A DNA stretch of 64,000 nt from Schleiferiaceae bacterium (GTDB lineage: Bacteria > Bacteroidota > Bacteroidia > Flavobacteriales > Schleiferiaceae): positions 372,001 to 436,000 of the forward strand of contig JAGYIN010000001.1 of the NCBI GenBank assembly GCA_018402665.1. The letters run 5' to 3'. The notes under the pieces were generated by a model. That model made no database searches and was not told the origin of the DNA. It saw nothing but the letters and a program-made list of their open reading frames with translations. This document shows, in pieces, positions 1 to 64,000 of the stretch (within the stretch, counting starts at the first letter, position 1; each line of letters opens with the position of its first letter). Both the position numbers and the translations under genes were made by a program.

Positions 1-671
1 ACTGCCCGATCTTTCAGCGAATCTAACTCCAGAACCTCTTGCTTTTTTTCGAGATTCATGCTGCTGTTCGATGCAATAAAATTGAGTAGAAACGTATTGC
101 TCTTGATATTATCCAATGCCGTTTGCGCCTCACTAGGAATGTGCGGGCTTTCTTGAATTAATCTTGCCGCGATCTCCTTAATCGAATCCATAAGTACGGT
201 AAATTCCGCATCATCCTCAGCTGGAACAAACTCGGGTAGGAACTCCACCTTCGCCATGTTGAACGGTTCGGTCTCCACCCACTCTAAAATCCTAAAGCGT
301 TTTTTACCCTGAATGATGATCGTAGTATTGCCATCGGGCATTTTAAAACTCTTTACGATCTGCGCTAGCGTTCCAGTCGGAAATACCTCAGCTTGACCTG
401 GGTCTTCCGTATTGCCGTCGCGCTGAGCAATCATCCCAACAAATTTCTGATCTTCTTTAATGCTCTTAATCAAGCGAAGACTTTTATCGCGACCGGCAGT
501 GATCGGCGCAACCACACCCGGAAAAATCACCGTATTTCGCAAAGGCAAAATAGGGAGTAACTCTGGGAGTTGGTCGTCCTGAATTTCAACCTCTTCGTCA
601 GAGGTCATTAACGGAATAAATTCCGTGTTTTCGCTGATAATATCGCTAAGTGACAATGTGTCCATATTCAT
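1..671 (-). CDS. lon: Lon protease, N-terminal part (cut by window edge)
   Basis: About 223 N-terminal residues of the ATP-dependent protease Lon, which degrades misfolded and regulatory proteins in the cytoplasm. After an acidic leader of roughly 37 residues comes the LON substrate-binding domain, with the family pattern LPILPLRNTVIFPG and a following segment VVAPITAGRDKS. The AAA+ and Ser-Lys protease domains lie beyond the left edge and cannot be checked. The start is taken as the ATG at 671; a second in-frame ATG lies two codons on (665). It follows the yaaA/beta-barrel genes on the same strand but is separated from them by an apparent terminator (725-752), so it probably has its own promoter. 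Confidence 0.93.
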   Translation of the reverse strand, partial: MNMDTLSLSDIISENTEFIPLMTSDEEVEIQDDQLPELLPILPLRNTVIFPGVVAPITAGRDKSLRLIKSIKEDQKFVGMIAQRDGNTEDPGQAEVFPTGTLAQIVKSFKMPDGNTTIIIQGKKRFRILEWVETEPFNMAKVEFLPEFVPAEDDAEFTVLMDSIKEIAARLIQESPHIPSEAQTALDNIKSNTFLLNFIASNSSMNLEKKQEVLELDSLKDRA

Positions 672-724
672 CCAAATCAATTAGGGTTTGCCTCAAATTC
701 TGCGTCATGCTGTCATTTAAGGTC

Positions 725-752
725 AAAAAAGGGCCGCTCTTTTGGAGGGCCC
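725..752 (-). terminator. Intrinsic terminator between the beta-barrel gene and lon
   Basis: Read on the minus strand, a GC-rich hairpin (GGGCC paired with GGCCC, plus CTC/GAG inside it) is followed directly by six T residues. It lies just after the stop of the beta-barrel gene at 781. Confidence 0.7.
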
Positions 753-780
753 AATATATGGTTCAAAGGCTGTGCCGAAC

Positions 781-1485
781 TTATTGCTCGAAGAAACCTA
801 AACTCATTCCGAATTTAAACGTGATGCTTCCATCGAGTGCATTGCGCTCTGCAGGGTTCGCTTCTAAATATTCCGCAGTGTAGTTAAAACCTTCCACGTT
901 AGAAACGCCAAATCCATTGTAATAGATACCTAGGTTGTAAAAACTTTTCAGCGACCTACGAATTCTCCAACCAAAACCAACGGCATACGTGTAGGTATGA
1001 CCGGTGCCTGGATACAAGGCAATTTCCTCAGGGTATTGCGCATTCGTATTTAAATGCGGCTGGTAGGTCAATGCACCAACTCCAACATGAATAAAGGGGG
1101 TATGGTGGTTGCGTTGATTGTATTTTCCAAACGGGATAAAATGCACATTCGTAAACAGGTTTACATTTAAAAGATCCGTATCAACCTGGTAATCTCGCGT
1201 TGCGTTCCCATGCAGGTTATCGTGACTGTAGATACTTCCATAGTTTACATCTGCACCTACGCTGAGCAAACTGTTGAAATTATATTTGAGTTGAGTCCCT
1301 AATCCAAAGCGAGCCTCTTGGGTCAATGCCCCTAAACTTCCTCCGTTTACATCACCGAGGTAATTTTGTGTCATTGCATATCCACCCCACTCTAAAAAGG
1401 CAGTTGTGCGCTGTGCTGTTGCATGAATAGTCGTTCCTGCTATTGCCACCACAAGGGCGATGTGTTTTATATTCTTCATAATCAT
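781..1485 (-). CDS. Small outer-membrane beta-barrel protein (DUF6089-like)
   Basis: A 234-residue protein with a signal peptide (basic MIMKNIKH, hydrophobic core, cleavage near ATAQ) followed by alternating, aromatic-rich beta strands. It ends in a strand, ITFKFGMSLGFFEQ, as is usual for outer-membrane barrels. It resembles the small porin-like/DUF6089 proteins common in Bacteroidota, whose function is mostly unknown. Its ATG overlaps the TGA of yaaA in an ATGA, so the two are co-transcribed and probably translationally coupled. A hairpin terminator follows. The barrel call is based on composition and periodicity, not on a recognised catalytic motif. Confidence 0.7.
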   Translation of the reverse strand: MIMKNIKHIALVVAIAGTTIHATAQRTTAFLEWGGYAMTQNYLGDVNGGSLGALTQEARFGLGTQLKYNFNSLLSVGADVNYGSIYSHDNLHGNATRDYQVDTDLLNVNLFTNVHFIPFGKYNQRNHHTPFIHVGVGALTYQPHLNTNAQYPEEIALYPGTGHTYTYAVGFGWRIRRSLKSFYNLGIYYNGFGVSNVEGFNYTAEYLEANPAERNALDGSITFKFGMSLGFFEQ

Positions 1486-2249
1486 TGTGAATCCCTCAAA
1501 AATACCAATTTATTATCGTCAAACGTGTGCATTCTGTACCCCATTTCACTGAAGGATGTTAACGCCTCCATTTTTTTTATATTGTTTTCTAAACACCAAC
1601 GTACAAAAGCACCTCGTGCCTGCTTACTAAAGGCAGACACCGACTTTAATTGACCGTTTTTCATTTGCTTAAAATCTATTTGAACATACGGGTGCTTCAC
1701 GTTTTTCCAATCAATGGCCTTACTGTATTCGCCACTGCAGGCGTCTAAAACGAAGGATGCATCTGTAGCATTGACCCATTGGGTTAAAATAGGACGCCAC
1801 AAACTGTATAAGTTTTTATGCGCTGCTACTTGCAACCGGGATTGCATTTCAAGGCGGTAGGGCACAATATACGTGGCACTAGAAACGACACCATACAATG
1901 CACTCATTACGTACAAAGACCGCAGAGCATTTGCCTTTCCTTCAGCAGTCAATTCCGCCGAATTAAGAAATTTAAACGCTTCACCATTGTAGGCCGTTAA
2001 CCCTTGCAAGCCACTGGAGACATTAATGAACGATTCCGAATTTTCCAACCATATTTTTTCCACGGCGGGCCAAAGCGCTTCACTAACTTTAAATAGTGAA
2101 CGTGCCTCGTCCGAAGGTAACTGTTGGACCGCCTTCGCTACCGCTGTAGTTATTTCGGGGAACGCACAAGAAGGCGCCGTGCTAGGCACAGGTTGGCGTT
2201 CATTAGACATTCCTTTTGATGGAGACAGCAGAATCAATGGATCTTTCAT
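1482..2249 (-). CDS. yaaA: YaaA family peroxide-stress protein
   Basis: A 255-residue protein of the YaaA (DUF328/UPF0246) family. The N-terminal signature LLSPSKGM is at residues 7-14, and the typical later blocks ALYGVV, YRLEM, LWRP and FVLDACSGEYSKAID are present. In E. coli YaaA lowers intracellular free iron and limits oxidative DNA damage under peroxide stress; the molecular activity is DNA-binding-like and not fully settled. Length matches the family. It is the first gene of a unit with the beta-barrel gene (4-base overlap) and is divergent from the lipoprotein pair starting at 2315. Confidence 0.9.
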   Translation of the reverse strand: MKDPLILLSPSKGMSNERQPVPSTAPSCAFPEITTAVAKAVQQLPSDEARSLFKVSEALWPAVEKIWLENSESFINVSSGLQGLTAYNGEAFKFLNSAELTAEGKANALRSLYVMSALYGVVSSATYIVPYRLEMQSRLQVAAHKNLYSLWRPILTQWVNATDASFVLDACSGEYSKAIDWKNVKHPYVQIDFKQMKNGQLKSVSAFSKQARGAFVRWCLENNIKKMEALTSFSEMGYRMHTFDDNKLVFLRDSQ

Positions 2250-2314
2250 AGGATAAAAATAAGGAGTGACCTACCTTTAAGCCCTAAGGCACGGCTTTTG
2301 TTTTGTACAACCCG

Positions 2315-3691
2315 ATGAAGAAAATGAAGAATTTTGGATTGATTTTGATTTTGACACTCGCATTAAGTGGGTGTCAAGGTGCGAAGTACCACTTTAAATC
2401 GGGGAAAAAGTATGCCGAAGCTAGCATGCTCAAGGAAAGCGTCACTTCATATAAAAGAGCGATCGACCGCAAGCCGAACAAGGTCAAATACCGCATTGCT
2501 ATGGAAGACGCCGGTAGTGCTTTGCTTGAAGAGCTTTTCACAAGCTACCGCTTCGCAGACGGCAATGACAGTGCGTCAATCTATAAGTTTCGCGATGCCG
2601 AAAAATGGCGCAACTATTTAGTTCCTTACATGAATACGAGCCGCTATGAAGGCTTTTACGATCAGGATTACAGGGACCAATTGGGCCGCTTTCTAGCACA
2701 GAAATACGAACGCTCGAAGAAATGGATCCGTACGCGGGAATACGAACGCGCTCAAAAGAACCTTTTGGAAATCAAGGAATTGGACCCGGATTACAAAGAC
2801 GTTGGGGAACTTCTTGAGTTTGCAGAGGTCGAACCCCTGTATGTCGCAGCGCTTGAACTTTTAGAAAATGCGGAGTATCGCAATGCATACGACTTGCTGC
2901 AACCCATACTAAAGAAATATCCAAAGCAGAGCCTCCTGCGCAAATTAGAGGAACAAGCGATTGAGCGCGGAAAGTACAGACTAGGCATCATTTCAGACCC
3001 AAACATTACCGGTAGTGAGGCAACTATGTCAGCCGCATTGCAGAGTGCAGTGATTTCTTTAATCCAACGAGAAAAAGATCCTTTTCTAGAACTTTTGGAC
3101 CGCACCAATTTTGATTTACTACAACAAGAGCAAGAAGCGATCATCAATGGCTCAACAAACGAATCGGCTGTAACGCAGGAATTGTTGGCGGCCGATGGCT
3201 ACCTGAAGGTGATCATTACTCATGCCCACGAGGACGAAGGAAAGCTTTTTGAAGAGACGAAAAAGGGATGGGAGAAATACTACGTTACTGAGAAAAATGA
3301 GGAGGGTGAAGAGGTGAAAAAAGTGGAATATAAAAAAGTGACCTTCACAGAGTATCACAAACGCAATGAAGCCAGTTACGACATGCAGGTCGCTTTAGTT
3401 GAAAGAGCCACATCTAAAATTTTATGGACCCAGACCTACCACCAAGATTTCGCTGATGAAGTTCATTACATCCAATATGCCGGATCAGGCGATTTATATT
3501 CGGGCAGTTGGCGCTACCAACACAAAGCGCACCCGAGCGATAGACGATCTAATGATAGCGGTCGGTTGAATCGTTTACGTAAAGGAAATAAACGCGTTAA
3601 AAGCACTTCGTCCATGAGGAAAGATGCCGTTGGAATACTGGCTAAAAAAGCAGCAGATTACGTTCTAGCTCAAAAGTTGATACGCGAATGA
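2315..3691 (+). CDS. Lipoprotein with TPR-like region and CsgG-like domain
   Basis: A 458-residue predicted lipoprotein. The ATG at 2315 is preferred over an upstream TTG because it gives a clean signal peptide with lipobox LSGC (Cys20). Residues about 25-225 are helical with TPR-like repeats (AEASMLKESVTSYKRAIDRKPN and similar). From about residue 225 the sequence resembles the periplasmic CsgG/HfaB fold: a LGIISD strand, the segment FLELLDRTNFDLLQQEQ, a GYLKVIITHAH strand and the segment VALVERATSKILWTQTYH. The C-terminal region is basic. It overlaps the next lipoprotein by ATGA, so the two probably act together at the envelope. The CsgG relation is my inference from motif order, and there is no sign of curli subunits nearby. 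Confidence 0.72.
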   Translation: MKKMKNFGLILILTLALSGCQGAKYHFKSGKKYAEASMLKESVTSYKRAIDRKPNKVKYRIAMEDAGSALLEELFTSYRFADGNDSASIYKFRDAEKWRNYLVPYMNTSRYEGFYDQDYRDQLGRFLAQKYERSKKWIRTREYERAQKNLLEIKELDPDYKDVGELLEFAEVEPLYVAALELLENAEYRNAYDLLQPILKKYPKQSLLRKLEEQAIERGKYRLGIISDPNITGSEATMSAALQSAVISLIQREKDPFLELLDRTNFDLLQQEQEAIINGSTNESAVTQELLAADGYLKVIITHAHEDEGKLFEETKKGWEKYYVTEKNEEGEEVKKVEYKKVTFTEYHKRNEASYDMQVALVERATSKILWTQTYHQDFADEVHYIQYAGSGDLYSGSWRYQHKAHPSDRRSNDSGRLNRLRKGNKRVKSTSSMRKDAVGILAKKAADYVLAQKLIRE

Positions 3692-4968
3692 AAAAACTAA
3701 GGATACTCTTCGTTGCTGTCTTGCTTTGGGGTTGCGGCACTAAAAAAAATGCGCCGCCTTCATGGATTTCAAGCAAGCCTATTGATCCCAGCGGCATCTA
3801 CGTCTATGGAATGGGCAACAGCTTCATTAATCCAAACGTTCCCTATCAACAGGCCGCCCGTTCTAATGCTTTAGCAGATCTGGCGCAAGAAGTTCAAAGC
3901 GAGATTTACGACGAAACCAAACTCTTACAAAAAGAAGATGCTGGGGGTTTTAATAGCGCGTTTGAATCGAACACTACATCAACCTCATCCCTTCGCTTAG
4001 ATGATTACGAACTGGTAGAAAGCTATGCAGACGAATTGCGTTACTACACACTATATCGTCTCGATCTTGAATCTTTTCTGCGCAAAAAAGCACTACAAGA
4101 TGCTGCAGCTATGGAATGGATCAATACTAAGGTCTTTGAGGCAAAAGATGCTAACCTTTCAGCGTCGTCTCGCTTAAGCGCTCTTGTTGACGCTTTAGAC
4201 AAAGCCCACGACTTTCAATTGTTTGGAGACATCCAATACAGAACGAAATTAAATGCGAGTGCCACCGAAGCACTGCGGTCGATTGAAAATGTTATCGGAG
4301 CGATCGATTTGCTTCCTGTGAAGCCGGCTTATCTAGGTTTACCTGCAACATTTCGCGCACAGTATGAACAGCCGAAAGAAGGTCAAGAGCAGATTCCTCT
4401 TGCCCTTTCTTCAAGCTCGGGACAATTTATGCTTCAAGAACAAACCATTCAATGCATACATACAGGCTCTGAAACGCGCGTTACCCTCTTCTTTGCCTGG
4501 GACTGGGATCGTATTCAATCTGCCCATACGGAAACAAAAAATTGGCTTAAAAATAAAAGCCAATGGGGGGCGTCAATCGCAGTACACTTTGAAAAGCCAA
4601 CGGTGTACATTGAAAGTAATGGAGCAGATGAATTGGTCAATGAGCTAGAAAAGAGTCTATCAAAAGACTTTCGTATTGGCGGTCTCAAATCTGCACAACT
4701 GGTTCTAGAGTGTAATGGTCAGATGGCTTCAGAAACTGCAGGAGTTGGGCAGGTTCGTGATTCGATGGTGCGCCACAAAGTTCGCATCGAAGTCCAATTT
4801 TCACTCTTGAGCACTGAAAACAACTCTATGCTTTGGAACAGCACAACCATATCTGGAACAGCCATTTCTGCCTCACAAGAAACCGCCTTAAACAGTGCCA
4901 AATCTGAATTTATAGACGATTTCAACTACCTACTCCTACCTCAGCTGCTGCGAAGTTTAGACTTTTAA
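3688..4968 (+). CDS. LPP20-family lipoprotein
   Basis: A 426-residue lipoprotein with a short signal peptide and lipobox LWGC (Cys16). The first part contains the LPP20-type pattern: a PPSWISSKP opening, a YGMG segment and AARSNALADLAQEVQSEI, a helix of the kind seen in LPP20 and other CsgG-associated lipoproteins. The C-terminal part, from about residue 330, again looks like a mixed alpha/beta domain and ends in a helix. Its start overlaps the stop of the TPR/CsgG-like lipoprotein by four bases, so the two form an operon. Function is unknown; the arrangement suggests a two-lipoprotein outer-membrane complex. Confidence 0.75.
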   Translation: MKKLRILFVAVLLWGCGTKKNAPPSWISSKPIDPSGIYVYGMGNSFINPNVPYQQAARSNALADLAQEVQSEIYDETKLLQKEDAGGFNSAFESNTTSTSSLRLDDYELVESYADELRYYTLYRLDLESFLRKKALQDAAAMEWINTKVFEAKDANLSASSRLSALVDALDKAHDFQLFGDIQYRTKLNASATEALRSIENVIGAIDLLPVKPAYLGLPATFRAQYEQPKEGQEQIPLALSSSSGQFMLQEQTIQCIHTGSETRVTLFFAWDWDRIQSAHTETKNWLKNKSQWGASIAVHFEKPTVYIESNGADELVNELEKSLSKDFRIGGLKSAQLVLECNGQMASETAGVGQVRDSMVRHKVRIEVQFSLLSTENNSMLWNSTTISGTAISASQETALNSAKSEFIDDFNYLLLPQLLRSLDF

Positions 4969-4997
4969 ATTATACTATGCGTGCATAGTATAATTTA
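4966..4997. promoter_or_regulatory. Perfect 15-bp palindrome, likely MarR operator
   Basis: Two perfect 15-base arms (4966-4980 and 4983-4997) around a two-base centre GT. The site is AT-rich and lies 25 bases before the ATG of the MarR-family gene. Length and symmetry fit a winged-helix dimer operator used for autoregulation. The arm overlaps the stop codon of the LPP20-like gene. It lacks a T-run, so terminator function is less likely. Confidence 0.6.
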
Positions 4998-5022
4998 GTA
5001 TATTGGTTTCATCATTAGAAGT

Positions 5023-5475
5023 ATGAAACCACAAGAAACCTTTGACTTTCAAATCCGGAAATCCTGGATTGCTTTGTCAAAAATGTACAATGAGCAAGTA
5101 GCCCAGTACGGTCTCACCGTCGCAATGGGATTTGCATTATTGAACATTGATATTAAAAACGGAACCCCTTCCACTTCCCTAGGACCGAAAATGGGCATGG
5201 AAAGCACCTCATTAAGTCGTTTACTCAACAGCTTAGAAAAACAGGCCTTGATTGCAAGAGAATCGAATCCAAACGACGGTCGCAGCGTTTTAATAAAATT
5301 GACGAAGGAAGGCTTAAAAATGCGCAACTACAGTAGGCAAGCGGTATTGGATTTTAACCATCAGGTATTGGCTGAAGTTAGCGAAGAAGATGTACGCGGT
5401 TTCTTCAAAGTAATGGCCACTGTGAGCGAGGTAGTCGATACGCATAGGGCGGAAGAAACCCTCAGGATGACCTAG
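5023..5475 (+). CDS. MarR family transcriptional regulator
   Basis: A 150-residue winged-helix regulator of the MarR family. The DNA-binding part covers about residues 45-105: a recognition-helix region MESTSLSRLLNSLEKQALI followed by the wing RESNPNDGRSVLIKLT, whose D-x-R pattern is diagnostic. Flanking helices supply the dimer interface. Close relatives in Flavobacteria often stand beside fatty-acid beta-oxidation operons, but here the next genes are an InsA-like protein and acetyl-CoA synthetase. A perfect palindrome directly upstream (4966-4997) is a plausible autoregulatory operator, and a terminator follows at 5532. The ligand is unknown. Confidence 0.88.
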   Translation: MKPQETFDFQIRKSWIALSKMYNEQVAQYGLTVAMGFALLNIDIKNGTPSTSLGPKMGMESTSLSRLLNSLEKQALIARESNPNDGRSVLIKLTKEGLKMRNYSRQAVLDFNHQVLAEVSEEDVRGFFKVMATVSEVVDTHRAEETLRMT

Positions 5476-5531
5476 ACCTGCGCTTTAGCGCAAATACAAT
5501 AGGGTACTTTACCCAAAAACAGAGTGAATAA

Positions 5532-5563
5532 ACGCTGCCTATTAATCGGGCGGCGTTTTTTTT
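5532..5563 (+). terminator. Intrinsic terminator after the marR gene
   Basis: A stem of about 9 bp (ACGCTGCCT with GGGCGGCGT, including G-U pairs) with a 7-base loop, followed by eight T residues. It separates the MarR gene from the InsA-like/acs unit. Confidence 0.8.
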
Positions 5564-5612
5564 ATGCGTAACTTTTTTAGTATTTTCCAACCTTTAGAAA
5601 CCATCCGCCGCC

Positions 5613-6035
5613 ATGAATGAAGTCAAACATTGTCCTAAATGTTCCAGCGCAAGCTATGTGAAAAGTGGGATAATTAAAGAGCGTCAACGCTACCGTTGCA
5701 AAGAATGCAACTACTATTTCACAGTACAAAAATTAGGCAAACGCATCTCTGATTATTACGTCGTTAAAGCCCTTCAGCTCTATATAGAAGGGGTGAGTTA
5801 TCGTGAAATTGAACGCATTCTAGGTATCTCACATGTAAGCGTAATGAATTGGGTCAAAACCTATAAAATCAAGAGACCCCAGCTTCAGTACAATCACAAA
5901 CCCAGTTTTGAAGTGCTTGAGCACGAGCAGCTTTTGGAACGCATGAAATCACCAAAGTATTTAGAGCAGAAAGGCCTACTTATTTCGGAAGTAGAAGGTA
6001 AATTTTTTGTCCTAAATTGGATTCAGAACCACTAA
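5613..6035 (+). CDS. InsA-like zinc-ribbon/HTH protein (transposase-derived)
   Basis: A 140-residue protein with an N-terminal zinc ribbon (Cys7, Cys10, Cys29, Cys32 in CPKC and CKEC knuckles) of the IS1 InsA type, then a helix-turn-helix at about residues 48-85 (ALQLYIEGVSYREIERIL, then SHVSVMNWVK). The C-terminal 50 residues resemble no transposase. No InsB/DDE catalytic partner follows and I see no terminal inverted repeats, so this looks like a domesticated DNA-binding protein rather than an active IS. Only 11 bases separate it from the acs ATG at 6047, so the two are probably co-transcribed; regulation of acetate activation is a guess from context. Confidence 0.72.
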   Translation: MNEVKHCPKCSSASYVKSGIIKERQRYRCKECNYYFTVQKLGKRISDYYVVKALQLYIEGVSYREIERILGISHVSVMNWVKTYKIKRPQLQYNHKPSFEVLEHEQLLERMKSPKYLEQKGLLISEVEGKFFVLNWIQNH

Positions 6036-6046
6036 CTCACGGACCA

Positions 6047-7963
6047 ATGGATCAAATTCAACTAAGGACCTTCTCAGATTATGAGAAAGCCTATGCCGCA
6101 TCAATAAATGACCCTGTTAAATTTTGGGAAGAAATTGCAGCAGCATATAGCTGGCAAGCGCCTTGGCATAAAACGCTTGAATGGGAATTTGAGACGCCCG
6201 CAGTAAAATGGTTTCAAGGAGGACGTCTGAACATTACTGAAAACTGCCTTGACCGCCATCTTAAAGAACGTGGAGCGGATATCGCGCTCTTGTGGGAACC
6301 GAATGATCCAAAGGAACAAGAAGTACGCCTCACGTATAGCGAATTGCACAATGAAGTAAGTCGTTTCGCGAATGTTTTAAAGGCGAAAGGTGTTAAAAAA
6401 GGAGATCGGGTTGCCGTCTACATGCCGATGATTCCCGAATTAACCATTGGCGTTCTTGCCTGTGCACGAATTGGTGCGGTACACTCCGTCGTATTTGCTG
6501 GATTTTCTTCGAATGCCTTAGCGGATCGAATCAACGATAGTCAGTGTGTTTGTGTTTTAACCGCTGATGGAATGTATCGCGGTGCAAAAGCTTTACCTGT
6601 AAAAGCAACCGTAGATGAAGCATTAGAACAGTGCACGTCTGTAGAAAACGTGATCGTTGTTCGCCGGGATGGGCGGGACGTGACTATGGTAGAGGGACGT
6701 GACTGTTGGTATCACGAAGCCGTTGTGGAAGTGGATACAGATTGCCCTGCTGAACCCATGGATGCTGAAGACCTGCTTTTCATTTTGTACACTTCAGGTT
6801 CAACTGGAAAACCAAAGGGCGTGGTACACACCTGCGGTGGCTACATGGTGTATGCCGGATACAGTTTTAAAAATGTGTTTCAGTACGAGCGTGGCGATGT
6901 GTATTGGTGTACCGCTGATGTGGGATGGATCACCGGACACAGCTATATTATTTATGGACCGCTGCTCAACGGTGCGACAACACTCATGTTTGAAGGCGTA
7001 CCGACGTTTCCAGATGCCGGGCGTTTCTGGGATGTTTGCGATAAATATGGTGTGAACCAATTCTACACTGCACCCACTGCAATCCGCGCCCTTATGGCCT
7101 GCGGCGATGAATTTGTAGATCGCGCAGCACTGGGGGCACTAAAAGTGATTGGATCTGTAGGTGAGCCCATAAACGCAGAGGCATGGCATTGGTACCACGA
7201 TAAGGTTGGGCGTGGCAATTGTCCCGTAGTGGATACGTGGTGGCAGACCGAAACTGGCGGTATTATGATATCGGGGCTTGGTAACCTAAGTCCGCAACGA
7301 CCAACCTATGCCGGACGTCCGTTACCTGGAATACAACCTGTGCTTCTTGATGCGGAAGGCAACGAAATAGAAGGCGACGGTGTTGAAGGGTATTTGTGCA
7401 TTAAACACCCCTGGCCGTCTATGCTTCGTACGACCTACGGAGATCACGAACGTTGCAAGAATGTATACTTCAGTAACTACGAAGGCTATTACTTTACTGG
7501 TGACGGTGCACGCAGGGAAGAAGGCATGTACAGAATCATTGGTCGTGTAGATGATGTGATCAACGTGAGTGGTCATCGATTTGGCACAGCAGAAATAGAA
7601 AATGCCATTAACGCTTCGCCTCTTGTTACTGAAAGTGCAGTTGTCGGTTACCCGCACGATATTAAAGGTCAAGGGATTTATGCATATGTGATAGTTGATG
7701 GAGGAACACAGGATGTTCAAGCCGTGAGAACATCCATTATCGACACTTTGGTTGCTGAAATTGGGCCCATTGCTAAACCCGATGTAATACAAATCGTGCC
7801 GGGTTTGCCAAAGACACGCTCAGGAAAAATCATGCGTCGTATTCTTCGAAAAGTGGCGGAAGGAGATACTACCAATCTTGGAGATACCTCTACACTACTC
7901 GACCCGAGCATCGTTGAAATAATAAAGTCGGATGCGAACCAACTTCGAAGTAACAGCCTTTGA
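6047..7963 (+). CDS. acs: Acetyl-CoA synthetase
   Basis: AMP-forming acetate-CoA ligase, 638 residues from the ATG at 6047 (an upstream in-frame TTG at 6017 lies inside the preceding gene and is less likely). Adenylate-forming motifs are clear: the P-loop YTSGSTGKPKG at 248-258, TWWQTETGG near 397, the hinge region YFTGDGARREE with GRVDDVINVSGHR, and the C-terminal catalytic Lys in KTRSGKIMRR near residue 594, the site that is acetylated in regulated homologues. Length is normal. It converts acetate, ATP and CoA to acetyl-CoA in the cytoplasm. It is probably co-transcribed with the InsA-like gene; no clear terminator follows. Confidence 0.96.
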   Translation: MDQIQLRTFSDYEKAYAASINDPVKFWEEIAAAYSWQAPWHKTLEWEFETPAVKWFQGGRLNITENCLDRHLKERGADIALLWEPNDPKEQEVRLTYSELHNEVSRFANVLKAKGVKKGDRVAVYMPMIPELTIGVLACARIGAVHSVVFAGFSSNALADRINDSQCVCVLTADGMYRGAKALPVKATVDEALEQCTSVENVIVVRRDGRDVTMVEGRDCWYHEAVVEVDTDCPAEPMDAEDLLFILYTSGSTGKPKGVVHTCGGYMVYAGYSFKNVFQYERGDVYWCTADVGWITGHSYIIYGPLLNGATTLMFEGVPTFPDAGRFWDVCDKYGVNQFYTAPTAIRALMACGDEFVDRAALGALKVIGSVGEPINAEAWHWYHDKVGRGNCPVVDTWWQTETGGIMISGLGNLSPQRPTYAGRPLPGIQPVLLDAEGNEIEGDGVEGYLCIKHPWPSMLRTTYGDHERCKNVYFSNYEGYYFTGDGARREEGMYRIIGRVDDVINVSGHRFGTAEIENAINASPLVTESAVVGYPHDIKGQGIYAYVIVDGGTQDVQAVRTSIIDTLVAEIGPIAKPDVIQIVPGLPKTRSGKIMRRILRKVAEGDTTNLGDTSTLLDPSIVEIIKSDANQLRSNSL

Positions 7964-8045
7964 GGCCATAGCGGAAAAAGAAAATCCAAACAGTCATTTG
8001 TTATAATTTTAACAATCTGTAATATTTTAGACTATTTAGCTTCAT

Positions 8046-8079
8046 TTGGCATTTTTGCTTAAAAGTCCAGGTACTTTTG
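8046..8079 (+). promoter_or_regulatory. Bacteroidota-type promoter of lysA
   Basis: An exact TAnnTTTG -7 box (TACTTTTG, 8072-8079) with a TTG 23 bases upstream (8046-8048), within the 17-23 spacing described for Flavobacterium. The predicted transcript would start about 8085, which supports the lysA ATG at 8097 over the upstream TTG. Confidence 0.6.
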
Positions 8080-8096
8080 CGGCAAATACGCTAACC

Positions 8097-9368
8097 ATGA
8101 CGAAGTTCCCTTTAGGCGATGCCGCACAGTGGGTGGAAGCCTTTGGCGCCCCGCTTTACGTATATGATGCGAAAACTATTCGCGGTCAATATTTAAGAAT
8201 GAAGCAGGCTTTTGACCCTTCCATCGATGTGGATATTCACTACGCTTGTAAGGCACTCAATAATCTGAATATACTCAAGCTTATGCGTTCGCTTGGCGCG
8301 GGTTTAGATGCAGTAAGTTTAGGGGAAATTGAATTGGGTCTGCACGCCGGATTTCGACCTGATCAGATTTTATTTACACCAAATGGCGTGGGTATTGATG
8401 AAATCAAGGCGGCTGTCGAAATAGGTGTTCAAATCAATATTGACAACCTCGAAACGCTCGAAGAGTTTGCTAATGAGTTTGGGAGCTCTGTACCCGTTTG
8501 TGTGCGTATTAACCCACACATTATGGCCGGTGGCAACGCAAAAATTTCAGTGGGTCATATTGATTCTAAATTTGGAATCTCTATTCATCAAGTACGTCAT
8601 CTGCACCGAATCGTGCATAATATGGGGCTGCACGTACATGGACTTCACATGCATACGGGATCCGATATTTTAGACATCGATGCCTTTATGCGGGGCGCAG
8701 ATTTATTAATGGATCTTGCCCACGATTTCAAAGAGCTTACCTCTATCGATTTTGGTTCAGGATTCAAAGTGGGCTACAAACCTGGGGAATCCGCTACAGA
8801 TATTGAAAGTTTCGGAAACAAAATGAGCACGAGGTTCAAGGAATTCTGTTTAGAATATGGACGCGATTTAAAACTCATTTTCGAACCTGGAAAATTTCTT
8901 GTGAGCGAAGCTGGTGTTTTTATCACAAAGGTAAACAGCACGAAAACCACACCATCTACCGTATTTGCCCAGGTCAATAGTGGATTCAATCATTTCCCAA
9001 GACCCATGATGTACGATGCGTACCATCACATTGAAAATATTAGTAATCCCGATGGCGAGCAGCGTTTGTACACTATCGTCGGTTATGTCTGTGAAACAGA
9101 CACTTTTGGTTACGACCGAAAATTAAATGAGGTACGCAATGGCGACTTGTTAGCGTTTCATAACGCAGGTGCCTATTGCAGCAGCATGTCTTCTCAATAC
9201 AACAGCAGAGTACGACCTGCAGAGGTACTGATTGAAGGTGACCAAGCCTATCTGATTCGCGAACGCGAAACGATGGACGATTTGCTTCGGGGAACGATAG
9301 AACACGGCTTGTACCACGACATCGTAACACAAGGAAAGGAAGAAGCAGAGATTGCAGTACCTTCGTAA
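8097..9368 (+). CDS. lysA: Diaminopimelate decarboxylase
   Basis: Fold type III PLP enzyme, 423 residues from ATG 8097, catalysing meso-diaminopimelate to lysine plus CO2, the last step of lysine biosynthesis. The PLP lysine is K52 in YACKALNN. Further landmarks are HMHTGSDI, the phosphate-binding glycines DFGSGFKVGY, FEPGKFLVSEAG (EPGK in place of the more usual EPGR), the catalytic cysteine region GYVCETDTFG, and NAGAYC near the C terminus. A promoter of the TAnnTTTG type lies within the long 5' extension, so translation from the TTG at 8046 is unlikely. A GNAT gene and lysC follow at once, giving a lysine/aspartate-family operon. Confidence 0.95.
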   Translation: MTKFPLGDAAQWVEAFGAPLYVYDAKTIRGQYLRMKQAFDPSIDVDIHYACKALNNLNILKLMRSLGAGLDAVSLGEIELGLHAGFRPDQILFTPNGVGIDEIKAAVEIGVQINIDNLETLEEFANEFGSSVPVCVRINPHIMAGGNAKISVGHIDSKFGISIHQVRHLHRIVHNMGLHVHGLHMHTGSDILDIDAFMRGADLLMDLAHDFKELTSIDFGSGFKVGYKPGESATDIESFGNKMSTRFKEFCLEYGRDLKLIFEPGKFLVSEAGVFITKVNSTKTTPSTVFAQVNSGFNHFPRPMMYDAYHHIENISNPDGEQRLYTIVGYVCETDTFGYDRKLNEVRNGDLLAFHNAGAYCSSMSSQYNSRVRPAEVLIEGDQAYLIRERETMDDLLRGTIEHGLYHDIVTQGKEEAEIAVPS

Positions 9369-9372
9369 CACT

Positions 9373-9840
9373 ATGGTTAGGATTCGCAAGGCAGTAAAAG
9401 AAGATATGGTTGCGGTACACGCGCTTATCACGGAATTGGCTATTTACGAAAGAGAACCCAATGCTGTAATTATTTCCCCAGAGGACTTAAAGGAGCACGG
9501 CTTTTCAGAGCAGCGCTTTGAATGCTTTGTGGCGGAAGATTTAAAGATTGGTATTGTTGGAATGGCCCTGTTTTACCCGCGCTACAGCACATGGAAAGGT
9601 CCCACACTACACCTTGAAGACCTCTATGTAAAGCCCGAATATCGCAAAGCAGGTCTGGGCAAAGAATTGTTTGATCAGGTCGTAGCTGAGGCAGTAAAAC
9701 AGAACGTAGGGAGAATGGAATGGACGGTTCTAGAATGGAACGAACCCGCTTTGAATTTCTACAAAAAATATAACGCAACGCTCGACCCCGAATGGCATTT
9801 GGGTACGTTGACACGCGAACAATTGAATGCTTTGAAATGA
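9373..9840 (+). CDS. GNAT family N-acetyltransferase (SSAT-like)
   Basis: A 155-residue acetyltransferase. The GNAT core is visible: N-terminal VRIRKAVKEDM, central strand LHLEDLYVKPEYRKAGLGKELF holding the acetyl-CoA Q/R-x-x-G-x-G/A loop (RKAGLG), and the C-terminal WTVLEWNEPALNFYKKYNA. Overall it is like spermidine/thialysine acetyltransferases, so an amine substrate is plausible, but specificity cannot be read from sequence. The ATG at 9373 starts four bases after the lysA stop, and its TGA overlaps the lysC ATG (ATGA), so it is embedded in the lysine operon. An amino-acid-related substrate would fit this place. Confidence 0.85.
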   Translation: MVRIRKAVKEDMVAVHALITELAIYEREPNAVIISPEDLKEHGFSEQRFECFVAEDLKIGIVGMALFYPRYSTWKGPTLHLEDLYVKPEYRKAGLGKELFDQVVAEAVKQNVGRMEWTVLEWNEPALNFYKKYNATLDPEWHLGTLTREQLNALK

Positions 9841-11096
9841 GTACACCGCTAGTCTTCAAATTTGGTGGCGCTTCAGTGAAAGACGCCGACAGTGTGCGAA
9901 ATGTCGCTCGAATCATTGGTCTGTTTCCACAGCGCCCAATGGTCGTGGTAGTCAGTGCTATGGGTAAAACAACCAATGCTTTTGAAGAAGTTGTTGGGCA
10001 CTGGAGCCGCAATGAACTAGAATTGGCCAAGGAAAAAATCGGTGCGATTCGCAAATTTCACTTTGAAATTATTGAAGCATTATTTGAAGAACCCGGTGCT
10101 GTAAAATCGGAAGTGCAAGAACTCCTTCATCAGGTAAGCGCGGGTATTGATCGGACCGACCTGTCTTTTGGCGAGGCCTATGACTTTATTGTTCATTACG
10201 GGGAACTCATTTCAACGAAAATTATCGCTGCATTTATGGGCACGATCACCCCTACCGTTTGGCAGGATACTCGACTTCTGGTCCATACAGACGACCAATT
10301 CAGAAGGGCCACTGTACGTTGGGAAGAAACGACAACAGCCATACAAAATCGTTTAGATTCGGGTAAAGTGAATGTGGTTCAAGGCTTCATAGGCGCTACT
10401 GCCTCAGGAAAGCCGACTACTTTAGGTCGTGAAGGTTCGGATTATACTGGTGCTGTTTTCGCGTTCTGTTTGGGTGCCGACAGCTTAACCATCTGGAAAG
10501 ATGTCCCTGGTATGTTAAACGGCGACCCGAAGACTTTCGAAAACACAACTAAGATTGACCGATTACCCTTCAACGAAGCCATTGAACTTGCTTTTTATGG
10601 GGCATCAATCATTCACCCCAAGACCATTCAGCCGCTTAAGAAGAAAGGCATTCCTTTGCACATCAAAAGTTTCGTAGACCCAGCAGCGGAAGGAACAACG
10701 ATAGGTGGTGTCGAACGCGCTTCACCGGAAGTGCCCAATTTTATAGTAAAGAAAAATCAGGCACTGCTTCAGTTAAAGACTAAGGATTTGGCGTTTATCG
10801 CAGAACACCACCTCAGTGCCATTTACCAGCTGTTTGCGGATCAAGGCGTCGTCGTCAATCTCATGCGTAATACTGCAACTAAGGCTGTATTCTGTATAAA
10901 TCACGACCCTATTATCGTCCCAAAAGTGATGGGCGAATTGACCGACTTATTCGATTTAGAATTGGTTTCCGACACAGCTCTTTTAACCATTCGCCATTAC
11001 CGCAAAGAAGATGAGGATCGCGAAACAAACGGGCTCGATATTCTCCTTGAGCAGCGTACCCCGGATATCGTTCAGTTTGTTTTTAAACAGATATGA
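9837..11096 (+). CDS. lysC: Aspartate kinase
   Basis: Monofunctional aspartokinase, 419 residues, which phosphorylates aspartate in the first step towards lysine, threonine, methionine and diaminopimelate. The nucleotide-binding motif KFGGASVKDADSV begins at residue 8. Further motifs are VVVVSAMGKTTN, GREGSDYTGA (aspartate site) and WKDVPGMLNGDPK. From about residue 300 comes a region of ACT-like character (LLQLKTKDLAFI and onward), the usual site of feedback regulation. No homoserine dehydrogenase domain is fused. The ATG at 9837 overlaps the GNAT stop, and the operon is lysA-GNAT-lysC. Confidence 0.94.
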   Translation: MSTPLVFKFGGASVKDADSVRNVARIIGLFPQRPMVVVVSAMGKTTNAFEEVVGHWSRNELELAKEKIGAIRKFHFEIIEALFEEPGAVKSEVQELLHQVSAGIDRTDLSFGEAYDFIVHYGELISTKIIAAFMGTITPTVWQDTRLLVHTDDQFRRATVRWEETTTAIQNRLDSGKVNVVQGFIGATASGKPTTLGREGSDYTGAVFAFCLGADSLTIWKDVPGMLNGDPKTFENTTKIDRLPFNEAIELAFYGASIIHPKTIQPLKKKGIPLHIKSFVDPAAEGTTIGGVERASPEVPNFIVKKNQALLQLKTKDLAFIAEHHLSAIYQLFADQGVVVNLMRNTATKAVFCINHDPIIVPKVMGELTDLFDLELVSDTALLTIRHYRKEDEDRETNGLDILLEQRTPDIVQFVFKQI

Positions 11097-11167
11097 CACA
11101 CCAACTTAATCCTGCATTAATCAAAAGGTAAAATTTGAGCGGTACTCTTGTACATTAATCCTCGATA

Positions 11168-12094
11168 ATGCGCCAAATATTACCATCTTTCAGAAAGGTT
11201 TCAGAGATTTCGGATCCCGTGCCACCGCAAATTCTTCGTAATTGTTTCGAATCCCTTCCTCAATCGTCTTTACTTTTAGAAAAAGGAGATCTCAAAGCCT
11301 ATTTACTTTACCCTGGTAGTGCACCACGAATTCTACAAGAAATTGGTCGACTTCGAGAGATCACTTTCAGAGCAGTAGGAGAAGGAACCGGACATTCTAC
11401 AGATATCGATGAATTCGATGATTATTTTCATCAACTCGTAATCTGGGACAAGAAAAATAAACTTATAGTTGGTGCCTATCGTATTGGTCTAGGACCGCAG
11501 ATTTATAAGGAGCGCGGCATCAAAGGCTTTTATGTTCGAAGTCTATTTAAAATTCATCATAAAGGCCACTATTTACTTAAAGATGGACTGGAATTGGGTC
11601 GTTCATTTATACGAGAAGAATACCAAATGAAACCGATGCCCTTATTTATGCTGTGGCAAGCAATTTTAAGAATCACACAGCAAGAGAACATTCAATACAT
11701 CTTTGGCTGCATTAGCATATCGAATGCGTTTTCACAAACATCACGAAGCTTAATAGCTGCCTATATAAAAAAGTACTACTACGACGCCGAATACGCGGAA
11801 CATGTAAAAGCTAAAGTTGAATACCGTGCAAAACTCAATTCAGATGCCCACAAAGCATTAGTAAATGCATTACCGAACGACGTAAAAAGTCTTCAACGTA
11901 TGGTACGGAATTTCGAGCCTGCCGGAATACGATTTCCTGTTTTGATCCGACAATACTTAAGTCAGAATGCCCGAATTGTTGGGTTCAACATCGATCCGAA
12001 GTTTGGAAATTGCTTAGATGCCTTTATGTATTTAAATGTAAAGCACATTCCGGATAGCCTTCTCACAAAAGCGATGAACGAATTGAATCCATAA
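11168..12094 (+). CDS. OlsB/GlsB-like N-acyltransferase (GNAT fold)
   Basis: A 308-residue hemolysin-like GNAT protein of the OlsB family. Supporting segments are REITFRAVGEGTGHSTDIDEFD, HQLVIWDKKNKLIVGAYRIGLG, GLELGRSFIREEY and LWQAILR, followed by FGCISISNAF. Members transfer a 3-hydroxyacyl chain from ACP to an amino acid: ornithine in OlsB, glycine in Bacteroides GlsB, making amino-acid membrane lipids. Which amino acid is used here cannot be read off. The partner O-acyltransferase (OlsA/GlsA) is not adjacent. Its 3' end overlaps the convergent dehydrogenase gene by 32 bases. Confidence 0.75.
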   Translation: MRQILPSFRKVSEISDPVPPQILRNCFESLPQSSLLLEKGDLKAYLLYPGSAPRILQEIGRLREITFRAVGEGTGHSTDIDEFDDYFHQLVIWDKKNKLIVGAYRIGLGPQIYKERGIKGFYVRSLFKIHHKGHYLLKDGLELGRSFIREEYQMKPMPLFMLWQAILRITQQENIQYIFGCISISNAFSQTSRSLIAAYIKKYYYDAEYAEHVKAKVEYRAKLNSDAHKALVNALPNDVKSLQRMVRNFEPAGIRFPVLIRQYLSQNARIVGFNIDPKFGNCLDAFMYLNVKHIPDSLLTKAMNELNP

Positions 12095-13013
12095 CCTTTT
12101 GCGCCAATCCTGCGCCCATTTTTTCGAAGCTTTCTTTGGTCCAGCCGGCAATATGTGGACTTAACAACACGTTTTCACGTTCAAGCAAAGCGGTTAATGC
12201 CGGTGGCAGTGGTCCCTCAAAGAGACTTGTAAAACTGGACTTCTCATATTCCAATACGTCCAATCCTGCACTCAGCACTTTCCCAGAATCAAGGGCAGCT
12301 ACTAGAGCGGCTGTATTTAAAATGGGCCCACGCGCGGTGTTGATAAAGTGAATGGGTTTGTCGAATGAAGCGAAAAAATCCGCATTCGCATAGTTCCGAG
12401 TTTCCGCTGTTAATGGCAGGTGCAAACTAATGACATCCGATTCGTTGTAGAGCTCGTGTAATGTGCACTCCTTGATACCACCTTCTGAGTAGCCTGTTTT
12501 GTATTTATCAAAAGCAAGTACCGTCACGCCCATCGCATCAAGTAAACGTGCGAAGGTGCCACCCATTACACCGTAGCCAATCACCCCCACCTTGAGGGCC
12601 TGGAGCTCACGGCCCTTGTTCGACTCACGCAACCATTTTCCCTCTTTGATCTCGCGCTGAACACGCGGCAAGTGATTGAGTAAACTCAAGAGCATTCCTA
12701 AAGCATGCTCCGCAACTGCGCGTGCATTTCCCTCCGGTACGCGCAGACAAACGATCTGCCTTCGGGCCGCCTCTTCAACATCTATATTTTCCAGCCCGGC
12801 GCCAAGACGCCCAATGACTTTAAGTTGAGGAAAAGCATGCAAGAAATCCTTAGTTACTTTCAGGCGAGAACGAATGATAATCACTTCAGCATCAGCATGC
12901 CTTTCAGTGAGCGCTGCCAAGGGTTCGTCAAACGCACGGACCAATTCCAATCCACCCGCGCTCAACCCTGCTTCTAGGAGTGGATGTGTATCGTCTAGGA
13001 GTAATGCCTTCAT
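12063..13013 (-). CDS. D-2-hydroxyacid dehydrogenase (SerA-like)
   Basis: A 316-residue NAD-dependent D-isomer-specific 2-hydroxyacid dehydrogenase. The substrate lid domains flank a Rossmann core with GVIGYGVMGGTFARLL near residues 143-158. The catalytic triad is visible: Arg in NTARGPILN, Glu in GLDVLEYE and His in LSPHIAGWT. It is most like short phosphoglycerate dehydrogenases (no C-terminal ACT domain), so 3-phosphoglycerate is the likeliest but not the only possible substrate. It is the last gene of the unit rsmA-mgtE-dehydrogenase, sharing a base with the end of mgtE, and overlaps the acyltransferase tail to tail. Confidence 0.85.
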   Translation of the reverse strand: MKALLLDDTHPLLEAGLSAGGLELVRAFDEPLAALTERHADAEVIIIRSRLKVTKDFLHAFPQLKVIGRLGAGLENIDVEEAARRQIVCLRVPEGNARAVAEHALGMLLSLLNHLPRVQREIKEGKWLRESNKGRELQALKVGVIGYGVMGGTFARLLDAMGVTVLAFDKYKTGYSEGGIKECTLHELYNESDVISLHLPLTAETRNYANADFFASFDKPIHFINTARGPILNTAALVAALDSGKVLSAGLDVLEYEKSSFTSLFEGPLPPALTALLERENVLLSPHIAGWTKESFEKMGAGLAQKVMDSIRSSLL

Positions 13014-14356
13014 CAGTATCCGATGATATAACGACCAATTTGGAAATAAATAATCAATCCAATCACATCATTGGCCGTAGTAATAAATGGGCCTGTTGCA
13101 AGTGCAGCATCTATTTTAAACCTGTTGAGCAACAACGGTATAAAGGTTCCAAACAAGGAAGCGAAGATAATCACAGCGAGCAAAGAGACGGCAACCGTCA
13201 AGGTGACCAATTGGTCATAACCCAAAAGCAAGCCTGCCCCGTACATCGTACTCGCTAGTATGAGTCCATTTACCAAACCCACAAATAATTCTTTCCAGAG
13301 TTTAGCAATGATGTTCTGCTCCTTTTTATCCGAGGCCAAGGCTTGAACTACGATTGCTGACGATTGAACTCCAACATTTCCTGCCATAGCAGCAATTAAA
13401 GGCATAAATAAGGCTAACGCTGGCACCGATTTTATATCGCCTTCGTTTTCACCCAACATCAGTGCCACTATCAATCCGCCAAATAGACCGATCAGCAACC
13501 ACGGTATGCGTGCTCTAGTAACTTCAAAAACAGTATCGTCACTTTCGACCTCATCGGTCAAACCTGAAGCCAATTGGTAGTCGCGCTCTGCCTCTTCGCG
13601 TATAAAATCAACGACGTCATCTAAAGTTATTCGACCCAACAATTCGCCCGCTGCATTAACTACGGGCAGAACAAATAAATCGTATTTCTGCATCATGTTT
13701 GCCACATCCTCAGCTGGGGTATTTGAGAGTACGGTATGCTTGATAGGAGTGTAGAGATCCGTGATATTGGCAGTACGTTTTGCTGTGAGCAGTTTCTTTA
13801 AGCTTAATGTACCCACCAAAATATCCGCATCGTTGACTACGTATACCGCATGAACGCGGTCGATATTTTCAGCTTGATTCCTCATTGCGGCCACACAACG
13901 CAAAGCCGTTAGCCCCTCATTTACCTTGACTAATTCCGTACCCATCAAAGCTCCCGCAGAATCCTCATCGTGTGTAAGGAGTTGTGCAATTTTTTTGGCT
14001 TGCTCGACATCTTCAACCTTAGAGAGTACCTCCTTTGTGAGTTCATCTGAAAGTTCTGACAACATATCCGCAGCATCATCGCTATCCATGTTTTCGACCA
14101 ACTCATGCGCGATATCCTCAGTGGAATAACGTGTAAGAAGATCAGCCCGAAGATCTTCATCAATCTCCACTAACACATCCGCTACACGCTCAGAATCAAG
14201 CCGATCGAGAAGGCTCTCCACCTCATCAACCTCCATCGTTTCTAAAACCTCAGCAATGTCCGCAGCGTGAATACCTTCCATCAAGGCCTCAAAAGTCGAC
14301 GCGTCTGTAGCACCAGCCGCTTCTAAAATTCTGTCGTTAAGATTGAGTTCTTCCAT
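13013..14356 (-). CDS. mgtE: Magnesium transporter MgtE
   Basis: About 447 residues (ATG at 14356; an alternative ATG at 14368). Order of domains: the N-terminal superhelical MgtE_N region rich in acidic repeats (EVDEVESLLDRL, MDSDDAADML), two CBS domains (about residues 125-250, with LSLKKLL and LLGRITLDDVVDFI), a plug helix, and five membrane helices from about residue 280 (PWLLIGLFGGLIVALML onward, including the pore helix region MAGNVGVQSSAIVVQ). It is a Mg2+-gated Mg2+ channel in the inner membrane. It overlaps the end of rsmA by about 20 bases; co-transcription is clear. No M-box riboswitch is visible upstream. Confidence 0.94.
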   Translation of the reverse strand: MEELNLNDRILEAAGATDASTFEALMEGIHAADIAEVLETMEVDEVESLLDRLDSERVADVLVEIDEDLRADLLTRYSTEDIAHELVENMDSDDAADMLSELSDELTKEVLSKVEDVEQAKKIAQLLTHDEDSAGALMGTELVKVNEGLTALRCVAAMRNQAENIDRVHAVYVVNDADILVGTLSLKKLLTAKRTANITDLYTPIKHTVLSNTPAEDVANMMQKYDLFVLPVVNAAGELLGRITLDDVVDFIREEAERDYQLASGLTDEVESDDTVFEVTRARIPWLLIGLFGGLIVALMLGENEGDIKSVPALALFMPLIAAMAGNVGVQSSAIVVQALASDKKEQNIIAKLWKELFVGLVNGLILASTMYGAGLLLGYDQLVTLTVAVSLLAVIIFASLFGTFIPLLLNRFKIDAALATGPFITTANDVIGLIIYFQIGRYIIGY

Positions 14357-15128
14357 CTTCAATGGCATTTAGCAATTCGACAAACTCGAAATGGCTCAGT
14401 TGCTCCGCACGTTTCGTTAAATACGGATGGTCGAAGCCTACAGGCAAGTTAAGGACTTTCAAAGCATTACGTAACGTTTTTCTCCGCTGTCCAAAAGCAG
14501 CCTTAACTCCGCGTTTGAGAATAGCGAAAGAAATAGCGGGATCCGTCGATTTTCGAACCATGTGCATTACGCCACTTTCCACTTTTGGCGGCGGATTAAA
14601 TACTGTAGGCGGCACTGTGAAATCGTATGTTAAATCATAATACGCTTGACATAAAACGGATAGGATACCATAGGTTTTATTCCCCGGCGGAGCACACAAA
14701 CGCTCGGCCACTTCCTTCTGAAACATCCCGCCAAAAAGAGGGATTTGATGGCGCTCTTCTAATACCTTGAAAACAATCTGAGAAGAAATATTGTACGGAA
14801 AGTTACCGATTAGGGCGAACGGTGTATCGCCAAAGGTTCTTGATGGATTCCATTTCAAGAAATCCTCCTGTAAAATACGGGCACTGAGTTGGTTGTAGTT
14901 CGCTTGTAAATAACTCACGCTCTCCTCATCGATCTCAATCACCCACGTTTCTATGGACGGATTTCTCAACAAATATTTCGTCATCACGCCCATACCTGGG
15001 CCGATTTCCAATACTTTTTCTACACCCTCAAAAGGAACTACAGCCGCAATGCGCTCCGCGATGCTTTCGTCTTTGAGGAAGTGTTGCCCCAAGTGCTTTT
15101 TAGCACGTACTTGTCCGTCGAATCTCAT
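14337..15128 (-). CDS. rsmA: 16S rRNA dimethyladenosine transferase
   Basis: RsmA/KsgA, 263 residues from the ATG at 15128, which dimethylates the two adjacent adenines near the 3' end of 16S rRNA using S-adenosylmethionine. The family opening [12 protein letters not shown], the SAM motif [12 protein letters not shown] and the target-base motif NFPYNISS are all present. The longer open frame upstream is not conserved-looking and crosses the divergent fbp promoter region, so it was not used. It is the first gene of the operon with mgtE and the dehydrogenase and is divergent from fbp. Confidence 0.95.
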
Positions 15129-15215
15129 AGGGTAAAGGTAATCTTTAGTTTCAGGCGATTCCCACAGAAAATGGCTAACTTGCTCCCACCTATCACAACC
15201 AAAGAACCACTGACC

Positions 15216-16226
15216 ATGGTACAACCCACCACGCTCGGCGAATTTATCGTCGAGAACCAAAAAGATTTTCCGTTTGCATCCGGAGAACTATCGCAACTCT
15301 TGACTTCTATTCGCCTTGCTGCGAAAGTGGTGAATAGAGAAATCAATAAAGCCGGTTTGGCAGATATTTTAGGCGCTATAGGCTCTGAAAATGTGCAAGG
15401 CGAACAGCAACAGAAATTAGACGTCATAGCGAACGACACTTTTATGCGCGCACTTCGCAGCATGGGACAGGTTTGCGGTGTCGCTTCCGAGGAAGAAGAT
15501 TCCTTTATCGGCTTCGACGACGAAATTCATGCCGACGCAAAATACATCGTGCTCATGGATCCGCTCGATGGATCCTCTAATATTGACGTTAACGTGAGCG
15601 TGGGGACTATTTTCTCCATCTACCGCCGCATCACACCTACGGGAAGTCCGGTCAGTTTAAAAGATTTTTTACAGCCCGGAGATGCACAAATCGCAGCCGG
15701 GTATGTCGTTTACGGCTCATCAACCATGCTGGTATACACCACAGGAAATGGTGTGAACGGGTTTACGCTGGACCCGTCCATCGGAGTTTTCTGTTTATCC
15801 CACCCGAACATGACCATCCCCGCCGAGGGTAAAATCTACAGTGTTAACGAAGGGAATTATGTGCACTTTCCCACTGGGGTAAAGCAGTATTTGAAGTATT
15901 GTCAAGAGTTTGACGAAGCCACAAATCGGCCCTATACCTCCCGTTACATAGGCTCATTAGTTTCCGATTTTCACCGCAATCTTATAAAAGGCGGGGTGTA
16001 TCTTTACCCCACAGGAACGATGGCACCAAATGGTAAACTTCGACTTCTGTACGAGTGTAATCCACTCGCTTTTATTGTTGAACAAGCCGGCGGCATGGCC
16101 ACGAACGGCGCAAAGCGAATTTTAGAAATAGACCCGACGGAATTGCACCAGCGGGTACCTATTTTCATAGGATCGCCGCGTATGGTCGAGACCGCCCATG
16201 CATTTTTGCAGAAATACAAAGAATAA
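15216..16226 (+). CDS. fbp: Fructose-1,6-bisphosphatase, class I
   Basis: A 336-residue gluconeogenic phosphatase. The ATG at 15216 gives the family opening [13 protein letters not shown]; another in-frame ATG at 15171 would add 15 residues. Motifs include [19 protein letters not shown], the acidic loop EEEDS, and the metal-binding sequence [14 protein letters not shown] near residue 115. It hydrolyses fructose 1,6-bisphosphate to fructose 6-phosphate in the cytoplasm. It is divergent from rsmA, and mfd starts three bases after its stop, so the two are co-transcribed. Confidence 0.95.
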
Positions 16227-16229
16227 CCC

Positions 16230-19200
16230 TTGGAACTGGCAGACTTACTTAGCTATTACGATGAACACCCGCTCATTCAAGCCTTAGTTGAGGCTGCCAA
16301 AGACAACCAACGCACAGCCATCGGATGTGCCACCGCAGGTGGCTCTCATACTGCTCTTTTAGCCGCTGCGGCTTTTGTACAAACCGATGCTCCTCAACTC
16401 CTGATCGCACAGAGTAAAGAGCAGGCCGCCTACCTTCAAAACGACCTTCAAAAGCTCCTGCCTAAGGTGCCGTGTTATTTCTACCCGGCTTCTTACCGCA
16501 GACCTTACGAAGTGGCTCAAACCGATAACGCCAACGTTCTGCTTCGCGCAGAGGTACTCAATCATCTCAGCAGCAGACGACGTTCACCTCTAGTGATCAC
16601 CTACACGGAAGCACTTTTCGAAAAAGTAGTCACTAAAAAGGAATTGGAAAGCAACACCCTGAAGCTTCATGTGGGTGAACGCATATCGATTGATTTTTTA
16701 AACGAAACCCTTTTTGAATACCAATTCGAACGGGTGGATTTTGTCACAAGTCCCGGACAATTTTCGGTGCGCGGAGGTATTGTGGACATCTTCTCTTTTT
16801 CAAAAGACCACCCGTATCGGGTAGAATTTTTTGACGATGAGGTAGAGAGTATTCGTTATTTCGATATCGAGAGCCAACGCACCATAGGGAAGGCGAGCAA
16901 AATGAGCATCGTTCCGAACGTTGAAAACAAAACCTTTCTCGAGCAACGCAGCTCCTTTTTAAGCTATTTACCTAAGCAGACGCAGGTATGGTTGGATACG
17001 CCTTCATTGCTGACGGCAGGTTTGGACCGATTAATGGAATTGGCCCACGAAACCTACGAGCAGCTGGGAGATACCGTGAAACGTGGTGCGCCTAGCGAGC
17101 TTTTTGTTTCGGGCGATGCGATGAAGCGTGATCTTATGGATTACAGTCGCGTAGAATTTGGTAAAGCCCAGTGGCATACGCAAACCATAGAAAGCAAAGC
17201 ACTTCCGCAGCGCGCGTTTAATAAGGACTTCAATCTTCTTGCTCAAACCCTACTCGATGTAGATGGGCGGGGCAAGCGGGCCGTGTTGATGTGCGCGAAC
17301 GAAAAGCAAATAGACCGGTTCAAGGCCATTTTTGAGGATTTGGAGCTTGCCCCGCAGTACGACACTACTACCACATCCTTACACGAAGGTTTTGAAGACG
17401 AACTAGCCGGTGTCTATCTCTATACTGATCACCAGATTTTCGACCGTTACCAGCGGTTCAACATTAAAAACGGTGCCCAGAAAAAACAGGCCATCACACT
17501 AGAACAACTCAACGCATTAGAGTTTGGCGATTATGTAACGCATGTAGACCACGGTGTGGGTAAGTTTGGCGGGCTTCAAAAAATCGACAATAACGGTACC
17601 GTGCAAGAGGCCATAAAATTGGTCTATCGCGACAACGATATTCTGTATGTCAGCATTCATTCGCTGCATAAGATCAGTAAGTTCAACGGTAAAGATGGTA
17701 CGGCCCCGCAATTGAATAAGCTGGGCAGCCCACAATGGCAGTCGCTGAAAAAGAAGACGAAAGCGAAGGTGAAGCAGATTGCCTTTGATTTGATCCAATT
17801 GTACGCTCAACGCAAAGAAGCTATTGGCTTCGAATGTGCACCAGACGGCTACCTCCAACATGAATTGGAAGCCAGTTTCTTATACGAAGACACGCCCGAC
17901 CAAGTTTCGGCGACGGAAGCAGTGAAGAAGGACATGGAGCGCCCCATGCCAATGGACCGCCTCATTTGCGGTGATGTGGGCTTTGGTAAAACTGAAATTG
18001 CCATACGCGCAGCATTCAAAGCTGCTGCAAATGGTAAACAAGTCGCTGTGCTTGTGCCAACCACGATTCTCGCTTTCCAACACTTCAAGACCTTTACCAA
18101 ACGGCTGGAGGGTTTTCCCGTAACCGTAGATTACATCAATAGATTTCGCACGGCCAAGCAGCAACGCGAGACCTTAGCGAATCTTAAAAGTGGCAAAGTG
18201 GACATTCTTATCGGTACCCATAAATTGGTCAGTAAGACCGTGGAATTCAAAGACCTCGGGCTCCTCATTGTGGACGAAGAACAAAAATTTGGCGTAGGGG
18301 TAAAGGATAAAATAAAGACGCTGAAGGTGGGTGTTGATACCTTGACGTTGACCGCCACGCCTATTCCGCGCACCCTACAATTTTCGCTGATGGCCGCACG
18401 CGACCTCAGTGTAATGACTACTCCTCCACTGAACAGGCAACCCATTGAAACAGAATTGATCGGATTCACAGAAGAAGCCATTCGTGATTCGGTGAGTTAC
18501 GAAATCCAACGCGGTGGACAAGTTTTCTTTATCAATAATCGAGTCAGCAACATACAGGAAGTCGCAGGAATGATTCAACGTTTGGTACCCGATGCGAGAA
18601 TTGCCATAGGCCACGGTCAAATGGACGGGAAGAAATTGGAAAAAATCATGTTGGAATTTATGGACGGGAAATACGACGTTTTAGTCGCTACGTCTATTGT
18701 CGAAAGTGGCTTAGATGTGCCCAATGCGAATACCATCATTATCAACAACGCCAACCACTTTGGCATGTCCGACTTGCACCAAATGCGCGGACGTGTAGGA
18801 CGCTCCAACAAAAAGGCATTCTGTAAACTGATTGCACCACCACTTAGCTCGCTTACAGATGAGGCGCGCAAGCGACTCCAAGCTTTAGAGCAGTTTACGG
18901 ATCTGGGTTCTGGATTTAAAATTGCCATGAAGGATCTCGAAATTCGGGGCGCTGGCGATCTGTTGGGCGGCGAGCAAAGCGGCTTCATTTCCGACATGGG
19001 CTTCGACACATATCAAAAGATTCTGGCCGAAGCGGTGAATGAACTCAAAGAGAATGAATTCAAAGATTTGTACGACCAACCGGATAAAACGGAAGGTTCG
19101 CATTTCGTGGATGAGGTTCAAATAGACACTGATCTCGCGCTTCATATTCCTGACGAATACGTCAATAATATCGAAGAGCGCCTGAAATTATACCAGCGCA

Positions 19201-19574
19201 TGGGTGAGCTGGAAAAAGAGGAAGATCTGTTGCTGTTCCAATTAGAATTGGAAGACCGATTCGGACCGATTCCCCCACAAGTCGAAGACCTGCTGTACAG
19301 CATCCGCATTAAATGGCTCGCCAAGCACATTGGCTTCACGAAAATCATCATTAAAGGCGGTAAGCTCATTGCGCACTTTGCGGCTGAAAATAATAGTCCA
19401 TACTACCAACTGCCCATTTTCTCCGACGTCCTAGGTTATCTACAAACGCACTCACGGAGCGTTCAAATCAAACAAAAAGGAGATCAACTCACCTTTGTAG
19501 TTCAAAACATAATGCACCTACAAGGCGTTTACGAAGTATTCCATCGCATTACTACGGAAGAAGACTCAAAATAG
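16230..19574 (+). CDS. mfd: Transcription-repair coupling factor
   Basis: Mfd, 1114 residues, close to the usual length. A TTG start just after the fbp stop is used because no ATG lies near. Domains in order: the UvrB-like N-terminal module, the RNA polymerase interaction domain (YVTHVDHGVGKFGGLQ, about 432-447), then the RecG-like translocase with Walker A GDVGFGKTEIA near 581, DEEQ box LIVDEEQKFGVG near 680, SAT motif LTATPIPRTLQ, and motif VI QMRGRVGRS. The C-terminal TRCF domain follows. It removes stalled RNA polymerase at DNA lesions and recruits UvrA. It is in an operon with fbp and a DinB-like gene. Confidence 0.97.
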   Translation: MELADLLSYYDEHPLIQALVEAAKDNQRTAIGCATAGGSHTALLAAAAFVQTDAPQLLIAQSKEQAAYLQNDLQKLLPKVPCYFYPASYRRPYEVAQTDNANVLLRAEVLNHLSSRRRSPLVITYTEALFEKVVTKKELESNTLKLHVGERISIDFLNETLFEYQFERVDFVTSPGQFSVRGGIVDIFSFSKDHPYRVEFFDDEVESIRYFDIESQRTIGKASKMSIVPNVENKTFLEQRSSFLSYLPKQTQVWLDTPSLLTAGLDRLMELAHETYEQLGDTVKRGAPSELFVSGDAMKRDLMDYSRVEFGKAQWHTQTIESKALPQRAFNKDFNLLAQTLLDVDGRGKRAVLMCANEKQIDRFKAIFEDLELAPQYDTTTTSLHEGFEDELAGVYLYTDHQIFDRYQRFNIKNGAQKKQAITLEQLNALEFGDYVTHVDHGVGKFGGLQKIDNNGTVQEAIKLVYRDNDILYVSIHSLHKISKFNGKDGTAPQLNKLGSPQWQSLKKKTKAKVKQIAFDLIQLYAQRKEAIGFECAPDGYLQHELEASFLYEDTPDQVSATEAVKKDMERPMPMDRLICGDVGFGKTEIAIRAAFKAAANGKQVAVLVPTTILAFQHFKTFTKRLEGFPVTVDYINRFRTAKQQRETLANLKSGKVDILIGTHKLVSKTVEFKDLGLLIVDEEQKFGVGVKDKIKTLKVGVDTLTLTATPIPRTLQFSLMAARDLSVMTTPPLNRQPIETELIGFTEEAIRDSVSYEIQRGGQVFFINNRVSNIQEVAGMIQRLVPDARIAIGHGQMDGKKLEKIMLEFMDGKYDVLVATSIVESGLDVPNANTIIINNANHFGMSDLHQMRGRVGRSNKKAFCKLIAPPLSSLTDEARKRLQALEQFTDLGSGFKIAMKDLEIRGAGDLLGGEQSGFISDMGFDTYQKILAEAVNELKENEFKDLYDQPDKTEGSHFVDEVQIDTDLALHIPDEYVNNIEERLKLYQRMGELEKEEDLLLFQLELEDRFGPIPPQVEDLLYSIRIKWLAKHIGFTKIIIKGGKLIAHFAAENNSPYYQLPIFSDVLGYLQTHSRSVQIKQKGDQLTFVVQNIMHLQGVYEVFHRITTEEDSK

Positions 19575-19577
19575 CGC

Positions 19578-20216
19578 ATGCAAACACCCGAATACATAGT
19601 AAACCGCTTAAACGAATTGGCCCAACACCAAGCACAATTTGAGCGGGCATTCTACTTCCTAGAAGACGAAGAGCTCTTTTTTATTCCTGAAGGGGAACAG
19701 TGGTCTGCTATTGAATGCATCGAACACATCAACAATGTGAATGAGGTGTATCTGCCGCAATTGACTAAAGTGTGCCAATTGCCTGAAGCAAAGGAATCCA
19801 GCAGCATAAAAATGGGCTGGTTCACGAAAAAAGCGCGGGTATGGATGCAACCTATAACCAAGGCGAAAGCACTGAAAATCCCCGCACCCAGAAAACTAAA
19901 ACCACGCCGCTTGAGAAATCCGGACTTAAAAATTGCTCCGCAGAAAGTCATGGAGAACTTCATTGCGGATCTCTGTCAGATTGAAAAGTTGGTACGAATC
20001 ATTCCTAACAGTCAGGATTTGTGTAATACCAAGGTGACCTCAGCGTTGCCGCCGTTTAAGATCAAATCCATTACCGCACTTGAAATCATTATCCCACACA
20101 TCGCCAGGCACCTTACCCAAGCTGAGCGCATCTTAAACGGCGGAAAGCTCGCTAAGGACAATACCCCAACCAACCCGGACCTTATTTACCCAACGCGGGA
20201 AGCAAAAAAAAACTAA
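19578..20216 (+). CDS. DinB-like four-helix protein
   Basis: A 212-residue protein of the DinB/DUF664-type superfamily (metal-binding four-helix bundle). Recognisable parts are GEQWSAIECIEHINNVNEVYLPQL near the N terminus, where the His after WSAIECIE fits the first metal ligand, and HIARHLTQAERIL near the C terminus with the third ligand. Family members include bacillithiol-dependent transferases and uncharacterised stress proteins, so no reaction is assigned. The ATG is three bases after the mfd stop, and the unit ends in a strong terminator at 20232. Confidence 0.75.
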   Translation: MQTPEYIVNRLNELAQHQAQFERAFYFLEDEELFFIPEGEQWSAIECIEHINNVNEVYLPQLTKVCQLPEAKESSSIKMGWFTKKARVWMQPITKAKALKIPAPRKLKPRRLRNPDLKIAPQKVMENFIADLCQIEKLVRIIPNSQDLCNTKVTSALPPFKIKSITALEIIIPHIARHLTQAERILNGGKLAKDNTPTNPDLIYPTREAKKN

Positions 20217-20231
20217 CTCAAAATTTGGCAT

Positions 20232-20264
20232 AAAAAAAACCGGCGCGATGCGCCGGTTTTTTTT
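20232..20264. terminator. Bidirectional terminator between convergent genes
   Basis: A perfect ACCGGCGC/GCGCCGGT stem with loop GAT, flanked by A-runs on the left and T-runs on the right. It can end both the fbp-mfd-DinB unit (plus) and the T9SS unit (minus). Confidence 0.88.
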
Positions 20265-20281
20265 ATTTTCTCTTCTATGTA

Positions 20282-21817
20282 TTACAGCGCCTTAATCCAA
20301 AGCTTGCCACCGTACTGTCCGTTAAATCCACTCGTCTGCGCTTGTTTCGCTGATTCGTAGTTGTTGAACTTCAATAAGAAGACGTAGTACATGTTATTTC
20401 CTGGATCTTGGAACACATCAGAAGCAATGCCTTGTTTGCTCAAACGTGCCTGAAGTTTGTTGGCATTCGTCACAGAACCGAACACACCGGCAGTCACATA
20501 GTAACCGCGTGAACCCGCCTGAACATTTCCTGCGTATTGGTTAGGATCGTAGCCTTTGATATTGCTTTTCACCTGACCGCCTTGTGGCGTTTGCGGATAA
20601 GTAATGTTCGGGTATACGCCGGTTTGATTGTTGGCGCCATTGTTCATTGCACCCGCACCATTACCACCAACAGTACCAGCATTTGCAGCGCCATTTCCAT
20701 TAAAGCCGTTATTTCCAGAACCCGCTGCTGCCTGAGAAACGGCTTCACTAAGTTCTCCTTTTAGGTTTTCTTTTTCTGCATCAAACAGCTCTTTCTGCTG
20801 AGCAGAAACTTCATCCTTGAATTCATCAAGACGGTCGTTCAGAAGGTCTTCAAGATCTCCAGACTGACGATTTTGACGGTCCTTCAATTTTTTTAGTTCA
20901 TTCTCCAATCGCTTGTCTTTTTTGCTTTCGCCAAAAGAATAGCGGAGCATAAATTCATGCGAATTACCCAATGCAAAACCGTAGGTATTCAGCGAAAAAT
21001 CATACGCATAGCCCAAAGTGATGTTTTCCGTCAAATGCACTCCGGTATTCGCCGTTACCGCATAAGATGATCGGTATGCCGCACCTATAAAGAAGTACTC
21101 TTTATGGTTAAACATTAAACCCGCATCTACTTGTGGAATAGTTACTTCATTCGCGCGAACGGTAACAAAAGGACTTAAGGTCATGAGACCCTTTTGCAAG
21201 TTCACATCATATTGAGTATTCACTACATAGTGACGCATGTACTGATACTGGAAGGGACTAATGACGTAGTTGTCTGAGAAATCTACCTTAGGCGCTAAAA
21301 TGTTCGGTACTGCTGCTCCGAAAGAGAAGTCGCCGAATTTGAGGTTAAACCCAAAGTTCAGATCAAACTTGGCTCTATTTAATGCAGAGAATAATACCGG
21401 GTCTAAATCGTCCTGTACACGAATACCACCCACGTTAATGGTGTTGTTCACATAACCGGCACCTAGACCTAAGCTTAGGCTATTTTGATCGGTAAACTTT
21501 ACGTGCCATGCGTAGGAACCGTAGAATCCTGCGCGTGAAACAATATCCGTAACGTCGTTAAATGCATAACCGCTGTACCCAAATTTCAGGTCTTCACGAT
21601 TGCCATTGAACGCCATGAACTGTGTTTCGGGAGCACCCTGAATATCCGTCCATTGACGTCTATTCAAAACAGTAATCTCCGTTTTCCCGTCTAATCCGCT
21701 AAAAGCAGGATTAAAGAGGTGTGCAGTATTCAAATAATTTGAAATTAAGGGAAGCTGCTGGGCCTGAACCGTCCAACTTCCAACAACCAATGCGAGTGTA
21801 AATACTAACTTTTTCAT
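20282..21817 (-). CDS. PorP/SprF-family T9SS membrane protein with C-terminal SPOR domain
   Basis: A 511-residue protein. After a signal peptide (ending near VQAQQ), residues about 20-300 are a PorP/SprF beta-barrel with the hallmark N-terminal block YLNTAHLFNPAFSGL and RRQWTDIQGAP. A charged coiled-coil stretch (about 305-360) and an Asn/Gly-rich linker follow, then a SPOR-like domain at the C terminus (YYVTAGVFGSVTNANKL, then YYVFLLKFNNYESAKQAQ). SprF-like proteins help T9SS export of partner adhesins; SPOR domains bind denuded peptidoglycan. The preceding gene encodes a type-B sorting surface protein, probably its substrate. The SPOR fusion is unusual and suggests anchoring to the cell wall. 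Confidence 0.85.
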   Translation of the reverse strand: MKKLVFTLALVVGSWTVQAQQLPLISNYLNTAHLFNPAFSGLDGKTEITVLNRRQWTDIQGAPETQFMAFNGNREDLKFGYSGYAFNDVTDIVSRAGFYGSYAWHVKFTDQNSLSLGLGAGYVNNTINVGGIRVQDDLDPVLFSALNRAKFDLNFGFNLKFGDFSFGAAVPNILAPKVDFSDNYVISPFQYQYMRHYVVNTQYDVNLQKGLMTLSPFVTVRANEVTIPQVDAGLMFNHKEYFFIGAAYRSSYAVTANTGVHLTENITLGYAYDFSLNTYGFALGNSHEFMLRYSFGESKKDKRLENELKKLKDRQNRQSGDLEDLLNDRLDEFKDEVSAQQKELFDAEKENLKGELSEAVSQAAAGSGNNGFNGNGAANAGTVGGNGAGAMNNGANNQTGVYPNITYPQTPQGGQVKSNIKGYDPNQYAGNVQAGSRGYYVTAGVFGSVTNANKLQARLSKQGIASDVFQDPGNNMYYVFLLKFNNYESAKQAQTSGFNGQYGGKLWIKAL

Positions 21818-21819
21818 GA

Positions 21820-23820
21820 TTAGAAGTTGTTTAAGATGGTTACAGCCGATTTCACACGTATCTCATTGTTGTGTGTCAACACAAAATAATACGTTCCGTC
21901 CTCGAGTGCAGAACCACCATCGGTCGTTCCGCCCCACGCGTTATTGTATACCTCCTGATTGAACACGGGTGTACCCCAGCGCGTATATACCGTAAATTCA
22001 CAATCGTCTCCGGCAGTGATGCCGCTAAGATCGAGTACATCATTACGTCCATCGCCATTTGGCGTAATGACGTTTTGAATGTTTCCATAAGTTGCAGCAT
22101 AAATCACTGCTGAATCTTGTTCTTTTACAAAAACCTGAACGCTTGCTGTATCCGTACAGCCGTTCAAATCTTCTACTTGAATGAAGAATGTTGTCGTATC
22201 TGCTGTCGGCAATGCAAAGGTGATTACACCGTGTTGATTGCTAAACGTAGCTGGCGCATCTGCAAACCAGTAGTACGACGTTCCGCCTGAGGAAGACAAG
22301 GTCGTTGCAGCTCCTGGTGAAATAATCTGTGGAGATGCAGTAGCTGTAGCAATTAGATTATAATTGTACACATCTAAAGTATCTACTGTTTTACACTGAT
22401 TGATGCCTGAGGCTTCGATGATGTACTGACCCGGTTGACTGATGAAGTTTTGCTTACCTACAAAAAGGCCTCCGTTCCAAGCGAATGTCAATGCATTACT
22501 TTGCAGACTTACAAGCACACTATCGTACACACATATTCCAAGTGAATCACCTGGTAGGATGGTCAACGTAGGGAAATTCACAAAGTCTACAGTTGTCTCG
22601 TTCGTGATAAACGAACACGTTTCGTTGATAATACTTAACCTGTAATCTGCGGTATCGGCGACAATCGAAGTATCGACTTTTAGCCAAGGCAAAGTATCGT
22701 TTGCAAGATTGAGCCAGTTCCCAGAACCAGAAGGATATGCCACTTGCCATTGGTATTCCCAACTGCTGTTAAGAACGGTATCTTGTGCGACAAGCATCAC
22801 AGAGTCCGTCAAACAAAGGGTAGTCGTTGGTAAACTTTGGTACGACCACATTGCAACATCTACAACAGTAGCCGGCACCGTATCAACTATAACCGTAAAT
22901 ACTTCTGACGTATCTACACAACCTCCAGGGATTGAAGTAACCTCTAGATACCACGTACCGGTGGTATCGACATCAATGGTATTTAAGGTGTCGTTAGGCA
23001 ATGCATACATCACGGGCTGACCGAAAATATTGGTACTGTCGTCTTTCAACCAACGGTATTTGTAGTCGGTGATTCCCGGCGAAGGAAAGGCAAAGTACTC
23101 TAAGGTAGCAACCGTCCCATAACACATGCGAATGGAGTCCATCCCAACATAGTTAACACCTGACCCACTCTGTGCGTAGACATCTGTAGGTGGTGTGTAC
23201 GAATTGACAATGGTATCATTTGACGTTGCATCACAAAGATTCGAGCTTACCTCGAGTGCATAAGTACCACTAGCAATGACGAAGAGTGTATCATTGATTT
23301 CTCCAGCCATGGGGCCGCCACCTATTAACCATTGGTACGTGTACGACTGACCGGCAGGAGGCTGATTTGCAACCAATAGTGCGGTATCTCCTTCACAAAA
23401 AGTGATTTCGCCTGCCTTATCAAACCAATTAAACGCCGTAATCGCAGTTTCCGGATTTGCCCCAATGATCACGTTACTGATGGTATCACTAATAACCACG
23501 GGGTTAGAGCTGATCATTCTAAATTTATAAACCCCTTGGGTAGTATTGTCTGGAACGAGCACATCTATTTCATTGCCAGTGCTCACGCCGTAGGCAAGAA
23601 GGGCATTGACGCTGACGAAGTTTCCAGCGAAGTTTCCGCTGGCATCACTCATTTCCACCGAAAAGGTATTGCCTATATTAAATGGAGAGGTGATATTGAA
23701 TCCGAAGACGATGGTATCGCCCTGGCAGGCCTGCAAACTTAGAGACTCGTTGGAGGTAGACTGCGCTTGAGCAGACCATGCGAATCCCATTAATGCCAAT
23801 GAGAGTATTAGTTTTCTCAT
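21820..23820 (-). CDS. T9SS type B sorting domain surface protein
   Basis: A 666-residue secreted protein. It has a signal peptide (cleaved near AQAQ), several Ig/PKD-like beta domains rich in cysteine and threonine, with repeated patterns such as YQWLIGGG, YKYRWLKDD and YEYQWQ-like strands, and a C-terminal gliding-motility-associated (CHU_C, type B) sorting domain: VITPNGDGRNDVLDL, FTVYTRWGTPVFNQ and LEDGTYYFVLTHNNE. It is directed across the outer membrane by the T9SS. Three bases separate it from the PorP/SprF gene, the typical adhesin-SprF pairing. The ligand is unknown. Confidence 0.88.
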   Translation of the reverse strand: MRKLILSLALMGFAWSAQAQSTSNESLSLQACQGDTIVFGFNITSPFNIGNTFSVEMSDASGNFAGNFVSVNALLAYGVSTGNEIDVLVPDNTTQGVYKFRMISSNPVVISDTISNVIIGANPETAITAFNWFDKAGEITFCEGDTALLVANQPPAGQSYTYQWLIGGGPMAGEINDTLFVIASGTYALEVSSNLCDATSNDTIVNSYTPPTDVYAQSGSGVNYVGMDSIRMCYGTVATLEYFAFPSPGITDYKYRWLKDDSTNIFGQPVMYALPNDTLNTIDVDTTGTWYLEVTSIPGGCVDTSEVFTVIVDTVPATVVDVAMWSYQSLPTTTLCLTDSVMLVAQDTVLNSSWEYQWQVAYPSGSGNWLNLANDTLPWLKVDTSIVADTADYRLSIINETCSFITNETTVDFVNFPTLTILPGDSLGICVYDSVLVSLQSNALTFAWNGGLFVGKQNFISQPGQYIIEASGINQCKTVDTLDVYNYNLIATATASPQIISPGAATTLSSSGGTSYYWFADAPATFSNQHGVITFALPTADTTTFFIQVEDLNGCTDTASVQVFVKEQDSAVIYAATYGNIQNVITPNGDGRNDVLDLSGITAGDDCEFTVYTRWGTPVFNQEVYNNAWGGTTDGGSALEDGTYYFVLTHNNEIRVKSAVTILNNF

Positions 23821-23954
23821 ATCAGGTATTTGGGTTAATTAATGTAAGCACAACAATTATTGTACTTAGCTTGTTGCTAATTTCGCACTTCAAAAGCAAT
23901 AACCGTGCTACGTTTACTCAATTAAACCGATATTCTATCAACAATCTTGCTGTT

Positions 23955-24410
23955 ATGACATCTATTCAACTCGAAAACATTAAAACGGAGCTATTAAAAA
24001 ATGTGGATTTGCGCGGTGATGCCCTGCAAAAAATAACTGTGGAAGTGCTTGATCAACGGGTGCCTTATTACAATTGGACGGGGTTGTATTGGATGAATGA
24101 CCTTAAAAGTCAATTGGAATTAGGGGCCTATGTCGGTGCAGCAACAGACCATACCAGCATTCCCTACGGACGGGGCATCTGCGGTCAAGTAGCACTTTCA
24201 GGAGCAACCTTTGAAGTTCCTGATGTACATGCTCAAGATAATTACCTGGCCTGCAGTTTGGCAACAAAAAGCGAGATTGTCGTCCCTATTTACGCAGAGG
24301 ATAAATTGGTCGGTCAGATCGATATCGACTCACACGAATTGGACCCGTTTACAACGGAAGACCATGAACTTTTAGAATGGGTGGCACAATTCATTGCCGA
24401 CCGCTTGTAA
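23955..24410 (+). CDS. GAF domain protein, free-Met-(R)-sulfoxide-reductase-like
   Basis: A 151-residue single GAF domain from the ATG at 23955. The pattern IPYGRGICGQVA, then VPDVHAQDNYLACSLATKSEIVVPI and IDIDSHELDPF, is that of the fRMsr (YebR/MsrC) family, which reduces free methionine-R-sulfoxide. Two of the three family cysteines are kept (those equivalent to Cys94 and Cys118 of E. coli), while the Cys84 position is His. The catalytic Cys118 equivalent is present, so activity is possible with a different resolving partner, but it may be a sensor. It stands alone, divergent from the T9SS unit and convergent with the permease. Confidence 0.75.
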   Translation: MTSIQLENIKTELLKNVDLRGDALQKITVEVLDQRVPYYNWTGLYWMNDLKSQLELGAYVGAATDHTSIPYGRGICGQVALSGATFEVPDVHAQDNYLACSLATKSEIVVPIYAEDKLVGQIDIDSHELDPFTTEDHELLEWVAQFIADRL

Positions 24411-24415
24411 CCTAG

Positions 24416-25723
24416 CTAGGCGTTCATTCGAATAGCATCGACGGGGTTTAAGCGGGCCGCCATCCATGCTGGAACAAAGCCGGAAACCAATCCAATCAAA
24501 GCACTTAGGCCAATTCCCACAAAAACATTCGATACACTCAAAGCGATCTCAAAATCAAACGCTTTGGTCGCTGCATATGCACCCAATGCCACGAGTAAAA
24601 GGCCCATAATTCCACCGATCAAACAGAGCACAACGCTTTCCGTTAAAAATTGAAAAAGAACCATAAAGTTCTTCGCGCCAAGCGCTTTTTGAATGCCAAT
24701 CTCATTCGTGCGTTCTCGCACACTGACAAACATGATATTTGCAATACCGAAACCACCAACCAGTATAGAAAATCCGCCAATGACAGTACCGACGATACCC
24801 AGCACTCCAAAAAGAGAGTCCAACTGATTTTTAATGAGCGAAGGGTCGTTTAAAGCAAAATCATCATCTGCACCGGGACGCAGTCTTCTCAGCGAGCGCA
24901 TGATTCCGGTGAGTTCATCTTTTAATTGGTCCAAAGGCACACCCGGCTTTGCACTCACCATGATCAAATTTTGATCGTTTCGATCGGTATTGACCACGGT
25001 ACGAACGAATGTAAAGGGCACCAATACTTGGCGATCATAGCTCTGACCTACGAGGCTCTGGCCCACTTTTTCAAAAACACCAATAACGGTCAATTTTTGC
25101 CCTTCAATAGTAATGCGTTCCCCTACACAGCGCTCGCGATTCGGAAAAAGTCCTTCAGCAATATCTGCCCCAATAATGCAATACGGCCGACCGGCGCTCA
25201 TCTCTAACTCCGTAAAGTAGCGGCCTTCTGTAAGTTCAAAGTCCCAAATTTGGGCATATTCAAACGTCGTGCCCAGCACATCTATGCCGCTCGTACTGTT
25301 GCTCTCGAACTTTGCCGTCGCGCCGTTTAAAGAACTTCCAAATGCGATGTTTTCAGCATACTGACTCCGCTTTCGCAAAAGTTCTGATTCATTTTTCAGC
25401 GGTACTGGCCGATTCAAATATTTCCACCACGCATACTCACCGCCTCCGCCCCAAGGCCATTTCTGAATGTAAACAACGTTATCACCCAGCTGGCTCACAC
25501 TGTCACGAATGTTCTTTTCCAACGAATCTACTATGGAATAAACCAGGATAATGGCAAAGATGCCAATGGTGATGCCTAGAAGGGACAATAGCGTACGTAA
25601 CTTATTAGCTGCCAATGAAATAACAGCAAACAGTACACTTTCTCGAACAAGTCTTAATAACAGTAGCAATGCGGTAGGGATTTCCTTCAAAATTAGGAGA
25701 ATAAAAAGACAATCCCACGGCAT
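24416..25723 (-). CDS. MacB/FtsX-type ABC transporter permease
   Basis: About 435 residues. The layout is that of MacB-like permeases: one N-terminal membrane helix (LRTLLSLLGITIGIFAIILVYSIV), a large periplasmic MacB_PCD domain (about residues 60-300) and three C-terminal helices in an FtsX domain ending FVPAWMAARLNPVDAIR. Such permeases drive mechanotransmission for macrolide, lipoprotein or peptide export with a separate ATPase and adaptor, neither of which is next door. The exact start is uncertain: an ATG at 25723 is used, and an upstream TTG/ATG would overlap purH. It is divergent from purH. Confidence 0.85.
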   Translation of the reverse strand: MPWDCLFILLILKEIPTALLLLLRLVRESVLFAVISLAANKLRTLLSLLGITIGIFAIILVYSIVDSLEKNIRDSVSQLGDNVVYIQKWPWGGGGEYAWWKYLNRPVPLKNESELLRKRSQYAENIAFGSSLNGATAKFESNSTSGIDVLGTTFEYAQIWDFELTEGRYFTELEMSAGRPYCIIGADIAEGLFPNRERCVGERITIEGQKLTVIGVFEKVGQSLVGQSYDRQVLVPFTFVRTVVNTDRNDQNLIMVSAKPGVPLDQLKDELTGIMRSLRRLRPGADDDFALNDPSLIKNQLDSLFGVLGIVGTVIGGFSILVGGFGIANIMFVSVRERTNEIGIQKALGAKNFMVLFQFLTESVVLCLIGGIMGLLLVALGAYAATKAFDFEIALSVSNVFVGIGLSALIGLVSGFVPAWMAARLNPVDAIRMNA

Positions 25724-25773
25724 GAAAACATTACTTTTGTTTCTTCCATTATTTTTCAAAAACACACACATTG

Positions 25774-27279
25774 ATGCGCATCCAAAACGCCTTAATTTCT
25801 GTATTTCACAAGGACGGCTTAGGCCCCATTGTTGACGCCCTCAAAGAGATGGGTACTACGATCTACTCCACAGGAGGGACTCAAGCATTCATCGAAGATC
25901 GCGGCATTGCCGTGGAACGCGTTGAAGATTTGACTTTATACCCTTCCATTTTAGGCGGTCGTGTAAAAACCTTGCACCCAAAAGTCTTTGGCGGAATATT
26001 GGCGCGAAGAGCGCACGAAGGCGATCAAGCGCAGATGAGTGAGTTTGAGATCCCGTACTTTGATCTTGTGATCGTTGACCTCTACCCTTTTGAAGCGACA
26101 GTAGCCTCGGGAGCACCGGAACAAGATATCATCGAGAAAATTGACATTGGCGGCATTTCGTTGATCCGTGCAGCAGCAAAAAACTTCAACGATTGCTGGA
26201 TCATTTCGAATATGGAGCAATACGAAGATGCTTTAGCTGTCTTACACAGTGAAGCTGGTGCGACATTAGAGGTGCGTCGCCGCTATGCATTAGAAGCATT
26301 TGACGAGAGCAGCCATTACGATACGGCCATTCACCGCTATTTTGCCGGAGACCGCTTAGATCTAAAAATGAGCAACCGCAGAAAGCAATCCCTTCGTTAC
26401 GGCGAGAATCCACATCAGGAAGCGGCCTTTTTCGGTAACCTTGATGAAGCACTCGAACAGATTCACGGAAAGGCATTGAGCTACAATAACCTTTTGGACA
26501 TTGATGCAACAGTTAATCTGATCAGAGAATTTGAAGAAACAACCATCGCAATCATCAAACACAATAATGCATGTGGCTTAGCCACACGTCCTACGCTTGC
26601 AGAAGCTTGGGACGACGCATTAGCTGGCGATCCGGTTAGTGCTTTTGGTGGAGTCATCGCAGCGAATAGACGAGTAGATAAGGCAACCGCAGAGAAAATG
26701 AACACGTTGTTTTTCGAGGTACTTATCGCGCCTGCATACGACGACGATGCGCTGGAGGTTTTGCGTTCTAAGAAAAATCGGGTTCTGCTTATTCTGAAAG
26801 ACTATGAAGTACCGGCATTTAATGTACGTACCGTATTAAATGGAACACTCGTACAAGCTAAAGATGCGCTGACTGAAGGTGAAAAGAATATGGAGACCGT
26901 TACAAAATTGGCTCCAACGGAAAAGCAAATTGCCGACATGATTTTCGCAGCAAAAGTCTGTAAGCATACGAAGAGTAATACTATCGTCCTCGCAAAAGAC
27001 GGTCAACTCCTTGCGAGCGGAACAGGACAAACTTCGCGCGTAGACGCTTTGAATCAAGCGGTTGAGAAGGCGGGACGCTTTGGATTTGACCTCAATGGTG
27101 CTGCCATGGCTTCTGATGCATTTTTCCCATTCCCGGATTGTGTAGAGATCGCCGATCATGCCGGAATCACTTGCGTTATTCAGCCTGGAGGCTCCATTCG
27201 TGACAAAGAAAGTATTGCCTATTGTGATGAAAACGGAATGACTATGGTTACTACCGGAATTCGTCACTTCAAACACTAA
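25774..27279 (+). CDS. purH: Bifunctional AICAR transformylase/IMP cyclohydrolase
   Basis: A 501-residue enzyme for the last two steps of IMP synthesis. The N-terminal IMP cyclohydrolase domain shows ALISVFHKDGL, YSTGGTQAFI and GGRVKTLHPKVFGGIL. The AICAR transformylase part follows with RKQSLRYGENPHQ near 205, the catalytic Lys-His pair in IIKHNNACG near 260, and SDAFFPFPD with QPGGSIRD near the C terminus. The ATG at 25774 is preferred over the TTG one codon before. mreB starts 20 bases downstream, an arrangement common in Bacteroidota. Confidence 0.96.
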   Translation: MRIQNALISVFHKDGLGPIVDALKEMGTTIYSTGGTQAFIEDRGIAVERVEDLTLYPSILGGRVKTLHPKVFGGILARRAHEGDQAQMSEFEIPYFDLVIVDLYPFEATVASGAPEQDIIEKIDIGGISLIRAAAKNFNDCWIISNMEQYEDALAVLHSEAGATLEVRRRYALEAFDESSHYDTAIHRYFAGDRLDLKMSNRRKQSLRYGENPHQEAAFFGNLDEALEQIHGKALSYNNLLDIDATVNLIREFEETTIAIIKHNNACGLATRPTLAEAWDDALAGDPVSAFGGVIAANRRVDKATAEKMNTLFFEVLIAPAYDDDALEVLRSKKNRVLLILKDYEVPAFNVRTVLNGTLVQAKDALTEGEKNMETVTKLAPTEKQIADMIFAAKVCKHTKSNTIVLAKDGQLLASGTGQTSRVDALNQAVEKAGRFGFDLNGAAMASDAFFPFPDCVEIADHAGITCVIQPGGSIRDKESIAYCDENGMTMVTTGIRHFKH

Positions 27280-27298
27280 TTTTTATTACCTTCAGCAC

Positions 27299-28327
27299 AT
27301 GGGTTGGTTTAGTTTCATGACAGAAGATATAGCGATTGACTTGGGTACAGCCAATACGCTAATCACATATCAAGACAAGGTGGTTGTTGACTCCCCGTCT
27401 ATCGTTGCACAAGACCGTCGTACGGGTCAAATTATTGCCGTTGGGCAAGAGGCGAGACAGATGCACGGTAAAACGCATGAAAACATAAAAACCATTCGTC
27501 CGCTGAAAGACGGTGTGATTGCTGATTTCGAAGCATCTGAGCACATGATTCGTGAGCTCATTAAAAGTATCCCGGCATTTAAAAAACGTTTGTTCCCGCC
27601 CAGTTTGCGTATGGTTATTTGTATTCCTTCGGGAATCACGGAAGTCGAGAAACGTGCGGTTAAAGACTCTGCAGAACGTGCCAATGCCAAAGAAGTTTAC
27701 CTCATTCACGAACCTATGGCAGCCGCAGTTGGGATCGGTGTGAATGTGTTGGAACCGAAAGGAAATATGATCATAGATATCGGTGGCGGTACAACTGAAA
27801 TCGCAGTCTTAGCGATGGGTGGTATTGTCTGTGATAAGAGCATTAAAGTCGCTGGTGATGTCTTTACCAACGACATTGCCCTCTACATGCGGGCGCAACA
27901 CAACCTTTACGTGGGTGAGCGCACAGCTGAAAACATAAAAATTGCTGTTGGTGCAGCGCAAGAAGAATTGGACGAAATCCCAGAACCTTATTCTGTTCAA
28001 GGACGTGATCTTCTCTCTGGTAAGCCAAAGCAAGTTCAGGTCACACACATAGAAGTAGCCCGTGCCCTTGAGAAAAGCATTACGCGCGTTGAAGATGCTG
28101 TGATGGAAGCACTGAGTAATACACCACCAGAATTGGCAGCAGATATCTACAATAGCGGAATCTATCTCGCCGGCGGTGGTTCTATGCTTCGCGGTCTAGA
28201 CAAACGTATTTCGGCGAAAACCGACTTACCGGTTTATGTTGCTGAAGATCCCTTACGCGCTGTCGTTAGAGGTACAGGTATCGTGTTGAAAAACATCGAA
28301 CACTTCAAGACGATTTTAGAAAGCTAA
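27299..28327 (+). CDS. mreB: Rod shape-determining protein MreB
   Basis: Actin homologue, 342 residues, forming membrane-bound filaments that guide lateral wall synthesis. The phosphate-1 motif DLGTANT is at residue 14, an IHEPMAAAVG block is central, the phosphate-2 motif DIGGGTTEIAV lies near 160, and the adenosine motif GIYLAGGGSMLRGL near 290. Length is normal. It opens the operon mreB-mreC-mreD-PBP2-rodA, which shares its orientation with purH; no terminator is seen between purH and mreB. Confidence 0.97.
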   Translation: MGWFSFMTEDIAIDLGTANTLITYQDKVVVDSPSIVAQDRRTGQIIAVGQEARQMHGKTHENIKTIRPLKDGVIADFEASEHMIRELIKSIPAFKKRLFPPSLRMVICIPSGITEVEKRAVKDSAERANAKEVYLIHEPMAAAVGIGVNVLEPKGNMIIDIGGGTTEIAVLAMGGIVCDKSIKVAGDVFTNDIALYMRAQHNLYVGERTAENIKIAVGAAQEELDEIPEPYSVQGRDLLSGKPKQVQVTHIEVARALEKSITRVEDAVMEALSNTPPELAADIYNSGIYLAGGGSMLRGLDKRISAKTDLPVYVAEDPLRAVVRGTGIVLKNIEHFKTILES

Positions 28328-28340
28328 ATAAAACTCTGCT

Positions 28341-29132
28341 ATGCGGCAACTGATACTTTTCTTGGCAAAGTATCGAAGCACTTTGTTGCTCATAGTGTTC
28401 GTGCTCATTGCGCTATTGCGCCATTCGCTTAAAAACCCCGTTGCGGAACATAAATTGAACAATGTGGGCTTCGGAACAATCGCGAGCGTACACAATGGTT
28501 TATCTGGCTGGAAGCAGTATTGGCGGCTTGAGGCGATCAATGAAGAATTGGCCCGCGAGAATGCAGCACTTCGCTCAGGAGGGACACGCGCTTCTGCCAA
28601 TCATTTTTCAAATTCTACAGACTACGATTTTATACCGGCACGCGTCGTTGATTATTCCTACACCAAAAGGAACAACTACATTATCGTTCACGCCGGCCGC
28701 AGAGATGGCATTCAGCCAGGAATGGGTGCCATGACACCGGACGGATGGGTCGGATCAGTGGTTGAAGTAAGTGATGCGTATGCGCACATTATACCAGTAC
28801 TGCACAGTAAAGGGAATATTGGAGCACGCATTCCTGAAAAGGGTCTGGGTGAATTGCGCTGGGACGGTTCCGATCCTTCATGGGCAACACTTATTGATAT
28901 CCAAAGAGAGAATCGACCCCTACCCGGTGATAGTGTGTACAGTTTTACGCGTACTTCGGTTGGACCGTCGACATTAACGGGCACCATCATTAGTGCAGTT
29001 CAAAACAGTGAAGACCTGACTTGGACCGCGAAAGTGGCGCTGAGTGCCGATTTTAAAAACATGAATTGGCTTTACATCAGCAAATTAAAAGATGTAGCGC
29101 AATTAGATTCATTACAAATTCCCGCCTTATGA
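28341..29132 (+). CDS. mreC: Rod shape-determining protein MreC
   Basis: A 263-residue inner-membrane protein. A single N-terminal membrane helix (LLIVFVLIALLRHS) is followed by a coiled coil (about 60-85) and the periplasmic double beta-barrel MreC core, with the family segments GRRDGIQPGMGAMTPDGWVGSV and ARIPEKGLGELRWDG. It connects MreB filaments to the elongasome. It starts 13 bases after mreB, and its stop overlaps the mreD ATG (ATGA). Confidence 0.94.
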   Translation: MRQLILFLAKYRSTLLLIVFVLIALLRHSLKNPVAEHKLNNVGFGTIASVHNGLSGWKQYWRLEAINEELARENAALRSGGTRASANHFSNSTDYDFIPARVVDYSYTKRNNYIIVHAGRRDGIQPGMGAMTPDGWVGSVVEVSDAYAHIIPVLHSKGNIGARIPEKGLGELRWDGSDPSWATLIDIQRENRPLPGDSVYSFTRTSVGPSTLTGTIISAVQNSEDLTWTAKVALSADFKNMNWLYISKLKDVAQLDSLQIPAL

Positions 29133-29632
29133 GCATAGTGAAAAACACAGTGTGGCTGGCATTAGTGCTTCTCGTGCAATGGGGACTCCTGCAGGATCTG
29201 CCTTTAACGGTCTACGGTAATCCCTATCTCTATTTGTGGTTTTTTCTTTGGCTGCCCTTCGGTGTAACAAGGATTGGGCTTTATGCAATAGCCTTTGGCG
29301 TGGGTAGTGTTATGGATGCCTTTGAACAGAGTGGTGGAGCACATACCTTGGCTTGTTTGACTTTGGTTACGGTAAAACCGTGGGTGGAAAACGCGCTCAT
29401 TGGTTATAGAAAATCGGACGATAATGAAGGCGTTTCACACCTCGCCTTAGCCCCGTATTTAACCACTTCAGCAGTACTCGTTTTATTGCACCACATGGTG
29501 CTGTTTACCGCTGAGAATTATGGCTTTGGCAATCCCCGACTCCTTTTTGTAAGAATTTTAATCTCGAGTCTAATCACTTTGATATTGCTCGCTATTACTC
29601 ACGCCTTATTCTCCAAAAAATATGCCGCGTAG
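29129..29632 (+). CDS. mreD: Rod shape-determining protein MreD
   Basis: A 167-residue polytopic membrane protein with about five hydrophobic segments (for example VWLALVLLVQWGLLQ, LYLWFFLWLPFGVTRIGL and LLFVRILISSLITLILLAI). The ATG at 29129 overlaps the mreC stop; an upstream in-frame start would lie within mreC. MreD belongs to the elongasome with MreC, PBP2 and RodA. Sequence conservation in MreD is low, so the call depends on position and hydrophobicity pattern. PBP2 starts 11 bases before its end. Confidence 0.9.
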   Translation: MSIVKNTVWLALVLLVQWGLLQDLPLTVYGNPYLYLWFFLWLPFGVTRIGLYAIAFGVGSVMDAFEQSGGAHTLACLTLVTVKPWVENALIGYRKSDDNEGVSHLALAPYLTTSAVLVLLHHMVLFTAENYGFGNPRLLFVRILISSLITLILLAITHALFSKKYAA

Positions 29633-31472
29633 TAGTGCTTTTTATCTTGGAATCGCTTTAGTCGGTTTGCTCTTTTTGTATCGACTCTTTCAGGTGCAAA
29701 TCATTAACGACGACTATGCCGCAAGGGCTGAACGCAACGCAACAGCGGCGGAAAAACTTTATGCGCCTCGAGGCTATGTTTACGATAGAGACGGTCGGCT
29801 CCTCGTAGGAAATAGTCCAGCGTATGATTTAATGGTGAGTCCTTATTTAATCAAGGATTTAGATACAGCCGCGCTTGGACGTCTTTTAGACCTCGAGGTT
29901 GCGGATATCAAAGCTCGACTAGAGAAGGCAAAACACTACAGTTATTTTAGAAGCAGCATGTTCATGAAGATGCTTTCTAAATCTACCTACACACAAATTA
30001 AATCAGAACTCAAGGCCTTTCCAGGGTTCTACGCATCCAAACGGATTCTAAGAAACTATCCACATACGAATGGTGCGAATGTAGTCGGGTTTATCGGAGA
30101 AGTCAATACAGATTTTATTCGCGTGAATCCCGAATATTCACAAGGAGATTTAGTGGGCAAAAGCGGTATCGACAAGAGTTACGAGGCGGTTTTAAAAGGA
30201 ACGCATGGCAAGCGCTATTTCACTGTTGATCACAGAAACCGCAGACTGGGTAGCTGGAAAGAAGGGGCACACGATGAGATGCCTATTCCTGGACGAGATT
30301 TGGTCAGCAGCATAGATCTCGAACTGCAGCGGTATGGTGAAGCATTGATGAAAGGAAAACGTGGATCTATTGTGGCTATAGAGCCTGAAACCGGTGAAAT
30401 TCTTGCCCTAGTTACCGCTCCGAGTTACGATCCTAACGAATTGGTCGGTCGATTGCGCAGTAAGAATTATACGCGCATGTACTACGACAGCATCAATAAA
30501 CCGTTATTTGATCGTGGCATCTTAGCCGAATACCCACCGGGATCGCCGTTTAAACTCATCGGCGCATTAGTAGGTTTACAAGAAGGTGTCATTTCACCGC
30601 AAACCGCGATGACTTGTAACCACGGCTTCCACTTCGGCTCATTGCACGTCGCTTGTCATTGCAGAGGGGGCAGGCTAGCGTTAAAAGAGGCCATCTCTGA
30701 GAGCTGCAATAATTACTTTTGTACTGTTTATCAAAAAACTATTGATAAAGACGGTGATGCACATGCTGGCATGAACCGTTGGAGCAATCATGTCAAGAGT
30801 TTTGGATTGGGTACTTTTCTCGGGAATGATTTACCGACAGGACGTAAAGGTCTTATTCCCGACGCAAATTATTACGACCGATTTTTAGGTTATTCCACAT
30901 GGAAAGGGGCAACTTCTGTCTCGAATGGAATCGGGCAGGGGGAATTGGTTGCTACGCCTATTCAATTGGCCAATATGACCGCAGCGATCGCAAACCGCGG
31001 CTACTACTTTACGCCACATATCATTAAGGAATCGGACCATGGCCCTATTGATTCCTCGTTTACCACACCACAATACACGACTGTTGATCCAGAGCATTTT
31101 GAAGTCGTTATCGACGGGATGTATGCCGTATTTGAAAACGGAACCGCAAAAGGAGCACGTATGCCCCATATTTCCCAATGCGGAAAAACGGGTACTGCCC
31201 AAAATCCGCACGGGCAAGACCACAGTATTTTTGTAAGCTTTGCGCCGAAGGACCAACCAAAAATTGCACTGGCAGTTATTATAGAAAATGGGTATTGGGG
31301 ATCACGATGGGCAGCGCCAATCGCGAGCCTAATGACTGAAAAGTACCTCACCGACACCATCACCCGTCCTGCTTTAGAAGCACGAATGTTTGAAGGAGAC
31401 CTGCACGAGGAATACCGCCAACAGCACATTGCCATATACGGAGAGGACAGTACCTACCAAGCAAATTTCTAA
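29622..31472 (+). CDS. mrdA: Penicillin-binding protein 2
   Basis: Class B elongation-specific peptidoglycan transpeptidase, 616 residues. An N-terminal membrane anchor (FYLGIALVGLLFLYRLF) leads to the PBP dimerisation domain (APRGYVYDRDGRLL) and the transpeptidase domain. The active-site motifs are present: SxxK as SPFK at 308-311, SxN as SCN near 361, and KTG at 522-524. It crosslinks lateral wall glycan made by RodA, the next gene, whose ATG overlaps its stop by one base. It overlaps mreD by 11 bases. Confidence 0.96.
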   Translation: MPRSSAFYLGIALVGLLFLYRLFQVQIINDDYAARAERNATAAEKLYAPRGYVYDRDGRLLVGNSPAYDLMVSPYLIKDLDTAALGRLLDLEVADIKARLEKAKHYSYFRSSMFMKMLSKSTYTQIKSELKAFPGFYASKRILRNYPHTNGANVVGFIGEVNTDFIRVNPEYSQGDLVGKSGIDKSYEAVLKGTHGKRYFTVDHRNRRLGSWKEGAHDEMPIPGRDLVSSIDLELQRYGEALMKGKRGSIVAIEPETGEILALVTAPSYDPNELVGRLRSKNYTRMYYDSINKPLFDRGILAEYPPGSPFKLIGALVGLQEGVISPQTAMTCNHGFHFGSLHVACHCRGGRLALKEAISESCNNYFCTVYQKTIDKDGDAHAGMNRWSNHVKSFGLGTFLGNDLPTGRKGLIPDANYYDRFLGYSTWKGATSVSNGIGQGELVATPIQLANMTAAIANRGYYFTPHIIKESDHGPIDSSFTTPQYTTVDPEHFEVVIDGMYAVFENGTAKGARMPHISQCGKTGTAQNPHGQDHSIFVSFAPKDQPKIALAVIIENGYWGSRWAAPIASLMTEKYLTDTITRPALEARMFEGDLHEEYRQQHIAIYGEDSTYQANF

Positions 31473-32740
31473 TGGCTAGAAACCGAAGAAATAGAAACCG
31501 GCTAAAGATTGACCCTGTAGTGGCGCTCATCTACACGGTCCTTGTTTTCTGGGGCTGGCTAAGCATCCATTCTGCTGTATACAATGAAGAGGCAGCGTCA
31601 CTGTTCAACCTCACTCAGGAATACGGGAAGCAACTACTTTTCATTGGTGGAAGCTTTATTATTATTCTAGGTATCCTTCTTTCAAATTACCGATTGTGGA
31701 CCAATTTCGCTCCGTTCTGGTACATCCTAACCCTCCTCCTTTTGATCGGTGTACTGTTTGTCGGAAAAAAAATAGGTGGTGCGCGGAGTTGGTATGCCCT
31801 AGGGTCCTTTAGCCTTCAGCCTTCGGAAGTTGCGAAGTTTGCCACGGCGTTAATGCTTGCCTTTTATTTAGGGCAATCCCGCACCAATTTAAAACTATGG
31901 TCGCACCGATTAATCGCCGCTACCTTATTCTTACTTCCGGGATTCCTCATTGGTCTTCAACCCGATCTAGGATCTACACTCGTCTACTTAAGCCTCCTGC
32001 TAGTGCTTTACCGTGAAGGTATGCCCGGCTATTACATCGGTGCTGCGCTAGCACTGATTGCACTTGCTATCATTGGATTACTATTGCCCTTTAAGACTGC
32101 CCTTATCTTATTAGGGAGTATTTCGCTTCTACTCTTCCTTATCCTCCCCAAAAAACGCGGACCAATTGCCATTAACACCTCCTTATTTGCCCTTGCGAGC
32201 GTCACCGTCTTCGCCGTAGGTCAAGTCATGGAGCGCGTTCTGGCACCGCACCAGCAAATTCGTATCAAAGTATTGCTTGGGCTTGAGGACGATCCTACAG
32301 GAGCCGGATACAATACGCTCCAAAGCCTCATTGCAATTGGTTCTGGAGGATGGACGGGCAAAGGCTATCTGAACGGTACCCAAACAAAGCTCAACTTTGT
32401 ACCTGAGCAGAGCACAGATTATATCTTCTGTACAATCGGAGAGGAATGGGGATTCTTAGGAACGGCATTGCTTATGGCACTATTCGCTGTTTTGATTGGT
32501 CGCATTGTTTGGCTCGCTGACAAGCAGAAGGATACCTTTTCGCGTGTTTACGGGTACAGTGTAGCCAGCATCCTTTTTACACACTGGCTCATCAATATAG
32601 GCATGACTATTGGGCTCGTACCCACCATCGGCATACCTCTTCCCTTCTTTAGCTACGGCGGTTCATCGCTGTGGGGATTCACTATTCTGCTTTTCATTTT
32701 CGTAAAGCCTGACGCTGAACGCTGGAATCGTCTCTCGTAA
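31472..32740 (+). CDS. rodA: Rod shape-determining glycosyltransferase RodA
   Basis: SEDS-family peptidoglycan polymerase, 422 residues, with about ten membrane helices. Family segments include ARSWYALGSFSLQPSEVAKFATALMLAFYL, GLQPDLGSTLVYL (the catalytic Asp of SEDS proteins lies in such a segment) and, near the C terminus, PTIGIPLPFFSYGGSSL. It polymerises lipid II together with PBP2. It ends the mre operon; a T-less hairpin follows. Confidence 0.95.
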   Translation: MARNRRNRNRLKIDPVVALIYTVLVFWGWLSIHSAVYNEEAASLFNLTQEYGKQLLFIGGSFIIILGILLSNYRLWTNFAPFWYILTLLLLIGVLFVGKKIGGARSWYALGSFSLQPSEVAKFATALMLAFYLGQSRTNLKLWSHRLIAATLFLLPGFLIGLQPDLGSTLVYLSLLLVLYREGMPGYYIGAALALIALAIIGLLLPFKTALILLGSISLLLFLILPKKRGPIAINTSLFALASVTVFAVGQVMERVLAPHQQIRIKVLLGLEDDPTGAGYNTLQSLIAIGSGGWTGKGYLNGTQTKLNFVPEQSTDYIFCTIGEEWGFLGTALLMALFAVLIGRIVWLADKQKDTFSRVYGYSVASILFTHWLINIGMTIGLVPTIGIPLPFFSYGGSSLWGFTILLFIFVKPDAERWNRLS

Positions 32741-32749
32741 TGGGTAAGA

Positions 32750-32779
32750 CGCGAGCCGATGCATCTGCATCGGCTCGCG
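32750..32779. repeat. Perfect 14-bp inverted repeat after rodA
   Basis: Two perfect GC-rich 14-base arms (32750-32763 and 32766-32779) around a two-base centre TC, between convergent rodA and the PpiD-like gene. No T-run follows on either strand, so it may be a transcript-end stabilising hairpin or a Rho-type end rather than a classic intrinsic terminator. Confidence 0.6.
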
Positions 32780-32811
32780 CGCTTAAAGCCTATTTTCCTA
32801 ATGGCTATCTA

Positions 32812-34932
32812 TTAGAACATCATATAACGCATATCCTCAATCTTAGCCTTATCCTCAAGTGCTTTATACGCTTGAGTACCTACTAGATTACGAAGACTAC
32901 GTTGTGTATTCTGTGCCATATTTGAGTAGTCGATTGCAGGCGCAGGCGTTGCAGGAGAAGTAATGGCCACGAAGGCTCCATTATCACCAGCGATAACACC
33001 ACTTAATGCGCCGGGCTCTAAACCACAGATCGTTCCTACTACTTCAGCTTCATTACCTACACCGGCAATGTTAAACTGAGAAATGCGGAAACTAAGTGTA
33101 CGTACTTCTTTACCAGCAGCAGTTGCAACCGCTTCAATAGTACTAGCACCCGTTAGAGCATTTTCCAAACGCTCCGTAATCAAAGACTTCTTCGCATCCT
33201 TTTTCGCCGCTTCCAAGCACTGGCCTTGAACCAATTCAAATGGAGTCGTTCCCTCGCTGAGCTTATCTGTTAAAACAACAACTACATACCCTTTACCATC
33301 GTTCTCTAACAAACCAATGTTACCTTCTTCTCTTTCTTCATCCCAAGCCCAACGGACTACACGACGTGCAGAACCTAATCCTGAGACTACTTCTTCAAAA
33401 CGACCTAAATTACGTGCTGGACGCAAGAAGAATCCCTTTTCAGTGGCAAGAGCACGGTAATCTTCTGCGGTTTGCGCCTCAGCAGCATAACCAGAAGCTT
33501 GATTGTATAGATTCTGAATAGTTGCATCCGAAGGTAAAATCTCGCGAATGATTTGGCCAATCTTGTAGACGTCGTTTGAACCCTTCTGATCCGTAACCTG
33601 AATAACGTGCCAACCGAACTGCGTAGGAACAACCCCCATGGCACCATTTTTCTTAAAGAAACAGAAGTTCTCAAAAGGCTTCGCCATTGCGCCGCGAGAG
33701 AAGTAACCCAAATCACCGCCTTTTTCTTTTGCGACAATGTCTGAAGAAAACTCTTCACTTACAGATTCGAAAGCGGCAGGGTTCTCTTCGAGATATGCGA
33801 ACAAGCTATCCGCCAGTACCTTTGCTTCTTGTGGATTGCGTGTAATAGAAGCATCAGCTCTTGTCGCTCCAGCGAATGGGATGAGTATATGACGTGCCTG
33901 TACACTGTCTGGGACAATTTTTCTATCCACAAGTTTAACCACTGCAAAAGCTCCACCTAAATCAATAGGTCCCTTCTGATACCCTACAGATTGTCCGTCT
34001 ACAAGTGTATCCAAACCAGTACCCACTAATTCTGTAGTGGTGTAGTATTCCGATTGAAAACGAACATCACTGTGTAAATTAACGAAGACAGAATCATCTT
34101 CCTCATTCATCCATTCTAATGAAAGAGTGGCCAATTCCGCACGCACTGCTTCACGATCCGACTCAGAAGGGGCCAACGGGAAGTTGATGAATTCAATATT
34201 CCGTCCTTCTTCCTGTTTGAAATCTTCTTTATGCGCATTGTAATAACGCTTTGCATCTTCTTCGGTAACATCGATTTCATCTTCGTTTACATCGATATAC
34301 GGGACATAAACGTACTGCGCTGGATGTTGCGCATCGCCTCGTTTAATTTCCGTCTCTGCAAGACCGGTCGGCATAAAAATCGCCTTTTCGATTGCGTTGG
34401 TGTATTTGAAGTTTTGTGCTTGATTCGCGACTGCGCGCTCGAAAGCCAACCACTGCGTCCACATCTCTACTGATTGTTCGGAAGCATCACGATTCTCGCG
34501 AACCTGCGCGATATAACTCTTGAACATGTTTTCGTCAAACTGCCCGTTAGCACCGGTAAAATTTTGACGAATATTTGGGTTGGTAATGATATCAAAATAA
34601 ATCTCCTGCTCACTTACGCTCATGCCTGCTGCACTTAATTCTGCAGACAGCAACTCTTTAGTAACAATGTTATTCCAAACAAAGTTGGCGAGCTGGATGC
34701 TGCTAGTGTTTGCGTATTGTTCTGGATTTCCCGCTCGTAACTCCTCCATTCCCTGGCTGAGTTCTTGACGCGTGATATCCCGTCCATTAACGGTTCCGAT
34801 GATATTTGGGTCTCCAAAAAACTTAGATCCACCGGAGCGGAATAGATCTCCTAGGAGGAAAGCAATGAGTGCTACAAACACCACGACTACTAAAAGTCCT
34901 GAGCGCTGTCTGATGCGTTGGATTGTTGCCAT
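32812..34932 (-). CDS. PpiD-like membrane-anchored peptidyl-prolyl isomerase
   Basis: A 706-residue periplasmic folding factor. An N-terminal membrane anchor (LLVVVVFVALIAFLLGDLF, about 13-31) is followed by a SurA_N-like chaperone region (GRDITRQELSQGMEEL onward), a central parvulin (PpiC) domain about 345-450 (QARHILIPFAG, EKGGDLGYFSRGAMAKPFE, FGWHVIQV), and a C-terminal half with further degenerate repeats. This matches the SurA/PpiD type that assists outer-membrane and secreted protein folding. It is the last gene in the envelope cluster transcribed from coaX. Confidence 0.9.
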   Translation of the reverse strand: MATIQRIRQRSGLLVVVVFVALIAFLLGDLFRSGGSKFFGDPNIIGTVNGRDITRQELSQGMEELRAGNPEQYANTSSIQLANFVWNNIVTKELLSAELSAAGMSVSEQEIYFDIITNPNIRQNFTGANGQFDENMFKSYIAQVRENRDASEQSVEMWTQWLAFERAVANQAQNFKYTNAIEKAIFMPTGLAETEIKRGDAQHPAQYVYVPYIDVNEDEIDVTEEDAKRYYNAHKEDFKQEEGRNIEFINFPLAPSESDREAVRAELATLSLEWMNEEDDSVFVNLHSDVRFQSEYYTTTELVGTGLDTLVDGQSVGYQKGPIDLGGAFAVVKLVDRKIVPDSVQARHILIPFAGATRADASITRNPQEAKVLADSLFAYLEENPAAFESVSEEFSSDIVAKEKGGDLGYFSRGAMAKPFENFCFFKKNGAMGVVPTQFGWHVIQVTDQKGSNDVYKIGQIIREILPSDATIQNLYNQASGYAAEAQTAEDYRALATEKGFFLRPARNLGRFEEVVSGLGSARRVVRWAWDEEREEGNIGLLENDGKGYVVVVLTDKLSEGTTPFELVQGQCLEAAKKDAKKSLITERLENALTGASTIEAVATAAGKEVRTLSFRISQFNIAGVGNEAEVVGTICGLEPGALSGVIAGDNGAFVAITSPATPAPAIDYSNMAQNTQRSLRNLVGTQAYKALEDKAKIEDMRYMMF

Positions 34933-34981
34933 TATCTTGCAATTAAATGAATGAGTCTGCGAATATAAGGATTGGCGCCAA

Positions 34982-36241
34982 TTAATTGGCCTTTACAAGC
35001 ACCTCTTCCAACCTGTTTGCCTTAGTTTTTTGTACGAGGAATAAGTACTGCTCACTGCGAACCACCGTTCCCTTCTCCGGAAGGCTCTGGTAGAGGTCCA
35101 AAATATAGCCCCCAAGCGTATTGTAATTTTCGCTCTGTGGAAGCTCAAGTCCCCATTTTTCATTGATATCTGAGATGTCCAAACGCGCTGAGAAGAGCCA
35201 TTCACCGTCTTTTATTTGACGCTCCAGCAACTCTTCTGTGTCGTGTTCATCCTCTATTTCCCCAAAGATTTCTTCTATTACATCTTCGAGCGTAATCATT
35301 CCACTGGTTCCCCCATGTTCATCCAAGACCACCGCAATATTGCGTTTCTCCCTAGTGAAGAGATTGAGTATCTCATCTGCTCGCATGCTTTCTGGAATAA
35401 ATGCAACCGGCCGAAGCACTCGTTTTAGGTGGTCGGGCTTTTTAAACAGCTCGAATGCATGGACATAACCAATTATCTTATCGATATTTTCTTCGTAAAC
35501 CAACAACTTACTGTATCCCGATTCTATGAAAAATGCCCGCACCTTTTCGGGAAGTTCATTAACCTCGACACTCTCTATTTCAGTTCTTGGAATCATAAAT
35601 TCCCTGGCCTTAGTCTCTGGGAATTCGAGCGCATTTTTGAAGATTTCCAATTCCGGATCTACTTCATCATTTCCCTCTGACGTCCTTGTCCTTGGGACAC
35701 GTTCCCTTACATAATGATCGAGCTCCATGCGACCAAAAGCATTTTCTTCTTCCTGTACTTCGACTCGAAATACGTACTTCAAGAAGAACTGGCTTACGCC
35801 AAGCATTAATGCGCTAGGCAAACGCAACAGCCAGAACAACAACCATGCAGGCAAGCTCAACCAACGCATGAGTCCCTCCGCATTTTGGCGAAACAACGTT
35901 TTAGGTAGAAATTCTGCAAATACTAAAATAACTACCGTTGAAACGGAGGTTTCTAAAAGTAGAATGAGGTATTCCATGGCACCCCATCCTTCAAAAACAG
36001 GAGTAAGTAAACGGTGCATATAATTTCCATAGAGCACCAATGCAACATTGTTTCCCACTAGAATGGCCGCAATAAATGCCGCAGGTCGATCTACTAAATA
36101 ACCCAACGCCTTGTAGGCAATACCGCCTTTTTGTCGTTCAAGCTCAACATGCAGCTTATTGATGCTCAAATACGCCATTTCCAGGCCTGAAAACAGCGCA
36201 GAAAAGAATACAGCAAATACTATAGGTAAAAGATATTCCAA
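34982..36241 (-). CDS. CNNM/CorC (HlyC) family membrane protein
   Basis: A 419-residue protein with an N-terminal DUF21/CNNM membrane domain (about 1-190; AVFFSALFSGLEMAYLSINKL, LVGNNVALVLYGN, EFLPKTLF), a CBS pair (about 205-330; MIPRTEIESVEV, DEHGGTSGMITLEDVIEEIFG) and a C-terminal CorC_HlyC domain. The family handles Mg2+/Co2+ efflux; a related protein, GldE, supports gliding in Flavobacterium, so a GldE-like role is possible. It appears to start with TTG, 12 bases after the stop of a 58-residue gene that is in the same frame. It sits between lptC and the PpiD-like gene. Confidence 0.85.
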   Translation of the reverse strand: MEYLLPIVFAVFFSALFSGLEMAYLSINKLHVELERQKGGIAYKALGYLVDRPAAFIAAILVGNNVALVLYGNYMHRLLTPVFEGWGAMEYLILLLETSVSTVVILVFAEFLPKTLFRQNAEGLMRWLSLPAWLLFWLLRLPSALMLGVSQFFLKYVFRVEVQEEENAFGRMELDHYVRERVPRTRTSEGNDEVDPELEIFKNALEFPETKAREFMIPRTEIESVEVNELPEKVRAFFIESGYSKLLVYEENIDKIIGYVHAFELFKKPDHLKRVLRPVAFIPESMRADEILNLFTREKRNIAVVLDEHGGTSGMITLEDVIEEIFGEIEDEHDTEELLERQIKDGEWLFSARLDISDINEKWGLELPQSENYNTLGGYILDLYQSLPEKGTVVRSEQYLFLVQKTKANRLEEVLVKAN

Positions 36242-36253
36242 TGTTTCTTGCTT

Positions 36254-36430
36254 CTATTGTTTAAGACGTGATCGTCTGCGGAGGAAATACATGAATATCC
36301 CGGCTCCCAGAAAAAGTGTAAACTTTATCGTATTCTGCCAATTCGTACCCCAATTAACATAGATCTCCACTGCGCTTACCGCCGCTACACCGAGCCACAA
36401 AATCTCTATAAATCGTAATGCTTTATTCAT
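36254..36430 (-). CDS. 58-residue membrane protein between lptC and the CorC gene
   Basis: A small gene (ATG 36430, or 36433 in the same frame; TAG 36254-36256) encoding 58 residues with two hydrophobic segments (ILWLGVAAVSAVEIYV and FTLFLGAGIFMYFL) and a basic C terminus (RRRSRLKQ), so it probably crosses the membrane twice with a cytoplasmic tail. Its start overlaps the end of lptC, and the CorC gene follows in the same frame after a TAG. It belongs to no family I recognise by name. Position and clean composition suggest a real, co-expressed gene. Confidence 0.65.
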   Translation of the reverse strand: MNKALRFIEILWLGVAAVSAVEIYVNWGTNWQNTIKFTLFLGAGIFMYFLRRRSRLKQ

Positions 36431-36980
36431 CATCTACTGTTATTTCTCCTTGAACCTTATAAATGCGATAGGTATTGAAAGATTGATCTGCTTCAAAGCC
36501 TTTGCCTCTGATGAGCTGCCCATCGGATAAGATCTGAACCTTTGCATCGCTATACAAACGCTCTTCTTTTTTATCCCAGAATAATAATTCTGTGGTCATT
36601 CGCTCTCCTTTTCCATTCGTTACTTCAACGTTCCCACCGATACCCCAAAGATCCTCCTTCTTCAACTGTCTTGCGGTATCCGCTTTTAAGACCGTTGCTG
36701 TTTTTGCATTCGCACTGTAGAAATTCACCGTTATACCTTCCCCAAAGAAAACGTATGCCGGATCCATATTTCCAAAGTCTTGCAACAATCCTGCACGAAT
36801 TTCTAGAACCTTCTGCCCGCTATCACTATAGGTGATGTGCGCGCCGTGCTGCTCATTCAACGGAAACACTACTGGTATCTTACTGACTGCAGCCACGTCC
36901 TTTGAATCATTCGAGCAGGACATAAAAAAAATCGCTGCCAAAATGAAAAGCGATTTGGGTGCTTTAGAGAGAGCTTTCAT
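36423..36980 (-). CDS. lptC: LPS export protein LptC
   Basis: A 185-residue protein with a signal/anchor and lipobox-like FFMSC (Cys22), then a beta-jellyroll of LptC type: VLEIRAGLLQDFGN, VNFYSANAKTATVLKADTARQL, and LFWDKKEERLYSDAKVQILSDGQLIRGKGFEAD. It is part of the bridge that moves lipopolysaccharide from the LptB2FG transporter to LptA. A lipidated form is common in Bacteroidota. A terminator (37007-37038) precedes it, so it may have a separate promoter from the upstream TPR gene. A small membrane-protein gene overlaps its end. Confidence 0.82.
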   Translation of the reverse strand: MKALSKAPKSLFILAAIFFMSCSNDSKDVAAVSKIPVVFPLNEQHGAHITYSDSGQKVLEIRAGLLQDFGNMDPAYVFFGEGITVNFYSANAKTATVLKADTARQLKKEDLWGIGGNVEVTNGKGERMTTELLFWDKKEERLYSDAKVQILSDGQLIRGKGFEADQSFNTYRIYKVQGEITVDDE

Positions 36981-37006
36981 CCTAACGAAGGTCGGTAAAA
37001 AAGCGC

Positions 37007-37038
37007 AAAAAAAATCCCCCAGACTTTCGTCTAGGGGA
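37007..37038 (-). terminator. Intrinsic terminator after the TPR gene
   Basis: On the minus strand, a C-run/G-run stem with AGAC/GTCT and one mismatch, loop GAAA, followed by A and eight T residues. It separates the TPR gene (37063) from lptC. Confidence 0.8.
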
Positions 37039-37062
37039 AATATAAATGACAGCGTAAATGCT

Positions 37063-38742
37063 CTAGTAGAATTTAACGCTTACTGTTTCGTTAATCCAAC
37101 AGCCGATGTTGATTTTATCGCCTTCCTTGTAGCCCAATTGGAACGAAATTCCCTTATCTGGAATTTGTTGCGTGTAGGCAGATATTAATTTCGCCGCTTT
37201 ATTCGCAATGCTCGGATCAATACTTCTTGCGTAGCTCAACTTGTTGATTGCTGCCCAATACACTGCGTTTTTCTCAACTGCATTTGCACCACATGTCCCT
37301 GCTGCTTCAGCGTATAAGGTCGCTAAATACAAATATGGATTACCCCAATCTTTGCGAAGTTGACCTGCTTTAAGACAATTGCTCTTGGCCGCAGAAAGTG
37401 CCCCCATTTTTTGATTGACATACGCCAATCCCATGTAGCTGTTAGCCTTACGACGTAAATCTTCTTCTTGCTCGATGGCTTCAGTGTAGTACTTCTTCGC
37501 CATAGCCCAATCGCTCTTATTAACCCCTAATTTCGCCATGTTCAACGCCGCCTGTGCGCTTGGCTCTATCTCGTACAAAGTTTCTGCGATAGAGATAAAT
37601 ACAGGATTATCTGTACAAGAAGTCATTTCGCCGTTATCGCCTACACGTTCTTTCTGTAACAGGTTACCCGCGCGTTTCAACCACTCGATATTATCCTTGT
37701 TCTGTTCGAAAGCCTCCTCGTTATAAATCAACGTAAGTTTATCACAAGTCAAAAGCGGACTCAAAATTTTCTCAATGTTGCTTTGAACCTTAGTAATGTT
37801 TCTCAAACGGATTTCATTATTCGAAATCTTACGCTTGTCCACAGAAGTTAGGCCTTGCTCATCCAATTCATACTTTGTCTTTAGTTCGTCCGCTTTTTCC
37901 AAAACACTAACCAACGCCTGTGTAGCTGCATCCAATTCTGGCTTAACTAACGGTGGAAGTTTCGCTGCTTGTTTCATGCGCTTCTTCGAAGAGTTGTTGT
38001 ACGCATTTGTAGAATCGTAAGCAGCCAATTCCAACTCGTATGCCGCCTTTGCAGCTTCAGCCAGAGGGCGAATGCTATCAGCATACGCAATGAATCCTAA
38101 AACAGAATCTGCCTTGAGCTCAATCGTGTAGTTTTCAACATTGAACGTATTAAAGTTGAACTCTAGCGAAACCAATACCGAGTTGTACACCTCAAACAAT
38201 CGATCAACGTCTTTCGTTTTGTTAAATTCCTTGACATTTGCCTGGAAGTAACGGTCTGTATGCGCCACTGACATGGTATCACCCAAAAGCGACTTTGCCT
38301 CGTCGAACAAGACTACCGCTTTAGAAATACTGTCAGCATCCTTCTTGTAGTAATTGTAGAAATGATACGCTTTTGAGGACATCGCATTTGCTTTTTCTTC
38401 AGGGAAGTGCAGGGCAAACGCATCATACAGTGCTAGTAACTCCTGAATCAAAACATTCTTTGCAGCGTCGTCGTTCGTCTCTTTAATTTTTGCCTCTATG
38501 ATGTTATCACCATAGGTATAGATGCGAATATTCGCTGATGGACAAGTCTCATACAATGCTTTCCACGCATCATAGGCTTCTGCATAGTCCTTACTTTGGT
38601 AGTAAGAACCCATGATGTTATAGTTCTGAAAACAAGAAACAGAATCGGCAATGGAATTCCCCCATTTCGACTCCTGTGCTTGAGCAGAAAAGCTCATCAA
38701 TAAAATACCGAATACAAATAGGATTCGTTTCATAATCATCAC
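37063..38742 (-). CDS. Periplasmic TPR protein
   Basis: About 556-559 residues with a signal peptide (MKRILFVFGILLMSFSAQAQ, starting at 38733 or the ATG at 38742). Helical throughout, with TPR-like repeats at the N terminus (YYQSKDYAEAYDAWKALYETCP) and clearer ones at about 395-500 (SAQAALNMAKLGVNKSDWAMAKKYYTEAIEQ; ANSYMGLAYVNQKMGALSAAKSNCLKAG). No catalytic motif. It lies between a FadL-like porin gene (four bases upstream) and lptC, so a role in envelope assembly is likely but not shown. Confidence 0.78.
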   Translation of the reverse strand: MMIMKRILFVFGILLMSFSAQAQESKWGNSIADSVSCFQNYNIMGSYYQSKDYAEAYDAWKALYETCPSANIRIYTYGDNIIEAKIKETNDDAAKNVLIQELLALYDAFALHFPEEKANAMSSKAYHFYNYYKKDADSISKAVVLFDEAKSLLGDTMSVAHTDRYFQANVKEFNKTKDVDRLFEVYNSVLVSLEFNFNTFNVENYTIELKADSVLGFIAYADSIRPLAEAAKAAYELELAAYDSTNAYNNSSKKRMKQAAKLPPLVKPELDAATQALVSVLEKADELKTKYELDEQGLTSVDKRKISNNEIRLRNITKVQSNIEKILSPLLTCDKLTLIYNEEAFEQNKDNIEWLKRAGNLLQKERVGDNGEMTSCTDNPVFISIAETLYEIEPSAQAALNMAKLGVNKSDWAMAKKYYTEAIEQEEDLRRKANSYMGLAYVNQKMGALSAAKSNCLKAGQLRKDWGNPYLYLATLYAEAAGTCGANAVEKNAVYWAAINKLSYARSIDPSIANKAAKLISAYTQQIPDKGISFQLGYKEGDKINIGCWINETVSVKFY

Positions 38743-38746
38743 GTTT

Positions 38747-40129
38747 TTATCTATATCTAAATTTCTGGAACCATTTGTCGTTGAGTGTTATCCCAAAGTT
38801 CAAATTCCAATAATCTTCCTTTAAATCGGATTCCACGCCACTCCAACGGGTTCCTCTTCCTACACTAATATTCAAAAAGCTTGCCTTTTGTTCACCAGGA
38901 GCTAAACTTCTATAAATAATAGGAAGCGTTAAACCTAAGTTGAGCTCTTGCGTAACGTACGTTGTACCAGTGGTGGGCTCCTGCCAATAATATTGACCTT
39001 TTTCTCTTGAATAACCGAACCGGTACCTTGATATGGCAAAGTAATTCGAGCTGCGTCTAAGCTGTGGGATCACATAGGCAGGCACCATTACTAGGCCTAC
39101 ACTCCCTCTTTCACTAGCGGCAATAGCCGATTGCAACGGCGTTCCTCCTAATGGAGTAAAGTCTCTATAATCTTGCCAATTCACTTTTCGGTAGTCCACA
39201 ACCAAATCCCAAGCATTTACGGGTACATTTTCGATCGTTCTACTCAAACCGAACCCAAATCCCGAAGAGGTAGGGAGTATGATACTGCCTTCTTCTGCCA
39301 GATTGTAAAATAATGTGTCGACCGGGGTTTCTACGATACCACTATTAATAAATGAATACTGCGTTGAAATTTGACGCGAATTCATAGAACCTCCAAAACC
39401 GTAAACCGCACCTGCAACAATGTGGAAGCGTTCAATATCTCCTTGCAACTGTGTTCCTATGTCGAAAGTCAAGTCGCTAATTCCTGTTTTATTTGTTTTG
39501 CTAACGGAAAGGAATTGGTTGTTGGCTAAAATGGTTTTGTTGCTTGTTTCCATTTCGCCAAAGACATAGCGTGCATTACCTCCGACGCTAAACCACGGAA
39601 CAGGTTGTAAAGCGAGCCCGAGGGTGAACTGGTCGTAACCGCCAGAACCGATAGAACGGTATTCGTAAATTCCGAAATCGTCCGAAGAATCTGCTACACT
39701 AACATTGTATCCTTTTGCCGCATAAGGGCTTAACGAGAATGCTCCACCGATCCAATCCGCAAACTTAAATCCAAAGCCAAAGTAGTCGAAGTACGTGTTG
39801 TAGTTATCTTGATCGATAGATTCACTAATCACTTGATGACGAAAAGTTCGGTGAGCTCCACTCATCTCGAGTGTGGAGTATTCCAAATTTGCGTAACCCG
39901 CAGGATTAAAAACATTAATGGTGTAGCGATCGACATAGCCGATGCCGGTACCCCCCATTCCAAGGTAGGAAGGAGTAATTCCGAAGGTCGTCTCACCCAT
40001 TCCGTTAATACTAAGTGGGCTTACTGAGTTGGTTTGAGCGGATACAGGCGCCCCCAAAAACAGCATAATCAACGTTAGCACTACGGTGCCAACGGATTTA
40101 TTTAACTGATTGACTTTGAAAATATTCAT
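38747..40129 (-). CDS. FadL/OmpP1-like outer-membrane protein
   Basis: A 460-residue barrel with a signal peptide (VVLTLIMLFLGAPVSAQ). The N-terminal block LGMGGTGIGYVDRYTINVFNPAGYA matches the FadL/TodX opening with its conserved N-P-A pattern, followed by strand-rich repeats and a terminal region ending NFGITLNDKWFQKFRYR. The family carries hydrophobic compounds across the outer membrane; related Bacteroidota proteins include T9SS-associated PorV, so function is not fixed. The ATG at 40129 overlaps the end of coaX; an upstream start would overlap further. Confidence 0.8.
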   Translation of the reverse strand: MNIFKVNQLNKSVGTVVLTLIMLFLGAPVSAQTNSVSPLSINGMGETTFGITPSYLGMGGTGIGYVDRYTINVFNPAGYANLEYSTLEMSGAHRTFRHQVISESIDQDNYNTYFDYFGFGFKFADWIGGAFSLSPYAAKGYNVSVADSSDDFGIYEYRSIGSGGYDQFTLGLALQPVPWFSVGGNARYVFGEMETSNKTILANNQFLSVSKTNKTGISDLTFDIGTQLQGDIERFHIVAGAVYGFGGSMNSRQISTQYSFINSGIVETPVDTLFYNLAEEGSIILPTSSGFGFGLSRTIENVPVNAWDLVVDYRKVNWQDYRDFTPLGGTPLQSAIAASERGSVGLVMVPAYVIPQLRRSSNYFAISRYRFGYSREKGQYYWQEPTTGTTYVTQELNLGLTLPIIYRSLAPGEQKASFLNISVGRGTRWSGVESDLKEDYWNLNFGITLNDKWFQKFRYR

Positions 40130-40814
40130 CAATGCGCTGCAGGGCATATAGTTCGTAATTCGAGGGTGCAAATATGTAGCTTTTTAGGTGGTTTGACAAG
40201 GCCTTTGCATCTCCACCGCAAATGATTACAAGATTTATGCCTGTTTCTTTTTGAATCGAACGAATCATCCCATCAATTTCTATGGGTAAAGCAGTATCCA
40301 CTCCTGCCCACATACTTTCTTCCGTTGAGGCCCCTACTACATGAGTTTCACTAGTTTTAACAAGGAGTGGCAGCGCTGCTGTAAATGCATGCATTGCCTT
40401 GTAACGCATGGCCCATCCTGGAGAAATTGCGCCGCCAATAAAGGCATCATTTTTAACAATATTATAAGTAATACAGCTTCCCGCTACGACCGTAATAAGA
40501 TCTTGACGGTGCTCTAACCAGTGGGCCGATGCAAAAAGCAATCGATCTAAACCTAGAGAATCAGGAGTCTTATAAGCAACCTCTAATGGCCATGGAGCGT
40601 TTATAGATAGCCAGTGAATACTGTTGGACCAATTCACATCTACTGCCCCACTGGCAATACCTATGGAACGAACACCAGCAGTGTCCCACGTCTTGTAAAG
40701 GCTTTGCGCCTGCGCCAACGCATCGATATCAAAAGCCTCTTGTTTAAGGAGGTCCCTTCCTTGAAACAACCCCATTTTAATGCGGGTATTCCCTATGTCT
40801 ATAGTAATTAACAT
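40098..40814 (-). CDS. coaX: Type III pantothenate kinase
   Basis: A 238-residue kinase for the first step of coenzyme A synthesis from pantothenate. The ATG at 40814 gives the family opening MLITIDIGNTRIKMGLF (phosphate-binding D-x-G-N-T). Further motifs are PDSLGLDRLLFASAHWL, the substrate-site V-V-A-G-S-C-I-T-Y (usually GTA/ST at this place) and FIGGAISPGWAMRYKAMHAFTAALPLL. It heads the minus-strand envelope cluster, as in other Flavobacteriales, and overlaps the porin gene. Confidence 0.94.
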   Translation of the reverse strand: MLITIDIGNTRIKMGLFQGRDLLKQEAFDIDALAQAQSLYKTWDTAGVRSIGIASGAVDVNWSNSIHWLSINAPWPLEVAYKTPDSLGLDRLLFASAHWLEHRQDLITVVAGSCITYNIVKNDAFIGGAISPGWAMRYKAMHAFTAALPLLVKTSETHVVGASTEESMWAGVDTALPIEIDGMIRSIQKETGINLVIICGGDAKALSNHLKSYIFAPSNYELYALQRIDEYFQSQSVK

Positions 40815-40908
40815 GAACTCAAAGGTCGTTAAATCCTTCATCTATTGGCAATTCTATGTGAGATTCTAATTTTTCATTGAATGTGCTTTCACATTTGAAT
40901 TGTAGGTG

Positions 40909-40916
40909 TATATTTG
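40909..40916 (+). promoter_or_regulatory. -7 box of the tRNA-Phe promoter
   Basis: An exact TATATTTG (TAnnTTTG) whose last base is 10 bases before the mature tRNA start. The -33 element is weak (no TTG at the usual spacing). Confidence 0.5.
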
Positions 40917-40926
40917 CCGCCCGGCA

Positions 40927-41002
40927 GGTGATGTAGCTCAGTTGGTAGAGCAAAGGATTGAAAATCCTTGTGTCGGCGGTTCGATTCCGTCCATCACCAC
41001 CA
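40927..41002 (+). tRNA. tRNA-Phe (anticodon GAA)
   Basis: A 76-base tRNA with all elements readable: acceptor stem GGTGATG pairing with CATCACC, a D-arm with GCTCAGTTGGTAGAGC, an anticodon stem AAGGA/TCCTT with loop TTGAAAA (GAA at 40960-40962), a T-arm containing GGTTCGATTCC, discriminator A and an encoded CCA. A TAnnTTTG box precedes it and a strong terminator follows, so it is transcribed alone. Confidence 0.97.
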
Positions 41003-41007
41003 CCCGA

Positions 41008-41039
41008 AAGCCCTTCAGTTTGACTGAGGGGCTTTTTTT
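41008..41039 (+). terminator. Intrinsic terminator of tRNA-Phe
   Basis: An 11-bp stem (AAGCCCTTCAG with CTGAGGGGCTT, one G-U) with loop TTTGA and a run of seven T residues, five bases after the tRNA end. Confidence 0.9.
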
Positions 41040-41102
41040 ATACCCAAACACGCGAAAACAGTAGGCTTATTAGACCTCGCAACACATTGTGCAGGAGCTA
41101 CA

Positions 41103-41138
41103 AAAAAGGCCGAGATAGCGAACTACCCCGGCCTTTTT
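41103..41138. terminator. Bidirectional terminator-like hairpin
   Basis: AAAAAGGCCG (41103-41112) pairs with CGGCCTTTTT (41129-41138) around a 16-base loop. A-runs and T-runs on both sides allow use on either strand; on the minus strand it would end the T9SS gene at 41203. Confidence 0.65.
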
Positions 41139-41141
41139 GCA

Positions 41142-41179
41142 CCAAAGTGGTAACCAACGGAAATTGGTTACCACTTTGG
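41142..41179. repeat. Perfect 16-bp inverted repeat
   Basis: The arms 41142-41157 and 41164-41179 are perfectly complementary around a six-base loop CGGAAA. It lies between the terminator-like hairpin and the stop of the minus-strand T9SS gene. No T-run is directly attached, so it may extend the terminator at 41103 or be a protein-binding site. Confidence 0.7.
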
Positions 41180-41202
41180 AACTTAGTTTCTCAATTAAAT
41201 GC

Positions 41203-42453
41203 CTAGTACTTGATCAAACGCACGGTTTGCTCGTTACTACCAGATTGAATCTTAGCAAGATAAACTCCCGCTGCGTAATGAGATGCATCTATTGCATGCG
41301 TTTGGCCACTACTTAACGCATGATACAGCTGCTGACCGTTTAAATCATAAAGTTGTATTGTATACGAATCAACCGAAGGGTAGCTGACTACCCAGTGATC
41401 TGCTGTTGGGTTGGGATAAATAGACATCCCATTTTTCGACTCGTCCTCAATCCCTATAGCCACATTCGCATACTTTATATCGTCAAAATAGAAGGTAGAC
41501 GTTGACGATCCATCGCCAATGTTCGAGCTACCCGCAATAAAGTCGAACAACAAAGCCAGCGTAGGCATATCAGTCGGTGCATTTGTAAAATCGAAGGATA
41601 GTGTTTCCCACTCTTCGGTTTTCGTGGTTTGAACACTACGCTCTTCACCCCAAAAAGGTTTCTCAGCTTTCAAAGTTACATTTGTGCCAATTGGTGCAGA
41701 GGTCCATACTTTCATGGTAATTACTGGATGATTTACGAAATCCAGATTGTTTGCAAAGGTGATTTTACTTCCTCCATACGGAGCACCTAAGTAACGCACA
41801 ATCTTACCGACGTTTGCACTTCCATTATCTGCATCTACGTCAGGATTAGGCACGCTTGTCATAATAGCGCTTTCAAAATCAAAGAAATGACGTGCAGTGG
41901 TACCCGATTCAAAAGTTACGGGTAATCCCACTCTCGGTGTAGCAATGATACCAGCTACCTGCTCAATATCGTCAATGTAGAAGGTATTTCCCCCACCTGG
42001 TGTAAACGGCTGGGGCATAATGACTAAGTCCACACTCCCTGAAGGCGCCGGAATTCCAAAGTCAAACGTGAGCGTTTCCCAGGCGCCAGATACCGTGGTC
42101 ACTGCATCTACCTCGCTAGTATAAGGAGTCTCTAATTTTACCTTTATGACGGTACCCACGGGTTGAGTCGTGTACACTTTCATAGACAATACGCTCGATG
42201 CAGCGCTAGTAAAGTTCAGTGAAGACACTGATGTAATCTTTCCTCCTGCCCACAAATCGGCAGCATTTACTTTCACAATCTTAGCGACATTAGCGCTAGA
42301 ATTACCTACCGAACTTGGATTCGACACTATGGTAAAGGTTGCCCCGTCATAACCTACCATACCGGCGGTTGTAGATTCGAAATCGAATGGGAAGGCTTGC
42401 GCAGAGGCCGCAACAGAGGCTGCCATCAGCAGGGTAAACATGATTTTTTTCAT
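41203..42453 (-). CDS. T9SS type A sorting protein with two tandem beta-sandwich modules
   Basis: A 416-residue secreted protein: signal peptide (ending AASAQA), two tandem modules of about 150 residues (FPFDFESTTAGM to YIDDIEQVA, and FFDFESAIMTSV to YFDDIKYAN), then a type A sorting domain (SIYPNPTADHWVVSY, IQLYDLNGQQLYH, GVYLAKIQSGSNEQTVRLIKY). Each module shows the same order, NxSANVxKIVR, GGKITxxxxLxF, MKVxTxxPxGTxxxxKxExP, WETLxFDF and FYxDDI, which is like carbohydrate-binding jellyrolls. No catalytic domain is attached. It stands alone, with its end marked by two hairpins. Confidence 0.85.
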   Translation of the reverse strand: MKKIMFTLLMAASVAASAQAFPFDFESTTAGMVGYDGATFTIVSNPSSVGNSSANVAKIVKVNAADLWAGGKITSVSSLNFTSAASSVLSMKVYTTQPVGTVIKVKLETPYTSEVDAVTTVSGAWETLTFDFGIPAPSGSVDLVIMPQPFTPGGGNTFYIDDIEQVAGIIATPRVGLPVTFESGTTARHFFDFESAIMTSVPNPDVDADNGSANVGKIVRYLGAPYGGSKITFANNLDFVNHPVITMKVWTSAPIGTNVTLKAEKPFWGEERSVQTTKTEEWETLSFDFTNAPTDMPTLALLFDFIAGSSNIGDGSSTSTFYFDDIKYANVAIGIEDESKNGMSIYPNPTADHWVVSYPSVDSYTIQLYDLNGQQLYHALSSGQTHAIDASHYAAGVYLAKIQSGSNEQTVRLIKY

Positions 42454-42662
42454 ATCAAATTTTTAGGTGTATTGATGTACTGAATGATGTGCAAAGCCAA
42501 TCGACCGTACCCTACCGTTCATGGGCAAAAGGTAATAAACTTTGGATTGTCACATCCACTTGAATAGAACCCCAACAATCCGCTTTGTTAACAAAATTAG
42601 TTGACCGCTGATGAGGAGTAGGCGTAAACTTCGGAATTTTGATGGGTAAAGCTGCTACAACT

Positions 42663-42878
42663 ATGCACCCTTTAAAGAAAGATGAATTCAGACTGGTGAA
42701 TCGCATGCGTTTTGAAGTGAAGAACGTCATGGAACACATCAATAGAGTTTCAGAAGAAAGCAATCGCATCAATTCTGATGAGATCGAACGTCGCCTAAAG
42801 GCTTTAACTGAATATTCTCGTGAATTGGCTAATCTTCAGAAGGCGATCGATATCGAAATTCAAAAAAACTCCCTCTAA
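42663..42878 (+). CDS. Small coiled-coil protein
   Basis: About 71 residues (ATG at 42663; an ATG at 42642 would add seven residues). It is wholly helical and charged: FRLVNRMRFEVKNVMEHINRVSEE, then IERRLKALTEYSRELANLQKAIDIEI, likely a helical hairpin. No membrane segment or motif, and I do not recognise the family. It stands upstream of the pirin gene on the same strand with a 73-base gap. Reality is supported by clean codon use and position; the start is uncertain. Confidence 0.6.
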   Translation: MHPLKKDEFRLVNRMRFEVKNVMEHINRVSEESNRINSDEIERRLKALTEYSRELANLQKAIDIEIQKNSL

Positions 42879-42951
42879 GGACCATGATGAATCGTGAAAA
42901 TGAACCATTTCTAGTTTATATGGTTGTTATAACATCTATTCAAAAGAAACT

Positions 42952-43668
42952 ATGAAAACCATTTTTCATCCTCACGATTCACGAGGTCATGCAAATCACG
43001 GCTGGTTGAACAGCCACCACAGTTTTAGCTTCGCGAATTACTTCAACGCCCAAAAAATGAACTTCGGTTTGTTGCGCGTGCTTAACGATGATACCGTGGC
43101 ACCTGGAATGGGTTTTGGGACACATCCGCACGACAATATGGAGATCATTTCTATTCCTCTCAGTGGTGATTTAAGACATCGCGATTCTATGGGAAATGAG
43201 AAGACCATCAAGGAGGGCGAAATTCAAGTAATGAGCGCAGGATCTGGTGTTACCCACAGTGAATTCAATCCCAATAAGGACAAGGAAGTAAAGTTTCTCC
43301 AGATCTGGGTGATACCAAATGAACGTGATGTTACGCCGCGTTACGATCAGCAGCAACTTCCAGATTTTGATCAGAAGAATGTTCTGCACCAAGTGCTCAG
43401 CCCTTCTGCTGATGATGCTGGAGTGTGGATACATCAAAATGCGTGGTTCCATATGGGACACTTTGATGATTCAGAAGGGGCGCAATACCAGTGGAAATCG
43501 GATAACAATGGTCTTTATGCGTTTGTACTGGAAGGTGGATTTGAGTTGGGCGAGTACCAATTAAGCCGCCGCGATGCCCTTGGAATTTGGGACACCAATA
43601 CCATTTCAGTAAAAGCCACTGCCCCGGAATCAAGAATCTTACTGATTGAAGTGCCTTTAGGGAACTAA
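42952..43668 (+). CDS. Pirin family protein
   Basis: A 238-residue bicupin of the pirin (YhhW) family. The metal-binding cluster of the N-terminal cupin is visible in FGTHPHDNMEIISIPLSGDLRHRDSMGN (His-x-His, Glu) and SAGSGVTHSEFN (His). The typical opening is HANHGWLNSHHSFSFANYF. Bacterial members act as quercetin dioxygenases in vitro or as regulators; the physiological role is open. Length is normal. No operon partner is evident. Confidence 0.92.
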   Translation: MKTIFHPHDSRGHANHGWLNSHHSFSFANYFNAQKMNFGLLRVLNDDTVAPGMGFGTHPHDNMEIISIPLSGDLRHRDSMGNEKTIKEGEIQVMSAGSGVTHSEFNPNKDKEVKFLQIWVIPNERDVTPRYDQQQLPDFDQKNVLHQVLSPSADDAGVWIHQNAWFHMGHFDDSEGAQYQWKSDNNGLYAFVLEGGFELGEYQLSRRDALGIWDTNTISVKATAPESRILLIEVPLGN

Positions 43669-43677
43669 CCTGCTCAC

Positions 43678-43712
43678 TTTGAACATTCTTACGCGCAGTA
43701 GGGTTATCTTTG
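43678..43712 (+). promoter_or_regulatory. Promoter of the HMG-CoA reductase operon
   Basis: TTTG at 43678-43681 and an exact TAnnTTTG box TATCTTTG at 43705-43712, spaced 23 bases apart, as in Flavobacterium promoters. It lies 19 bases before the ATG at 43732, giving a short leader. Confidence 0.65.
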
Positions 43713-43731
43713 ACATTATAATTACACCACC

Positions 43732-45063
43732 ATGAAAGATCCCATCAAAGGATTCTCAAAACTGAGCAAAGCCGCCAAACTTGAATGGCTCGTCAACAAT
43801 AATTTTGAAGATGCGGATGCCGCACGATCTGTCTTAACCACGTATTGGCATGAAGACGAGGCACTTCAGAAGCGTCACGACGAATTCATTGAAAACACCA
43901 TGAGCAATTATTACATGCCATATGGTGTCGCGCCAAATTTCAAAATCAACGGCAAACTTTACACGATTCCTATGGCCATTGAAGAAAGTTCAGTGGTTGC
44001 GGCGGCGGCAAAAAGCGCTGCATTTTGGATGGCCCGTGGCGGTTTCAAAACCGAGGTGTTGGGTACGGAAAAAATTGGTCATGTACATTTCATGTATACG
44101 GGCGATGCCAGTGCTTTAAAAGAAGATTTTAGTTCACTTGAACAAGAATTGCGCCGAGCAACTGCAGAGCTCACTGCTAATATGGAGGCGCGGGGTGGCG
44201 GTATCACATCAATCAAATTTATTGATGCTACCGATCGTCTCGAAGCGTATTACCAACTAGAAGTCACTTTCGAAACCTGTGATTCCATGGGGGCAAACTT
44301 CATCAACTCCAACCTAGAGGAGATGGCGAAGTGTCTTGAAAATTTTGTAGCAAGCCATGACCGCTTAGATGTTAACTCACTTGAAGTAGTGATGCGTATT
44401 CTAAGTAACTACACTCCCCGCTGTATCGTTCGTGCAAGTGTAAGTTGTCCGGTAGAAGAATTGGCCAGCGAAGGAGTAAGCGCAGCAGAATTCGCCCGAA
44501 AATTCGAGCGCGCAATCGCAATAGCTAATGCCGAACCCTATAGAGCGACTACTCACAACAAAGGCATCATGAACGGTATCGATGGGGTGATTATTGCAAC
44601 AGGAAATGACTTCCGTGCAGTAGAAGCCGCCTGTCACACCCATGCCTCGCGTTCAGGCAGTTACAAAAGCCTTACCGGCTGTAAAGTAGAGGACGGCGTA
44701 TTTACTTTTTGGATAGAAATCCCATTATCGCTTGGCGTTGTTGGAGGATTGACAAAGCTGCATCCCCTAGTGGTCAAAAGTCTGGAAATGCTCGGAAATC
44801 CCGATGCTGAAGAATTAATGGGCATAGTAGCCGTCAGTGGCCTCGCACAGAATTTTGCTGCATTACGTGCCTTAGTAACTACGGGTATTCAAAAAGGTCA
44901 TATGAAAATGCACTTGATGAATATTTTAACGCAGCTTGAAGCTACACCGGAGGAGAAAATCCATATCGCGAATTACTTCAAAGACAAAGTTCCTCATCAT
45001 AGAGAAGTAGTGAATTATTTCTGTGAATTACGCGGTGTTCCCGTTCCCAAAGTCGGCCAATAA
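43732..45063 (+). CDS. HMG-CoA reductase, class II
   Basis: A 443-residue hydroxymethylglutaryl-CoA reductase. The catalytic Glu is E54 in ENTMSNYYMPYGVAPNF. Other landmarks are PMAIEESSVVAAAAKSA, CDSMGANFINS, the catalytic Lys in THNKGIMNGIDGV, and the catalytic Asp in IATGNDFRAVEAACH. It matches the class II (Pseudomonas mevalonii-like) enzymes that in Flavobacteria make mevalonate for isoprenoids. A GHMP kinase follows three bases after the stop, so the pair is an operon. Cofactor preference (NADH or NADPH) is not readable with certainty. Confidence 0.92.
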   Translation: MKDPIKGFSKLSKAAKLEWLVNNNFEDADAARSVLTTYWHEDEALQKRHDEFIENTMSNYYMPYGVAPNFKINGKLYTIPMAIEESSVVAAAAKSAAFWMARGGFKTEVLGTEKIGHVHFMYTGDASALKEDFSSLEQELRRATAELTANMEARGGGITSIKFIDATDRLEAYYQLEVTFETCDSMGANFINSNLEEMAKCLENFVASHDRLDVNSLEVVMRILSNYTPRCIVRASVSCPVEELASEGVSAAEFARKFERAIAIANAEPYRATTHNKGIMNGIDGVIIATGNDFRAVEAACHTHASRSGSYKSLTGCKVEDGVFTFWIEIPLSLGVVGGLTKLHPLVVKSLEMLGNPDAEELMGIVAVSGLAQNFAALRALVTTGIQKGHMKMHLMNILTQLEATPEEKIHIANYFKDKVPHHREVVNYFCELRGVPVPKVGQ

Positions 45064-45066
45064 ACA

Positions 45067-45960
45067 GTGAAGGAATTTTATGCCCACGGCAAGCTTTTAC
45101 TCACTGGAGAATATGCCATTACCCAGGGGGCGACTGGTTTAGCCGTACCTACAACTTTAGGCCAAAAGATGCATGTTCGATCTTTTGACTCGCCAAACAT
45201 TCACTGGCAAGCATATACCGTTCAAGGCGACTGTTGGCTTGATGTACTGCTTAGTTCACAACTCGAAATAGTAAAAACAGACCAGCCAAAGGAAGCCCAA
45301 CATCTGGTAAAGCAACTTCAAATTGTAGCGGCTAACAGTGATAAACTAACGGGTGGACTTCATTTTGAAACTCATCTTGAATTTGACCGCAGTTGGGGTC
45401 TAGGTTCCTCCAGTACTTTTACCAGTTTACTTGCCCAATTCGCGAATCTAGATCCTCTAGATTTCTTTCATGAAGCGCACGGCGGAAGCGGATACGACCT
45501 GGCATGTGCATCTGCTGCAGGCCCCATTCTTTATCGTATCGAAAAAGGTTCCGCTGAAGCCACACCCGTGGGGTGGTCTGCGGGTTTTGGGGATGATCTC
45601 GCCTTCGTTTTCAGCGGTAAGAAGCAATTGACTTCTGAAAGTTTAACCTTGGTGCAAAAACAGCCCTTTAACCAGCAGCAAATCGAAGAAATCAACGTAC
45701 TCACCTCTGCCTTTATTAACGCATCCACTATGGAGCGTATAGAATCTGTAATGCGCGAGCACGAACAACTCATAGGAGGCCATTTAGGACTTCTGCCCGT
45801 GAGTGAACACCTCTTCAAAGGATACAACGGGGCGGTGAAGAGTTTAGGTGGTTGGGGCGGTGATTTCGTGTTAGTCACCCGTTATTCTAAAAATCAGCAG
45901 TGGTTAAAGGAAAAAGGTTTTGAGCATGTACTACCACTGAGAACTTTAGCCATACTCTAA
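45067..45960 (+). CDS. GYDIA-family GHMP kinase
   Basis: A 297-residue GHMP-fold kinase, GTG start at 45067. The opening FYAHGKLLLTGEYAITQGA, the ATP motif WGLGSSSTFTSLLAQ and the later GGSGYDLACASAAGPI mark the Bacteroidota group named for its GYDIA motif (GYDLA here). It is related to mevalonate and phosphomevalonate kinases. Immediate linkage to HMG-CoA reductase makes mevalonate phosphorylation the best guess, but the substrate is not proven by sequence. Confidence 0.85.
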   Translation: MKEFYAHGKLLLTGEYAITQGATGLAVPTTLGQKMHVRSFDSPNIHWQAYTVQGDCWLDVLLSSQLEIVKTDQPKEAQHLVKQLQIVAANSDKLTGGLHFETHLEFDRSWGLGSSSTFTSLLAQFANLDPLDFFHEAHGGSGYDLACASAAGPILYRIEKGSAEATPVGWSAGFGDDLAFVFSGKKQLTSESLTLVQKQPFNQQQIEEINVLTSAFINASTMERIESVMREHEQLIGGHLGLLPVSEHLFKGYNGAVKSLGGWGGDFVLVTRYSKNQQWLKEKGFEHVLPLRTLAIL

Positions 45961-45997
45961 TTGTCCGTTGGGGCATAATTATTGGTAGATTTAAACC

Positions 45998-48178
45998 ATG
46001 CGTAGAATCGTTCTATTTATCACCCTGTTTCTCCTCTCCTTCTCATCGAAGGCAGCGCATTTAGTGGGTGGTGAAATCTCCTATAAATGCGTAGGAACGG
46101 GAACGAATGGCAATACCTACCAAATACGACTGACGATTTATCGGGATTGCAATTCGAGCGGCGCGCCTTTCGACATGCAAGCACCTATAACCATTTACGG
46201 TGGTCCCAATCAAAATACAGTTGTTCAAACCGTGATGGTGGCGCGCGGGCCCATTGTAGGGATACCCGCAGTGGTAAATAACCCTTGCCTCCAAACACCG
46301 CCAAATGTGTGTACGGAAAAAGCGACCTACACGACGAACGTAACCTTGCAGCCAGCGACCCACGGATATACCATTACGTACCAGCGCTGCTGTAGAAACA
46401 ACACCATTTCAAATGTTGCGAATTCAGGTACTTGGGGCAGTTCCTATTATATTAAAATACCTCCACAAGATTCTGTCTGTAACAGCAGTTGCGCCTTTAT
46501 TTCAGACCCACCTATTGTCATGTGTAAGGACGACAGTTTGAATATTAATTTCGCTGTTTTAGAATTGGACGGCGATAGTGTTTTTTATTCTTTATGTCAA
46601 CCGTTACACGGAGGTTCGCAAAACAGTCCTGCACCGAACCCTCCAAGCGCTCCGCCTTATACCCCGGTCCCATTTTTATTCCCTTACTCCACAGGTTACC
46701 CTCTACCCACCTCTCCTACGGTCGCTATCAATAGCAGTACAGGTATACTTACGGGAACTCCAACTGGTGTAGGGCAATACGTATTCGCCGTGTGTGCGGA
46801 GGAATACGACTCGAATGGCGTCCTGCTTTCAACGCTAAGGCGGGATTATCAGTTCAATGTAATGGTTTGCCAGAGCAATGTAGTCTCCAATCCAACCCCA
46901 CAAGATTTTCAGCCCAATACCATATGTAATGGAACCACGGTTACCTTTTTAGACAGTTCCTACAATGGGACGAACTACCTTTGGTTGTTCAATGACCCAA
47001 ACAATCCAGGCGCTTCGGCCACGGGTCAAAACCCTACCTATACTTATGGCGATACGGGTACCTATACCATTCAATTGATTTTGAACCCAGGATACCCCTG
47101 TACAGATACCGCAGAAGTCACCTATGAACTTTACAATCCTGTAAATCCTGCGTTTTCTTTCACCGGACCCGTTTGTTTTGATGAGAACTTAATCACCTTT
47201 CAAAATCAAAGCTCGAACGGAGGAAATGCAGTGGCCAATTGGGACTTCGGTTTGGACGCAAGCATTCCAACATTTACCGGTTGGAACCCACCGCCCATCG
47301 TATTTAGCACTTGGGGGGATCACTATGTGAGTCTTACCATTGAGGAAAACGGTTGTGAGGACACGTTTCTTGATACGATTCGCATCTATAGAAGACCCGA
47401 AACCAACGTTAGTGTTGAAAACCAAATAGGATGTGCGCCATTTACCGTTGCCTTCTGGGACAGCACGATAACAGACGGGCAAGTCATTTACAATTGGGAT
47501 TTCGGGGATGGTGTGTTGAGCAATGATAGCAATGCTGTCTATACCTATGCCAATCCGGGAACCTATGATTTAAACCTCACTATTTATTTCATTGAAGGAT
47601 GCACGGATACAATCACTGTTTCGTATGCCGATTTCATTACGGTATATCCATCACCAACCAGTTCCTTCGTTGCAGATCCTACGAACGCCACCATTTACAC
47701 TTCGAATATTGAAATCACGGACTTAGCTGCTGATCCTACAGACGATATCCTAACGAACATGGGTGATGGTAGTATTTATTACAATCAAGCCCAATTCAAT
47801 CATTCCTACACCGACACCGGTTGGTTTGAGGTGGAACATGTCGTTATAAATACGTTTGATTGTCCAGATACTTCCAAGGCAACTATTCGAATCAATCCAG
47901 AGACCCTCATTTTCGTTCCTAATGCCTTCACGCCAGACGGTGATGGGAAGAATGAAATTTTCTTTGCGACCGCTGTTGGAATCAAAGCATTTAGTTTCAA
48001 AATTTTTAATCGTTGGGGAGAAGTATTATTCGAAACTACCGATCCATCAACAGGTTGGGACGGTATGCATCCCAACGGAAAAGAAGCCATTCAAGGGGTG
48101 TATACCTGGACGGTTTTCGCGAAAGGGCAGAATGATAAATTGATCGAAAAGCGAGGCCACCTCAGTTTGCTTCGCTAG
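45998..48178 (+). CDS. PKD-domain T9SS type B surface protein
   Basis: A 726-residue secreted protein: signal peptide (ending SSKAA), an N-terminal cysteine-rich beta region (HLVGGEISYKCVG, YQRCCRNNTISN) common in Bacteroidota surface proteins, PKD-like domains from about 310 to 560 (YLWLFNDPNNPG with YTYGDTGTYTIQLIL; NWDFGDGVLSNDSNAVYTYANPGTYDLNL), then a gliding-motility-associated C-terminal domain (VPNAFTPDGDGKNEIF, FKIFNRWGEVLFE, GVYTWTVFAKG). It is exported by the T9SS and is probably an adhesin or matrix protein. It begins 37 bases after the GHMP kinase. Confidence 0.88.
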   Translation: MRRIVLFITLFLLSFSSKAAHLVGGEISYKCVGTGTNGNTYQIRLTIYRDCNSSGAPFDMQAPITIYGGPNQNTVVQTVMVARGPIVGIPAVVNNPCLQTPPNVCTEKATYTTNVTLQPATHGYTITYQRCCRNNTISNVANSGTWGSSYYIKIPPQDSVCNSSCAFISDPPIVMCKDDSLNINFAVLELDGDSVFYSLCQPLHGGSQNSPAPNPPSAPPYTPVPFLFPYSTGYPLPTSPTVAINSSTGILTGTPTGVGQYVFAVCAEEYDSNGVLLSTLRRDYQFNVMVCQSNVVSNPTPQDFQPNTICNGTTVTFLDSSYNGTNYLWLFNDPNNPGASATGQNPTYTYGDTGTYTIQLILNPGYPCTDTAEVTYELYNPVNPAFSFTGPVCFDENLITFQNQSSNGGNAVANWDFGLDASIPTFTGWNPPPIVFSTWGDHYVSLTIEENGCEDTFLDTIRIYRRPETNVSVENQIGCAPFTVAFWDSTITDGQVIYNWDFGDGVLSNDSNAVYTYANPGTYDLNLTIYFIEGCTDTITVSYADFITVYPSPTSSFVADPTNATIYTSNIEITDLAADPTDDILTNMGDGSIYYNQAQFNHSYTDTGWFEVEHVVINTFDCPDTSKATIRINPETLIFVPNAFTPDGDGKNEIFFATAVGIKAFSFKIFNRWGEVLFETTDPSTGWDGMHPNGKEAIQGVYTWTVFAKGQNDKLIEKRGHLSLLR

Positions 48179-48181
48179 CAA

Positions 48182-48571
48182 TTACGATGTGTGTTCACGG
48201 CTGAGCCAAACCACGGTAGCAAAGGCGGCTCCTACACCGAGAAGTACAGATAGACTCACATAAAGAACGGCCTCTATCGTTCTTCCCGCACTAAGCAAGT
48301 GGATCGTCTCCATCGAAAAAGCACTAAAAGTGGACCACCCACCGCAAAATCCAGTTCCTAAAAGTAATAAGTACAAGAGTTTAGACTTATCGTCATAAGC
48401 ATCGACAATGACTACTAAGACAATGCTTGCTAAAACATTAATGAGTAATGTAGCCCAGTGGCCTTGAAGCCATTCGTTTGCGACGATGGCCTTTGACATT
48501 GCAAATCGCAGAACAGAACCACCTCCACCGCCTACAAACACTGCCAGATAGGCCATTGCATTTAACTCCAT
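48182..48571 (-). CDS. crcB: Fluoride channel CrcB/Fluc
   Basis: A 129-residue membrane protein with four helices. Signatures are GGGGGSVLRFAMSK at the first helix, the N-terminal-half pore segment TLLINVLAS (pore Asn) and GTGFCGGWSTFSAFSMET with the Na+-site/phenylalanine-box region. It forms dual-topology dimers that export fluoride. Its start overlaps the PAP2 gene by about ten bases in the operon adk-obg-PAP2-crcB. No fluoride riboswitch is visible. Confidence 0.93.
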   Translation of the reverse strand: MELNAMAYLAVFVGGGGGSVLRFAMSKAIVANEWLQGHWATLLINVLASIVLVVIVDAYDDKSKLLYLLLLGTGFCGGWSTFSAFSMETIHLLSAGRTIEAVLYVSLSVLLGVGAAFATVVWLSREHTS

Positions 48572-49092
48572 GTAGATTCGATTTTATGTAAGACGAAACT
48601 AATGAGAAATCCCCATAGTGCTCCGGCAAGCAAATCTGATGGATAGTGTACGCCTAAATGAATACGTGAAAAACTTTGAAGGATGGCCACAAGTAATAGG
48701 ATTGGGAACCAGCTTGAGTGCAACCATTTTCGAAAAAGAAAAGCAAGTCCAAAGCTGTTTGCTGCATGGGCACTAAAAAACCCAAATGGACTGCAATGTG
48801 CTAAAACTCTCAAACCTTCTACTTCATGACATGGCCTGGGGCGTTCAAGCGTGTATTTGAAAAACTCAGCGCCTTGATCAAACAGCAACAACCCCAGCAC
48901 CACGAGTGCAAGCCGCTGTACAAACAAGACCCTGTTGCTTGAACTGTAGAGCCTCTGAATGAGCACAGCATATAAGGGCAACCAACTGATGGTTTTCGTA
49001 ACCGCAATCCAAAAGGTATCGCTACTTGCAGGAAACAGCCTATTTAATGCAAGTAATGCACTCGTATCAAGGCTATTTAACTGCTCAAACAT
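48562..49092 (-). CDS. PAP2-family membrane phosphatase
   Basis: A 176-residue polytopic phosphatase with the three PAP2 motifs: KYTLERPRP, FFSAHAANSFG (SAHA in place of PSGH) and SRIHLGVHYPSDLLAG. Such enzymes remove phosphate from undecaprenyl diphosphate or lipid A/phosphatidyl substrates at the outer face of the inner membrane; the substrate here is open. It overlaps obg by one base and crcB by ten. Confidence 0.9.
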   Translation of the reverse strand: MFEQLNSLDTSALLALNRLFPASSDTFWIAVTKTISWLPLYAVLIQRLYSSSNRVLFVQRLALVVLGLLLFDQGAEFFKYTLERPRPCHEVEGLRVLAHCSPFGFFSAHAANSFGLAFLFRKWLHSSWFPILLLVAILQSFSRIHLGVHYPSDLLAGALWGFLISFVLHKIESTWS

Positions 49093-50090
49093 TAGGCAGG
49101 AGCATTTAATTTTTCCCAGATTAGATCCTTCAGCTGCATGATATTTTTACCCGCAACGGATGAAATAAAAAGGTGTGGAATATTCGAAGGTAACTGTGCC
49201 GCGATTTCACTCTGAAGATCTTCATCGATCATATCACTTTTCGTAATGGCCAAAATCCGTTCCTTATCTGCTAATTCTGGATTATACTTTACCAATTCAT
49301 TCAAGAGAATCTCGTATTCCTTCGCGTAGTCGTCTGCATCCGCAGGAACCATGAACAGCAATAAAGCATTGCGCTCAATATGACGCAAAAACCTATAACC
49401 CAATCCTTTTCCTTCTGCAGCGCCCTCAATAATACCCGGAATATCTGCCATAACGAAAGAACGTGCATCGCGGTACATTACCATGCCTAAATTTGGCACT
49501 AGTGTTGTAAAGGGATAGTTCGCGATTTCCGGTTTGGCTGCGCTCACAACACTTAATAAGGTGCTCTTACCTGCATTAGGGAATCCTACAAGGCCAACAT
49601 CAGCAAGGACCTTCAGTTCTAAAATAAACCATCCTTCCACGGGATCCTCACCAGGCTGCGCAAATCTTGGCGTCTGAAAGGTCGAGCTCTTAAAGTGTAC
49701 ATTACCTAATCCACCGCGACCGCCTTTCACAAGTATATGTTCTTGTCCATGGTCAGTGATTTCAAAGAGTACTTCGCCTGTTTCTTCATCCTTAGCGATA
49801 GTACCTAGAGGAACTTCAATATAACGGTCTTCTCCATTAGCACCAGTGCGCTCTTGACCACTACCGTTCTCGCCTGAAGCGGCTTTGATGTGTTTCTGAT
49901 ACTTAAGTGGTAATAAGGTCCACATTTGAGCATTACCACGAACAATCACGTGTCCACCTCTACCGCCGTCACCACCGTCTGGGCCCCCTTTTGAGGTCAT
50001 GCGGTTGCGCAATAGGTGTGTGGATCCACGGCCACCGCGCCCGCTTTTACAGTAAATCTTTACGTAATCTATGAAGTTGCTTCCAGCCAT
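49092..50090 (-). CDS. obg: GTPase Obg/CgtA
   Basis: A 332-residue ribosome-associated GTPase. The ATG at 50090 gives the family opening [16 protein letters not shown]. The glycine-rich Obg fold ([18 protein letters not shown]) comes first, then the G domain with G1 [11 protein letters not shown] near 165-175, G3 [16 protein letters not shown] and G4 TKSDM. It acts in 50S assembly and stress signalling. It lies downstream of adk, separated by a terminator at 50097-50131. Confidence 0.96.
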
Positions 50091-50096
50091 AATGTG

Positions 50097-50131
50097 AAAA
50101 AAGCAGCCTCCCTTAACTGGGAAACTGCTTT
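50097..50131 (-). terminator. Intrinsic terminator after adk
   Basis: On the minus strand, AAAGCAG pairs with CTGCTTT and CCC with GGG inside, followed by six T residues. It lies between adk and obg, so obg may be partly or separately transcribed. Confidence 0.72.
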
Positions 50132-50170
50132 GCAAAAATACGATTGTATTGTGAAGTGTCGACCTAAGCT

Positions 50171-50743
50171 CTAAAGTGCATCGATAATAGCTAATAAACG
50201 CTGCGTGATCTCCTCGATAGAGCCTACACCGTTGATGCCTATGTATTTGCCTTGCGCTTCATAGAATGCTTTCACGGGTGCTGTTTCGCTGTTGTAAACG
50301 TCAATTCTGTTCTGAATCACTGCAGGATCAGCATCATCAGGACGGCCAGAGGTTTTTGCACGCTCTGCAAGTCGCACACGAAGTTCATCCTCTGGAACTT
50401 CTAAAGCAATCATACTGGTAATGCCCGTCTTTTGACTATTTAAAAATGCATCGAGCGCGGCTGCCTGAGCATTCGTGCGCGGGAATCCGTCGAAAATAAA
50501 ACCTTTTGCTTCCGGGTTTTTATTTACGGCATCTTCAAGCATAGAGATGGTGACAGAGTCCGGTACCAATTGGCCCTTATCCATGTAAGACTTCGCTAAA
50601 ACGCCCAATTCCGTTTCATTTTTAATGTTGTAACGAAAGAGGTCGCCCGTACTTAAATGGACGAGGTGGTAACGTTCTACTAAAAAGGCACTTTGTGTTC
50701 CTTTACCTGCCCCTGGAGGGCCGAACAGGACTAGATTTAACAT
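50171..50743 (-). CDS. adk: Adenylate kinase
   Basis: A 190-residue short-form adenylate kinase (no zinc LID), catalysing ATP + AMP to two ADP. P-loop [10 protein letters not shown] at residues 8-17, AMP-binding [23 protein letters not shown] and the short LID with R-x-DD pattern [10 protein letters not shown]. Length fits the short class usual in this phylum. It is divergent from manC. Confidence 0.96.
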
Positions 50744-50861
50744 GGAAATAGCATTTAATTAGGGGCACGAAGATACCGCGCAAAGCGAGAAAATCGTAGT
50801 TTCGTAACCGATTTGAGGATATTTCTCGAACCAACAACACACTGAAACACTGAACCATACC

Positions 50862-51947
50862 ATGCGTACTCCATATTGTGTCATTATGGCCGGGGGAATT
50901 GGGAGCCGATTCTGGCCCATGTCCACAGAAAAGACCCCAAAGCAATTTTTAGATTTCTTAGGAACCGGTGAGAGTTTAATGCAACAGACGTATAAACGTG
51001 TACTCCGGATTTTTGAACCAGAAAATATTCTGGTCGTTACGCACGAGAATTACGCTTCCTTAACCCAGGAACATTTGCCAGATCTTCCCAAACATAATAT
51101 CATTTTAGAACCACTTCGCAGAAATACTGCCCCTTGTATCGCATATGCTACTTTAAAAATCAAAAAGCGCGATCCTAATGCAAACATGTTTATTACACCG
51201 GCAGACCACCTCATAACGGATGAAGAAGCTTTTGAGGCTACGGTTCGAAAAGGATTAGCGAAAACTGAAGAGTCGGATTGTTTCGTAACCATCGGAATTC
51301 AACCGCATAAACCGGAAACCGGCTACGGTTATATTCAATACAATGAAGCCTTAGGAGACGATCACGGCAGCTTTGCTGTAAAAGCATTTACCGAAAAACC
51401 CGACTTAGAACACGCAAAGAAGTTCTTAGAAAGTGGTGACTTCTTGTGGAATGCAGGTATGTTTATTTGGAACATCGATGCCTTGTCGCGTGGCTTAGAT
51501 ACCCATTTACCAGAACTTATGACCACCTTAGGTGAGACTTGGAATGATCTGGATACCCCTTACGAAAAAGCAAGTATCGAAAGAATTTATGGTGAGTGTG
51601 ATAACATTTCTATAGACTATGGACTCATGGAGCGTGCAGACCAAGTCTTTGTGATTCCTGCGAAAATGGGATGGTCAGATTTAGGTAACTGGGGGGCCAT
51701 TTACGACTTAGGCACAAAAGATACTGCAGAGAATGTAGTCGTCGGGGGGCATGTTTTACTTCAAAATTGCTCCTCTTGTCTAGTCGTGAACGCAACGAAA
51801 GACAAAGCTTTAGTGCTTACTGATCTTCATAATAAGATCATTGTACAGACTGCATCGACCACCTTAACCTTTCCCCAAGGTAATGATCAGGCAATCAAAC
51901 AGATTGTAAAAGCGGTCAAAATAGAATTGGGCGAAGCATTCGTATAA
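50862..51947 (+). CDS. manC: Mannose-1-phosphate guanylyltransferase
   Basis: A 361-residue nucleotidyltransferase making GDP-mannose from mannose 1-phosphate and GTP. The signature VIMAGGIGSRFWPMSTEKTPKQFL opens the protein; FITPADHLITDE, VTIGIQPHKPETGYGYI, FLWNAGMFIW and WSDLGNWGAIYDL follow. No phosphomannose isomerase domain is fused. It feeds surface polysaccharide or glycan synthesis. Transcribed away from adk and followed closely by the DUF389 gene. Confidence 0.94.
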   Translation: MRTPYCVIMAGGIGSRFWPMSTEKTPKQFLDFLGTGESLMQQTYKRVLRIFEPENILVVTHENYASLTQEHLPDLPKHNIILEPLRRNTAPCIAYATLKIKKRDPNANMFITPADHLITDEEAFEATVRKGLAKTEESDCFVTIGIQPHKPETGYGYIQYNEALGDDHGSFAVKAFTEKPDLEHAKKFLESGDFLWNAGMFIWNIDALSRGLDTHLPELMTTLGETWNDLDTPYEKASIERIYGECDNISIDYGLMERADQVFVIPAKMGWSDLGNWGAIYDLGTKDTAENVVVGGHVLLQNCSSCLVVNATKDKALVLTDLHNKIIVQTASTTLTFPQGNDQAIKQIVKAVKIELGEAFV

Positions 51948-51983
51948 ATTTGCTATGTTTAAGTACGCGCTTAAACACCGTCA

Positions 51984-53408
51984 ATGAACGAGAACCATAC
52001 TTCCACGGAGGAGCGTGCTGTTGAAGCAGCACCAGCCACCAACACCACAGCCAGTGTATTGAAAAGCATCTGGAAACAGTTCAGCACTGTCATCGCTTCT
52101 TTTCTAGGAGAGCGCTTTTCATTGTTAGATTTTGCGCAGCCTGAAAATACGATTGAAGGCATCAAAAAAGATGTCGAATTCAAAGGCTTTGCGCTTTGGA
52201 TTCTCATGTTCAGTATTGTTATCGCCTCCATTGGACTCAATGTGAATTCAACCGCGGTGGTCATAGGCGCAATGCTCATATCACCTTTAATGGGCCCTAT
52301 AATGGGGGTAGGGCTTAGTTTGGGAATCAACGATTTTAGTCTCCTTAAAAAATCCATTAAAAACCTTGGGGTCGCAGTGGGCATTGGGCTTATCGTTTCC
52401 GCGCTCTATTTTACGATTAGTCCTATTTCTACTCCTTCAAATGAGCTTTTTGCCCGGACAAACCCTACGCTGCTTGATGTTGTTGTCGCCTTTTTCGGTG
52501 GCCTCGCGGGTATTTTAGCCGGATCTCGAAAAGAGAAATCAAATGTTATACCCGGCGTGGCCATTGCTACGGCTTTGATGCCGCCGTTATGTACTGCTGG
52601 ATTTGGTTTAGCACATGGACAATGGAATTACTTTTTTGGAGCACTCTACCTCTTTCTAATCAACAGTGTACTCATTGCTGCGGCAACTACTATTGTTGTT
52701 CGCTACTTGCGATTCCCTATAGTCACCCTAATGGATCCCAATCGCGAAAAGAAAACGAAGCGGATGTTTTCTATTGCCTTAATTGTGGTTATCGTTCCTT
52801 CCATTTGGATCTTTTACCGCACCGTAACGAATACCCTGGCACAAACGAAAGTGCACAACTTTGTAGAGGAAACAGTCGTTTATCCCGGAACTGAGGTGGT
52901 TAAAGAAGAAATCAACTTTGCAGGGGGGCTACCGGAGGTCAATATTGTTTTGTTTGGCGAACTCATTCCTGAAGACCTGGTATCTCAATGGGAATCCATC
53001 TTCTCAGATAAGTTTAAGGGCAGCCTTTCCATCATTCAAGGCGACCATAGAAATGAGAGCTTAATGGAACTGTCGAAACTTGTAAACCTCTATTCAGAAG
53101 GACGTGCCGAGGCAAAGAGTTATGCGGAAAAAATTGCCGCACTTGAAGTAGAACTCGCTTTGCTAGAGGGCCAACTAATTCCTTCGAATCTCGCCAAAGA
53201 GGTTCAGATCAATTATCCCGAAGTACGGGCATTATCGCTGGGAACCTTGCAAAGTGGGATCACGGATTCAACCTCAGGCTCGAGATTACCGGTAGCTTTC
53301 ATCCAATGGTCGCAGGAGCTTTCAGATAGTGCTCAACGTGAAAAAGCACATCAGCTAGCGAATTGGCTGGCACTTCGGTTAGAAGCAGATTCAGTATTAG
53401 TGAAATAA
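51984..53408 (+). CDS. DUF389 membrane protein (TIGR00341-like)
   Basis: A 474-residue membrane protein. About six helices lie between residues 70 and 290, with the DUF389 hallmarks ASIGLNVNSTAVVIGAMLISPLMGPIMGVGLSLG and FFGGLAGILAGSRKEKSNVIPGVAIATALMPPLCTAGFGLA. A C-terminal soluble domain of about 180 residues follows. Function is unknown across the family. A GTTTAAG/CTTAAAC inverted repeat lies just before the ATG, and a terminator follows the stop. Confidence 0.88.
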   Translation: MNENHTSTEERAVEAAPATNTTASVLKSIWKQFSTVIASFLGERFSLLDFAQPENTIEGIKKDVEFKGFALWILMFSIVIASIGLNVNSTAVVIGAMLISPLMGPIMGVGLSLGINDFSLLKKSIKNLGVAVGIGLIVSALYFTISPISTPSNELFARTNPTLLDVVVAFFGGLAGILAGSRKEKSNVIPGVAIATALMPPLCTAGFGLAHGQWNYFFGALYLFLINSVLIAAATTIVVRYLRFPIVTLMDPNREKKTKRMFSIALIVVIVPSIWIFYRTVTNTLAQTKVHNFVEETVVYPGTEVVKEEINFAGGLPEVNIVLFGELIPEDLVSQWESIFSDKFKGSLSIIQGDHRNESLMELSKLVNLYSEGRAEAKSYAEKIAALEVELALLEGQLIPSNLAKEVQINYPEVRALSLGTLQSGITDSTSGSRLPVAFIQWSQELSDSAQREKAHQLANWLALRLEADSVLVK

Positions 53409-53409
53409 G

Positions 53410-53443
53410 AAAAATCCCGCGGCTCGACGAGCCGCGGATTTTT
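53410..53443 (+). terminator. Intrinsic terminator after the DUF389 gene
   Basis: An AAAAATCC...GGATTTTT stem with a CGCGGCTC/GAGCCGCG core (one bulged C) and a T-run. It marks the left border of the indel-dense patch. Confidence 0.85.
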
Positions 53444-53463
53444 GTTTACAAAAACCTCAGCTG

Positions 53464-54822
53464 TTACAGTTTCACCTCATGGTTTCTGACGAACCTAATT
53501 GATCAAACTCTTCGCTGTCAGGTAACCCAGGTTGCATTGCTCGTTTTCAAAGTTGTACCATTTTCATGTGCGGTTTTCGATTTTCTTTGCGGCCTTTTCA
53601 TAGCCGATTTTTGTGTTCAACGCGGTCACCAACAACATCAATGAATTATTCAAATGGTTCTCTATGGCCTTGTAGTTTGGCTCGATACCTACTGCGCAAT
53701 TATCATTGAACTTCACAAGCATCCTCTGATAAGCTCTGGCACTCTGTAAATACATTATAAGCCATGACCGGCTTAAAAACATTGAGTTCATAATGACCTT
53801 GAGCACCGGCGATACAGCAGTGTGGTTGCCCATGACCTGAGTACACCATAGTGATGGCCTCAGCCTGGGCTGATTTATTTGCCGTGGCATGATGGACGAT
53901 CCCGGCTCGTTCAAGCGCTGGAATAGTGAGTTCCCGATACCTGAAACGCGGACCTGAAGCCAACATGAATGTCATTCGCAATCTTATTCAAGCTTACAGC
54001 CAATGGTCTAATGCGCCGTGCGTCTCAGTCTCAACGCATCGTGTGCCGCTAGTGCCTCAAACTTATTTTCGCAGTACGGAATGGCATTCCGGTAAATTCC
54101 GCAATATACTTTGCCAACGTTTCAGAGAACCAAAGCTGACTGTACCCACAGCGGTTCCGGCCTAATGCAATTTCACTCATGTGATCGAGCGTGTTGCGCA
54201 AAGCTTTAAGTCCATGGTTTAATTGGCTTACATACAGAGAACTCCTGACTCCATAGTCAGTGGCGTCATCCATAAGGTGCGTACGCCAATTTTTTTACCA
54301 TTCCAGAACGCTTACTCTTTCGCTTGAAGCGTATCGCGCAATAGCTCAACAGAGGGGATCGTATTTTCTACAACTTTCTTATAAATCGTAATGTGCATTC
54401 CTGTTGAAGGTATCATTTGAGCTTTGGCTCTATTGACATCGTCGTTTGGGTGAAATGCCATTGCTCATCACCAAAAGCAATCAGCAGACGCGTCATCAAT
54501 GACCTCATTCGTGTTCATGTTGCTCTGCGTACCCGGAGCCTGTTTTGCCAAACTACCAGTGGAAACTGGTCGTTGTGCTTAAGGCTAAGATTTCATCACA
54601 ACCGACGCGATAAGATCGCGCTTCTCCACAGAGTAAAACGCCAGCGTCGCAGTTTGCATACGCTGCAGCCTTCAAATAGGCAAAACTCAATGATTTCGAG
54701 CGGCATGGTACCGGCAGGCCCGATCTGTTGCTTTTTGCGTGAACGCCCGTTTGTGCACCCCAATACTACGTCAATGGCACTTTTACTTCACCCATGGTGT
54801 CGTGTTCTATTCTGTATTCCAT
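53464..54822 (-). pseudogene. fumC: Class II fumarase gene broken by many indels
   Basis: Read on the minus strand from the ATG at 54822 to the TAA at 53464, the DNA encodes class II fumarate hydratase (fumarate to malate, TCA cycle) but in pieces that jump between all three frames. Recognisable runs are EYRIEHDTMGEV at the start, then FAYLKAAAYANCDAGVL, VSQLNHGLKALRNTLDHMSE, LAKYIAEFTGMPFRTA, GALxPLAVSLNKIAND, the signature GSSIMP, GAQGHYELNVFKPVMAYNV, FNDNCAVGIEPNYKAIENHL and ALNTKIGYEKAA. The 1359 bases are about 40 shorter than a normal fumC. Both single-base losses and gains occur. Amino acids between breaks look intact, so sequence error is a serious alternative to true decay. Confidence 0.85.
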
Positions 54823-54861
54823 GCTGTTCGCTTGTGTGATTATAGGATTTTATTTCTATTA

Positions 54862-54869
54862 CAAATTTA
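54862..54869 (-). promoter_or_regulatory. Probable -7 box of fumC
   Basis: An exact TAAATTTG (TAnnTTTG) on the minus strand, 40 bases upstream of the fumC ATG. No good TTG is seen at the expected distance, but the local sequence may itself contain errors. Confidence 0.4.
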
Positions 54870-54931
54870 AGTACAGATTTCCGATAGAACGATTTGTGTT
54901 GCTGGCCTTACACTGACTTAAATCAACGACT

Positions 54932-55115
54932 ATGAAATTTTAGGATTCCTCGTATTCTTAGTAGTAGCACTAATGGGCTTTTTCAATGTTGGCTTTTCTA
55001 GGCCTTTTGTTGGGTACTGGTTGACATTGATCGGCTTGTAGCCTTACCAATCCTAAGGCGCACGCGCTTATTGGTCATAGCAAAGACGAAACAGCAGAAT
55101 ACTTCTGCCGACTGA
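54932..55115 (+). pseudogene. Small membrane-protein gene, broken by two indels
   Basis: If one base is restored after the ATG (54934) and one more about 100 bases on, near the in-frame TAG, the stretch reads as a 61-residue protein: MEILGFLVFLVVALMGFFNV, a short loop, a second hydrophobic segment VGYWLTLIGLVALPIL, and a basic polar tail RRTRLLVIAKTKQQNTSAD before TGA at 55113. It points away from fumC. I do not recognise a family. The reconstruction is my inference, and a terminator follows at once. Confidence 0.35.
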
Positions 55116-55118
55116 TAT

Positions 55119-55150
55119 AAAAAAAGCCGTAACCATGGGTCGGCTTTTTT
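55119..55150. terminator. Bidirectional terminator right of the broken genes
   Basis: AAAAAAGCCG pairs with CGGCTTTTTT with an ACC/GGT extension of the stem. It can end the small broken gene (plus) and the arsC-like gene (minus). Confidence 0.82.
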
Positions 55151-55164
55151 GTGCCTGCATTTTT

Positions 55165-55512
55165 CTACAGTACCTCTAAAAGTTTTTCTGCCGGACGCGC
55201 CACCACTGCACGATCGCCATTGACCACGATAGGACGTTCCATTAGTTTTGGATGCTCAATCATCGCGAGGATAATCTCATCTTCATCCAGTTCCAACGTT
55301 TTATATTCTTCCTTCCAAACGGCTTCATTCTTACGAACGAGGTCTATCGCATCCATATCTAATGCATCTAAAACGCCCTCAAATTCTGCCGCACTCATGC
55401 TTTCCTCATCATTAAGGTACAGACGAATGGTATGTTGAACACCCTTTTCTTCCAGTAGTGCCAATGCTTCACGCGATTTCTGGCAACGTGGGTTATGGTA
55501 AATTGTAATCAT
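55165..55512 (-). CDS. ArsC-like reductase family protein
   Basis: A 115-residue thioredoxin-fold protein of the ArsC/Spx/YffB group. The active-site cysteine is Cys9 in HNPRCQKSREAL (C-x-x-S), and the family block ERPIVVNGDRAVVARPAEKL near the C terminus carries a conserved Arg. Glutaredoxin-linked arsenate reductases have this layout, but so do proteins with other redox or regulatory roles, so arsenate is not certain. No ars regulator or pump is nearby. It starts one base after the end of the upstream T9SS gene. Confidence 0.85.
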   Translation of the reverse strand: MITIYHNPRCQKSREALALLEEKGVQHTIRLYLNDEESMSAAEFEGVLDALDMDAIDLVRKNEAVWKEEYKTLELDEDEIILAMIEHPKLMERPIVVNGDRAVVARPAEKLLEVL

Positions 55513-55513
55513 A

Positions 55514-58500
55514 TTAATAGGTTATGTGTAAGGTTCCTTCTTCTGAGGTGATGCCGCATCTATTCTCCGCTTCGACTTGGTAAAAATACACACCTGGAGT
55601 GAGAATTTCGCCATCGTAATCTGCGCCCCAATTAAACGTGGGCGCATTGGTTTCAAAAACCTTTATTCCCCAACGATTAAATAAAATGACGTGGAATCGG
55701 TCCCAATCTTCATTCGTGTTAATGGTCCACCGATCGTTCACATTATCCCCATTCGGGGTGATGACGTTAGGTACGGTAAAGGGTTCCTGAGCAAAGAAGA
55801 TGTCATAAGTCGCTGTCAAGGTATCTGAGGTACCACAAATGCTGTCGTAACCCACAATGGAAATTTCATAGATGCCCGACTGTGCAATCTGAAGCGGATT
55901 AGCACTACCCTGATCCACACTATTGACCAGCCAACTGTGTCCCTGGAACACCGAATTGAATACAGGAATGAAATCAACAGTTTCGTCCGAAGTACACTCT
56001 TCAGGATCGCTGATCATATTCAAATACGGTGGTAATCTAAAAAACAAGGTGTCCGTAAAGGATTGCACGACATTACAGACCGTATCCACTGTGGTAAGGG
56101 TGATGACATTGTAGCCCGCCGAAGGCAGGTTGGTGATCACCTGGGGGGTAGTAAATGTTGCGCCCGAAATGGTCCAATCCAAAATGCGATCCGTTACTAA
56201 TGTGGAGTCGCTGGCATGTATTAATTGGGCCGTAACCCCGCGAAGCGGATCACAAAAATCATAGGTATATGAGGTATACACAGAATCGTAAGCAGGATTG
56301 ACTTGAACCGTAAAGGTGGCTGTATCCCAAGTATCACAAATGGTATCGTGACCGATAACCTGTACAGGATAAGTGCCCGGCGAGGCGTACACATGCCCTC
56401 CTTGAAGTGAACTATTCGTGGTCGTGTTTCCATCCCCCCAATACACGGTATAATCCTGAACATTAATGCTGGAATCTAAGATTGAAAATGTATTCGGCAA
56501 GCAGAAGACGGGCGGATCGGGCTGCACGGAAACACGCGCATTCTGAACATCCAAATCAATGACTGTGACTGCCAGGTTACAATTGGACGAACCGTTGCTG
56601 CTCGCGTATACATTATTAGGAAAAGAAGGATACGTGGATGTTCCGCCACAACCTGCACATACCGCCTGGAAAATTCTACCCGTCCGGTCAAAACGAGAGG
56701 TACCTCCGTCCACATGCTCGCGTCCCGTACCACCGAAGTAAGTGGCTAATCGCGGTGACTTCCAATCCGGATCTAGCACTAAAAAATAAAAGTCCCTTCC
56801 GTCGGTAGTGGTTTGAAACGCATTCGCACTTAGCGCCATATCCTCAGTATTCCCCTCTGGATTGGGCGATCCGCCCCAACCGGAGAAATACGTATTGCCG
56901 CAATCGTCTACCAGTAGAGCTGTAGGACTGACATCTACGGTAGCATGGGAGCTATCACCCCAAACTGCCGTTTTAAGCTTGATGAAACCCGAATTTCCGT
57001 CTTGCTTGTAGCGCTGAAAATACTGTGCACTACCTGGCTGACCCCAAGTCAGCGAATCGGCCACTAATCCGCCTTTGTGCTGACCTACTACGGTGACCAC
57101 ACTGGCTGTATCCGTTTCACTGTGTGTCTCCACAAAGAAATGCTGATTGTAGCCACTGTCGGCCTGAACATCAATGGCACTCATCACAAAGTTTACCGTA
57201 CCTATGCCCAACGGATCGAGATAGCCGGAAAGCAGCAGTGCATCTTGATCGTTACTTGTTGGAATGCTATTGTCATAAGCTACGTTTAACCAACCCATAG
57301 CAAAAGAAGAATCCGTATTAGGACCAATGGAACCCGAGGCGTAGAAGGGTGTGAATTTGAAGGACGGTGATGGAAAATTAAGACCTTGCTTGTCCGCAAG
57401 AGCGATACTGTATAAAGCTTCATTTCCGGAGGTGCCGGCGTATGTGCTGGCCAATAGTTGGGTTAAGTCTCTATTCAATACACTGATGACCCCATCTTGA
57501 CCTCCCTGATGTGTGGTTGCTGGCGCTATGGTAGGATACGAACTACTAAAAGTGCTGCTCACAAAATATACCGCACCGCCGTTGCGCTGGACTTCGATCT
57601 CGCCACGGAAACTATCGCCGTAATTAAAGCGTAAACTGTCATTGATGCCATCACTCCCCGCGCCACCTATGTAGGTAGAACCGACCAGCTGATTACCTGC
57701 TGCATTTATTTTTGAAACGAAGAGATCGGTACCCTGATTGAAGGTGTAGTATTCTGCGGTAATAGAGGCTCCGCCTGCAAAAGAGGTATCGTACGCCGTG
57801 GAGGTTACTCCAAAATCATCTGACCCAGTGGAACCTAAGATGTATACGTTGCCATTTTCATCACAATCCATACTGTACGGCTGGTCTAGGTTGGATCCGC
57901 CGAGGTACGTAGACCAGAGTAATTGGGAACCGTCGGCGGAAAATTTACTGATGGCCACATCAAATAGACCGCCGTTAAAACCTATATCGACCGCGCCCAA
58001 GGTTGTGGGGTATCCCGCACCAAAGGCTATACCCCCACCAATAGCGTTGCTGCTGTCGTCGAAGGTCGCTGTATACCCAAAGTTATCTACCGAACTGCCG
58101 GTATAGGTGCTGAAAATATAAATGGGGTCGATGGTAAGCGGTTCATCGCGTTGGAATCGGCCCAAATCATAGCTCAAATTTCCATTTACCTCCTTGTAAC
58201 GGGCGCGAACAGTACGCGCCTCTTGAAGCGCATAAGGCATCTCCTCCACAAGGGATCCAAACCGGGTCTGAAGGATCAATTCTTTCCCCTTCACCTGCCA
58301 ACCGTCTAATCCATGATAAGCAATAGAAATCTCTTCCGGATCAGCACCGGCGGCAAGCTCCCAATCAAACTTAAAACCACCGGCTGCTTCATATACCACT
58401 AAATCAATACCGGGATAAACATTCCTGGCACGCACCTTATGAAATGATTTCACTCCTGAACGCCAATATTTTTGCTTGCCTACAAAATAGCTTAAAGGCA

Positions 58501-58801
58501 CATCGTAGGGCTCTTCCCCCATCCAATGCATGGTTTGTGAAGATTTAAAAACCATCGAAAAATGGTGATAATGCAGTGTATCTGAATAGTGATGGTGCTC
58601 GCCTATGTGTTCACTGTGAAAATCAGCAGGATCTAGCACAGCGACCACCAGGGAATCTGGTGTGAGAAATAGGCTGTTAGGGCCCAATTGGATTTTAAAG
58701 CTAAATGGCTCCTGCCACTGGCCTTCATTGTGCACAAAACCCTGCTGCGCCACCAATGGCAGCGTCCATATTAAGGCAAGAAATAATTTCAAATTGCGCA
58801 T
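55514..58801 (-). CDS. Large SBBP-repeat T9SS type B surface protein
   Basis: About 1095 residues from the ATG at 58801. Signal peptide (LFLALIWTLPLVAQQ), then an N-terminal beta domain of the DUF7948 type (FVHNEGQWQEPFSFKIQ to PLTIDPIYIFSTYTG), SBBP-like beta-propeller repeats (about 240-720; LLWSTYLGGSNLDQPYSMDCDENGNVYILGST is a clear copy), a PKD-like domain (VYWGDGNTTTNSSLQGGHVYASPGTYPVQV) and a type B sorting domain (VPNVITPNGDNVNDRW, FHVILFNRWGIKVFE, GVYFYQVEAENRCG). Exported by the T9SS to the surface; probably adhesive or structural. Confidence 0.9.
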   Translation of the reverse strand: MRNLKLFLALIWTLPLVAQQGFVHNEGQWQEPFSFKIQLGPNSLFLTPDSLVVAVLDPADFHSEHIGEHHHYSDTLHYHHFSMVFKSSQTMHWMGEEPYDVPLSYFVGKQKYWRSGVKSFHKVRARNVYPGIDLVVYEAAGGFKFDWELAAGADPEEISIAYHGLDGWQVKGKELILQTRFGSLVEEMPYALQEARTVRARYKEVNGNLSYDLGRFQRDEPLTIDPIYIFSTYTGSSVDNFGYTATFDDSSNAIGGGIAFGAGYPTTLGAVDIGFNGGLFDVAISKFSADGSQLLWSTYLGGSNLDQPYSMDCDENGNVYILGSTGSDDFGVTSTAYDTSFAGGASITAEYYTFNQGTDLFVSKINAAGNQLVGSTYIGGAGSDGINDSLRFNYGDSFRGEIEVQRNGGAVYFVSSTFSSSYPTIAPATTHQGGQDGVISVLNRDLTQLLASTYAGTSGNEALYSIALADKQGLNFPSPSFKFTPFYASGSIGPNTDSSFAMGWLNVAYDNSIPTSNDQDALLLSGYLDPLGIGTVNFVMSAIDVQADSGYNQHFFVETHSETDTASVVTVVGQHKGGLVADSLTWGQPGSAQYFQRYKQDGNSGFIKLKTAVWGDSSHATVDVSPTALLVDDCGNTYFSGWGGSPNPEGNTEDMALSANAFQTTTDGRDFYFLVLDPDWKSPRLATYFGGTGREHVDGGTSRFDRTGRIFQAVCAGCGGTSTYPSFPNNVYASSNGSSNCNLAVTVIDLDVQNARVSVQPDPPVFCLPNTFSILDSSINVQDYTVYWGDGNTTTNSSLQGGHVYASPGTYPVQVIGHDTICDTWDTATFTVQVNPAYDSVYTSYTYDFCDPLRGVTAQLIHASDSTLVTDRILDWTISGATFTTPQVITNLPSAGYNVITLTTVDTVCNVVQSFTDTLFFRLPPYLNMISDPEECTSDETVDFIPVFNSVFQGHSWLVNSVDQGSANPLQIAQSGIYEISIVGYDSICGTSDTLTATYDIFFAQEPFTVPNVITPNGDNVNDRWTINTNEDWDRFHVILFNRWGIKVFETNAPTFNWGADYDGEILTPGVYFYQVEAENRCGITSEEGTLHITY

Positions 58802-58879
58802 AGTTAGCAAGATAGCTACTATACTAACAGCATCCACCCACTATTGTGCATTCAACAAACGCGATTACTCAACGCTTCT

Positions 58880-59995
58880 TTAATATTCATCAGTATTCAC
58901 GCTCTCGCCCTGCTTCATCAAGAATGCCTTAAGGAATCGTTCGATATTCCCGTTCATTACGCCATCGACATCAGAGGTCTCCTCTGCCGTGCGCACATCT
59001 TTGACCAATTTATACGGGTGCATCACGTAGTTACGAATCTGCGACCCCCACTCAATCTTCTTTTTCCCAGCCTCTATCTCAGCACGTTTTGCATTGCGCG
59101 CTTCGATCTCCATCTCGTACAATTGCGATTTCAAAAGCTGAATGGCTTTCTCCTTGTTCCCCAACTGCGAGCGCGTTTCTGTATTCTCAATGATAATGCC
59201 TGTCGGCTTGTGTCGTAATCGGACACCGGTCTCCACTTTATTCACGTTCTGACCACCTGCTCCTGAACTACGGAAGGTATCCCAAGTAATGTCACTCATG
59301 TTGATCTTAATATCGATGGTATCATCCACTAATGGGAACACATACACCGAAACGAAACTGGTATGACGCTTGGCATTCGAGTCAAACGGGGAAATACGCA
59401 CGAGTCGATGCACACCATTTTCGCCTTTTAAAAAGCCAAATGCGAAATCACCTTCTACCTCTATAGTTACTGTTTTAATCCCGGCAACATCACCTTCTTG
59501 AAGCACCAACTCCTTTGTCTTAAACCCTTGCTTTTCTGCGTACATCAGATACATACGCATGAGCATACTGGCCCAATCACAACTCTCTGTTCCTCCGGCT
59601 CCCGCGGTAATTTGAAGCACAGCACTCAGCTTATCTTCTTCGCCGCTGAGCATGTTTTTGAACTCCAATTCTTCAATCCAGTCCTCACACGCCGTAAAAG
59701 CCTCTTCGACATCCTTTTCGTCTAATTCCCCTTCTTTGTGAAATTCAAGGCTTAGCTCCGCTTCGCCAAAAAGCGTTTGAGCCTTCTCGAACCCCTCTAC
59801 CCAAAACTTAACCTGACGTAAAGCTTTCATGGTGATTTCTGCTTGCTTCGGATCGTCCCAAAACTCTGGTGAAGCGGTCTTTTCCTCTTCGTTTATGATG
59901 TGTATTCTCTTCTGTTCTAAGTTGAGATAGGTTTCGAGTCGTTCCAATCGCTCGCCTAAAGATTTTATCTGCTCTGCTGTAACCATATGGAACAA
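58880..59995 (-). CDS. prfB: Peptide chain release factor 2, no programmed frameshift
   Basis: RF2, 371 residues, releasing peptides at UGA and UAA. The stop-codon recognition tripeptide SPF ([14 protein letters not shown]) near residue 201 and the catalytic GGQ in [14 protein letters not shown] near 247 are present. The N-terminal coiled coil reads straight through YLNLEQKRI at the place where many prfB genes carry an in-frame UGA and +1 frameshift, so autoregulation by frameshifting is absent. A shorter start at 59986 (MVTAEQ) is possible. Confidence 0.95.
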
Positions 59996-60043
59996 AGTTA
60001 AGCAACCCTTCTTATCTTCACGTACAATCTAAATGATGCATTT

Positions 60044-61063
60044 ATGTTTACTGTTGACCTTCGAAGCGACACTGTTACTCGCCCCAGCGACGCGATGAAA
60101 AAAGCCATGATGGAGAGCCCTGTTGGCGATGATGTCCTCGGTGACGACCCGACCGTAAAACACCTCGAATCCTTGATGGCAGAGCGCTTTGGCATGGACG
60201 GATCTCTTTTCTGTGTCTCAGGAACCCAAGCAAACCAGATTGCGTTAATGTCACACCTAAGTCCAGGTGACCAGGTGATTTGCCACCCGTATGCCCACAT
60301 CTACAACTATGAAGGTGGCGGAATTGCAGCAAACGCGCACGCCTCTGTGGCCTTTACTGGAGACGACCGTGGTATTATGCATCCAGAGGGTGTTCTTTCC
60401 TGTTTGAAAGCTGATGATATACACTTCCCTAAATCCAGCGTTTTAGCGGTTGAAAACACCTCGAATAAAGGTGGAGGCACCTGCTACGAATGGGAGGAGA
60501 TTGAAGCATTACGTGCAGTAGCTAGTAAAAACGGACTCTTGTTTCACCTTGACGGCGCTCGACTCTACAATGCATTGATTGCTAAAAACCATAGCGAAAG
60601 TGATTATGGCGCTGCCTTTGACACTGTTTCTATTTGCTTGTCCAAAGGGCTAGGCGCTCCTGTTGGATCTATACTTTTAGGAAACGAAGCCTTTATCGCA
60701 CATGCAAAACGCATTCGTAAACGGATCGGAGGAGGATGGAGACAGGCGGGATTCTTAGCCGGTGCAGCCATCTATGCGCTCGAAAATAACGTGGATCGTT
60801 TAGCCGAGGACCACGCCGCTGCTAAGGATATGGCTGAGTTTTTAGGCCAGCAATCTTGGGTAAAAAAAGTAGTTACCCCTGAAACGAACATCTTGATCTT
60901 TGGATTGAACGAGGATATTGACCAGGAAGCATTCATCAGCACCTTAGCAGAGAAGGGAATTGGCATTAGCCAGATGGGGCCAGGAAAATGCCGCATGGTC
61001 TTCCACCTTGATATTACCCCTGCGCACCTAAAGGAAGTAAAGTCCGTCTTAAGGACCTATTAG
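60044..61063 (+). CDS. ltaE: Low-specificity L-threonine aldolase
   Basis: A 339-residue fold type I PLP enzyme that splits threonine or allo-threonine to glycine and acetaldehyde. The opening VDLRSDTVTRPSDAM, the segment GDDVLGDDPTV, HLDGARLYNA (PLP-binding Asp and Arg) and SICLSKGLGAPVGS with the PLP lysine K201 are all typical. Length is normal. Divergent from prfB; a small zinc-ribbon gene follows 12 bases on. Confidence 0.94.
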   Translation: MFTVDLRSDTVTRPSDAMKKAMMESPVGDDVLGDDPTVKHLESLMAERFGMDGSLFCVSGTQANQIALMSHLSPGDQVICHPYAHIYNYEGGGIAANAHASVAFTGDDRGIMHPEGVLSCLKADDIHFPKSSVLAVENTSNKGGGTCYEWEEIEALRAVASKNGLLFHLDGARLYNALIAKNHSESDYGAAFDTVSICLSKGLGAPVGSILLGNEAFIAHAKRIRKRIGGGWRQAGFLAGAAIYALENNVDRLAEDHAAAKDMAEFLGQQSWVKKVVTPETNILIFGLNEDIDQEAFISTLAEKGIGISQMGPGKCRMVFHLDITPAHLKEVKSVLRTY

Positions 61064-61075
61064 TTTTCACAACCG

Positions 61076-61243
61076 ATGGGGAAAGTAAAGAAGTGTCCGG
61101 ACTGCAACGAGGAACATACTGTTATGTTCAGGGTACAATACAAACCTGCTGACAAAACCTGGTACTTCCTCTGCGAAGCATGCGTTTTGGAGGTCAAGCC
61201 TGGGAACAGCCACTACCGCTACGGCGGCACTTGGAAGGGTTAG
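61076..61243 (+). CDS. 55-residue zinc-ribbon protein
   Basis: A small gene encoding 55 residues with two cysteine pairs, CPDC (Cys7, Cys10) and CEAC (Cys33, Cys36), spaced as in a zinc ribbon. The segment MFRVQYKPADKTWYFLCEAC fits the beta hairpin between the knuckles, and the C terminus YRYGGTWKG is aromatic. I know no assigned function. It follows ltaE by 12 bases on the same strand, so it is probably co-transcribed. The even cysteine spacing and clean frame make a chance open frame unlikely. Confidence 0.72.
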   Translation: MGKVKKCPDCNEEHTVMFRVQYKPADKTWYFLCEACVLEVKPGNSHYRYGGTWKG

Positions 61244-61282
61244 GGACTAACTTCATCGAGCTAAGAAATAGGCTTATCCTCT

Positions 61283-61726
61283 TTAACCGCGTTGATTTCG
61301 AACTGCATCATAAGTCGATGCAATTAATTCAAAGGCATAACCACGTCGTTGTAAAGCAGCCGTTAGTTTTTCTTTAGACTTAGACTCAAACCAGCGCTCA
61401 ACGAGATAGCGTGCATTAGATGCGACTAGATCCTGATCTATTTGCCCCAGGATACGATCGATGGTCACTCTGGGAATTCTGTGCTCTTGTAAGCCCATGC
61501 GAATACGTCGCGGTGCCCATTGCTTTTGGTTCAATTTCCCTCGTGTAAACGCCTCCGAAAAACGATATTCGTCTAAAAAATTATCAGCCATGAGCTGAGC
61601 CACAACCTCCTCGTGCCGATCTCTAGGCAAACCCAACTGCTGTAACTTTCGCTCCACCTCAAACGGGCTTCGCTCTTGATACGCGCAAAATCGCTGTAGT
61701 TTTTGTAATGCTTCCGAAGTTGTCAT
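61283..61726 (-). CDS. recX: RecX family regulatory protein
   Basis: A 147-residue protein from the ATG at 61726, built of three-helix RecX repeats: ALQKLQRFCAYQERSPFEVERKLQQLGL, then FLDEYRFSEAFTRGKLNQKQWAPRRIRMGLQEHRI, then YLVERWFESKSKEKLTAALQRRGYAFELI. The order YRFSEAFTRGK-W-P-RIR-L is diagnostic. RecX modulates RecA filaments. recA is not in this window. Confidence 0.9.
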   Translation of the reverse strand: MTTSEALQKLQRFCAYQERSPFEVERKLQQLGLPRDRHEEVVAQLMADNFLDEYRFSEAFTRGKLNQKQWAPRRIRMGLQEHRIPRVTIDRILGQIDQDLVASNARYLVERWFESKSKEKLTAALQRRGYAFELIASTYDAVRNQRG

Positions 61727-61740
61727 GCTATTAAATAACA

Positions 61741-61779
61741 AAAAAACCCACAGTCGACATAAGCCAACGGTGGGTTTTT
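61741..61779 (-). terminator. Intrinsic terminator after the RNase E/G gene
   Basis: On the minus strand AAAAACCCAC pairs with GTGGGTTTTT around an 18-base loop, with a T-run at the far end. It separates the RNase E/G gene from recX. Confidence 0.7.
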
Positions 61780-61800
61780 CTCTTCACTGTTTACTGTTTT

Positions 61801-63321
61801 TTATAAGGTGTTGTTATCCTTATCCATCATTTTCCACTCTAACATGGTAAATGCATCGCGAGGAACCACAACAATCTTTTTACGCAACTTCTTTTGCCAG
61901 GACTTTTTAATACTGCCAAAGAGTCCTTTCGTTAAATAAGCCTCGATGAATGGATGAACGTGCACATACACCTCACGTAATTCTATCTGAGCCAATTTTG
62001 AAGCCATAGCGTCAATAACCTGAATAGGTGCTTCCACCAAATTATCCGGGTTTTCTTCGCGCGTTATAATGTTTGTTTCAGGACGCACACGCTGACGTGT
62101 GAGTTCCATTAAACCAAACCTTGAAATAGGCAGAATTTTATGGCGAGCACGATCACGCTTCATTTCTTCGAGCATTTTCTCGTACACTGCTTTGCGGTTC
62201 TCCGCACTGTTCATATCGATAAAATCGATAACCACAATACCTCCCATATCTCTCAAACGCAATTGACGCGCCACTTCTACGGCTGCCAATAAATTCACCT
62301 GAAGGGCATTTGACTCCTGATTATCCGCAGTATTGGTGCGATTACCAGAATTCACATCAACCACATGCATGGCTTCGGTGTGCTCTATAATGAGGTAGGC
62401 TCCTTTGGTCATGCTTACGCTGCGACCGAAGGCACCTTTGATTTGACGATCTACACTGGAAAACTGGAACAACGGCATTTGACCGCTGTACTCTTTCACC
62501 ATTTTAGAAGCGCCGGGTTTGATTTCATCGAGGTAATCCTTTACCTCTTCACACAATTCCTTGTTATCGATTGTGATTGAAGCAAACGATTCATTGAAGA
62601 CATCGCGCAAAAATGCGCTAGCCCTGTTCATTTCGCGGAAGATTCTCAGTGGCTTATTAGAACGTTTAATACCTTTGTGGAGTTGTGACCACTTGCGTAC
62701 CAGGTTATCTAAATCTGACTGCAGTTCTTCTGCGCTCTGTCCTTTCGCGACAGTGCGTATAATGACACCAAAGCCTTTCGGCTTGATGCTTCTGACCAAT
62801 TTTTTAAGTCTATCTTTTTCATCACGCTCGCGAATCTTTTGACTCACACTAACGCGATTAGAAAAGGGGACTAGCACTACAAATCTCCCTGCTATGCTAA
62901 GCTCAGCTGTGATTCTAGGCCCTTTCGTTGAAATGGGCTCCTTCGTTATTTGAACGAGGATGAGATCACCTTGCTTAAGTACATCACCAATATTACCCTC
63001 TTTCTCAATGTTGGGTTCTGCTTTGAAATTGGTGATATTGCTTAGTTGCTTGCCTTTCAGGGTGCGACGGAGATAGGTTTGCCAAGATTTTATCTGCGGG
63101 CCTAGATCGTGGTAATGAAGGAATGCATCCTTCTCGTAACCTACATCTACGAACGCGGCATTAAGACCGGTTGCCAGCTTTTTGACAGTGCCTAAATAGA
63201 CGTCGCCAACGGAGAAGCTATCATCTCCTTTTTCCTTGATCAATTCCTGAAGTCTTCCGTCTTCAAGTAATGCAATATCTGCTTGGTCAGAACTAGCACT
63301 TATGACTAATTCTGTTTTCAT
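61801..63321 (-). CDS. rng: Ribonuclease E/G family protein
   Basis: A 506-residue endoribonuclease of the RNase G length. The N-terminal S1 domain shows VGDVYLGTVKKLATGLNAAFVDVG, with an insert at about 80-110. The catalytic DNase I-like part carries the two metal-binding aspartates in HVVDVNSGNRT and IDFIDMNS. The zinc-link cysteines (CPxC) that follow RFGLMELTRQR in E. coli RNase E/G are missing, so dimer or tetramer formation must differ. It processes rRNA and turns over mRNA. It lies downstream of the HU and TPR genes. Confidence 0.92.
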   Translation of the reverse strand: MKTELVISASSDQADIALLEDGRLQELIKEKGDDSFSVGDVYLGTVKKLATGLNAAFVDVGYEKDAFLHYHDLGPQIKSWQTYLRRTLKGKQLSNITNFKAEPNIEKEGNIGDVLKQGDLILVQITKEPISTKGPRITAELSIAGRFVVLVPFSNRVSVSQKIRERDEKDRLKKLVRSIKPKGFGVIIRTVAKGQSAEELQSDLDNLVRKWSQLHKGIKRSNKPLRIFREMNRASAFLRDVFNESFASITIDNKELCEEVKDYLDEIKPGASKMVKEYSGQMPLFQFSSVDRQIKGAFGRSVSMTKGAYLIIEHTEAMHVVDVNSGNRTNTADNQESNALQVNLLAAVEVARQLRLRDMGGIVVIDFIDMNSAENRKAVYEKMLEEMKRDRARHKILPISRFGLMELTRQRVRPETNIITREENPDNLVEAPIQVIDAMASKLAQIELREVYVHVHPFIEAYLTKGLFGSIKKSWQKKLRKKIVVVPRDAFTMLEWKMMDKDNNTL

Positions 63322-63333
63322 ACACTAAGAAGC

Positions 63334-63423
63334 TTACTTCTTCTTGTGACGATTTTTTCTTAGACGCTTCTTACGCTTGTGCGTAGCAATCTTATGTCTT
63401 TTACGTTTTTTACCGCTTGGCAT
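63334..63423 (-). CDS. 29-residue basic protein, mS38/COX24-like ribosomal candidate
   Basis: A tiny gene (ATG 63423, TAA 63334) for 29 residues, 20 of them Lys, Arg or His (segments SGKKRKRHKIATHKRKKR and LRKNRHKKK). The pattern fits the AURKAIP1/COX24 domain seen in mitochondrial mS38 and in the mycobacterial ribosomal protein bS22, so a ribosome-bound peptide is the best guess. It lies between the TPR gene and rng on the same strand, 12 bases before rng. Confidence 0.7.
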   Translation of the reverse strand: MPSGKKRKRHKIATHKRKKRLRKNRHKKK

Positions 63424-63450
63424 AATGCTAAATTTTTAGTGTTATTAATT

Positions 63451-63915
63451 CTATAAACCCTCCGCAAAATCTTTGATTCGATTCGCTTCTGGATATGTGT
63501 TCAAATAGTTATTCGCGCTCAACAAAGCTGCTGCCGTATCTCCTACCTGAAGTAAGGCTTGTGATTTATTCAACGTATATATTTCATTTTCGGGGTGCAA
63601 CTGACTCAACTGGTGAAAACGATCCACTGCTTTGTCCCACTGACCACTCATCATAGAAAAGTTACCCAACCAAAGCAACGCTTTTTCGTGATTCGGGTCT
63701 TCTCTTAGCACTTCTAACAACATTCCTATGGCCTGCATAGGCGCTCCTTCACCATTCTGAATAATGGCTACCGCTTCATCCACCTTCGCGTCTAAAGGAT
63801 TGCCTTCTTCAGAAGCAATTTCTGGTGTATCCTGATGCGGCGTTCTCGGCAATTGCCAAAGAACTACTGCGAATACAACAGCAACTAAGAATGCTATGAC
63901 TGTGCTTTTCTTCAA
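63451..63915 (-). CDS. Membrane-anchored TPR protein
   Basis: A 154-residue protein with an N-terminal membrane helix (TVIAFLVAVVFAVVLWQL) and two to three TPR units outside it (AIGMLLEVLREDPNHEKALLWLGNFSMMSGQWDKAVDRFHQLSQLHPEN, then IYTLNKSQALLQVGDTAAALLSANNYLNTYPE). The start appears to be TTG at 63915, since no ATG precedes the membrane helix. It begins one base after the HU stop. Function unknown. Confidence 0.75.
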   Translation of the reverse strand: MKKSTVIAFLVAVVFAVVLWQLPRTPHQDTPEIASEEGNPLDAKVDEAVAIIQNGEGAPMQAIGMLLEVLREDPNHEKALLWLGNFSMMSGQWDKAVDRFHQLSQLHPENEIYTLNKSQALLQVGDTAAALLSANNYLNTYPEANRIKDFAEGL

Positions 63916-63916
63916 C

Positions 63917-64000
63917 TTATTCTACAGGTACGTTATCCTTCACACCTTCAACGAATACTTTCGCAGGCTTGAAAGCTGGTATGTAATGCGCTGGTATGAC
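63917..64000 (-). CDS. HU/IHF-family DNA-binding protein, C-terminal end (cut by window edge)
   Basis: The last 27 residues of a histone-like protein, ending HYIPAFKPAKVFVEGVKDNVPVE before TAA at 63917. The motif IPAFKPAK is the conserved end of the HU arm/dimer region in Bacteroidota HU proteins. The start lies beyond the right edge. Confidence 0.85.
   Translation of the reverse strand, partial: VIPAHYIPAFKPAKVFVEGVKDNVPVE

Follow-up and report, generated by a model that had tools for sequence, protein, structure and literature searches.

A conserved set of three predicted lipoproteins with LPP20-like and CsgG/LpoB-type domains in Flavobacteriales

The best domain-level parallels for the lipoprotein genes described here appear, by analogy, to be HP1454, HP1456 and HP1457 of Helicobacter pylori, together with FlgT, FlgO and FlgP of Vibrio. 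HP1454 is a multidomain secreted protein with an Lpp20-like first domain, encoded in the same operon as HP1456 (available portion of PMC11756786), and, as far as the available sources describe them, the H. pylori proteins supply three similar types of part, namely an LpoB homologue (HP1457), a multidomain protein (HP1454) and a single-domain LPP20 protein (HP1456). The Vibrio proteins, like the FlgP basal disk of Campylobacter, are outer-membrane-associated and have LPP20/SHS2-like and CsgG-type folds. A related domain is found in E. coli LpoB, an outer-membrane lipoprotein that activates PBP1B, and in the single-domain proteins PelC, LptE, PqiC and the DUF330 type. Twelve PelC lipoproteins assemble into a periplasmic ring beneath the PelB barrel, and the TPR domains of PelB dock in this ring (available portion of PMC12141448). 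The CsgG/LptE/PelC fold is widespread in outer-membrane lipoproteins, and the fold itself shows no function.

The window, i.e. the whole stretch of 64,000 nucleotides that was analysed, comes from a marine Flavobacteriales genome, and it carries two lipoprotein genes, P1 and P2, with the following features.

2315..3691, + strand: P1 gene, 458-residue lipoprotein
3688..4968, + strand: P2 gene, 426-residue lipoprotein
3688..3691, + strand: ATGA overlap of P1 stop and P2 start, with probable translational coupling
P1 residues ~23-219, + strand: TPR-like repeats (Pfam on the family, AlphaFold2)
2972..3688 (P1 residues ~220-458), + strand: predicted C-terminal CsgG/LpoB/PelC-type alpha/beta domain (AlphaFold2, Foldseek, VIA)
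3757..4065 (P2 residues 24-126), + strand: LPP20 (SHS2-like) domain (Pfam, VIA)
4591..4965 (P2 residues 302-426), + strand: C-terminal LptE/CsgG/PelC-type domain (VIA)

P1 and P2 have known fold types, judging from sequence families and predicted structures, and with a third lipoprotein, P3, encoded beyond the window, they are kept as a set across many related bacteria. Our main reading, to which we assign a probability of about 45%, is that P1, P2 and P3 make up one periplasm-facing outer-membrane lipoprotein assembly, most likely scaffold- or ring-like and not an open pore.

The overlapping genes and their domains

The original prediction of two lipoproteins sharing four bases holds for the reading frames listed above, and the same 4-base overlap occurs at 39 of 55 related loci, the remaining spacings running from -163 to +17 bases when the first possible start codon is assumed. 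P1 begins with a lipoprotein signal ending ...LALSGC (lipidation Cys20) and P2 with one ending ...VLLWGC (lipidation Cys16); the lipidation Cys lines up in 55 of the 57 P1 rows (the remaining two being contig-cut fragments) and in 55 of the 56 P2 rows. In the four of eight comparisons with unsaturated dS, P1 had a dN/dS of 0.04-0.07 and P2 one of 0.11-0.16. These low values, and the adjacency of the two genes at every testable related locus (see below), indicate that the pair is real and did not arise by chance. The neighbour proteins that we scanned were four in number (PorG/DUF6089-like, YaaA, MarR and InsA-like), and the earlier statement that no curli subunits or chaperones are near agrees with their identities, none of the four being encoded by csgA, csgB, csgE or csgF; nor is any of them a flagellar protein.

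P1 had been described as TPR-like repeats joined to a CsgG-like segment, a description borne out by the predicted fold and by Pfam matches across the family, and not by the window sequence on its own, which matches neither CsgG nor any TPR family above the Pfam cut-off and gives no match to LpoB. The label 'CsgG-like' therefore rests on relatives and on predicted structure. At E<=0.01, Pfam CsgG is found in 40 of 57 P1 relatives (best 2.7e-12, several above the cut-off), LpoB in 28 (best 5.8e-7) and TPR_2 in 27, while the CsgG model has no match anywhere in the window's own genome (~89% complete). An AlphaFold2 monomer of P1 (mean pLDDT 87.0), when checked against CsgG, has a CsgG-type fold: the top six Foldseek matches are all CsgG (E 2.5e-5 to 1.4e-4), E. 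coli CsgG being the best for the C-terminal half, and in VIA comparisons residues 220-458 reach Z of ~11-12 to DUF330, CsgG, PelC and FlgT (CsgG 4q79, Z 11.3, rmsd 6.0, 164 aligned; PelC dodecamer chains, Z 11.0). For the TPR half, VIA listed mainly 14-3-3 chains, which were set aside as a generic helical arrangement. Sequence searches of the PDB gave nothing credible with P1 alone and TPR proteins only with a P1 profile, and no relative of P1 was found in the viral contigs scanned. The monomer model has low pLDDT across a conserved segment, DPF..L.DR......EQ.....G (residues 255-290), and residues 261-290 carry a mean of 2.75 bits of information vs 2.17 across the whole protein.

For P2, the predicted LPP20-type domain is well founded, scoring 28.1 bits against PF02169 (gathering cut-off 25.9), with LPP20 found in 16 of 16 P2 relatives (E<=0.1) and residues 22-138 matching H. 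pylori Lpp20 (5ok8; VIA Z 9.8, rmsd 3.6, 103 aligned). In the AlphaFold2 monomer (mean pLDDT 84.5), this domain is followed by a helical/beta middle region and by the C-terminal domain, whose VIA scores are Z 11.1 to LptE-type 3bf2, 10.4 to CsgG and 9.9 to PelC. Both domains also appear to match, in the same order, those of FlgT (also 8z5n): residues 37-426 align with 3w1e at Z 9.9 and rmsd 23.3 over 189 positions, and residues 35-423 align with H. pylori HP1454 (4kzs) over 214 positions, the rmsd being high in both cases because the domain arrangement differs. A conserved insert in the LPP20 domain (residues 77-106, with invariant Phe92) is disordered in the monomer model. Searching PDB sequences with P2 alone, or with a P2 profile, returned nothing credible.

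Conservation of the pair and a third lipoprotein

P1 and P2 are adjacent and co-directional at 55 of 55 testable loci, one further locus (L131) having been left out as it is cut by a contig end. The pair named in the original prediction is thus kept together, and the prediction missed a conserved third part that lies outside the window. This part, P3, is an LPP20-like lipoprotein of ~190 residues, whose gene follows that of P2 immediately and in the same orientation at 33 of the 41 divergent loci; of the eight others, two lie at a contig end or close to one, and six come from relatives with a P3 gene elsewhere. In the window's own genome, P3 lies 19.3 kb upstream, beyond the window, with 52% identity to P3 of locus L097, and an unlinked P3 is retained in other genomes as well (e.g. 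G031, G026). Profile comparison relates P2 and P3 with 94.4% probability. LPP20 is found in 10 of 23 P3 relatives at E<=0.1 (best 1.2e-4), those scored individually falling below the Pfam cut-off, and own-genome P3 does not match it.

Among 119 relatives, P1 was found in 60, P2 in 51 and P3 in 53, the last count including two paralogue-level or weak matches (G025, E 3e-26; G045, E 5e-12). The set is carried, for example, by the culturable Phaeocystidibacter luteus (locus L096). Of the 51 genomes with P2, 50 also have P1 and 48 have P3, with completeness of 58-74% in the exceptions, and outside the window's own genus P1 and P3 are both present in 27 of 27 P2 genomes; these counts ignore phylogeny, and one genus's genomes are counted many times. 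Partial sets do occur. P1 is found without P2 in 10 of 60 P1 genomes, and without an adjacent P2 in G059, G034 and G035, where in G059 the divergent yaaA neighbour is retained next to P1 and P2 is absent there; three genomes from another family have P2 and P3 but no P1 next to them; and P3 occurs without P2 in 5 of 53, in one of which P2 was probably lost at a contig end. The set is absent from the 18 listed genomes of another family in the same order (f3), which gave one weak P1 TPR match, so members of the order can do without it. In a sample of the phylum, 49 of 198 genomes had P1 matches, mostly partial (TPR or CsgG-domain), with strong full-length matches in G000 and G101 only.

Could this conservation reflect two unrelated lipoproteins in one operon, held together by shared regulation or slow rearrangement? 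At six own-family loci, yaaA and further neighbours are retained along with the pair, so some of the synteny is simply old. Against this, P1 and P2 persist together where their flanks differ wholly (a saccharopine-dehydrogenase side at 32 loci, a yaaA side at Schleiferiaceae-type loci), and P3 co-occurs even if unlinked. We consider an unrelated pair very unlikely.

Rival readings: pore, cell-wall regulator or collar

The original prediction proposed that the proteins could form an outer-membrane complex, for secretion or assembly, that would be new to this group. An assembly is still plausible, and we found no published description of the P1-P2-P3 set in the open-access papers searched; secretion is not supported. 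For secretion, P1 would oligomerize into a CsgG-like barrel in the outer membrane that passes a substrate, while P2 and P3 would serve in gating or assembly. Structurally, P1 matches CsgG best, CsgG is the commonest domain family among P1 relatives, and P1 keeps the motif register of the E. coli protein across 50 columns, at only 2.9% probability. However, a CsgG-type fold does not imply a pore, since it is also found in PelC, LptE, LpoB, PqiC and FlgT. At the place of the first membrane hairpin of CsgG, the P1 insert is 33% charged on average (minimum 20%; 56 sequences), vs 14% in E. coli CsgG, and the window's P1 (304-352) has no strand-compatible windows there, vs four in CsgG, with zero or one in 40 of 57 family members. 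The place of the second hairpin has two, the same as CsgG. The strand count is a crude sequence rule with one positive control (E. coli CsgG), and in windows of 10 residues it does not discriminate, since soluble LpoB also yields them; the argument relies on the absence and charge at the first hairpin and not on the overall count. P1 also differs from E. coli CsgG in its TPR half and constant LPP20 partner. As the Pfam CsgG model matches nothing in the own genome and the scanned neighbours of P1-P2 include no curli gene, a curli system was rejected, and a CsgG-type secretion pore, given the charged first-hairpin insert of P1, was dropped as the leading reading and seems very unlikely.

The main rival of the assembly reading is an LpoB-like regulator, in which P1 would reach from the outer membrane to a peptidoglycan synthase, via its TPR arm and LpoB/CsgG-type domain, and stimulate it; P2 and P3 would then be accessory lipoproteins. 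E. coli LpoA likewise joins a TPR-like domain to another domain. The Pfam LpoB matches in about half of the P1 relatives fit such a role, as does HP1457, an LpoB homologue (available portion of PMC11394524) whose locus number adjoins those of HP1454 and HP1456. Yet CsgG matches more P1 relatives, and more strongly, P1 and E. coli LpoB, when compared directly, align over 19 columns only (17.9% probability), LpoB has neither the TPR repeats nor the constant LPP20 partner of P1, and no penicillin-binding protein gene was linked to the set in the neighbourhoods examined. We regard this regulator as unlikely.

A PelC-like collar, with the lipoproteins ringing the periplasmic mouth of a barrel encoded elsewhere and gating polysaccharide or lipid export, draws on the Z scores to PelC dodecamer chains given above (11.0 for P1, 9.9 for P2) and on the PelC ring beneath PelB. 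PelC, LptE, PqiC and DUF330-type proteins share their general fold with the C-terminal domains of both P1 and P2. Neither a polysaccharide synthase nor an export barrel is conserved beside the genes, and the other genes of these systems were not seen here. We regard a collar as distinctly unlikely.

A proposed periplasm-facing assembly

Our preferred reading, a scaffold- or ring-like assembly, builds on directly obtained results, i.e. the lipoprotein signals, the domain folds (from families and predicted structures), the adjacency of the pair and the co-occurrence of P3. The lipoprotein export signal, taken as a pair of acidic residues within positions +2 to +5, close behind the Cys (available portion of PMC5080379), was found in 0 of 55 P1, 0 of 55 P2 and 0 of 23 P3 rows; surface exposure was therefore rejected, and a periplasmic orientation is probable. 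The three lipoproteins would join physically, at the inner side of the outer membrane, into a complex made of two recurring folds, LPP20/SHS2 and CsgG/LpoB/PelC, and may oligomerize via the conserved low-pLDDT segments (P1 261-290, P2 77-106); the TPR half of P1 may be an arm for docking, and their joint role might be in envelope integrity or as a scaffold. The P2 insert has the same position in the SHS2 fold as the insert through which FlgP forms rings (available portion of PMC12222027). Two results from H. pylori count against an assembly: in the available portion of PMC11756786, HP1454 did not interact with Lpp20, and deletion of Lpp20 gave no motility or bacitracin phenotype.

The likeness to H. 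pylori is one of domain type, with no sequence-level match to its chains and no orthology implied; P1 differs in having TPR repeats, and P2 in having a lipidation Cys and an LptE/CsgG/PelC-like C-terminal domain. Unlike the flagellar rings, the P1-P2 pair has no flagellar gene among its scanned neighbours, and the TPR-CsgG fusion of P1 has no counterpart in the available portions of the papers compared. It is conceivable, if doubtful, that Flavobacteriales have a flagellum-independent three-lipoprotein ring or scaffold of LPP20/SHS2 and CsgG/LpoB parts, an older kind of envelope assembly of which the flagellar H-ring and basal-disk proteins of Vibrio and Campylobacter/Helicobacter would be specialised offshoots.

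For any call of a CsgG-like fold, the membrane hairpins need checking before a secretion pore is read into it. Lipoproteins of the LPP20 and CsgG/LpoB types recur in flagellar rings, in amyloid and polysaccharide export, and in cell-wall control, and a fixed P1-P2-P3 set, gained and lost jointly, would be a defined and testable three-part system in another phylum.

Conservation of the lipoprotein gene pair

The two lipoprotein genes under study, P1 and P2, overlap by four bases as originally noted, with ATGA common to the 3' end of P1 and the 5' end of P2, and each protein carries a lipoprotein signal.

Features of the P1/P2 locus (window coordinates)
781-1485, minus strand: outer-membrane beta-barrel protein, PorG-like (type IX secretion), adjoining yaaA; NCBIfam E 6e-14, under cut-off
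1482-2249, minus strand: yaaA, divergent, with P1/P2 behind it
2315-3691, plus strand: P1 gene, intact, lipoprotein signal
3688-4968, plus strand: P2 gene, intact, lipoprotein signal
4967-4996: near-perfect palindrome AAATTATACTATGC-GT-GCATAGTATAATTT, lying after P2 and before the MarR-family gene
5023-5475, plus strand: MarR-family gene, with P1/P2 in front of it
5613-6035: orphan protein, InsA/IS1595-type zinc ribbon and helix-turn-helix

Scanning named genomes with alignment A3 yielded 56 related loci, nearly all labeled Flavobacteriales, Schleiferiaceae, Cryomorphaceae, Crocinitomicaceae or Bacteroidetes, with one isolate, Phaeocystidibacter luteus. The expected conservation of the pair was borne out, as P2 lies directly 3' of P1 on the same strand in all 55 testable loci (a contig end cuts the 56th), 39 of which have the four-base overlap. 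P1 and P2 thus constitute one unit, with a single copy of each in their own genome (~89% complete), and both are under strong purifying selection (dN/dS 0.04–0.07 for P1 and 0.11–0.16 for P2, from 4 comparisons, out of 8, that were free of dS saturation).

A DUF4476 protein, identified by ORF clustering and, for L100, by Pfam, lies directly 5' of P1 on the same strand at eight loci (L095, L097, L100, L102, L115, L121, L132 and L136). The palindrome is probably a MarR operator; its core, CTATGC-NN-GCATAG, sometimes with one change, occupies the same position in 8 related loci examined, and a search of the window that tolerated as many as 2 mismatches found no other copy. The orphan protein is possibly a remnant, or a regulator derived from a transposase.

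A third lipoprotein, P3

Clustering of ORFs near P1/P2 uncovered a small lipoprotein of ~190 residues, P3, at 30 of 41 divergent loci (L094–L134). Profile search raised this to 33, in which P3 is directly 3' of P2 on the same strand, with gaps of -14 to +111 bases; contig ends cut two of the other eight loci (L099 and L131), and in the remaining six the profile search found no P3 in the stretch examined. At L065, L067 and L068, P3 is nearby on the opposite strand. Profile comparison relates P2 and P3 across the LPP20 region (94.4%), and Pfam LPP20 matches 10 of 23 P3 members at E<=0.1, the best at just E 1.2e-4. In the own genome, P3 lies outside the window, 19.3 kb upstream of P1, and is 52% identical to P3 of L097.

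G000:C1:354428-354982 (L135 1489-2043), minus strand: own-genome P3, 184 residues, lipobox cysteine

Its neighbors are, as we take them from their translations, a glycosyltransferase-like and a cytochrome-peroxidase-like ORF. Many P3-bearing genomes, including G026, G031, G049, G101 and G105, also encode a second, more distant P3-like protein (~190–210 residues, E ~1e-20 to 1e-29).

Among 119 relatives (E<=1e-10), P1 occurs in 60, P2 in 51 and P3 in 53, the last count including two paralogue-level or weak matches (G025, G045) and one fragment (G020). Genomes with P2 also carry P1 (50/51) and P3 (48/51), the four exceptions being genomes 58–74% complete, and outside the own genus all 27 P2 genomes have both. 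P2 is absent from 10 of 60 P1 genomes and 5 of 53 P3 genomes. Fisher values for this co-occurrence treat the genomes as unrelated and are not taken as probabilities. Strong full-length matches are few across 198 evenly sampled Bacteroidota-level genomes: P1 has them in the own genome and G101, and at E below 1e-60 P2 is matched in 8 genomes and P3 in 5. G101 has the gene row DUF4476-P1-P2-P3, and in family f22 the P2-P3 pair stands in three genomes with no adjoining P1. Family f3 belongs to the same order; in its 18 listed genomes P2 and P3 are absent and P1 is represented by one weak partial match.

Folds, orientation and the pore question

The P1 model (mean pLDDT 87.0) has helical repeats at ~23–219 followed by an alpha/beta domain at 220–458, and its best six Foldseek matches are all CsgG entries (E 2.5e-5 to 1.4e-4), in agreement with the TPR-like and CsgG-like parts first proposed. 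By VIA-align, four structures are tied as matches to this model: DUF330 2iqi (Z 12.2, rmsd 3.2, 130 aligned), CsgG 4q79 (11.3, 6.0, 164), PelC 5t11 (11.0, 2.7, 117) and FlgT 3w1e (11.0, 3.4, 136). The window P1 has no Pfam match over cut-off; scanned singly (E<=0.01), 40 of 57 family members match CsgG (best 2.7e-12), 28 LpoB and 27 TPR_2. In the more distant genome G145 (locus L141), a 206-residue CsgG-domain protein (Pfam CsgG 41.7 bits, cut-off 20.8) is directly 5' of a P2 relative, so that CsgG and LPP20 domains are again paired, here with no TPR half.

The LPP20-type domain foreseen in P2 was recovered by Pfam (28.1 bits, cut-off 25.9; 16/16 aligned relatives) and in the model (mean pLDDT 84.5), where residues 22–138 match H. 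pylori Lpp20 5ok8 (Z 9.8, rmsd 3.6, 103 aligned). Residues 302–426 match LptE-type (Z 11.1), CsgG (10.4) and PelC (9.9) structures. FlgT 3w1e (189 residues) and HP1454 4kzs (214) align over nearly the whole of P2 with high rmsd, and therefore have like domains in a different arrangement. All these folds are widespread, and fold alone indicates no function.

Bacteroidota surface lipoproteins have acidic residues just after the lipidated cysteine (reported in PMC5080379). Acidic residues were counted at positions +2 to +5: 0/55 P1, 0/55 P2 and 0/23 P3 rows have two there, and the sequences therefore point to the periplasmic face; we assume the outer membrane as anchor. The observation of the pair is confirmed. 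The suggestion of a secretion or assembly complex is partly supported, and weakened as a simple CsgG pore by a charged P1 insert at the CsgG first membrane hairpin (mean 33% charged vs 14% in E. coli CsgG). By a crude membrane-strand rule with a single positive control, this hairpin has 0 compatible windows in the window P1 vs 4 in CsgG, and 0–1 in 40 and 2–4 in 17 of the 57 family members; the second hairpin place has 2 in both the window P1 and CsgG, and could hold a membrane strand. Judged from sequence, a CsgG-type barrel is unlikely for the window P1 and not impossible for the family.

Known parallels and a proposed assembly

In H. pylori, HP1454 and HP1456 are reported from a single operon, the first domain of HP1454 resembling HP1456/Lpp20; in two-hybrid assays FlgP and FapH bound both, HP1454 is described there as not binding HP1456, and hp1456 deletion as leaving motility, bacitracin resistance and motor structure unchanged (PMC11756786). 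HP1457 is reported as an LpoB homologue (PMC11394524). With an Lpp20-like domain, an LPP20 protein and an LpoB homologue, HP1454, HP1456 and HP1457 resemble P2, P3 and P1, respectively, by domain type. Vibrio FlgT, FlgO and FlgP are described as making or supporting the outer-membrane H ring (PMC6504787).

Two segments have low monomer pLDDT yet are conserved, P1 261–290 (2.75 bits vs 2.17 overall) and P2 77–106 (2.30 vs 1.82 bits; Phe92 invariant), and such segments may often become ordered on binding. In FlgP, an insert is reported to form the ring (PMC12222027); it sits at the same SHS2-fold position as P2 77–106. New here are a third part, P3, a linkage of this strength and the case against a simple CsgG pore; at somewhat less than even odds (roughly 0.45), P1, P2 and P3 would form an assembly that lines the outer membrane on its inner face and uses the TPR half of P1 as its docking arm.
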